Positions 1 through 33,103 of a DNA stretch of 33,103 bases are shown here, piece after piece; position 1 is the first letter of the stretch; each line of letters begins with the position of its first letter. Position numbers and translations under genes: made by a program. Under the pieces are notes generated by a model. The model made no database searches. It was not told where the DNA came from and saw only the letters and a program-made list of their open reading frames with translations. This DNA comes from Acholeplasmataceae bacterium (GTDB taxonomy: Bacteria > Bacillota_I > Bacilli_A > ML615J-28 > CAG-698), in the NCBI GenBank assembly GCA_012838705.1, contig DUOT01000095.1, positions 1 through 33,103 of the forward strand. Reading direction: 5' to 3'.

Positions 1-632
1 AATAGAGCAATTCCGAAAATTAATAAAAATGGAAAAGGAAGAACCAAATATATTAATAGAATAACTAAATATCCGATTTTTTTATTTAAAGGTGCGTTAC
101 GAAAAGACTCTTTAATATTAGGAGAAAGCACTTTTGGTTTTCTTTTTCTAGTAAGTAAATATACTATTAAATCACTTAATATCATAAGAAAAGTGATTCC
201 AAATACTATTAAATAGATTATTGTTTCGTCGTATGAACTCCAAAATAAATGAGTAAGTTTTTCATAATTTTGAGAGTAATATACTTTTATAACATCTATT
301 TTATTTCCATATTCATCATAAATATAAAAATCAATGTATTTGTTTTCATAAGTTGATTCAATATCTAATTGTACTGGATCGATGTTTTTGTATTCTTTTT
401 CATCAAAAACTACATAATACTTACCATTTACTTTTAGATAATAATCTACTATATTAGAATCATCTTTTCTAACGCGAATAAAATTAATATCATATTTATT
501 AAAACTATTCTCATTAACATAGTGATCAAATTCATCTAATTTAATTACTGGTCTTCCTGGTGCAATATTTAAATACAATACGAATCCTACTACTAATATT
601 GTAATAATATAAATAAAAACTCTTTTCCCCAT
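1..632 (-). CDS. Hypothetical membrane protein, 3'-truncated by the window edge
   Basis: This ORF is absent from the track because it runs off the left edge. I translated it by hand from an ATG at 632-630, which follows an AAGAGG ribosome binding site; it stays open for 210 codons. It starts MGKRVFIYIITILVVGFVLYLNIAPG, with a hydrophobic segment at about residues 5-21. A polar, aromatic-rich region of about 100 residues follows (YYLKVNGKYYVVFDEKEYKN), likely outside the membrane. A second hydrophobic segment lies near residues 125-147 (IIYLIVFGITFLMILSDLIVYLL), then a basic loop and a third near 177-200. I do not recognise a family. It lies downstream of the ABC exporter pair on the same strand but has its own promoter. 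Coding status is good; function is unknown. Confidence 0.8.
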   Translation of the reverse strand, partial: MGKRVFIYIITILVVGFVLYLNIAPGRPVIKLDEFDHYVNENSFNKYDINFIRVRKDDSNIVDYYLKVNGKYYVVFDEKEYKNIDPVQLDIESTYENKYIDFYIYDEYGNKIDVIKVYYSQNYEKLTHLFWSSYDETIIYLIVFGITFLMILSDLIVYLLTRKRKPKVLSPNIKESFRNAPLNKKIGYLVILLIYLVLPFPFLLIFGIAL

Positions 633-660
633 ATTAACCTCTTAATAACATATTACTTAT

Positions 661-689
661 ATTGTATCTTGGAATATAAGTATTGTAAA
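661..689 (-). promoter_or_regulatory. SigmaA-type promoter of the truncated membrane-protein gene
   Basis: On the minus strand TTTACA (689-684) and TACAAT (666-661) are separated by exactly 17 bp. The expected start is near 654, about 22 nt before the ATG at 632. An AT-rich imperfect inverted repeat (ATTACTTATATT/AATATAAGTATT, 652-684) overlaps it and could be an operator. Confidence 0.65.
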
Positions 690-697
690 GAATAAAC

Positions 698-2536
698 TTA
701 TTCTTCGTAATATTTAGCTTGTGCATTCCACATTCTATTATATAAACCATTTAAGTTAAGTAATTCTTTATGAGTACCCTCTTCTAATATTTGTCCATCA
801 TCAATTACAATAATTCGATCACAAAATTTACAACTGCTCATCCGATGAGATATAAAAATACTTGTCTTGTTTTTAACTAAATCATTAAACTTTTCATAGA
901 TTTCTGCTTCGCTTTTTGGATCTAAAGCTGCTGTTGGTTCATCTAGAATAACTAGTGGCGAATCTTTATATAAGGCTCTAGCAATTGCTAGTTTCTGCGC
1001 TTCTCCTCCTGATATTTCAACACCATTTTTGCGATTTCTTTGATAGATGATTGTATCTAGTTTATCTTCCATTTTCATTACTCGCTCTTTTATTCCAGCT
1101 TTATCTAAACATTCCCATACCTTTTCATCGTCACCATCAAGGCTTGATGAAACATTATTTTTGATGCTATACGAAAATAATTTAAAATCTTGAAAGACGA
1201 TCGAAAATAGTTTATAACATGACTCTTTACTATATGATGAAATAGGAAGACCATTAATTAAAATATCACCACTTGTTGGTTCATATAGTCGACATAAAAG
1301 TTTAATAAGTGTTGTTTTACCAGCACCATTACTACCAACAATTGCAATTTTTTCACCTTTATTTATTTTTAAATTAATATTTTTTAAAACTAAATCTTGA
1401 TTTGGATAAGCAAATGATAAATCTTTAAATTCTATCTCAATACTTTCATAATCATTAATTTCATTTAAGCCAAAATTAATTTTGTTTTCTAATTTTAAAT
1501 ACTCAAAATAATTATCTAAATAATTGTTTCTTAAAACAACATCTTGATATGTTTGAATTAATAAATTAATTTGTGAGAATAGTATTGTAATTGCAGTTGC
1601 ATAGGCTACAACATTTCCGATACTAATTAAACCATATATAGCTTTTAATCCGACAAATAAATAAGCAAAAAATGTTAATATTTTATTCAATAAAGTAATT
1701 AAAGACTGACACTTAATACTATATATGTAAAAACTTCTCCAATTATTATCGACACTATATTTTTCATCTGTCATTGCTTCTAATATCATATTTTGCATTT
1801 TATATATACGAATGTCTTTTCCATATTTATAATTTGAGCAAAGTTGATAAAAGTAACCATATTTACGATTGCCATCAATATTAGCCATCATTGCTTCATA
1901 TGACTTTTTATTAACCTTTTTCATAATAAACATATTAATTAAGCTTAATAAAAGCATTATTAATATAAGCATGATTATCGTAATTGGAGAATTTACAATC
2001 TTACCAAGCATAGTCGGTTTTGTAAGTGTTGCTACCTTGAATAATCCTGAAAGAAGAACAAAACTATTTATGATTTTTAATATCGAAGCTAAAAACCTAC
2101 CAAATACAATTTCCGCATAATATGTTATTCCACCACTACTATTAGATCCTTCTTCTGCTTTTCTAATTAATTTCATTACTTCATTACTTTCAATTTGGCC
2201 ATAATCAAGTTCAAAAGATTTTAAAGCAATTAAATTATCTAAATGATAAAGGAATTTTGTTGAATGGTTTTGCAAGTAATACTGAATTATATGTAATGCG
2301 ATTCCAATAACTAAGTTAAGAGTTATTAACCAAAAGACATATGTTAATATTTCAGTTGTTGATTCTTTAGCTAATAATCCATCGATTATTAGGTTTGTAA
2401 AAATAAGGGAAATAAAAGGAAGTACAGATGCAAAAATATTTTTTATTATCGAAAGAAAAAAGTAAGGCTTGGATGCTTTATAAATAATCGAGAGGATTTG
2501 AAACATCTTTTTCATATTAGTAGTAAATTTATTCAT
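698..2536 (-). CDS. ABC exporter half-transporter (transmembrane domain plus ATPase), second of a pair
   Basis: This is a type IV ABC exporter half-transporter with an N-terminal transmembrane domain (about residues 20-350) and a C-terminal ATPase. The ATPase has Walker A GSNGAGKTT (near residue 400), signature EISGGEAQ, Walker B VILDEPTAALD and an H-loop SHR; all look intact. The track starts at 2572. I prefer the ATG at 2536 (MNKFTTNMKK, 612 aa) because GGGAGGA lies just upstream and the start overlaps the upstream gene's stop by 8 nt (ATGAATAA). That overlap implies translational coupling with the partner at 2529-4331, probably as a heterodimer. The substrate (peptide, drug or lipid) cannot be told from sequence. 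It resembles the ABC pairs common in gut Firmicutes and Tenericutes. Confidence 0.9.
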   Translation of the reverse strand: MNKFTTNMKKMFQILSIIYKASKPYFFLSIIKNIFASVLPFISLIFTNLIIDGLLAKESTTEILTYVFWLITLNLVIGIALHIIQYYLQNHSTKFLYHLDNLIALKSFELDYGQIESNEVMKLIRKAEEGSNSSGGITYYAEIVFGRFLASILKIINSFVLLSGLFKVATLTKPTMLGKIVNSPITIIMLILIMLLLSLINMFIMKKVNKKSYEAMMANIDGNRKYGYFYQLCSNYKYGKDIRIYKMQNMILEAMTDEKYSVDNNWRSFYIYSIKCQSLITLLNKILTFFAYLFVGLKAIYGLISIGNVVAYATAITILFSQINLLIQTYQDVVLRNNYLDNYFEYLKLENKINFGLNEINDYESIEIEFKDLSFAYPNQDLVLKNINLKINKGEKIAIVGSNGAGKTTLIKLLCRLYEPTSGDILINGLPISSYSKESCYKLFSIVFQDFKLFSYSIKNNVSSSLDGDDEKVWECLDKAGIKERVMKMEDKLDTIIYQRNRKNGVEISGGEAQKLAIARALYKDSPLVILDEPTAALDPKSEAEIYEKFNDLVKNKTSIFISHRMSSCKFCDRIIVIDDGQILEEGTHKELLNLNGLYNRMWNAQAKYYEE

Positions 2537-4331
2537 TGCTATCCTCCCTATAATATTTACTTTGAATATCAAATATTTCTTTATATTTTCCGCCTTTAGA
2601 TATTAACTCTTCATGTGTTCCTTCTTCTACAATTTTCCCATTTTCTAAAAATAAAATGCGATTACAAAATTTAGTAGAAGAAAGTCGATGAGATATAAAT
2701 AGTGAAGTATTACCTTTACTAAAAGACTCATAAGTCAAATACATTTTTTCTTCACTTATTGGATCAAGTGATGCTGTTGGTTCATCAAGAATTAAGAGTG
2801 GGGCATTTTTATATAATGCTCTTGCTAACATTAATTTTTGAATTTCACCACCACTAAAACGCACTCCACTTTCATCAAACACTTGAGTAATATATGTATT
2901 TTCTTTATTATCTAAAGATAATATTTTTTCTTTTAATCCTGCATCTTCTAATGCTTCCCAAAACTTATCAATATCTACTTCTTTTTCCTTTGAGCAAGTA
3001 ACATTTTGTAATACAGATAGAGCTAGTGGCTCTGAATCTTGAAAGCATACACTTAAAAGATCCATATATTCATCAATATTAAGATTAGATAAATCTTCTT
3101 TATTAATATATATTTTCCCTTTTGTCGGTTTATAAAGACCACATAATAGTTTTACAATCGTAGTTTTTCCACTACCATTTTCTCCAACTAGTGCAAGCTT
3201 TTCACCAGCTTTAATTTTAAAACTTAAATTATTAATTGTTGGTTTATCACTATCTGGATAAGTAAAAGAAACGTCTTTAAATTCAATTTCAATTGGAAGT
3301 TTAATATTTTTGATACTTTTACCTTCCTCATGAAGAAATACATTTTTCGTATCTAAACAATCTCGATATTCATTTATTAAAATATTAGCTCTTCTTAAAT
3401 CATTAAATGATGACATAAAGCCATTGAGCCATGATGAAAATCCAGCAACAATACCAATTAAAAATGTAAGTGTTGCAACATTTATCTTTCCATCAATTAT
3501 CATCATAATAATAATATAATAACTTATCGCATCACGAATAAATAAGAAAATAGTATTCGATACTTCCGCAAACATATATTTTCTATTTATTCCTTTTCGT
3601 AAAAAAGTTACTTTTTTGGTAAGTAATGCAAATAGTTTGTTGAACCATTTATCTAAACGATATATTCTAATATCTTTACCATTTGTAAGGTCAGTTACAG
3701 TTCTAGATAAGTAATACTTTTCAGACCACTCATCATTTACTTCTTCACGTTTTGATTCAAAATATTTATTTGCCCTTTTTGTAAGAAAGAAGTTTACTAT
3801 ACTCATAATAATTAAGACAGGTAATACTTGTGGGACATAAATAGAAATTAATACTCCATAAAATATTAACCCGACAATATTAAAGACAAGCACTGGTGCC
3901 CTTTTCAGCATATGCTCAATACCAACCCAATTTGAACTAATCGCTTCAAATGCTTTTTGTGTTTTCTTTTGTTTTTCTTTTGGTTCAATATTTGGATAGT
4001 CTATTTCAATTTGGTGCTTAGCAAGTCTAATCCAAAAAGCAGTAACCCTAACAAAAGTATTTTCCCATTCATAATGAGTAAAAGAATAATGATTTAATGC
4101 TTCTAAAGCAAATGTAACTACACAAATCCCAATAATCACAAAAACATATTTATCGATTGAAACATCATGGGTTAAAGTGTAAATGATGATTGTGGAAATG
4201 AGAGTTACTGAAAGTGGTGTTAAAAGAGAAGTTAAAAAATTTGTGAATAAATAAAACTTCATCTTCTTGCAATTTCTAAAAGACTCTCGATATACATATT
4301 TGATATTTGATAATAGTGAATGTTTAATCAT
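2529..4331 (-). CDS. ABC exporter half-transporter (transmembrane domain plus ATPase), first of a pair
   Basis: The first gene of the exporter pair is 600 aa from the ATG at 4331 (MIKHSLLSNIKYVY), which follows GAGGAG. The longer track start at 4367 overlaps the promoter and is unlikely. The transmembrane domain covers about residues 15-330. The ATPase has Walker A GENGSGKTT, signature FSGGEIQ, Walker B LLILDEPTASLD and SHR. Neither partner shows the degenerate catalytic glutamate often seen in one half of heterodimeric exporters, so both sites may hydrolyse ATP. The gene sits directly behind a strong promoter with an embedded palindrome. Regulation in trans is likely, because no regulator is encoded next to it within the window. 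The substrate is unknown. Confidence 0.9.
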   Translation of the reverse strand: MIKHSLLSNIKYVYRESFRNCKKMKFYLFTNFLTSLLTPLSVTLISTIIIYTLTHDVSIDKYVFVIIGICVVTFALEALNHYSFTHYEWENTFVRVTAFWIRLAKHQIEIDYPNIEPKEKQKKTQKAFEAISSNWVGIEHMLKRAPVLVFNIVGLIFYGVLISIYVPQVLPVLIIMSIVNFFLTKRANKYFESKREEVNDEWSEKYYLSRTVTDLTNGKDIRIYRLDKWFNKLFALLTKKVTFLRKGINRKYMFAEVSNTIFLFIRDAISYYIIIMMIIDGKINVATLTFLIGIVAGFSSWLNGFMSSFNDLRRANILINEYRDCLDTKNVFLHEEGKSIKNIKLPIEIEFKDVSFTYPDSDKPTINNLSFKIKAGEKLALVGENGSGKTTIVKLLCGLYKPTKGKIYINKEDLSNLNIDEYMDLLSVCFQDSEPLALSVLQNVTCSKEKEVDIDKFWEALEDAGLKEKILSLDNKENTYITQVFDESGVRFSGGEIQKLMLARALYKNAPLLILDEPTASLDPISEEKMYLTYESFSKGNTSLFISHRLSSTKFCNRILFLENGKIVEEGTHEELISKGGKYKEIFDIQSKYYREDSNE

Positions 4332-4352
4332 AATTTTCTCCTCTATTTGTAA

Positions 4353-4381
4353 ATTATAACATAACATTGTTACGTTAGCAA
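4353..4381 (-). promoter_or_regulatory. SigmaA promoter of the ABC exporter pair
   Basis: On the minus strand TTGCTA (4381-4376) and TATAAT (4358-4353) are 17 bp apart, about 20 nt upstream of the ATG at 4331. Almost the whole spacer is a palindrome, listed separately. Confidence 0.75.
4357..4377. promoter_or_regulatory. 21-bp palindromic operator candidate between -35 and -10
   Basis: TAACATAACA-T-TGTTACGTTA has two 10-bp arms that match at 9 of 10 positions around a single central base. It fills the promoter spacer, so a bound dimer would block RNA polymerase. Size, symmetry and position suit a MarR, PadR or TetR-type repressor. Which family is inference. Confidence 0.55.
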
Positions 4382-4411
4382 GGAAAAGTTTTATTTTTAT
4401 TATAATATTAC

Positions 4412-4448
4412 AAATAAAAAGAGGTCTTATTGAAATTTCAATAAGACC
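4412..4448 (-). terminator. Intrinsic terminator of the collagen-like lipoprotein gene
   Basis: GGTCTTATTGAA/TTCAATAAGACC is a perfect palindrome (4423-4448). On the minus strand it is followed by CTCTTTTTATTTG. It lies 13 nt past the stop at 4461. Confidence 0.85.
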
Positions 4449-4460
4449 TTAATGTTATTT

Positions 4461-7400
4461 TTACTCGCTAACTTTCCATTTTGCATAATAAGTAATGCTT
4501 GTTACGCCAGAATCTTTACTGAATGATGGATACTCATTTATTGGTGTGTCTGATAAGTCTTCTTCTGTACACCATCCTTCAAAAATATATCCTTCTTTCA
4601 TTGGTTGTAACATTGGTCCTGGTAATACCATTTCAACTGTTACATCATCGGTTGCAGCATTTGCTGGTAAATGATAAATATCAATTGAAGTATCTCCAGT
4701 AACTGAAGGCGGTAACCATTCTATTACAAATAGTGAACCTATAACTAAGTTGTTGTACATGCTCTTAATGGTATCTTTATATGGAGATGTACAGTTATCA
4801 TGATAACTTAAATATAGGTCTGCTTCAGCGTTAGTATAACCAACACCTTTACCTATTGCTTCATAAACTCCTGGAACATATGTTTCTTTTAAGGCAATAA
4901 CATACCAATATAATCCACCACGGCCAGTTCCAACAGTTATTGTTGCACCGGCACCATCACCTGCAGTACTATATCTAGTTGCCTCTATATAAACATCTGA
5001 GTCTCTTAATTTATACATATCTGTAGAATTTAACACACCACCATTTAGTTTATATGTCACTTCTACTCGAGAATAATTATCTACTACTAATTTTGCATAG
5101 AATTCTCTATCACCTCGAGAACCTTTAGCTAATGTAGTTATTGGATCGCCTGTAAAGTTAGGATTATCATACCATCCAAGGAAAATATAACCTTCTTTTT
5201 CAAATACTGGAAGATTATATGCCTCTTCATGTGTATATTTATCTGCTAGATCAACCAGTTCTTCTTCACCATCATAGAATTTAACTGAATATTCGATTGC
5301 TTTATATACTGGTGTAAACTTCTTATGTTCATTAAATAATACTTGATCTCCCGCTTTATATTGATTTGTACCATCAGTGAAATAATCGAATACATAATCT
5401 GCTTTTTCAGGACCTGCAGGTATTGTTACCTTTTCACCTTCATAAACAAGATCATAATGTTTATAACTAACCTTAATTTTATTATTATAATTTGGTAAGT
5501 TATTATAAATAGTTACACCTGTGAAATTGATAGCAGTATATCCACCAACAACATGACTCCTATTAAAGAAGTTTGCAATGGAATAACATAAATGATCTGC
5601 ATTATATAAAGCATAAGTACCATTTGTACCATCACCTTGGATAGCGACGATTTGTCTTGTTGGATGTGTTGTTCCATCAACTGATTTAATAAAATCTAAT
5701 AACCATCCCCATTTGTCTTTATATACAGGATCATTAAAGAACTTGTAAATATTACTTCCTGCAAGATTTGTAGAACTTGTGACACCAATCTTAGCACTAT
5801 TAAAGAATTCAACTGCTTTTAACTCAGTCCAAGTTGTACCAAATTTTTTGTTCCAGTCTTTAATAAAATGGTCAACCATGCGTTTTGGATCATTTTCAAA
5901 TTCATGTAGAACTTCAAAATTTCCAAAAGAGTCAACTGCATAATATACTAATTCTTTTTCTTCATGTTCAATTTCTACTATTCTCCATATTTCTTCATCA
6001 CCAAATAATATTACTTTATAAATACCATCTAGATTACTTATTGGGAACCATACTCCATAATGATCTTCTTCAAGAATAAAGGCATCATATACATTACCAT
6101 CAGGAGTGATTACAAATCCTCTAAATGAATCATGATCATATGTATATAATTGATGCACAGAGTCTGTTTCATCAAAATATTTTGGTGAGCCATAAAGTGT
6201 TGCCTCCATTGTTTCGCCTTTTCTCCATTTTAAAGAAGCAACATATAAATTATGATCTTTATCAATTACTGCAAATTCATAATCTGTATCATCATTAAAT
6301 AGATTAACTAGTAATCGATTATCATCTTTTAATTCTATTTCTTCACCATTAATTAAAACGCCTTTAATATTATCTTTATGAAGGTTAAACTTCACATCAT
6401 TAAACATTAAATCATATACAATGTAATATTCATCGTCTTCAATAATTACATCAGAAGCTAATAAATCTGCTCTATTGATTTTATATTCAATAACAGCCAT
6501 ACTCAATTTTCCATCATGAAGAATTAAGAACATATGTTCTCCTTCTTGTTGGAAATTAGTTAGACTACTTAATCTAAACCAAATATTGATTTCATCAGTA
6601 TCATCTGGAACTGTAAACTCACTAATAGTTCCATCAGGCATGATTTGGAATACTTTATCCGTAGTAGTTACATCAATATCAACAACATATAATTGATAAG
6701 TCTCATCACTTTCTTCATCATATGTTGGATCGCCTGTCTTAACTGCATCTACATCTTCTGGATAAGTCCAATCTAATACTGCTTCAATAATATTATAATC
6801 TTTATCAAGGATTAAGAATTCATATTGTCTTGATTCATTAAGTACATTAAACCATAATGTTGAATCAGTATTTGCTACTAAGTCCTTACCATTGCATTTA
6901 ATTGCAACAATATCATCTTCATGTAGGCTAACTTTTTTACCATCTACAATAAGTTCAAATTCTTGGAATAAGTAAGGAGTTCCATCAATAGTATTAAAGC
7001 CTGCACGTCCTGTAGCTTTCCAAGTTCCTTCGTAAGTAGCATATTCAATAGTAGCTATGCTCCATACTCCACCATGAAGGATTAGGAATTTATGCTCGCC
7101 TACTTGTTGGAAATCTTCAAGTGTTCCCATTCTAAACCAAATGTTGAAAACTTCATCTACATCTTCTAGAACTGTGAGTTCAGTAATTGATCCATCTGGT
7201 TTGATTTGATATACTATATCTTCAGTTGTTACATCTATATCTACTACATATAATTGATATGTTTGTTTTCTATCTTCGTTGTATTGAGGACTTCCAGTTT
7301 TAACTGCTTCTACTTCTACTGGTTCAGTCCATTCCAATACTGCTTTATATTTTACATAATCTTTATCGATAATTTCGAATTCGTATTTTCCGGTTTCTTT

Positions 7401-9047
7401 TAATACATTAAACCATAACGTATCATCAGTGTTAGGTGTTAATTCTTTTCCATCTACTTTAATACTTACTACATCGTCTTTGTGTAAACTTAATTTTTTA
7501 TTTCCAACTAATAATTCAAATTCTTGGAATAAATATTGTATATCGTTAATTGTATTTGTACCTACTCTTCCGGTTGCGTTCCATTTTGCTTCCACAACAC
7601 CATAACTAATTCTTACTTCATACCATTTTTCATCTTTTAAAATTAAGAATCTATGAAGACCTTCTAGCTGTGGATTTGTAGGTGAACTTAATCTAAACCA
7701 TAAATTTAATTTATTGTCATCATCTTCAAGGATTGTAAGTTTGGTAATAGAACCATCAGGTTTAATTTGATACATTATATTATCAGGATCTGTATCAAGA
7801 TCTACTACATATAATTGATATGTTTCTTCTCTATCTTCGTTATATGCTGGATCTCCAGTTTCAACTGCTTCAAGTTCAGTTGGTTCTTTCCATTCTAATG
7901 TTGCTTTGTATAAAATATGATTTGCGCCTACTACTCTAAATTCATAATCACCTGGTTCCTTTAATACACTAAACCATAATGTGTGATCTGTATTTGGAGT
8001 TAATGCTTTGCCATTACTTGTAATGCTTATTACGTTATCTTTATGTAAACTAATTTTTTCTTCTTCTACAAATAATTCAAATTCTTGGAATAGATATTGT
8101 ACATCCTCAATAGTATGAGTACCTACTCTACCAGTCGTTTTAAATGATCCTTTTAATGACCAACATGCAAATAATTTTAGATTTTCTAATACTGGCATTT
8201 CAGGATCATAAGGTTTTGTGAATTTGTCATCTAAGAACCATCCTTCAAACTCATATCCTTCTCTTTCAAGAGGTGCTGGTTCATAGGCATCACCTTTCAT
8301 GATAAATTCAGGAACTTCATAATCTTCTGGTAACTTACCATCAAATAATTCAAATTCTACATCAAGCATTAATTTTCCTGATACTAGTTCAGTTAACCAT
8401 TCTTTTTCAGTGCCAGGATATCCAGGATAATGTTTCAAGTAAAGTTGATAAGTAGAAAGACCATCTACACCGTCTTTTCCATCCTTGCCATCAACTCCAT
8501 CTTTTCCTGGCTGACCATCTTTTCCATCAACGCCATCTTTTCCGTCATTGCCGTCTTTACCTACTACTGGACCTAATTTCTTTGTTGTGTCATCTGAATA
8601 GGTAACTACCAATTCTCCATCGTCGTTGATTTCCATGTTTTTGATACCAATACCATCTTTGCCGTCTTTACCGTCTTTGCCTGCTACTCCATCTTTACCG
8701 TCTTTTCCATCCTTGCCGACTACTAGTCCGCATTCAATTTCGGTATCATCTGTTAGAGTGATGATAAGCATGCCGTCGTTGTCAATTTCAATTGTTTTAA
8801 TGCCGACACCTTGTGAGCCTGGTGCACCAGTGTCACCCTTGTCTCCCTTATCGCCTTTTTCACCAATTACAACGCCAACATTAATAGTATTACCATCAGA
8901 TAGTTCAAAAACGAGTTCATTGTCTTCATTAATTACTGCGTCTTTAATACTGACAGCGCTTTCATCTCCACCGCCACCACAAGCGGCAAGTACTAATAAT
9001 AACAGAAGCCCAACAAACACTAACAAAAGTTTTGGTAATCTTCTCAT
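4461..9047 (-). CDS. Giant collagen-like, repeat-rich surface lipoprotein
   Basis: A 1528-residue predicted lipoprotein with signal MRRLPKLLLVFVGLLLLLVLAAC; lipobox LAAC puts the lipidated Cys at 23. Residues 32-200 alternate three beta-rich modules of about 30 aa (IKxxxIxxDxEL...D..T...GxVxG) with collagen-like Gly-X-Y runs (GKDGKDGKDG). A linker follows (LSTYQLYLKHYPGYPGTEKEWL), of the SAYELAxxxGFxGTExEWL type seen in collagen-like and phage-tail proteins. Then comes an InlB-like repeat ending FEGW..FACW (about 228-300). Four tandem repeats of about 187 aa run from about 302 to 1040, the fourth diverged. A unique segment with a long aromatic region follows (about 1040-1230), then further InlB-type repeats (FLGWYDNPNF, FEGWCTEEDL). 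The likely role is adhesion or surface display; the ligand is unknown. The start has no close ribosome binding site (see leader entry). Confidence 0.85.
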   Translation of the reverse strand: MRRLPKLLLVFVGLLLLLVLAACGGGGDESAVSIKDAVINEDNELVFELSDGNTINVGVVIGEKGDKGDKGDTGAPGSQGVGIKTIEIDNDGMLIITLTDDTEIECGLVVGKDGKDGKDGVAGKDGKDGKDGIGIKNMEINDDGELVVTYSDDTTKKLGPVVGKDGNDGKDGVDGKDGQPGKDGVDGKDGKDGVDGLSTYQLYLKHYPGYPGTEKEWLTELVSGKLMLDVEFELFDGKLPEDYEVPEFIMKGDAYEPAPLEREGYEFEGWFLDDKFTKPYDPEMPVLENLKLFACWSLKGSFKTTGRVGTHTIEDVQYLFQEFELFVEEEKISLHKDNVISITSNGKALTPNTDHTLWFSVLKEPGDYEFRVVGANHILYKATLEWKEPTELEAVETGDPAYNEDREETYQLYVVDLDTDPDNIMYQIKPDGSITKLTILEDDDNKLNLWFRLSSPTNPQLEGLHRFLILKDEKWYEVRISYGVVEAKWNATGRVGTNTINDIQYLFQEFELLVGNKKLSLHKDDVVSIKVDGKELTPNTDDTLWFNVLKETGKYEFEIIDKDYVKYKAVLEWTEPVEVEAVKTGSPQYNEDRKQTYQLYVVDIDVTTEDIVYQIKPDGSITELTVLEDVDEVFNIWFRMGTLEDFQQVGEHKFLILHGGVWSIATIEYATYEGTWKATGRAGFNTIDGTPYLFQEFELIVDGKKVSLHEDDIVAIKCNGKDLVANTDSTLWFNVLNESRQYEFLILDKDYNIIEAVLDWTYPEDVDAVKTGDPTYDEESDETYQLYVVDIDVTTTDKVFQIMPDGTISEFTVPDDTDEINIWFRLSSLTNFQQEGEHMFLILHDGKLSMAVIEYKINRADLLASDVIIEDDEYYIVYDLMFNDVKFNLHKDNIKGVLINGEEIELKDDNRLLVNLFNDDTDYEFAVIDKDHNLYVASLKWRKGETMEATLYGSPKYFDETDSVHQLYTYDHDSFRGFVITPDGNVYDAFILEEDHYGVWFPISNLDGIYKVILFGDEEIWRIVEIEHEEKELVYYAVDSFGNFEVLHEFENDPKRMVDHFIKDWNKKFGTTWTELKAVEFFNSAKIGVTSSTNLAGSNIYKFFNDPVYKDKWGWLLDFIKSVDGTTHPTRQIVAIQGDGTNGTYALYNADHLCYSIANFFNRSHVVGGYTAINFTGVTIYNNLPNYNNKIKVSYKHYDLVYEGEKVTIPAGPEKADYVFDYFTDGTNQYKAGDQVLFNEHKKFTPVYKAIEYSVKFYDGEEELVDLADKYTHEEAYNLPVFEKEGYIFLGWYDNPNFTGDPITTLAKGSRGDREFYAKLVVDNYSRVEVTYKLNGGVLNSTDMYKLRDSDVYIEATRYSTAGDGAGATITVGTGRGGLYWYVIALKETYVPGVYEAIGKGVGYTNAEADLYLSYHDNCTSPYKDTIKSMYNNLVIGSLFVIEWLPPSVTGDTSIDIYHLPANAATDDVTVEMVLPGPMLQPMKEGYIFEGWCTEEDLSDTPINEYPSFSKDSGVTSITYYAKWKVSE
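5910..8144 (-). repeat. Four tandem ~561-bp (187-aa) coding repeats
   Basis: Units start near 8144, 7583, 7022 and 6461 on the minus strand. The first three open with F/W-x-x-T-G-R-x-G-x-x-T-I and share YLFQEFEL, SLHxDxx, TLWFxVL, ETYQLYVVD, PDGxIxxxT and FLIL. The fourth keeps only the skeleton (NLHKDN, HQLYTYD, ITPDGNV). The 561-bp phase is exact for units 1-3; the unit 4 boundaries are approximate. Confidence 0.85.
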
Positions 9048-9072
9048 ACATTATTTTTAGCAAGGCTGTGTT

Positions 9073-9120
9073 GATTGGCGAACCCACTAAAATTCCTCCT
9101 CATTAATATATTTGCCAACC
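9073..9120 (-). promoter_or_regulatory. Leader hairpin presenting a ribosome binding site in its loop
   Basis: The leader of the collagen-like gene begins with GGTTGGCAAA, which can pair with TTCGCCAATC 28 nt later (8-9 of 10 positions including a G-U pair). The loop holds a near-perfect GAGGAGGAA, 48 nt before the ATG at 9047. A GTG 7 nt after this site opens a 41-codon ORF in another frame, which ends at 8962 inside the lipoprotein gene. How translation of the lipoprotein starts is therefore unclear. Pairing is by eye. Confidence 0.4.
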
Positions 9121-9127
9121 CGAGATT

Positions 9128-9156
9128 ATTATAACATTATTACCAATTGATAGCAA
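9128..9156 (-). promoter_or_regulatory. SigmaA promoter of the collagen-like lipoprotein gene
   Basis: On the minus strand TTGCTA (9156-9151) and TATAAT (9133-9128) have a 17-bp spacer. Transcription would start near 9121, giving a leader of about 74 nt. The hexamers are identical to those of the ABC pair promoter at 4353-4381, but the operator palindrome is absent. Confidence 0.75.
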
Positions 9157-9329
9157 TAAATTTTTTTCCTTATTTTTCTATTTTTTTCATCATTTTTCCC
9201 ATTACGTTTTTGGATATTAAAATTATAAAAGTGCACGGTAACCCATAAAAAATACTAGATTTTATAAAGAGAATGCTACTAAAAACCATACTATAAACAA
9301 TAATATGTACATAATTATTATAAAAAGGG
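9157..9329. other. Intergenic stretch with no recognised gene
   Basis: The 9048-9367 gap between the lipoprotein start and the tRNA holds the lipoprotein leader and promoter at its left end and the tRNA promoter at its right. The T-rich middle, roughly 9157-9329, contains no ORF with a ribosome binding site and no clear hairpin. Confidence 0.5.
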
Positions 9330-9358
9330 TGGAAATTTTTATACTTTTCGAGTACAAT
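9330..9358 (+). promoter_or_regulatory. Promoter of tRNA-Ser
   Basis: TGGAAA (9330-9335) and TACAAT (9353-9358) are 17 bp apart and end 9 nt before the mature tRNA 5' end. The -35 is weak (4 of 6), so this is a moderate call. Confidence 0.5.
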
Positions 9359-9367
9359 ATATATTAT

Positions 9368-9454
9368 GGAGGAGTACCCAAGAGGCTGAAGGGGCTGGCT
9401 TGGAAAGCTAGTAGGTCGTTAGATGCAGGGGTTCGAATCCCCTCTCCTCCGCCA
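9368..9454 (+). tRNA. tRNA-Ser(GGA)
   Basis: The acceptor arm GGAGGAG pairs with CTCCTCC, followed by discriminator G and an encoded CCA. The D arm is CCC/GGG. The anticodon stem CTGGC/GCTAG carries loop TTGGAAA, giving anticodon GGA (9402-9404), which reads UCC and UCU. The T arm is AGGGG-TTCGAAT-CCCCT. An extended variable arm, the G discriminator and overall similarity to Firmicute tRNA-Ser support the identity. Confidence 0.95.
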
Positions 9455-9520
9455 TATTTGATTTTTTTTATTAAAGCAAAATACAAAGCGAGTTTTCATA
9501 TATTTTATAATAAACATTTC

Positions 9521-9552
9521 CTAGTTCATTTATATAACGAACTAGTTTTTTT
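9521..9552 (+). terminator. Intrinsic terminator after tRNA-Ser
   Basis: CTAGTTC (9521-9527) pairs with GAACTAG (9539-9545) around an AT-rich loop and is followed by seven T. It lies about 67 nt past the tRNA. Confidence 0.8.
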
Positions 9553-9604
9553 ATATTTAATTTAAAGAAAGATGTACATTATTGTATCAACTTTCTTAAT
9601 TGTA

Positions 9605-9637
9605 GACCCATCAATAAGAATTAATGGGTCCTTTTTT
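9605..9637 (+). terminator. Second intrinsic terminator downstream of tRNA-Ser
   Basis: GACCCAT (9605-9611) pairs with ATGGGTC (9624-9630), followed by CTTTTTT. No ORF separates it from the first terminator. It may be a back-up, or may end a short transcript starting in between (see findings). Confidence 0.75.
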
Positions 9638-9683
9638 ATCTGAATGTGGAAGAATATTTATAACAAAAAAATAAATTTAAATC

Positions 9684-9711
9684 TTGAAAATTTTAATAAA
9701 TATGATATAAT
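9684..9711 (+). promoter_or_regulatory. Promoter of the AbrB-ABC operon
   Basis: TTGAAA (9684-9689) and TATAAT (9706-9711) have a 16-bp spacer, and TGA precedes the -10, giving an extended -10 element. It lies 41 nt before the TTG start. Three GTAAG direct repeats at 9-bp spacing follow immediately (9712, 9721, 9730). Confidence 0.7.
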
Positions 9712-9752
9712 GTAAGCAAAGTAAGAAATGTAAGAATATTAGGAGTGATACA

Positions 9753-9965
9753 TTGAAAAAAATTGAAAAAGAACGTTTTATAATTAGTGTTAAAGTCGGT
9801 CCAAAAGGTCAAATCACTATTCCAGTAGAAGCAAGAAATATGTTTAATATTAACGAAGGTGATACACTAATGTTTATGGGTGATATTAATCGAGGAATGG
9901 TATTAGTAAAAGATACAGAGTTTTATAAAATAATGGAGGATAAGTTCCAAAATGATAAAAATTAA
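9753..9965 (+). CDS. AbrB/SpoVT-type transcriptional regulator
   Basis: A 70-aa protein with an AbrB swapped-hairpin DNA-binding domain: ISVKVGPKGQITIPVEARNMFNINEGDTLMFMG fits the family's V-x-x-K-G-Q-[IV]-x-[IL]-P-x-x-[AV]-R pattern (about residues 11-43). The start is TTG at 9753 after AGGAGTG with a 7-nt spacer. Its end overlaps the ATPase gene start by 14 nt, so the three genes form one operon. In related operons such small regulators probably control the adjacent transporter, so autoregulation through the GTAAG repeats is a reasonable inference. The short C-terminal tail after about residue 50 lacks any effector domain. Confidence 0.85.
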   Translation: MKKIEKERFIISVKVGPKGQITIPVEARNMFNINEGDTLMFMGDINRGMVLVKDTEFYKIMEDKFQNDKN

Positions 9966-10674
9966 TAATTTATACAAAAAATACAATGATTGCGTTGCTG
10001 TAAATAATCTTTCCTTAGAAATATATGATAATGAACTATTTGCTCTTTTAGGTGTTAATGGTGCCGGTAAAACCACAACAATTAAAATGCTATCTTGTCT
10101 ATTATCACCAACTAGTGGTGATGCTACAGTGAATGGGTTTTCGATTTTAAAAGAGCAGAATAAAATTAAAAACATTATAGGTTTATCTCCTCAAGAAACA
10201 TCTATAGCACGTAATTTAACTGTGAAAGAAAACCTAATGTTTTATGGAGAAATATTCGGATTAGAAAAAGATGCTCTTAGCAAAAGAGTAAATGAAATAA
10301 TTGAAATGTTTAAACTTAGTAAATATGAAAACAAAAAAGCAAAAGTCCTATCTGGTGGAACGAAAAGAAAACTTTCTATTGGTATGGCTTTAGTCTCAAA
10401 ACCACAAATATTGTTCTTAGATGAACCAACACTAGGGCTTGATGTTATTAGCAGACATGAACTTTGGGATATTATTCAAGAACTAAAAAAAGATACAACA
10501 ATAATATTAACGACACATTATTTAGAAGAGGCAGAACATTTATCTGATCGAATTGGAATTATGTTTGAAGGAAATTTAATTGCATTAGGTACAGCAAATG
10601 AACTTAAAGAAAAAACTAAAGAAAATACTTTTGAAAAAGCATTTATTCAATTAGTGAAGGAGAAACAAATATGA
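9952..10674 (+). CDS. ABC-2 type transporter ATP-binding protein
   Basis: A 240-aa stand-alone ATPase. Visible motifs are Walker A GVNGAGKTTT (34-43), Q-loop GLSPQE (Q81), signature LSGGTKRKLS (133-142), Walker B ILFLDEPTLGLD (153-164) and the H-loop TTHYLEEAEHLSDR. The GTKRKLS signature and LGLD are typical of the ABC-2/CcmA drug- and lipid-export subfamily. It starts inside the AbrB gene and overlaps the permease by ATGA at 10671, consistent with coupled synthesis of a two-component exporter. The substrate is not determined. Confidence 0.92.
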   Translation: MIKINNLYKKYNDCVAVNNLSLEIYDNELFALLGVNGAGKTTTIKMLSCLLSPTSGDATVNGFSILKEQNKIKNIIGLSPQETSIARNLTVKENLMFYGEIFGLEKDALSKRVNEIIEMFKLSKYENKKAKVLSGGTKRKLSIGMALVSKPQILFLDEPTLGLDVISRHELWDIIQELKKDTTIILTTHYLEEAEHLSDRIGIMFEGNLIALGTANELKEKTKENTFEKAFIQLVKEKQI

Positions 10675-11423
10675 AAAGCGTAAAAAGAATATTAGTCTTT
10701 ACTAATCGCAACATTAAAGAAATTATAAGGGATCCATTAAGTTTGATTTTTCTTTTTTTATTACCTGCCTTTATGCTAATATTATTTTATTTACTCTTTC
10801 ATAAACTAACCTCACAGTTTCAAATCAAATATTTAGCACCAGGGATGATTAGCTTTTCACACGCATTTTTAGCTTTATTTATTTCTTTAGTTATTTCAGG
10901 AGATAAAGAATCTGCCTTTATAACTAGACTTTATACTACACCGCTTCGTTCTTATGAGTTCATTATTGGATATGTTTTATCGATTATTCCAATTGGAATC
11001 ATCCAAACATTAATTATGCTTTTTCTTGGCGGAATCTTAGAACCATCATTTTTTAGCCTAAATATGCTTATATGCATACCAATTAGTTTAATTTCTATAC
11101 TATTTTTCGTTAGTTTTGGAATTCTTTTCGGAACATTATTCAACCAAAAATCAGTCGGAGGAATCACATCAATTTTAATTATGTGTCAATCAATGTTATC
11201 CGGAATGTGGTATCCTTTAGAAAGTATGAGTGGTGGCTTTAATACATTTATTAATGTACTTCCATTTAGAAGTGGAAGTATGTTGTTTCAAAACATTATG
11301 ATCGGATTTGATACTAATGTTTTCGATAATATAATTAAACCATTATTAATTATACTTGCTTATACAGTTGCAGCTTGGATTCTAGCAATTATTATATATA
11401 TGCATAAAATGAAAGAAAAATAA
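10671..11423 (+). CDS. ABC-2 type transporter permease
   Basis: A 250-aa integral membrane protein with about six hydrophobic segments, fitting ABC2_membrane permeases. The short N-terminal cytoplasmic helix (FTNRNIKEIIRDPLSLIFLFLLPAFML) and the conserved late segment (GGITSILIMCQSMLSGMWYPLESM...FINVLPF) are both characteristic of the family. It should pair with the preceding ATPase as a homodimeric permease. The ATGA overlap gives a firm start. A strong terminator 19 nt later ends the operon. Confidence 0.9.
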   Translation: MKSVKRILVFTNRNIKEIIRDPLSLIFLFLLPAFMLILFYLLFHKLTSQFQIKYLAPGMISFSHAFLALFISLVISGDKESAFITRLYTTPLRSYEFIIGYVLSIIPIGIIQTLIMLFLGGILEPSFFSLNMLICIPISLISILFFVSFGILFGTLFNQKSVGGITSILIMCQSMLSGMWYPLESMSGGFNTFINVLPFRSGSMLFQNIMIGFDTNVFDNIIKPLLIILAYTVAAWILAIIIYMHKMKEK

Positions 11424-11441
11424 AAAAGTACTAGAAAAAAT

Positions 11442-11473
11442 AAGTTTGATATTTATGTTATCAAACTTTTTTT
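11442..11473 (+). terminator. Intrinsic terminator of the AbrB-ABC operon
   Basis: AAGTTTGATA (11442-11451) pairs with TATCAAACTT (11459-11468) around TTTATGT and runs into seven T. Confidence 0.9.
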
Positions 11474-11523
11474 ATTATTTATTCATATTTGTTTTATTTA
11501 CACTATGTAATCAAATAAAACTA

Positions 11524-11532
11524 TGGTACAAT
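11524..11532 (+). promoter_or_regulatory. Extended -10 promoter of the DUF6508-like gene
   Basis: TGGTACAAT matches the extended -10 form TGnTAnAAT. No convincing -35 lies at 16-18 bp. The start would be near 11539, about 33 nt before the ATG. Confidence 0.5.
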
Positions 11533-11571
11533 ATTATTGAAGTAATTTATTGATTATATATCGGAGGTTAT

Positions 11572-11964
11572 ATGTTTAGCTTTTTATTTAAGTATTTAGA
11601 TTATTTTCAAAAAAGTTCTTTTGGAGAATGGATAGTTGATACTAAGCATAAAGGAACAAGAGATGATCCTAAAGATTTCCCATATGTTTCATACGATGAT
11701 ATAGTTTTACAATTTATTGAAGAAATAAATGAATTTGCAAGTAATAATGATATGACAGACTATCATTCTGTTCAAGGTTTAAGCCTAGACTCAGATTTAA
11801 CTGATGAGCAACTCTTCTACAAACTATTAGAAATAGTAAGAATAGAAAGGTTTTGCGATGGGTTATTACTTAGCAAGCTAGAAAACGGAACCATCGTTAA
11901 CATTATTAAAAGAATAAAACAAAAATATGATTTGTTATTAGGAGATAAAAATTATGAAAAATGA
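11572..11964 (+). CDS. DUF6508-like protein of unknown function
   Basis: A 130-aa soluble protein. The opening FGEWIVDTKHKGTRDDPKDFPYVSYDDIVLQFIEEI and the later IVRIERFCDGLLLSKLENGTIVNIIKRI match, from memory, the DUF6508 family of Firmicutes (pattern GDWV-D..GTP..P..FP-V-Y...V..F, then VRAERFCDGALL..F..G.I..WL). No enzyme motif or membrane segment is visible. The start at 11572 follows CGGAGG. The end overlaps a 33-codon ORF (ATG at 11954) that looks like the start of a broken downstream gene. Family recall is fairly good; function is unknown. Confidence 0.7.
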   Translation: MFSFLFKYLDYFQKSSFGEWIVDTKHKGTRDDPKDFPYVSYDDIVLQFIEEINEFASNNDMTDYHSVQGLSLDSDLTDEQLFYKLLEIVRIERFCDGLLLSKLENGTIVNIIKRIKQKYDLLLGDKNYEK

Positions 11965-12132
11965 TAATCCAATCAAATTATATATTCCAAAAGAAAAAAT
12001 TAAAAGTGAACTTGAACATCATAAGACTATATATATAAAATTGTCGTTTTATTAAACGACATGTGAACTGATGTATTTTAGGATGAAAATGGCCATTATA
12101 CAATAAAAAATGATGTACAAAAGTATAAATAA
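11954..12132 (+). pseudogene. Possible remnant of a gene downstream of the DUF6508-like gene
   Basis: An ATG at 11954 with AGGAG 10 nt upstream opens MKNDNPIKLYIPKEKIKSEL and stops at 12055 after 33 codons. A second coding-like stretch in another frame (DENGHYTIKNDVQKYK, 12082-12132) ends in TAA. The pair looks like the head and tail of a gene that lost its middle, but both pieces are too short to identify. An 8-bp hairpin (TGTCGTTT/AAACGACA, 12042-12061) covers the first stop. Confidence 0.3.
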
Positions 12133-12231
12133 ATAAGTAAAAACAAATAAGCCAAAATTTACATTTAAAATTAAACTAATTGAAAGGCTCTTATGTAACT
12201 TGTAGAAAAACATCAACAGCATGGAGGATTT

Positions 12232-12726
12232 ATGAAAATCTATTCAAAAGAAGGCGACAACCTAAAAACAAAAACATTGAATAATAAAGTATATAAAGAC
12301 GACTATTTAATTGAAGTATCTGGAACTATAGATGAAGTACAAGCTTACCTTATGGTTATCTATAATCACATTAATGATGAAGAGATTAAAAAAATATTAT
12401 TTAGCATTTGTAAAGACTTATTTACTTTAAGTTATAATATTAGCATAAATAAAGCTTTTCCAGAAGAAAAAACTATTGAATTAGAATCAATTATTGATGA
12501 TTATGAAAATATGCTCACTCCTTTAGATAAATTTATCATGCCTGGTCAAACGAAAGATTCTAGCTTAATCCATGTTGCAAGGACAGTAGTAAGAAGATGT
12601 GAAAGAGTTATTGTAACCTACGCAAGAAAAAATAATGTCCATAAGGAAATATTAAAATATATAAATAGATTATCAGATCTTTTATTTATAATAGCACGTT
12701 ATATTGAAGAAAGCCCTAATAATTAG
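12232..12726 (+). CDS. PduO-type corrinoid (cobalamin) adenosyltransferase
   Basis: A 164-aa protein of the PduO family, which transfers the adenosyl group of ATP to cob(I)alamin. Family motifs are visible: GTIDEVQAYL (31-40), FIMPG (101-105), HVARTVVRRCER (114-125) and YINRLSDLLFIIAR (143-156). The N-terminal ATP-loop is unusual: families normally show TKxGDxGxTxL, and here it reads SKEGDNLKTKTL, so activity is less certain than fold. The start follows TGGAGGA. The gene stands alone. No B12-dependent enzyme, cobalamin transporter or cobalamin riboswitch is visible in the window. Preceding sequence has only a weak promoter (TTGAAA, 17 bp, TAGAAA). Confidence 0.85.
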   Translation: MKIYSKEGDNLKTKTLNNKVYKDDYLIEVSGTIDEVQAYLMVIYNHINDEEIKKILFSICKDLFTLSYNISINKAFPEEKTIELESIIDDYENMLTPLDKFIMPGQTKDSSLIHVARTVVRRCERVIVTYARKNNVHKEILKYINRLSDLLFIIARYIEESPNN

Positions 12727-12738
12727 GGCTTTTCTTTT
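12711..12738. terminator. Bidirectional terminator between convergent genes
   Basis: AGCCCTA (12712-12718) pairs with TAGGGCT (12724-12730). The plus-strand tail is TTTCTTTT, and a shorter T-rich tail lies on the minus strand. The hairpin spans the stop codon of the adenosyltransferase gene and abuts the ZIP gene stop. Confidence 0.8.
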
Positions 12739-13582
12739 AATTTAGAAGTAATAAACTTAAGGCCATTAATCCCATCCCAGCTACAACTCCATATATTGAA
12801 AGATGGGTATCGCCATATTCACGAGCTGCAGGTAATAATTCGTCTAAAGATATAAAAACCATAATACCAGCAACACCAGCAAATAATATTCCAAATAAAG
12901 TTTCTGATAGAAATGGACGAAGTATTAAATAGCCAATTACAGCACCAACAGGTTCCGCTAACCCTGATAATAAGGAATAAGTAAATGCTTTTTTCTTACT
13001 TCCTGTTGCATAATATATTGGTACATAAACTGATATTCCTTCCGGAATATTATGCAAAGCAATTGCAACTGTAATTCCAATTGCTAAGGTTGGCTCTGCT
13101 AATGCTGAAAAGAATGTTGCAATACCTTCCGGAAAGTTATGTATTGCAATTGCAAGAGCTGTAAATATTCCCATTCTTAAAAGATGATTTTTTTGATCTG
13201 GATTTTCTTTTTTGATATTTTCTAAATCAGTTTTAGGAGACACCTCATGAGGGTTATGGTTTTTCGGAATTAATTTATCAATAATAGCAATAAAAGCCAT
13301 TCCTCCAAAAAATGATAAAACTGTAACCCATGGACCTAGTTTTGCTCCTAATCCATTTGTTAGTGAATCTTTAGCCTTAAAAAAGATTTCAATAAATGAA
13401 ACGTAAAGCATTACGCCAGCTGAAAAACCTAATGATACAGATAAAAACTTCGTATCTGTTCTTTTCGCAAGCATCGCAAAGGCGCCACCAATACCGGTAG
13501 CAAGCCCTGCTAGAAGAGTAAACAAAATTGCAATATAAATGTTTTGATTACTATATGTGTTTAATATCAATGTTTTTATCAT
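12737..13582 (-). CDS. zupT: ZIP-family metal transporter, ZupT-like
   Basis: A 281-aa integral membrane protein importing zinc or other divalent metals. It shows the ZIP hallmark helices: AIAIHNFPEGIA (H148, E152) and AIALHNIPEGIS (H177, E181), which form the metal site. A histidine-containing cytoplasmic loop (KNHNPHEVSPKTD, about 107-120) and the late FISLDELLPAAREYG motif are also typical of ZupT. About eight membrane segments are present, and length agrees with the family. The start follows AGGTGA. It has its own promoter but lies directly downstream of the pyroglutamyl peptidase gene with no clear terminator between, so some read-through is possible. Metal preference cannot be read from sequence, and no Fur/Zur-type box is obvious. 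Confidence 0.92.
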   Translation of the reverse strand: MIKTLILNTYSNQNIYIAILFTLLAGLATGIGGAFAMLAKRTDTKFLSVSLGFSAGVMLYVSFIEIFFKAKDSLTNGLGAKLGPWVTVLSFFGGMAFIAIIDKLIPKNHNPHEVSPKTDLENIKKENPDQKNHLLRMGIFTALAIAIHNFPEGIATFFSALAEPTLAIGITVAIALHNIPEGISVYVPIYYATGSKKKAFTYSLLSGLAEPVGAVIGYLILRPFLSETLFGILFAGVAGIMVFISLDELLPAAREYGDTHLSIYGVVAGMGLMALSLLLLN

Positions 13583-13599
13583 ACAAATTCACCTATATA

Positions 13600-13628
13600 A
13601 TTGTATCAATTTTATTGAGTACTTGCAA
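13600..13628 (-). promoter_or_regulatory. Promoter of the ZIP transporter gene
   Basis: TTGCAA (13628-13623) and TACAAT (13605-13600) have a 17-bp spacer, and TGA before the -10 gives an extended element. It lies 18 nt before the ATG. Confidence 0.75.
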
Positions 13629-13637
13629 ATAATACAC

Positions 13638-14210
13638 TTATGAAATAATCTTTAATATTTCCTTCATTACTTTAGTCTGAATATCTAAAGAAAGTGTTGG
13701 CATGTTTTTTATGTTGCTTTGTCCTTCATAATAAGGAAAATGGATAAATCCTATTTTAGTATCTAAACCGTATTTTTCAGCATAATATAAAGAAGCATAA
13801 AAACTTAAATTACAAATATATCCACCAGCACTTAATGATAGTTTAACTGGTAAATTTTTTGCTTCTAACCTTTCTACAATCTCCAAACTAGGAATAGTAG
13901 CAAAATATGCATCTTTACCTTCTTCTATTATTTTTTCACCAAGTTTAATAACTCCATTATTATCTTTAGTTTTTGAATATTGCATGTTTATTGCTACTTG
14001 CTCAATAGTTATACTATCTCTTCCACCTGCTTGCCCACACAATAATAGTATATCTGGTTTTTCTTCTAATAATAATTTTTCATATATTTCTTTTTGGTAA
14101 AGAACAGGTAATACTTTATAATTTAGCCCTAAACTTTTAATAACTTCTAAAGATGAATTTTCTTTTTGGTTATCAAAAGGTTCAAATGCTGTTATTAATA
14201 TTTTTTTCAT
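13638..14210 (-). CDS. pcp: Pyroglutamyl-peptidase I (cysteine peptidase family C15)
   Basis: A 190-aa enzyme that removes N-terminal pyroglutamate from peptides. The catalytic triad is recognisable: E70 in CGQAGGRDSITIEQVAIN, C133 in SLSAGGYICN and H157 in GFIHFPY. The N-terminal ILITAFEPFDNQKENSS is the family signature. I chose the ATG at 14210 (MKKILITAF) over the track start at 14225, because GTGGAG lies 8 nt upstream and MKKILIT is the usual beginning. The start lies 29 nt inside the end of the kinase gene, so the two are translationally coupled. It is slightly shorter than typical members (about 200-215 aa) but no motif is missing. Confidence 0.92.
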   Translation of the reverse strand: MKKILITAFEPFDNQKENSSLEVIKSLGLNYKVLPVLYQKEIYEKLLLEEKPDILLLCGQAGGRDSITIEQVAINMQYSKTKDNNGVIKLGEKIIEEGKDAYFATIPSLEIVERLEAKNLPVKLSLSAGGYICNLSFYASLYYAEKYGLDTKIGFIHFPYYEGQSNIKNMPTLSLDIQTKVMKEILKIIS

Positions 14211-15060
14211 AAGCTTTCTCCACATCTTCTAATTTCGGCAAAGCATTAATTACATAAGGTTTAATAACACTAAAAGCAGCAGCAACACTTGCAAATTTGC
14301 ATGCTTCAATTAAGGAAGCTCCTTCTGCAATCCTCACAGCCAGTGCAGCATTAAAAGTATCCCCAGCACCAGTAGTATCAACTGCTTTAACTTTATAAGG
14401 AGGTATTATAGTTTCTTTATTATCACTATATAGAATCGCTCCTTTATCTCCCATAGTTATTACGATGTTTTTAAAAATCTCTTTCGGGTATAAATCAAAA
14501 AGCATTTTTGCTTCACCTTCATTTGGAGTAAAAAGGTCTACACATTCTATAATTTCTTTATCTATCTTTTGAAAAGGTGCAGGATTTAATATAACAAATT
14601 TATTGTTTTCCTTAGCTATTTTAATAGCTTTTTTAATAATATTTATTGGAACTTCAAGTTGAAGAAGTAATACATCTGCCTGTTTAATTCTACTTGAAAA
14701 AATTTTCAAATCATCGAGATGTAATTTTGCTCCGTGACTAACTATGACTTTATTTTCACCTTCATCATCAGTAATAATTGTTGCTAGTGATGTATTATCA
14801 TTTTTCTGTACTAAAGTGAAATCAACATTTTCATTCATTAACACTTTCTTACATTCATTTCCATAATGGTCATCACCAATTGCAGATAAAAAATAACATT
14901 TAAGACCTAACCTACTACAAGCTACCGCTTGATTAAAACCTTTTCCACCTGGTTCAAAATATAAATCCTCCGCAACTTTCGTTTCTCCTTTTTCAGGAAA
15001 CGAGTTTACTTTCATAAAAATCGATCCACCACTTAAACCAATAATAGCTATTTTAGCCAT
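14182..15060 (-). CDS. PfkB-family carbohydrate kinase, ribokinase-like
   Basis: A 292-aa PfkB kinase. Motif 1 is FEPGGKGFNQAVACSRLG (GGKGFN at 38-43), which binds the sugar. Motif 2 is VDTTGAGDTFNAALAVRI with the anion hole GAGD and catalytic base D234. The GGKGxNQA form is that of ribokinases, but the sugar cannot be fixed from this. The start ATG follows AAAGGGG. It lies between the GCKR-like double-SIS gene and pcp on the same strand, with a terminator hairpin 15 nt upstream of the start. The kinase may act on the same sugar or sugar phosphate recognised by the SIS protein; that is inference from position. Confidence 0.88.
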   Translation of the reverse strand: MAKIAIIGLSGGSIFMKVNSFPEKGETKVAEDLYFEPGGKGFNQAVACSRLGLKCYFLSAIGDDHYGNECKKVLMNENVDFTLVQKNDNTSLATIITDDEGENKVIVSHGAKLHLDDLKIFSSRIKQADVLLLQLEVPINIIKKAIKIAKENNKFVILNPAPFQKIDKEIIECVDLFTPNEGEAKMLFDLYPKEIFKNIVITMGDKGAILYSDNKETIIPPYKVKAVDTTGAGDTFNAALAVRIAEGASLIEACKFASVAAAFSVIKPYVINALPKLEDVEKAYEKNINNSI

Positions 15061-15074
15061 AGAATACCCCTTTC

Positions 15075-15098
15075 AAAAAGGCTCCTATTTCTAGGAGC
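15075..15098 (-). terminator. Terminator between the GCKR-like gene and the kinase gene
   Basis: On the minus strand GCTCCTA pairs with TAGGAGC around GAAA and is followed by CTTTTTG. The kinase ribosome binding site follows immediately, and no promoter fits between. Kinase and pcp expression therefore probably depends on read-through. Confidence 0.8.
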
Positions 15099-15105
15099 TT
15101 CTCTA

Positions 15106-16890
15106 TTATTCATCTAATGATTTTGCAGGATCAAATCCTAATCTTCTTAATGTTTCCACTACATAAGACTCTTTATATACTTCATCTTTCTTACGAGTTA
15201 AGTAAGAATAGAAGAATTCTTCAAGTGCTTGTTCATATGGAATATTTGCAAGATTAGCAATAATTCTTGTACTACGGTCAATTAACTTTTTGTTTGTTGG
15301 TAATACTTGAATCATCCAATTACCCCAAATACGTCCCATTTTTGCCATAGTAGCTGTACTCAATAAGTTGAATGCAATTTTAACCATAACATGAGTCATT
15401 AAATCTGTAATAGTACGTGGTAACTTAACTGGGATATGAATTTCATTTTCATATAATTTCTTATCTGAAATATCTCCCATACGAATAACTACGCCACCAT
15501 CAAACTTCTTAACGTTTGTATTAAACCAGTTCATAACATCTTCATTTGCAGAACCATTAATATCAAGACATACTAGATGTGCAGGATGACGCATATAACG
15601 TGATGGATCATCTTCATAACCGATATTATATTTAAATACTTCCTCAGTTGAAATCTTTGGAGGGTTATTAATAATATCTTCTGCAGCACCTAAACGTTTA
15701 TAATCTTCCGCAGTCCAGTCTAAACCTTTAATTGGACGTCTGAAAACATGTTGCCACGCTACTTTATTAGGATATAGTGGATCTTTAATATATGCCCAAC
15801 TTACTGGACTTTCATGATCATCAAATTTTCTAAATGGTGGTAGTGTAAATGTAGGTTGACGTTCAGTTGTATCAGTAAGAATATCAAGTAGGTAGTCATG
15901 AGTACAATATGTAATTAAACCTTTTTGATTATATGTATTAGTTTCATACTCTACTGCTTTAGCTAAACCTTTCACTGCTTCACCAGTTGATAATTCTTTT
16001 ATTAAACGTTCAAACTCATAAGTATATTCTTCAAGCTCTAATGCACCTTGGCCAATTACTTTTAATTCATCTTCATTTAAGTTTTCTTTTAGCCATCTCC
16101 ATCCAGCAACTTCCATAGCTGCACCAACTGCTAATAATTGAACAGTTGCTGATTGCATTCTTGTAGAACCTGCTACTGCCATATTACCTACGAATAAATT
16201 AACTTTCGTAATGTTTTCGCGTTCAAATGATAGTCTTGCACGGTCAACATATTTACATAATATATCTTCTGGATTAGTATAGAAATAATATGTAGTACAT
16301 CCACGTTCTTCAGCTTCTAATACTGAACCATTGATACTTGCTGATAAACCACATTCCGCAAGTCCAACTAATACGTCACCAGGTCCAAGACCAGCTTCAC
16401 GAACTTGTTCACGACCAAAAGTTAAATAGTCTTCAAAGTTTTCTACTGAGTGAACTAATGCACGGTCGCCACCAGTTGTAAAGCTATTAGAAACTTCACT
16501 AATTTCCATAAATAATTGTTTCTTTTCTGGTAACTTTTGAATTAAAGATGTCCAGAAATATCTCCACATTGCATCAAGTGTAATAGCCATTCTTCCTGAA
16601 GCACCAACACTTGAGAATAATACTGTTTTACGATTATCAATCGCTTTCTTTACATCATCTACAAATTTTTGAAACTCTGGAGTTTTAAATGCTCTACGTA
16701 CAACTTCAGGAATTGATTCGTCAGCTGATAAAATCATTCTAACTCCAGCTTCTGTATCCTTAGCAATCGTAGAACTTAAAGTACGAGTTTTCGGATTTGG
16801 TTGTTCTGTTGGTATAACACCTAAATGGAATTGCTTTTCATTTTCAAAAAAGTTTTTTGCTGCCTTCTTGGCTGCTTCTCTGTAATCCAA
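15106..16890 (-). CDS. Double-SIS-domain protein, MurQ/glucokinase-regulatory-protein (GCKR)-like
   Basis: A 594-aa protein about twice the size of MurQ (about 300 aa) and near the size of animal GCKR. First SIS domain: FSSVGASGRMAITLDAMW, TTGGDRALVHSVENFEDYLTFG, LAECGLSASINGSVLEAEERG, VAGSTRMQSATVQLL. A second sugar-phosphate-binding region follows (about 330-480, GLITYCTHDYLLDIL...). The end is MurQ/GCKR-like: FNLLSTATMAKMGRIWGNWMIQVLPTNKKLIDRSTRII. The MurQ catalytic segment ASECPPT is replaced (LDAMWRYFW), although the VENFED acid is kept, so lactyl-ether cleavage is doubtful. A sugar-phosphate sensor or isomerase-type role is more likely. The start is TTG at 16890 after AGGAGG. It is first in a cluster with a PfkB kinase and pcp. 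The family call is good; the ligand is unknown. Confidence 0.8.
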   Translation of the reverse strand: MDYREAAKKAAKNFFENEKQFHLGVIPTEQPNPKTRTLSSTIAKDTEAGVRMILSADESIPEVVRRAFKTPEFQKFVDDVKKAIDNRKTVLFSSVGASGRMAITLDAMWRYFWTSLIQKLPEKKQLFMEISEVSNSFTTGGDRALVHSVENFEDYLTFGREQVREAGLGPGDVLVGLAECGLSASINGSVLEAEERGCTTYYFYTNPEDILCKYVDRARLSFERENITKVNLFVGNMAVAGSTRMQSATVQLLAVGAAMEVAGWRWLKENLNEDELKVIGQGALELEEYTYEFERLIKELSTGEAVKGLAKAVEYETNTYNQKGLITYCTHDYLLDILTDTTERQPTFTLPPFRKFDDHESPVSWAYIKDPLYPNKVAWQHVFRRPIKGLDWTAEDYKRLGAAEDIINNPPKISTEEVFKYNIGYEDDPSRYMRHPAHLVCLDINGSANEDVMNWFNTNVKKFDGGVVIRMGDISDKKLYENEIHIPVKLPRTITDLMTHVMVKIAFNLLSTATMAKMGRIWGNWMIQVLPTNKKLIDRSTRIIANLANIPYEQALEEFFYSYLTRKKDEVYKESYVVETLRRLGFDPAKSLDE

Positions 16891-16954
16891 TTTTATAAAC
16901 CTCCTAATTTATATATACTTAAACCTAGCTTTTTATAAGTCAAGTTACTTAATT

Positions 16955-16983
16955 ATTATAGCACAATAATAGCCTATATGCAA
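16955..16983 (-). promoter_or_regulatory. Promoter of the GCKR-like gene
   Basis: TTGCAT (16983-16978) and TATAAT (16960-16955) have a 17-bp spacer, with TGC before the -10 (extended element). The leader would be about 60 nt. I see no terminator for the upstream addB-addA-nnr operon in the 134-nt gap. Confidence 0.75.
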
Positions 16984-17023
16984 TATGATTTTAGTTATAA
17001 TTATTTGGTAATATTGAATTATA

Positions 17024-17818
17024 TTAACTTACTCCCCTTTGTGGATCTTTAATAAAATCTAAACGTATTTGGAGTTCTTCATATTTCTTTTCAAGCTTTT
17101 CAATTTCTTCTTTTATTTCAGATACTACTTCTTTAACCATTTCTTCATCATCTAGAATAGACGTTTTATTATATGGGAATTCTTTTTCCATATCTCTTAA
17201 TCTTAATTTTTCTTCATATATTCTTCTTTGCAATGTAGTTTTTCGTTCAACTAATTTTTCATAATCATTTTCATCAAAACTTTCGATTTTGATATTTTCT
17301 AATTTACTTTCAATTTCTTTAAGCTTTTCAAAATCATCAATTTCATATGCTTCTTTTGCTTCTTCCCAAAGCTCTTTCGTGCTTTCATCAATATTAGGAT
17401 TTAAATCCGGATGAATTTTTCTTACAATCTTACGATATATATCATTAATTTGTTTTATTGTTTCATCATTTTCTTTTTGGTATTCCTCTGCAATTTCTAG
17501 TTGTGTAGATAAAAGTTCTAATTGCTTTTGAAACTCTTTTGTATCTTCATTAACAATAAAATCAATATCATCTTCACTAATTGCTTCCCCGCGCTCAAGT
17601 GCGATTTGATAAAGGGCAATTTTTCTTCTTATTTTTTCAATATTATAAAAGAGGCGATATCTTTTCAGTTCATAAACCCCAATTTTTAAAACATATTGAG
17701 CCTTAATCGCAATACCAGATTTATATAACTCACTACGCTCAATTAATAGATTATTTAAGCGGTTTGTGAAGGTTGTTATTTCATTCTTTATAGTTTTAAT
17801 TTTATCTTCGGTTTCCAT
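17024..17818 (-). CDS. Coiled-coil protein with a J-domain-like HPD motif
   Basis: A 264-aa acidic, strongly helical protein. The core IKQINDIYRKIVRKIHPDLNPNIDESTKELWEEAKEAYEIDDFEKLKEI (about 121-172) has the HPD signature (136-138) in J-domain context, including the following helix. Long charged coiled-coil stretches flank it (about 1-120 and 180-264), and the usual N-terminal J-domain position, Gly/Phe linker and zinc domain are absent. It could recruit DnaK to a specific client. It is the last gene of the addB-addA-nnr run; its ATG lies 2 nt after the nnr stop, and its ribosome binding site (CGGAGG) is encoded by the last two Arg codons of nnr. The client is unknown. Confidence 0.75.
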   Translation of the reverse strand: METEDKIKTIKNEITTFTNRLNNLLIERSELYKSGIAIKAQYVLKIGVYELKRYRLFYNIEKIRRKIALYQIALERGEAISEDDIDFIVNEDTKEFQKQLELLSTQLEIAEEYQKENDETIKQINDIYRKIVRKIHPDLNPNIDESTKELWEEAKEAYEIDDFEKLKEIESKLENIKIESFDENDYEKLVERKTTLQRRIYEEKLRLRDMEKEFPYNKTSILDDEEMVKEVVSEIKEEIEKLEKKYEELQIRLDFIKDPQRGVS

Positions 17819-17820
17819 AA

Positions 17821-19230
17821 TTACCTCCGAAATTTATTTATTTCTTGAAACGCTTCTGGTAAAGCGTTTATAATATCAGTTGCGATTAGGCTTTCTTCCC
17901 CATATTTTTCTTTTGCTATTTTTCCTGCAAGACTATGAATATACACACCTCTTTTTGCACTTTCTAGTGGTGAAAGTCCTCTCCCTAGAAAACTTGTAAT
18001 TATTCCACTTAAAACATCACCACTACCAGCAGTAGCCATACCTGGATTACCAAAAGGTGAAAAATATATTTCATTTCCAAAAGCAATAATAGTACATGGT
18101 CCTTTTAATACTACAGTGCATTTGTATTTATTTGTGACCTCTTTTATACTTTCAAGTGGAGCTTTTGTTATCTTTTCAACTATTGTGTCAAGTAATTTTG
18201 CCACTTCCCCAAAGTGAGGAGTAATAACAATATTAGGGTTTGGCTTATCTAGTTTTTTCAAGTAATAAAGTCCATCAGCATCAATAACTAAAGGATAAGA
18301 ATATATTTTTTCTAATACTTCTAAGTTGCTATCATCATTAAGACCTAGACCAGGACCAAAGCAAATGGCATCTTTTTTGGCTAAAGCTTTATCAAATTCA
18401 TTATTGTTGAAGGTTATTATTTCCCAAGAAGCAATACTTTTACTTTCCGAAAGTAATGAAACAAGTCCCGAACCACTTCTTAATGCTGCTAGTGACGCCA
18501 TGACTGTAGCACCAATCATTTTACCACCAATAAAAAGGACGCTACCATAATCATATTTATGCGAGTTGTATTTTCTTTTTTCTAATTTTGGTATCGGAAG
18601 TAAAAATCTATTCGAGTCTGGTTTTTCTAAACCTACTTTAATTACTTTACTTACACCGTGATAATCTAAAGCATCATTTACCAAATTCCCAACTTTATAA
18701 TACTCGATAATTGCTGTAAAGTTAGCCTTTACTGCAGCTCCACAAACAAGTCCATTATCACCATTTATTCCCGAAGGAATATCAATTGAAAAGACAAATG
18801 CTTGCGCTTTATTTACTAACTTTATTATATCATAAAATAAACCTGATACATCTTTATTTAACCCAGTTCCAAATAAACCATCAATAATTAGTGTCGCTTT
18901 ACTAATAACTTTTTCTAAAGTTTTATAATTAAAATCATAAAGCAAATTTGCTTTTTCTTTTTCTAATTTTTGAGTAAAATATTTATTACGATTAAAACAA
19001 ATAATAACTGGGTTATATTTTATTAAATGTAAGCCTAGCGCTAAGCTATCAGCACCATTATTACCCGGACCAGCAATAATTACTATTTTTTCATCAAAAG
19101 AAAGATTAAAAATTTCAATTAACGTTTCAAATAGCTTTTCGCCAACTTTAGTTATTAAGTTTTCTTCAGAAATAGATTCTAAAGTTTTCTTATCTATTTT
19201 TCTTACTTCTTCAACTGTAATTACATTCAT
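17821..19230 (-). CDS. nnr: Bifunctional NAD(P)H-hydrate repair enzyme (epimerase plus dehydratase)
   Basis: A 469-aa fusion of a YjeF-N epimerase and a YjeF-C (ribokinase-fold) ADP/ATP-dependent dehydratase, which repairs damaged NAD(P)HX. The epimerase half (1 to about 205) has IIAGPGNNGADSLALG (54-61) and IIDGLFGTGL...SIDIPSGINGDNG. The dehydratase half (about 215-465) shows GSVLFIGGKMIGATVMASLAALRSGSGLV, ICFGPGLG, VIDADGLY, ITPHFGEVAKLL, VVLKGP and the NPGMATAGSGDVLSGI catalytic loop near 393-409. Both halves look complete, though slightly short. The start ATG directly follows the addA stop (TAAATG), with AGGTGG inside the end of addA as ribosome binding site. Confidence 0.94.
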   Translation of the reverse strand: MNVITVEEVRKIDKKTLESISEENLITKVGEKLFETLIEIFNLSFDEKIVIIAGPGNNGADSLALGLHLIKYNPVIICFNRNKYFTQKLEKEKANLLYDFNYKTLEKVISKATLIIDGLFGTGLNKDVSGLFYDIIKLVNKAQAFVFSIDIPSGINGDNGLVCGAAVKANFTAIIEYYKVGNLVNDALDYHGVSKVIKVGLEKPDSNRFLLPIPKLEKRKYNSHKYDYGSVLFIGGKMIGATVMASLAALRSGSGLVSLLSESKSIASWEIITFNNNEFDKALAKKDAICFGPGLGLNDDSNLEVLEKIYSYPLVIDADGLYYLKKLDKPNPNIVITPHFGEVAKLLDTIVEKITKAPLESIKEVTNKYKCTVVLKGPCTIIAFGNEIYFSPFGNPGMATAGSGDVLSGIITSFLGRGLSPLESAKRGVYIHSLAGKIAKEKYGEESLIATDIINALPEAFQEINKFRR

Positions 19231-22200
19231 TTACACCACCTGATGTTTTTCATCGATAAGTGAATATAAATAACCATAAACCTTCTTTCCAGTTTTCATT
19301 TCTAAATATTTCTTATAACCTTGTACTTGCGTAAAGTATGCTTCATCATCTATATTTTTAGTTTTATAATCTATTACAACTACATAATCATCATATTCTA
19401 GGATTAAATCAATAACCCCATGACTATCATTATATATAAACTCATGTTCTTTATATATTTTTGCATCCCTAATATTTTCTAATAACTTGCTATTTAAAAA
19501 GCTTTCTATTTTTCCATGAAGTTTTGGACCTAAGTTTAACTCATCGAGATTAGGATTTTTTAAATCTAATAATTCTAAAATGTAGTGCAGTTCTAACCCA
19601 AAGTCTATATTTTCCTTTTCTTCTTTAGTTAATACTTTATATGTTTTCTTAGAATAACTTTTTCTTGATTTTACTTTGTAATCGAGTTTCAACTCATTTA
19701 CATTAATTGGACTTGTTATATTAATGAAATCATTAAAGTTTACTTCTTTTATTTTTTGATAATCTTTAGTAAGCGAATAATCTTTTGGATCTAAAAGCTT
19801 TGAAAATTTATGTGTAGGAATTTGCGATAAAAAGTCTTTAAGACAATTTATTTTCCTTTTTTCTTTGTCATCTAAATCACATACTATTATCATTTTTTCT
19901 TTACATCTTGTTAGAGCAACATAAAATAATCTTAATCTTTCAGATAAGTCTTCCATTATTTGTGTTTCTTTATATAAGTCTTTTATTATTGTTTCTCCAA
20001 TTCCATTATCAAAATAAGGTAAAATTATTCCATATTGATTATCATATATAAATTTCTTTTTTAAATCTTCATAATTAAACCTAGCTGATAAACCAGCATA
20101 ATAACAAATACTAAATTCTAAACCTTTAGACTTATGAATATTCATTATTTTGACGCCTTCACTAGTAGACTTGTCTAGTGAATATTTTATTGGTAGATTA
20201 TTTTCAATCAGTTCATAAATAAAGTTTGTAAAGTCTACTACATGATAACCATTACTAGACAACATATCCGCAAGATTCATTAAATACTCGCATCTAACCA
20301 TTACGCCTTCAATAGATCCAATTGTTATAGCTTTTTCATAAATGTTAAATTTACAAATAATTTTTTCTAAAAACTCTCGATTACTTAATTCATCAAGAAT
20401 TATACTTAACTCAAAACATTTTTTATAAATATCTGAATTATTAAAATCTTTATTCACAAAATATTTTAAAATAATTTCGTCTTTTATGTTAAAAAGAAAA
20501 CTCCTTGCAATACTTGTAAATAAATATTTAAATTCTTGATCTAATTCACCGTGTTTTATTTTAATAACAAGTCTCATTATATTACTTAAAACAATAATAT
20601 CATATTCATTTGTTAAAACTTCATCTTCAATAATTGTTAGTGGTATTTGATAATATTCAAAAATCTTTTTAAAAAGAGGAAAATCTCTTCCGCGGTCAGC
20701 TAGAATCGTAAAGTCAGAAAATCTTGCTTTACGATACTTTCCTTTATCATATACTAGAAAAGAATCTACTTTTTCTTTAATATCACGTGCAATAATCAAG
20801 GCCTCTATTTCTGCTTTTGTATAACTTTTATCAAGCAAATTTATATAATTATATATTTCTAAATTATAGTCTTGATTTGGCTTATTTTCTTCATAATTTT
20901 TGTTTCCAAAAATCATTCTTCCTTCTTCTTTATAATCCACACCACCTAGGTCATCTTTCATTAAAATATCAAAAATATAATTAATATTTTCAATTACTTC
21001 TTTACGTGATCTAAAGTTTTCTGAAAGATCTATTTTTCCTCCACCTATTGATTTTTTATATTTTACATATTTATTTTTAAATATGTCAGGGTTGGCATTT
21101 CGGAATCGATAAATTGATTGCTTGATGTCACCAACCATATATACATTTTCATTAGCAATAAGCTTAATAAATTCTTCCTGAATATCAGATGTATCTTGAT
21201 ACTCATCTATCATAATTTCATTAAATTGATGTTTTAACTCATAACGAATATCATCATTATTACGAACAAGAAAATACGCCATTTTAGCTACATCTAAAAA
21301 TGTATAGTTATCGTTTTTCTCTTTAAACTTATGTAAGTATATATCTAACTTTTCAATAATATTAAATATTACTTTCGCATATCCTTTTGTTTTTAAAATT
21401 GTATTTTTAATTTCTTCAATATTTTCAAAACGAACTAAAGCTTTTATTTCATCTACTTTTTCAGTAAATACTTTTTTTTGACTTTTCAGTTCATCACTTG
21501 AGCCATTTGGAAGTCTTGGAATCGACAGAAAATTTACATTTTCTTTATACTCTTTATAATTTTCAGAGTTAAAATAAGACTCTAAATATGAAATGTCTTC
21601 TTCAAGTTCAGATGCAATGTTTTCATATACTTCATATAATTCATAGTATTTTGTTTTCAATAATAATAAATATTTTTCTATATGTTCGTCAATGGATTGA
21701 TTATTATAGTATAAATTAATGTTTATTAAATTTTCTTTATCTAAACGAAGGTTAAGTTTTTGGTAAATATCAATAATTGCACGTTTAATTATATCATCAT
21801 CTTTTCTGCAAAAGCTTGACATTAAATCCACAAAGTCTGGATCTTTTTCAATATATAACTCTTCAAATATATTGTCTATTTCTTTACTCATTTCAAGATA
21901 GATTATATTTTCATCAATTATAGATATATTCTTTTTTACATTCAATAAATAATGATACTTTCTAACAAGTGATAAGGCGAAACTATCAAAAGTACAAATA
22001 TATGCAGATTCAATTAAATTTAATTCCTCCACAAGCTCTTTTTTTGTTTCAATTTTTGCTCTTATCCTTTTTTTCATTTCTGCTGCAGCAGCATTTGTAA
22101 AGGTAAGGATTAGTAGATTTTTTATACTTATACCTTCATTTAACTTTCTTAAGACTCTTTCTGTAAGTACTGCAGTTTTACCGCTTCCAGCACCAGCACT

Positions 22201-22260
22201 AACGATTAGATTTCTACCTTCTTCATTTATCGCTCTTAATTGATTTTTAGTCCACTTCAT
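19231..22260 (-). CDS. addA: ATP-dependent helicase/nuclease subunit A
   Basis: The UvrD-type helicase-nuclease of the AddAB double-strand-break resection complex, 1009 aa from the ATG at 22260. The track start (22269) is a GTG overlapping the AGGTGA ribosome binding site. Helicase motifs: SAGAGSGKTAVLTERV, LTFTNAAAAEMKKRI, MIDEYQDTSDIQEEF, VGDIKQSIYRFRNANP, LSENFRSRKEVIENIN, VKIMNIHKSKGLEFSI, RLFYVALTRCKEKMIIV. The C-terminal RecB-like nuclease has LHYILELLDL, HGVIDLI, VVIDYKTKN and FTQVQGYKKY. It is about 200 residues shorter than the Bacillus protein, yet all motifs are present. It overlaps addB by 14 nt and should act with it at the chromosome. Confidence 0.94.
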   Translation of the reverse strand: MKWTKNQLRAINEEGRNLIVSAGAGSGKTAVLTERVLRKLNEGISIKNLLILTFTNAAAAEMKKRIRAKIETKKELVEELNLIESAYICTFDSFALSLVRKYHYLLNVKKNISIIDENIIYLEMSKEIDNIFEELYIEKDPDFVDLMSSFCRKDDDIIKRAIIDIYQKLNLRLDKENLININLYYNNQSIDEHIEKYLLLLKTKYYELYEVYENIASELEEDISYLESYFNSENYKEYKENVNFLSIPRLPNGSSDELKSQKKVFTEKVDEIKALVRFENIEEIKNTILKTKGYAKVIFNIIEKLDIYLHKFKEKNDNYTFLDVAKMAYFLVRNNDDIRYELKHQFNEIMIDEYQDTSDIQEEFIKLIANENVYMVGDIKQSIYRFRNANPDIFKNKYVKYKKSIGGGKIDLSENFRSRKEVIENINYIFDILMKDDLGGVDYKEEGRMIFGNKNYEENKPNQDYNLEIYNYINLLDKSYTKAEIEALIIARDIKEKVDSFLVYDKGKYRKARFSDFTILADRGRDFPLFKKIFEYYQIPLTIIEDEVLTNEYDIIVLSNIMRLVIKIKHGELDQEFKYLFTSIARSFLFNIKDEIILKYFVNKDFNNSDIYKKCFELSIILDELSNREFLEKIICKFNIYEKAITIGSIEGVMVRCEYLMNLADMLSSNGYHVVDFTNFIYELIENNLPIKYSLDKSTSEGVKIMNIHKSKGLEFSICYYAGLSARFNYEDLKKKFIYDNQYGIILPYFDNGIGETIIKDLYKETQIMEDLSERLRLFYVALTRCKEKMIIVCDLDDKEKRKINCLKDFLSQIPTHKFSKLLDPKDYSLTKDYQKIKEVNFNDFINITSPINVNELKLDYKVKSRKSYSKKTYKVLTKEEKENIDFGLELHYILELLDLKNPNLDELNLGPKLHGKIESFLNSKLLENIRDAKIYKEHEFIYNDSHGVIDLILEYDDYVVVIDYKTKNIDDEAYFTQVQGYKKYLEMKTGKKVYGYLYSLIDEKHQVV

Positions 22261-24529
22261 AATCATCACCTAAAAAGTGTTTTGTTTTTTTAAGATATAC
22301 TAAATCACTTTCATTTTTATAACATATATCGGAAAACTTACAATACTTACAGCTAACATTTTCTTTATCTATTACCTTAGGGTTTATTCTAAACTGACCT
22401 TTTGTTATATTTTCTATTGCTTCATATATTTTTTCTTTTGCAATAGTGCATACTTTATCAATTTCCTCTTTAGTTAACACTTTTGCATAACTATAATATC
22501 CGCCATCTTTTTTTTCTTTTAACCCCTTAACTATTTTACTTTTATCAGATAATGAAATAAACTCGCCTTCTGAATCTATACTACTTACACTATAACCTAC
22601 TAATTTTAAATTTTCGTGTTTTTGCTCTTCATATGATTTTTTGTTTTCTATATTGATCGCGTTTCCTAAAATAGGTTGTAAGTAAAAACCATAAACTTCA
22701 GCATCCATAAACTTATCAATATTTCTTACAAGAAATAAATAAACTGGAAGTTGTAAATTAAGTCCATCTAAAATATTATCTAGAGCAGGACTTGCGTTAC
22801 CCGTTTTATAATCAATTAATGCTAGATATACTTTACCCGCTATTTCTTTATATAAAATCTTATCAATAACACCTATAAAGGTTACATCATAACCATTTGC
22901 AATATTAACTATAACCTTTTCTTCATATAAAGCTTTATCATAATTAATATGTTGCATTTGCTTATTTATAGTATCAATTGCAAACTTAAGTTCACCTAGT
23001 AAATTATTAAGTAAAAAGTGTTCCTTAGGACTTAAAATAATGCTTCTATCTAGAAGATACTTGTTTATAACTTCATCAAAATCAAAGCTATCTAAAAATG
23101 CTTTAGAAAGTACATAGTGAAATACGTTACCAATTATAAGTGATAAAGTACTCTCCTTTTCTTCTAATTTGAGAATATGTGATAAGTAGTACTTAAACTC
23201 ACATTGATAATATTTATCAATAGCAGTATAAGAAAGGGTAAGTTTTTTATTAGTTCGTTTATCTAAATCATCTAAATCAATACCTGTAAACTTATGATCA
23301 TAAATTCCATAATTAATATTTTGATATGTACTATATAATGAAACTAAATCATTATGAAAAGCATTATATTTAATTAAATCATCAAGATATCTTGAAAGTT
23401 CTAACTTGTTATATAAATGTGAGTAATTATAATTTTTCTTTATATTTCTAATAACATCCATATTTAATTCTTGAATTAATATTGAAGGATAATATTTTTC
23501 AAATGGACTTTCAAGTTTGTAAGATATTATTAAATTATTAATATTTGATAAACTTGTAATTATACTTTCTTTAAAGATAATATTTAACTCTTTACTTGTC
23601 TCTAAATTAAGTTTTTCTTTTAACTTATCAGATAAATAATCTTCATCATAATAAACTTTTGGATATTTTCCCTCATTAAAACCAAGAAGGAAACAATAAT
23701 CATCACTATTAAATTCATTATTTTCTATTGATTCAATTGAAACAGCATTTTCATATTCAACTTCTTCTTTAAAGTGATGTTTCAAATCATATTCTATTAA
23801 TTCTTTTACTTCTTCTAAGTTTTCACACCAATAATATTCATTTAGGATTTCCGCAATCTTAGGATTTTCTGTTTTCCGTAGAGCTATATTTTGTAATGCT
23901 TTTTTTCCTTCATTAGTATAGTATAATGGAACTTTTTTCGGAATGTTTACAGGAATGTTATAAAACTTAAATATTTTATCTATTGTAAAGAAATATTCTT
24001 CACCACATATTAATTTAATATTATTAATATTTATTCCACCGGAAATTAGTTTTGCTATTTCACCCGCAACAAAGGCAACTTCATCTTCTAGCGTTATAAA
24101 TTCATATACTTTAAAGTTTTTTACTTTTCTTCTTTTTGTTTCAATATTGAAACTACTTAATTTACTTAAAACAAATTTAGGAATATATGAATAACCATAA
24201 AAAATAATGGTTTTATTATTTATATAATTAGAAAAATATTTATCTATATTAAGTAAAGGATATAATTCATCTTTAAGTTTTTTTAAAAATTTTAATTTGC
24301 TATCAAAATAAGTCTTTTCATCATCTAAATATTTCATGCTTTCTAAATATACTAATGCGACTTCATATTTAATATCAAGCTTTTTCATTAGATAATAAAC
24401 TGCCTTTTTTGAATATGAAAATGTAAACTTATTTATTAGTTCTTCTAAAGTCATATATTTTACATTTCGTAATTTTGTTGCTTTTTTTAATAACTTTTCT
24501 TTAATTAAATTTGGAACTACATAAATCAT
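22247..24529 (-). CDS. addB: ATP-dependent helicase/nuclease subunit B, reduced form
   Basis: The partner nuclease of AddA, 760 aa where Bacillus AddB has about 1160. The N-terminal part keeps an inactivated-helicase-like layout (FYGYSYIPKFVLSKL, EDEVAFVAGEIAKLI, LGFNEGKYP) but has no Walker A loop: the start MIYVVPNLIKEKLLKKATKL lacks a G-x-x-G-x-G-K-T stretch. The C-terminal PD-(D/E)XK domain is complete: LSYTAIDKYYQCEFKYYLSH, LIIGNVFHYVL, TFIGVIDKILY, LIDYKTGN and LNLQLPVYLF. A 4Fe-4S cluster is implied by Cys near 441 and C727, C730, C736 (SCKYCKFSDIC). It is the first gene of the operon, behind an extended -10 promoter. The identity rests on the C-terminus and the adjacent addA. Confidence 0.88.
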   Translation of the reverse strand: MIYVVPNLIKEKLLKKATKLRNVKYMTLEELINKFTFSYSKKAVYYLMKKLDIKYEVALVYLESMKYLDDEKTYFDSKLKFLKKLKDELYPLLNIDKYFSNYINNKTIIFYGYSYIPKFVLSKLSSFNIETKRRKVKNFKVYEFITLEDEVAFVAGEIAKLISGGININNIKLICGEEYFFTIDKIFKFYNIPVNIPKKVPLYYTNEGKKALQNIALRKTENPKIAEILNEYYWCENLEEVKELIEYDLKHHFKEEVEYENAVSIESIENNEFNSDDYCFLLGFNEGKYPKVYYDEDYLSDKLKEKLNLETSKELNIIFKESIITSLSNINNLIISYKLESPFEKYYPSILIQELNMDVIRNIKKNYNYSHLYNKLELSRYLDDLIKYNAFHNDLVSLYSTYQNINYGIYDHKFTGIDLDDLDKRTNKKLTLSYTAIDKYYQCEFKYYLSHILKLEEKESTLSLIIGNVFHYVLSKAFLDSFDFDEVINKYLLDRSIILSPKEHFLLNNLLGELKFAIDTINKQMQHINYDKALYEEKVIVNIANGYDVTFIGVIDKILYKEIAGKVYLALIDYKTGNASPALDNILDGLNLQLPVYLFLVRNIDKFMDAEVYGFYLQPILGNAINIENKKSYEEQKHENLKLVGYSVSSIDSEGEFISLSDKSKIVKGLKEKKDGGYYSYAKVLTKEEIDKVCTIAKEKIYEAIENITKGQFRINPKVIDKENVSCKYCKFSDICYKNESDLVYLKKTKHFLGDDYEVD

Positions 24530-24552
24530 AATTTATTCCTCTCTTTAACTTT

Positions 24553-24561
24553 ATTATACCA
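24553..24561 (-). promoter_or_regulatory. Extended -10 promoter of the addB-addA-nnr operon
   Basis: On the minus strand TGGTATAAT matches the full extended -10 consensus, about 24 nt before the addB ATG (24529). The -35 region is only a T run belonging to the methyltransferase terminator, so the two elements overlap closely. Confidence 0.65.
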
Positions 24562-24574
24562 TAAATCCTTATAT

Positions 24575-24597
24575 AAAAAAAGATACCAACCGGTATC
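24575..24597 (-). terminator. Intrinsic terminator of the methyltransferase gene
   Basis: GATACC (24597-24592) pairs with GGTATC (24587-24582) around GGTT and is followed by seven T. The stem begins at the last base of the stop codon (24599-24597). Confidence 0.85.
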
Positions 24598-25265
24598 TAA
24601 TTTGCGACTATTACTAAAGCAAAACTTTCCTCAATATTAAATGGCTTATCTGTAAAGCCATGATATAGCTTAACATTTTCAAAATATTTATTTAATATAT
24701 TTTTTATATCACTAGTTTTTATTGGATAAAGAGTAGTACTGTTTTTTATTTTTATATTTTCATACGTAACTTCAGTTTTAAAAATAATTTTATTTTCATC
24801 ATATTCATAATTGCGGGTAAAAGTAAGACAGTTATTGATTGTTGGAAGAGATTTTATTTTGTTTTTTAAAATTCTATCATAATTTAATATTTGAATAATC
24901 AATATTCCATTTTTATTTAATGATTTATGCATTAAGTTAATAACTTTTTCTACTTCTTCTACATGCACTAATGTATTTCCGATACAATAAATGCCATCAT
25001 ATTTTTCATCACCAAGCTCAAGCATACTTTTTTGTTTGAAATCTAGATTGGGATATTTTTCTTTTGCTATTTTAATCATCTCAAAATCTATATCAATTCC
25101 CGAGCAAATAAAACCTTCACCACTTAACCTTTGTACATATCCACCAGTTGCACATCCAACATCAAGAATAGTCTTAAGCGATCTAAAGTGATGTTTTAAA
25201 AATGAAACCTTATTTTCATCTACAGGAAATATCAAATCATAATAACGAGCAATACTTTGATACAT
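24597..25265 (-). CDS. Class I SAM-dependent methyltransferase
   Basis: A 222-aa Rossmann-fold methyltransferase. Motif I is TILDVGCATGGYVQRL (32-47), the acidic end of strand beta2 is GIDIDFEMIKIAKEKY (57-72), and YDGIYCIGNTLVHV marks motif IV. The start MYQSIARYYDLIFPVDENKV is shared with small stand-alone methyltransferases of unknown substrate in Firmicutes. Nothing indicates whether the target is a small molecule, RNA or protein. It is a single-gene transcript with its own promoter and terminator, divergent from pflB. The start is supported by AAAGGAG. Confidence 0.85.
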   Translation of the reverse strand: MYQSIARYYDLIFPVDENKVSFLKHHFRSLKTILDVGCATGGYVQRLSGEGFICSGIDIDFEMIKIAKEKYPNLDFKQKSMLELGDEKYDGIYCIGNTLVHVEEVEKVINLMHKSLNKNGILIIQILNYDRILKNKIKSLPTINNCLTFTRNYEYDENKIIFKTEVTYENIKIKNSTTLYPIKTSDIKNILNKYFENVKLYHGFTDKPFNIEESFALVIVAN

Positions 25266-25283
25266 AAATTTCTCCTTTAATTT

Positions 25284-25312
25284 ATAATAACAAATTATAA
25301 AAACTTTGTAAA
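25284..25312 (-). promoter_or_regulatory. Promoter of the methyltransferase gene
   Basis: TTTACA (25312-25307) and TATTAT (25289-25284) have a 17-bp spacer, about 19 nt before the ATG at 25265. Confidence 0.6.
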
Positions 25313-25316
25313 GTAG

Positions 25317-25345
25317 TGAAAATGTTTTCTTGAAAATGTTAACAT
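25317..25345. promoter_or_regulatory. Repeat and palindrome cluster upstream of pflB
   Basis: TGAAAATGTT occurs twice at 14-bp spacing (25317-25326 and 25331-25340). The second copy merges into the perfect palindrome ATGTTAACAT (25336-25345), about 25 bp upstream of the pflB -10. It is a candidate operator for redox- or sugar-dependent control of pfl; the regulator is unknown. Confidence 0.4.
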
Positions 25346-25366
25346 AAGGCTATTTCCGGGTTCAAA

Positions 25367-25375
25367 TGGTATAAT
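25367..25375 (+). promoter_or_regulatory. Extended -10 promoter of pflB-pflA
   Basis: TGGTATAAT matches the extended -10 consensus. The -35 position (near AGGCTA) is poor, which suits an activated or regulated promoter. Transcription would start near 25382. Confidence 0.65.
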
Positions 25376-25418
25376 ATAATAGCTAACTAGATCATAACAT
25401 GAAAGGATGTATATATAT

Positions 25419-27662
25419 ATGAAAGCATGGCGTAATTTTAAAGGAGAAAGATGGCAACAAACTACAGATGTTCGCGACTTTATCCAACAAAATTATACAC
25501 CATATGATGGTGATGAAAAGTTTCTTGAAAAAGCAACACCAAGAACAAAAGCACTATTAGAACAATTTAATGAACTTCTAAAAATTGAAGGTGAACAAGA
25601 AGTTATTGATATGGAAACTGATATCGTAAGCCAAATTACTGCTTATGATGCAGCATATATGGATAAGGAAAATGAAGTAATCGTTGGTCTTCAAACTGAC
25701 AAACCATTAAAAAGAGCACTTCATCCTTTTGGAGGAATAAAAATTGCTAAGAAAGCTTTAGAAGCTTATGGATATAATATAAATCCTGAAATAGAAGAAA
25801 TCTTTACAAAATATCGTAAAACTCATAATCAAGGTGTTTTCGATGTTTATACAAAACAAATGAGAGATGCTCGAAGATCAGGAATTATTACTGGACTTCC
25901 AGATGGATATGGTCGTGGACGAATTATCGGTGACTACCGAAGAGTTGCTTTATATGGTATCGACTTTTTAATTTCGAAAAAGAAAGAAGAAAAAGAAAAG
26001 TTCGGCTTACCAATGACTGAAGAAACAATTCGTGCTCGTGAAGAAATCCAAGAACAAATTAATGCATTAAATGAATTAAAAGAATTAGGTAATAAATATG
26101 GCTTTGACTTAAGCAGACCAGCTGAAAATGCTCAAGAAGCTATTCAATGGCTTTACTTTGGATATTTAGGAGCAGTTAAAGAGCAAAATGGTGCGGCAAT
26201 GAGTTTTGGCCGTGACACTACTTTCATTGATATATACATTGAAAGAGATTTACAAGAAGGTACAATAGATGAAAGTTTTGCTCAAGAATTAATCGATCAA
26301 TTAGTATTAAAATTGAGAATGATTCGATTTGCTAGAACTCCTGAATATAATGACCTTTTCACTGGTGACCCTAACTGGGTAACAGAATCAATTGGTGGTA
26401 TTGGTCTTGATGGTAGACACCTAGTAACAAAAACATCATATCGTATGCTTAATACACTTTACAACTTAGGACCATCTGCAGAACCAAATATGACAGTTTT
26501 ATGGAGTGAAAAACTACCTGAAAACTTCAAAAAATTCGCAGCAAAAGTAAGTATTGATACCTCCTCAATTCAATATGAAAATGATAATTTAATGCGTAAA
26601 CATCATGGTGATGATTATGCAATTAGTTGCTGCGTATCACCAATGGCTGTTGGTAAAGAAACGCAATTCTTTGGAGCAAGAGCAAATCTTGCGAAAGCAC
26701 TTCTTTACGCATTAAATGATGGTAAAGATGAAATCTCAGGAGTACAATTAATCGATAACATCGGAAAGCTTTCAAGCGATGTATTAGATTACGATGAAGT
26801 ATATAGTAAATATGATAAAGTATTAGACTGGCTTGCTGAGCTTTATGTTAATACACTAAATGTAATCCACTATATGCATGATAAATATGCATATGAAAGA
26901 TTACAAATGGCTTTACATGATTATCATATTAAGAGAAACTTTGCAACAGGAATTGCTGGACTATCAGTTGTTGCTGACTCATTATCAGCAATTAAATATG
27001 CTAAGGTAAAAGCAATTCGTAACGAAGAAGGATTAACAGTTGATTTTGAAGTCGAAGGGGATTATCCTCGATATGGTAATAATGATGATCGCGTAGATGA
27101 AATTGCAACAACGCTTGTTGCTAAGTTTAAGGAAAAGATATCACAATATCCAGCATACAGAAATGCAGAACATTCATTATCTGTATTAACAATTACTTCA
27201 AATGTTGTTTATGGAAAGAAAACAGGAACAACACCTGATGGCCGTAAGAAAGGTGAACCATTTGCTCCAGGAGCAAACCCAATGCATGGCCGTGATAAGA
27301 AAGGTGCTCTTGCATCACTTCTAAGTGTATCTAAACTTAGATTCGAAGATGCAAATGATGGTATTAGTAATACTTTCAGCATCGTTCCTGAAGCATTAGG
27401 AAATACAACTGGAACTCTAAACGAAACTGAAGATCAAAAAGTAACAAACTTAGTACAATTACTAGATGGATACTTTATTAATGAAGGTCATCATCTAAAT
27501 GTAAATGTCTTTAGTAGAGACTTATTACTAGATGCAATGGAAAATAAAGAAAAATATCCAAACCTAACAATTAGAGTATCTGGTTATGCAGTAAACTTCC
27601 ACAAACTAACGAAAGAACAACAACTTGAAGTAATTAACAGAACATTCCATAGTACAATCTAA
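25419..27662 (+). CDS. pflB: Formate C-acetyltransferase (pyruvate formate-lyase)
   Basis: A glycyl-radical enzyme converting pyruvate and CoA to acetyl-CoA and formate in anaerobic fermentation. I place the start at the ATG at 25419 ([13 protein letters not shown], 747 aa), which matches the usual N-terminus. The upstream track ATG at 25407 sits only 1 nt after the AAAGG site. The active-site Cys pair is ISCCVSPM (C404, C405), and the radical Gly is in [15 protein letters not shown] (G722). [39 protein letters not shown] and [23 protein letters not shown] are further family blocks. Full length. The activating enzyme gene follows after 1 nt. The spacing from the ribosome binding site is long (about 12 nt). 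Confidence 0.97.
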
Positions 27663-27663
27663 G

Positions 27664-28386
27664 ATGAGAGCAAATTACCATTCCATCGAAACTTTTAGTA
27701 GTGTCGATGGCCCTGGCATTCGCTATGTTCTCTTTCTGCAAGGTTGTAACCTAAGATGTGGATATTGTCATAACCCTGATATGCTAAGCATTAAAAAAAA
27801 TAAATCAATTACCGTAGATGAAATTGTATCTGATTTTCTAAAATATCAAAGTTTCTATACTAATGGTGGAATTACTGTAAGTGGTGGCGAACCACTACTC
27901 CAAATAGATTTTTTAATCGCACTATTTACTGAGTTTAAAAAAATTGGAATTCATACATGTATTGAAACTCAAGGAACGTTATTTACTGATGATGAAAAAT
28001 ATAGAAAACTAATTGAAGTTACTGATTTATTTATTATCAACTTAAAAGGTGTCGATGATAAATATGCGAAAGCTATTAGTGGTTATGGGATTAAAGAAAC
28101 CTTAAACTTTATCGAACATTTACATAATAAAAACAAAAAGTTTATAATAACTTATGTTTTACTTCCTACTATAAATGATAATAAAGAATGCGCAAAAAAA
28201 ATCGCTAAACTAGTTAAGCGTTTTGGCGATTGTGATTTTGAGGTTCTTCCATATCATAAATTAGGCGTAAAAAAATGGGAAGAATTAAACTTACCATATC
28301 GCCTATCAATAGACTCAGCTACTAGAGAAGATGTAAAAAGATTTATAGAATTAATAAAACAATATTTAGAACAAGAAGTAGCATAA
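27664..28386 (+). CDS. pflA: Pyruvate formate-lyase activating enzyme (radical SAM)
   Basis: A 240-aa radical SAM enzyme that installs the glycyl radical on PflB. The cluster motif is QGCNLRCGYCHNPD (C28, C32, C35, spacing CxxxCxxC), preceded by the family signature ETFSSVDGPGIRYVLFLQGC. GITVSGGEPLLQ binds the SAM methionine moiety. The ending VLPYHKLGVKKWEELN matches PflA. It starts one base after the pflB stop and has no evident ribosome binding site of its own, so translation probably depends on ribosomes finishing pflB. A strong terminator follows. Confidence 0.96.
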   Translation: MRANYHSIETFSSVDGPGIRYVLFLQGCNLRCGYCHNPDMLSIKKNKSITVDEIVSDFLKYQSFYTNGGITVSGGEPLLQIDFLIALFTEFKKIGIHTCIETQGTLFTDDEKYRKLIEVTDLFIINLKGVDDKYAKAISGYGIKETLNFIEHLHNKNKKFIITYVLLPTINDNKECAKKIAKLVKRFGDCDFEVLPYHKLGVKKWEELNLPYRLSIDSATREDVKRFIELIKQYLEQEVA

Positions 28387-28388
28387 AA

Positions 28389-28421
28389 AAATAAGCATCA
28401 TTTTCGATGCTTATTTTTTTA
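28389..28421. terminator. Bidirectional terminator between pflA and the DUF3307 gene
   Basis: ATAAGCATC (28391-28399) pairs with GATGCTTAT (28406-28414). It is flanked by an A run before and a T run after, so it can work on both strands. The genes on either side converge here. Confidence 0.9.
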
Positions 28422-28423
28422 TT

Positions 28424-29131
28424 TTATGTTTTGATTATTATAATTGCAATTAGTCCGAATAAAAGACTAAGTAAAGTTCCGACTAAATACCTTTCTGCAA
28501 AAGGTTTATTTTCTAGTTGCTTAAAACGTGCTAAAGACTTAGCAGTAAAAACTAATGCAATTGAAGTATATAAAGTCATAATTCCGAAAATGACAATTAT
28601 TATTCGTTCAAGTTTCCCTATGAATGATCCTATTTTATCTTCATCAATACAAATATCAACATTTCTTTCATCTTTTGTTTCATATAGATTTAGAATATGT
28701 TTAATTGAAACCGAAGCTGGAGATAAAATTAATAAAATCCCTAATACTAGTTTCGCTTTTTGAAAATCAATATTTAAATAGTTTCCAATTTTATTAAATG
28801 AATATAAATATAAAGCGATTATATAAAGAATAATAATATGGATTAATTGGTCACAAACAAATGTAATTAACTGAAAACGAAGATTTTTGTTTTCTGAAAT
28901 AGTAATTCTTAAATAATCAATTAATAAATGCAAAACAAATGTAATTATAAAAAGTACTAAAGCTTTTACAAAACTATCATAAAGAATAAATACTAATCCT
29001 AAAACAAAAGCATATATAGCAGCATGAATTATTTGATATTTAAATGAATCTTTTTTCTTTATCGCAAGGCACTCTGGTTGTAGGACAAAATCACCAATAA
29101 GATGTCCTATTAATAATAAAACTATTTTCAT
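28424..29131 (-). CDS. DUF3307 family membrane protein
   Basis: A 235-aa multi-pass protein. The N-terminal LIGHLIGDFVLQPECLAIKKK followed by KYQIIHAAIYAFVL and LHLLIDYLRI is the DUF3307 pattern (H-x-x-G-D-F-x-x-Q, then H and H-x-x-x-D). These conserved H/D residues inside or near membrane helices could form a metal or catalytic site, but no activity is established here. About six hydrophobic segments are present. The start overlaps the ABC exporter stop by ATGA, so it is the last gene of the satD-ABC-DUF3307 operon. To my recollection DUF3307 and SatD proteins often occur side by side in Firmicutes, which suggests a shared task. Confidence 0.8.
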   Translation of the reverse strand: MKIVLLLIGHLIGDFVLQPECLAIKKKDSFKYQIIHAAIYAFVLGLVFILYDSFVKALVLFIITFVLHLLIDYLRITISENKNLRFQLITFVCDQLIHIIILYIIALYLYSFNKIGNYLNIDFQKAKLVLGILLILSPASVSIKHILNLYETKDERNVDICIDEDKIGSFIGKLERIIIVIFGIMTLYTSIALVFTAKSLARFKQLENKPFAERYLVGTLLSLLFGLIAIIIIKT

Positions 29132-30861
29132 TTACCCTCCTCATTAATATTACATAATTTTGTATATACACCATTAAGTTTAATTAACTCATCATGAGTC
29201 CCCTTTTCCACAATCCTTCCTTCATGGAAAACATAAATACAATCTGCTCTTTGGATTGTAGATAAACGATGGGCGATAGCAATAATTGTTCTTGTTCCAA
29301 CAAGATCATTTATTGCTTTTTGAATTTGAACTTCAGTTTCACTATCTACAGATGATGTTGCTTCATCTAGGATAATTATTGGTGCTTTCCTTATAATTGC
29401 TCTTGCGATTGCTACTCTTTGCTTTTGCCCTCCAGATAGTCGTAATCCTCTTTCGCCTACTTGCGTATCATATTTATTAGGCATTTCCATAATACTATCA
29501 TGGATCCTAGCTGCTTTTGCTGCCTCTACAATTTCTTCAAAGGTTGCGGAAGGATTAGCATAAGCAATATTTTCTGCTATTGTTCCATTAAATAAAAATG
29601 TATCTTGAAGTACTGGAGCAATATTATTTCGTAAAAACTCAATTTTTAAATCTTTAATGTTATGATTGTCAATATATATATTACCTGAATCAACATCATA
29701 ATAACGAGATATTAAGCTTGCTAAGGTTGATTTTCCAACTCCGGTTGCTCCTACTAAAGCAATCATTTGTCCTGGTTTTGCTTCGAGGTTGATATCAATT
29801 AATACAGGAACGTTCTCCTCGTATTGAAAATAAACATTTTCAAATCTAATATGACCATTTATTACTTCTACTTCATAAGCATGAGGACTATTTGTAATAT
29901 CATTTGAAGTGTTTAATACTTCCATTACTCTTTCAGCACCAGCATATGCTTGTTGTGTTGATTCTAAAAGTCTTGCAACACTTTGAATCGGAGCATAAAA
30001 TAGTGATAAATACATAAAAAATCCAAAAATATCAGCAACACTAATTTCACCAAGGTATGCAAGATATCCACCAAACCCAACAACAATGACAATACCAAGA
30101 GATGAAATAAATTCAACCGTCGGATGGAAAACGCCACTATATTTTAATGCTCTTAGCATTGCACTTGTAAATTTACTTGCTCTTTTTTGAACTAATTCTG
30201 ATTCATATCTTTCTTGATTAAATGCTTGTATTTCTTGAATACCTGAAAAGTTATCTTGTAACTTAGCATTTAATTCAGCTTGAGCCTTTTGAGAAACTTG
30301 GAAATTAGGACGCACTTTTTTTGAAAAGATAATTCCAGATATTAAAATAAAAGGTACTGGAATCCAAATCAATAATGCTAACTTATAATTAATGATTAGT
30401 AAAATAGCAAGTACGCCAATAAATGTAACCACATTTACAATAATCTCTGGAATTATATGAGCAAATAAAAGTTCAAGATTTGATGTGTCATTAACTACAC
30501 GACTCATTAAATCTCCAGTTTGTTTATCATGAAAATATTTCATCGGTAAACCTTGAATATGATTATAAACTTTCATTCTCATTTCTTCAACTAAGTTCCA
30601 AGCAGCTTTATGCGATAAATAACTTGATAAGTAACGAAATAAAATTTTAAATAAATATAATCCTAATAATATTCCCGTAAGAATTAATATCTTTTTTAAA
30701 TCTTCTTGATCAACTCCTGCCTCTACAATCGAAGTCATATCACGTAAAACCCATGGTGCAGCAAGATTAATAAATGTTAGTGCAAAAGTACTAATAATTG
30801 CAATAAGATAAAGTGATTTGTATTTTAGTGCAACTTTTGATATTTTAAGTAGTAATTTCAT
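29128..30861 (-). CDS. ABC exporter, single-polypeptide half-transporter (MsbA/BmrA-like)
   Basis: A 577-aa half-transporter with an N-terminal six-helix domain (about 10-310) and an ATPase. It shows VGATGVGKSTL (about 371-381), Q-loop LQDTFLFNGTI, signature LRLSGGQKQRVAIARA, Walker B PIIILDEATSSVDSETE and IAIAHRLST. The canonical LSGGQ and the absence of a partner gene favour a homodimer. Coupling-helix-like segments GLPMKYFHDKQTGDLMSRVVND and QEIQAFNQERYE agree with the multidrug/lipid branch. It is clearly different from the pair at 0.7-4.3 kb. It starts 17 nt inside satD after GAGGAG and overlaps the DUF3307 gene by 4 nt, so all three are coupled. The substrate is unknown. Confidence 0.92.
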   Translation of the reverse strand: MKLLLKISKVALKYKSLYLIAIISTFALTFINLAAPWVLRDMTSIVEAGVDQEDLKKILILTGILLGLYLFKILFRYLSSYLSHKAAWNLVEEMRMKVYNHIQGLPMKYFHDKQTGDLMSRVVNDTSNLELLFAHIIPEIIVNVVTFIGVLAILLIINYKLALLIWIPVPFILISGIIFSKKVRPNFQVSQKAQAELNAKLQDNFSGIQEIQAFNQERYESELVQKRASKFTSAMLRALKYSGVFHPTVEFISSLGIVIVVGFGGYLAYLGEISVADIFGFFMYLSLFYAPIQSVARLLESTQQAYAGAERVMEVLNTSNDITNSPHAYEVEVINGHIRFENVYFQYEENVPVLIDINLEAKPGQMIALVGATGVGKSTLASLISRYYDVDSGNIYIDNHNIKDLKIEFLRNNIAPVLQDTFLFNGTIAENIAYANPSATFEEIVEAAKAARIHDSIMEMPNKYDTQVGERGLRLSGGQKQRVAIARAIIRKAPIIILDEATSSVDSETEVQIQKAINDLVGTRTIIAIAHRLSTIQRADCIYVFHEGRIVEKGTHDELIKLNGVYTKLCNINEEGK

Positions 30862-31633
30862 TTTCCTTCTCCTCTAAAAATTTTAGTATTAATTCTCGCA
30901 ATTTTCTTATTTCATTTATTTTACCATTTTTAATAATTTGACGAATATTTTCTCTACTTGTTCCTAATAATTTACTTATTTTTAATGCAAGTGATGGCAT
31001 ATAAATATTTTTTGAGAACTTACTTTTTTTGTCTATTAAATCATATTCATCTAAATTACTAATTTCTATTTTATCATATTGTGAGATATTAGTTAATAGA
31101 TATTTTTGTAAATCTGTAAAGGGAATCTTATATCCTACAGGCAAAAGTAAATTTATTAAATTATTTACATCTTTTTGATTATTACTTTGACTATTTTCAA
31201 GAATAAAAAGAATATATAAAAGCTCATTTACATAATAATCAAGTTTTGTTTTTGTTTCTATTATAGCATCAACATTTTCCTTCTTTGCAAGCTTAAGTGC
31301 TGATAAAGCATTATGATATGCAGGTCCATCTTGCATATTTGAATCATAGTTTTCAAAATCGATTACAATGCTTCCAACACCAAGACCTAATCTTACTTCA
31401 TATGGATATAATAAATCTTTTAAAGAAAAATAATATTTTAAAGCATCAAAAGGTTTATAAAAAAGTCCTTGAACACTATCACCAGAGTTAAACACAAGTT
31501 TGTATTTTAATTGATTAACAAAGGTTTTGTTTAGTAAGGCTATTACATCAATTAACTTTTTTTGTATTTTAATTCTTTTATCTTGTTTTAATTTTTGAGA
31601 ATCCTTAATATCAACCATCATTGCACAATACAT
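30845..31633 (-). CDS. SatD family protein with C-terminal helix-turn-helix
   Basis: A 262-aa protein of the SatD type. The N-terminal domain reads MYCAMMVDIKDSQKL, LVFNSGDSVQGLFY (D52), VRLGLGVGSI and MQDGPAYHNALSALKLA. This order (D-x-x-x-S, G-D, R-x-G-x-x-x-G, D-G-x-A) resembles the layout of class III nucleotidyl cyclases, although the usual catalytic set is not demonstrable by eye. The C-terminus LALKISKLLGTSRENIRQIIKNGKINEIRKLREL (about 212-250) looks like a helix-turn-helix. The start at 31633 follows GGGGTGA. It is first in an operon with an ABC exporter and a DUF3307 protein. SatD is named from a streptococcal acid-tolerance locus; its biochemistry is not settled as far as I know. 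Confidence 0.75.
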   Translation of the reverse strand: MYCAMMVDIKDSQKLKQDKRIKIQKKLIDVIALLNKTFVNQLKYKLVFNSGDSVQGLFYKPFDALKYYFSLKDLLYPYEVRLGLGVGSIVIDFENYDSNMQDGPAYHNALSALKLAKKENVDAIIETKTKLDYYVNELLYILFILENSQSNNQKDVNNLINLLLPVGYKIPFTDLQKYLLTNISQYDKIEISNLDEYDLIDKKSKFSKNIYMPSLALKISKLLGTSRENIRQIIKNGKINEIRKLRELILKFLEEKENEITT

Positions 31634-31648
31634 TTTATCACCCCTTTT

Positions 31649-31677
31649 ACTATATCATTAAACAAATAAAAAAGCAA
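31649..31677 (-). promoter_or_regulatory. Promoter of the satD-ABC-DUF3307 operon
   Basis: TTGCTT (31677-31672) and TATAGT (31654-31649) have a 17-bp spacer, and TGA precedes the -10. The -35 lies within the 3' stem of the upstream terminator hairpin. Confidence 0.6.
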
Positions 31678-31691
31678 GCATTTTTGCTTGC
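31665..31691 (-). terminator. Intrinsic terminator of the lipoprotein/DUF2512 genes
   Basis: On the minus strand GCAAGCA pairs with TGCTTGC around AAAA, followed by TTTTTTATTT. It lies 20 nt past the lipoprotein stop. Confidence 0.85.
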
Positions 31692-31710
31692 ATTTTTATT
31701 TTCAAGTATT

Positions 31711-32367
31711 TTAACTTACATTGTGTTTAAGTAATTTAAATGTACTTAAATCAGGTAACTCGATGCTTTTTTCCTTTAACTCTATGTAAAGCACACCTTT
31801 TACTTCTGCATCATCTAACCCGATATCAAAATTTAAATCAATGCTATCTAAAATATTTCCAGAATAATTTAATGTTAAGTCTATAAAACTATTATCAGAT
31901 AACCTATTAAAATGCTTATCTGTAAAATGATATTTAAATTTATGTCCTAAGAAAAATGAATGTACCGTTAGTGCATCTAATGCTGTATCACTATCAAGTG
32001 ATAATTCATCTATTAAATCTTTGCATAACCAAAAGTAGTAAGGTAAATTATCATCAATATTAAAGTTTATTTCCCTGTCAACATAAATATTGTTATTTTC
32101 AATAAATATACTTACTTTTTCACTATTTACCAAAAGCTTATTATAACTATACTCATTTAGTTTGTTATATGAGTCTAATGTAATATCATAAGTTTCGTTA
32201 TTAAAAGTTATAATAATTTCACCATTTATATGAAAATTTGTAAAGTCTGGATCTTTCATTATTCCAAGCATTGTTTTTTTATCTTGATTACTTAGCTCTA
32301 ACTTTGCATAAGCATTAGTACAACCTACCAGTACAAAAAGCAATAAAAAAGTTATTAATTTTTTCAT
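31711..32367 (-). CDS. Small hypothetical lipoprotein
   Basis: A 218-aa predicted lipoprotein. I chose the ATG at 32367 (MKKLITFLLLFVLVGCTNAYAK) because AGGAGTG precedes it and it yields an ideal signal with lipobox LVGC (Cys 16); the track start at 32403 adds 12 improbable residues. The mature part is polar and rich in beta-forming stretches (INGEIIITFNNETYDITLDSYN, VKGVLYIELKEKSIEL). This recalls small solute- or lipid-binding lipoproteins, but I recognise no family. It follows the DUF2512 gene with a hairpin in the short gap and is followed by a terminator. Confidence 0.8.
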   Translation of the reverse strand: MKKLITFLLLFVLVGCTNAYAKLELSNQDKKTMLGIMKDPDFTNFHINGEIIITFNNETYDITLDSYNKLNEYSYNKLLVNSEKVSIFIENNNIYVDREINFNIDDNLPYYFWLCKDLIDELSLDSDTALDALTVHSFFLGHKFKYHFTDKHFNRLSDNSFIDLTLNYSGNILDSIDLNFDIGLDDAEVKGVLYIELKEKSIELPDLSTFKLLKHNVS

Positions 32368-32385
32368 TATTTCACTCCTAACTAT

Positions 32386-32410
32386 AAAATGCTTGATTAC
32401 CAAGCATTTT
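32386..32410 (-). promoter_or_regulatory. Perfect hairpin between the DUF2512 and lipoprotein genes
   Basis: AAAATGCTTG pairs with CAAGCATTTT (10 bp, loop of 5) across the DUF2512 stop codon. Only four T follow before the lipoprotein ribosome binding site. It may be a weak terminator or an mRNA processing/stability element that changes the gene ratio. Confidence 0.5.
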
Positions 32411-32765
32411 ACCGTAACGTTTCTTCTTCATCACTAACTATAAACTTATGCAGTACATATTCACTAATCGCTATTAATATTCCAAATACTAAAACGGCAC
32501 CGAATGTTACATTAAAGTCATCGCTTAGGAATTCAAATACATAAGCAATAATCATTGCAATGATTCCATCAGCTATTGCAGCAATGACATTTCCAAACCT
32601 TCTTAAAATAATCATATCACCAATTAAATAATTAATAACAGTTACAACAACTGAAAAGAGAACTATTTGTACAAACCCATTATCAATTACAATATCAAAA
32701 GCAAGCCAAGCTGCTAGAAATGTTAATACAAGTTTAACTAATATAGCTACAAATGAACGATTCAT
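32409..32765 (-). CDS. DUF2512 (YndM-like) membrane protein
   Basis: A 118-aa protein with four hydrophobic helices. The sequence matches DUF2512/YndM of Bacillus relatives: LVKLVLTFLAAWLAFDIV, NYLIGDMIILRRFGNVIAAIADGIIA, and a final helix followed by the charged tail HKFIVSDEEETLR. The central GD..ILPRFGN..A..AD-type motif is the family signature. Function is unknown; membrane stress roles are only guessed. AGGAAG precedes the ATG. I see no convincing promoter; only ATGCAA with a weak -10 lies upstream. Confidence 0.8.
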   Translation of the reverse strand: MNRSFVAILVKLVLTFLAAWLAFDIVIDNGFVQIVLFSVVVTVINYLIGDMIILRRFGNVIAAIADGIIAMIIAYVFEFLSDDFNVTFGAVLVFGILIAISEYVLHKFIVSDEEETLR

Positions 32766-32825
32766 TTTAACTTCCTTTCTTTTTTATTCATACATATTAT
32801 GATATTTTTTGCATGATTTAATACC

Positions 32826-32870
32826 AAAAAAATAAAAAAGCTTATCTTTGCTATTTTTTAGATAAGCTTT
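32826..32870 (-). terminator. Terminator downstream of the glycosyltransferase gene
   Basis: AAAGCTTATCT (32837-32847) pairs with AGATAAGCTTT (32860-32870). On the minus strand it is followed by TTTTTTATTTTTTT. It serves transcription entering from the right edge. Confidence 0.85.
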
Positions 32871-32892
32871 ATTTTAAAGGCTCTTTAAGAAA

Positions 32893-32992
32893 TTTTATGG
32901 TTTTATGGTTTTAATAAGTTTTATGGTTTTTCATAAGATGTTTTATGGTTTTTCATAAGATGTTTTATGGTTTTTCATAAGATATTTTATGG
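32893..32992. repeat. 22-bp tandem repeat array
   Basis: TTTTATGG recurs at 32893, 32901, 32919, 32941, 32963 and 32985. The last four copies are exactly 22 bp apart, giving three full units TTTTATGGTTTTTCATAAGATG (the third ends ATA). Each unit contains the small inverted repeat TTATG-GTTTTT-CATAA. The left end is degenerate (spacings 8 and 18). The right part overlaps the 3' end of the partial glycosyltransferase ORF. Confidence 0.9.
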
Positions 32993-33103
32993 TCATTGGA
33001 AATATTCATTAAATAAAAACAGATTGATCTTTCAATCTGTTTTTGATAATGATAATGGACATATTTACCAATATATCCTATAATAAATTGTTGTGCACCA
33101 ATT
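32965..33103 (-). CDS. 3' end of a probable GT2-family glycosyltransferase (partial)
   Basis: Entering from the right edge, the minus strand is open for 45 codons: IGAQQFIIGYIGKYVHYHYQ, then KQIERSICFYLMNISNDHKI and SYEKP. The first part aligns without gaps to the C-terminal membrane helix and tail of GtrB/DPM1-like glycosyltransferases, recalled as G-x-Q-x-x-x-x-G-x-I-G-x-Y-x-x-x-x-Y-x-x-x-x-x-R. The last residues and stop are encoded by the 22-bp repeat array, and a perfect 13-bp hairpin lies inside the ORF (33015-33044). Only about 45 residues are visible, so the assignment is tentative. Confidence 0.5.
   Translation of the reverse strand, partial: IGAQQFIIGYIGKYVHYHYQKQIERSICFYLMNISNDHKISYEKP

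Follow-up and report, generated by a model that had tools for sequence, protein, structure and literature searches.

The locus at positions 15106–16890 of the window (the whole 33,103-nt stretch of DNA that was analysed) raises the question of what a double-length relative of the etherase MurQ does beside a sugar kinase: does it catalyse a reaction of its own, or does it control its neighbour as GKRP (GCKR), the liver glucokinase regulator, controls its own? GKRP is a drug target, and published work has proposed that it derives from MurQ. The reading frame, which we call DS (double SIS), lies on the minus strand, as do all features of DS and of its partner kinase given below. It has 594 codons for 594 aa, begins with TTG, is preceded by a Shine-Dalgarno AGGAGG 9 nt before that codon (16900–16905), and contains every MurQ/GCKR-type motif that an earlier note on this DNA had quoted. 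The plus strand is closed by many stops across 15106–16890, and a promoter scan at the window locus performed no better than on shuffles. Besides the frame itself, the gene is defined by the predicted model and by 29 homologues at 59–75% identity, well past what chance would give; as these homologues have the same architecture, a fused or misassembled gene is ruled out as its origin.

To characterize the architecture, a structure was predicted with AlphaFold2, using an alignment that included spirochaete homologues and no templates (the training set contains GKRP). The model (pLDDT 90.5, pTM 0.91) consists of two complete SIS domains and a C-terminal helical lid. SIS1 (residues 71–255; 16126–16680) is delimited by model strands at 90–231 and by homology to MurQ and to GKRP SIS1, SIS2 (residues 286–495; 15406–16035) by model strands at 325–487, and the lid (residues 497–594; 15109–15402) by the model and by homology to the MurQ C terminus. 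Within SIS2, five strands run in SIS order (325–329, 366–369, 437–444, 465–472 and 483–487), and the extra domain that the earlier note had placed between the MurQ/GCKR-type blocks is thus a second SIS domain; the prediction gave two such domains, not one. The only segment of at least three residues with pLDDT below 50 is 346–350, which falls inside the DTTERQPTF motif described below, beside E343. When the model was searched with Foldseek, the best seven PDB matches were all full-length GKRP chains (617–661 alignment columns, TM 0.61–0.68, E 3e-17 to 1e-15), followed by the tandem SIS of GFAT near 1e-9 and by MurQ near 1e-8. GKRP was also the top structural match of an earlier model made without the spirochaete rows (pLDDT 79.6), which the present one supersedes. 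The double-SIS likeness to GKRP proposed from the sequence is therefore borne out by the predicted two SIS domains plus lid and by the best fold match.

The resemblance extends to details. In GKRP (PDB 4bba, 3w0l, 4ly9) the domains follow the same SIS1-SIS2-lid order over the full length of the fold and the phosphate loop is in SIS1, not SIS2; rat GKRP SIS1 carries GTSGRMA, GGDR and GLSA, while its SIS2 reads GWQTLGIIAI at the loop position. The GGDR and GLSA motifs are common to DS and GKRP SIS1 and are absent from MurQ. On the other hand, GKRP is only ~15% identical to DS, which is bacterial and is paired with a kinase of PfkB type where GKRP has a glucokinase of hexokinase type. Of the Pfam models, only GKRP_SIS_N passes on DS (34.5 bits, cut-off 27), the GKRP-like_C lid reaching 17.9 bits against 27.7 and GKRP_SIS_2 giving no match. 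Since the organism's ordinary MurQ scores higher on GKRP_SIS_N (69.6 bits), this label is unspecific and was ruled out as evidence for GKRP.

The homology to MurQ comes in two pieces, residues 22–254 and 504–548 (HMMER against PDB 4s12, E 4.2e-19), with ~245 residues inserted between them at the GSTRM..TVQ / K..NLLST junction. MurQ has a single SIS plus lid in ~300 aa and forms its sites across a homodimer, whereas DS has two unequal SIS domains in one chain, of which SIS1, together with the lid, is homologous to MurQ. DS misses the curated MurQ scores (99.9 bits vs 302 for TIGR00274; 131.1 vs 168 for PRK05441), and a separate canonical MurQ is encoded in the window's genome, which together rule out plain MurQ as its label. 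A plasmid collection searched for DS yielded only partial MurQ-like matches (coverage <=39%).

We then located the conserved motifs on the two domains. SIS1 carries the phosphate loop SSVGASGRM (residues 94–102, including S98; 16585–16611), whose GASGR is invariant in the Bacilli set and reads GATGR or GSTGR in spirochaetes, and GGDRALVHSVENFED (residues 140–154, including E150 and E153; 16429–16473), which is seen in the Bacilli alignment and is shared with GKRP as GGDR..ED. The MurQ ECPPT block is absent from SIS1: there, as the earlier note had it, LDAMWRYFW replaces ASECPPT, and W109 and R110 of this segment are invariant in 30 Bacilli DS sequences. A counterpart in SIS2 had been overlooked, however, namely DTTERQPTF (residues 340–348; 15847–15873), which the alignments match to MurQ DASECPPTF and which contains E343. 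The SIS2 segment LITYCTHDYLLDILTDTTERQPTF aligns gap-free with the corresponding segment of MurQ from the same genome, and hhalign and HMMER agree independently on the register of the QPTF/PPTF ends; SIS2 alone against MurQ is not significant, and SIS2 plus lid reaches 98% probability (hhalign) in a local alignment that spans the lid only. In the lid, NKKL (residues 533–536; 15283–15294) puts K535 at the MurQ N-x-K-L position. SIS1 thus has neither the Glu nor the Lys of catalytic type, their equivalents being E343 and K535, which are invariant in the 30 Bacilli sequences and kept in three spirochaete-group sequences; SIS2 has no phosphate loop. The earlier suggestion that DS might not be a muramic acid etherase is supported in that DS scores below the MurQ cut-offs in a genome with its own MurQ, but the etherase Glu and Lys are not lost.

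A similar partition is known from NagS, the GlcNAc-6-phosphate dehydratase of Streptomyces, a MurQ-related SIS enzyme that acts on amino-sugar phosphates and is not an etherase (PMC12680351). In its structure with GlcNAc-6P, one monomer provides Glu94 and the serines that bind the phosphate, and the other provides Arg64 and Asn228 (PMC12680351). NagS, reported from Streptomycetaceae only (PMC12680351), differs from DS in being a single-SIS homodimer and in having an Arg, Arg64, at what motif spacing suggests is the ECPPT Glu position. The division of residues between its monomers matches that in DS between S98, E150/E153 and S183/S185 in SIS1 and E343 and K535 in SIS2 and lid, suggesting that DS has kept one composite MurQ-type site, whereas both halves of the other have decayed. 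GKRP presumably shows the same split, with GTSGRMA in SIS1 and ECIHTF in SIS2.

From this pattern we infer that DS may be a MurQ-descended tandem-SIS enzyme with a single site, which would act in amino-sugar catabolism on the product of its partner kinase; we consider this reading about equally likely to be right or wrong. The two SIS domains would form an intramolecular pseudo-dimer in which SIS1 supplies the sugar-phosphate pocket (S98, S183/S185, E150/E153) and SIS2 with the lid supplies the acid/base side (E343, K535), one MurQ-type site being kept. The step catalysed would most likely be that of a lyase, an isomerase or an etherase-like enzyme, with an amino sugar or a sugar of muramyl type, phosphorylated at position 6, as its substrate, and in the window's order the adjacent PfkB kinase would make the substrate. 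A single-site enzyme would account for the retained residues and, as described below, for the catabolic gene neighbourhoods and for the genomes that keep DS but have no such kinase. As GKRP has the DS architecture and is not an enzyme, the conserved residues are no proof of catalysis.

The kinase (14182–15060; 292 aa) lies 45 nt downstream of DS on the same strand and belongs to the PfkB superfamily (PF00294, 190 bits; catalytic motif TTGAGD). That it is a partner is indicated by linkage and co-occurrence: the association predicted from the window recurs in related genomes, DS and a PfkB gene being immediate same-strand neighbours at 20 of 32 Bacilli loci (the kinase downstream at 7, including the window, and upstream at 13). 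Kinases of the DS-linked clade occur in 26 of 31 carriers, against 0 of 10 non-carriers (Fisher 2.7e-6, uncorrected for relatedness). Among the five carriers that showed no such kinase, DS sits at a contig end in three, and two (G007, G009) seem truly to be without it. No other neighbour of DS recurs as often; the remaining repeated ones (peptidase M18, MscS channel, ABC ATPase, nitrilase-type hydrolase, beta-lactamase family) were rejected, as each occurs at few related loci and they have no common function. The gap between the two genes in the window contains a terminator-like hairpin (GCTCCTAGAAATAGGAGC followed by CTTTTTG; 15081–15098), which is terminator-like on the plus strand too (15079–15100), so that co-transcription of DS and kinase in the window is only putative. 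Read-through or attenuation at this hairpin could set the DS/kinase ratio.

The closest PDB relatives of the partner kinase are ribokinases (RbsK), of which it keeps the GGKG, E143 and GAGD positions. It scores 262.3 bits against a ribokinase cut-off of 299.65 (TIGR02152), and the alignments show LSGGS (residues 9–13; 15022–15036) in place of ribokinase INAD with its Asn14 and Asp16; both findings rule out ribokinase as its name. Asn14 and Asp16 are replaced throughout the DS-linked clade, where LSG(E/Q/N/G)S or a sequence close to it stands at this position. Most of the other PfkB kinases that were checked, from the order, from DTU024 and from the spirochaete-group genomes, retain the Asp. 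Two genomes (G006, G026) hold a normal ribokinase-type paralogue in addition to the DS-linked kinase, showing that the two are distinct. In E. coli ribokinase Asn14 and Asp16 contact the ribose hydroxyls (PMC9604405), and in PsuK the equivalent Asp holds the 2'-OH and 3'-OH (PMC9247573). Judged by these replacements, a substrate changed from that of ribokinase is likely for the DS-linked kinase, and the missing Asp might mean that the sugar is altered or substituted at the 2-OH/3-OH.

Counting copies cut by a contig end as well as full-length ones, the DS family is carried by 31 of 43 genomes from the window's order, a small-genome Bacilli order, and full-length Bacilli members (29 homologues, 30 sequences) are 59–75% identical to the window's DS. 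A scan of 392 genomes drawn evenly across the phylum turned it up in no other order; in the phylum holding the Spirochaetaceae MAG of L035 it was found in 4 of 345 genomes, at 36–43% identity. DS occurs without a kinase of the DS-linked clade in G007, G009, DTU024 and the four spirochaete-group genomes. Two species of the window's order have shorter, 445-aa relatives that are 32% identical and lack the lid and E343 (G013, L057:7290-8627; G023, L058:7551-8885); their genomes have neither MurQ nor a DS-linked kinase, and the neighbourhood of the short form is conserved between them. In these short forms the active site may be gone and a role in structure or binding retained.

The main rival of the enzyme reading is that DS is a functional counterpart of GKRP in bacteria, a non-catalytic sugar-phosphate sensor that would bind the PfkB kinase and adjust it according to a phosphorylated metabolite. 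The GKRP fold match, the shared GGDR and GLSA motifs, the close kinase tie and a tree that weakly groups GKRP on the DS side (78/82) are all consistent with such a sensor. We nevertheless regard it as unlikely: the tree, which addressed whether GKRP stems from the DS family after duplication of the SIS domain, carries a long-branch warning, the folds of PfkB kinases and glucokinase are unrelated, and DS is kept in the kinase-less genomes just listed. Several of the kinase-less copies moreover lie inside amino-sugar or glycan catabolic runs, a setting that speaks for an enzyme more than for a regulator devoted to the kinase. In our view it is distinctly unlikely that DS, with its GKRP architecture, attaches to a PfkB kinase of its own with a new substrate specificity and controls it; such control of a kinase by a MurQ-derived protein would predate or parallel the animal invention.

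The catabolic contexts come from two phyla and tie DS to the breakdown of amino sugars and peptidoglycan sugars. In G034, a one-strand run comprises GlcD, EtfA, EtfB, a hydrolase, MurQ, AnmK, a NagZ-like protein, two poorly assigned genes, Nudix and, as its last members, the kinase and DS. The spirochaete-group genome G693 has MurQ, EtfB, EtfA, GlcD, a PBP4B-like protein, NamZ, a BadF-type N-acetylglucosamine kinase, RpiR and, in last place, DS, with one opposite-strand gene between (EtfAB was read from sequence and MurQ assigned by similarity). These two, one genome per phylum, are the clear MurNAc-recycling runs with DS. In the Spirochaetaceae MAG (L035), DS overlaps and follows a sugar ABC importer and GlcNAc 2-epimerase, and in G600 it is followed by genes for GH20C and GH42. 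Near another spirochaete-group DS (G584, L114:951-5707) are a PfkB kinase, a sulfoquinovose isomerase-like protein (240.7 bits vs a cut-off of 700) and an FGGY xylulokinase-like gene, a neighbourhood whose sequences suggest a ketose pathway.

The MurNAc runs in G034 and G693, the retained Glu and Lys of etherase type, and the co-occurrence with MurQ in the window's order (29 of 31 carriers vs 4 of 10 other genomes, p = 0.001) would also fit a second MurNAc-6-phosphate etherase, that is, a double-length MurQ with a single active site. Such an enzyme would be redundant beside the ordinary MurQ present in nearly all carriers and within both runs. The wide miss of the curated scores (99.9 vs 302 bits) and a phosphate loop reading GLSAS or GETSS, not ASGRTP, also argue against it, and we consider this explanation quite improbable. 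In its favour, Veiga-da-Cunha et al. (2009) reportedly described double-length bacterial GKRP-like proteins with etherase activity.

A kinase paired with an enzyme that processes its product also recalls the fructoselysine system. FrlD is of PfkB type and FrlB has a SIS fold, FrlB belonging to the GlmS-type SIS branch. In that system the kinase is followed by an enzyme that splits the phosphorylated product (PMC12735817), and with the altered sugar site of the DS-linked kinase in mind one might suppose that the kinase phosphorylates an amine-sugar conjugate and that DS, as a deglycase, splits it. Neither partner scores as Frl, however (the kinase reaches 62 bits where FrlD requires 247, and the NCBIfam models that DS matches are all MurQ models), and the gene contexts indicate amino sugars and peptidoglycan instead of Amadori products, making a deglycase very improbable. 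If DS does act as a single-site enzyme on a phosphorylated amino sugar, it may bring to light a new step in the breakdown of amino sugars or peptidoglycan sugars.

A literature search found no description of what the bacterial tandem-SIS form does. Tandem-SIS descendants of MurQ are already known from GKRP; as far as we checked, the bacterial DS family, the putative division of its active site between the two domains and its association with a PfkB clade whose sugar site is altered are new. DS may reveal what the ancestors of the liver glucokinase regulator did, and the question of enzyme or regulator is reduced to a direct test on two small proteins. For annotation, DS-type genes and their partner kinases should not be named MurQ and ribokinase.

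Finally, we looked at other genes of the window. On the same strand, a pyroglutamyl peptidase-like ORF (13638–14225) shares 44 nt with the 3' end of the kinase ORF and scores under the curated equivalog cut-offs. Upstream of DS, a 264-aa protein (17024–17818) contains an internal stretch that weakly resembles a DnaJ domain (25.2 bits, under the Pfam cut-off). An AddAB-like pair of 1012 and 760 aa (19231–24529) falls far under the Gram-positive AddA/AddB equivalog cut-offs, its members being short or divergent, and a 1528-aa protein (4461–9047) with a collagen-like stretch and Listeria-Bacteroides repeats is probably a surface protein.
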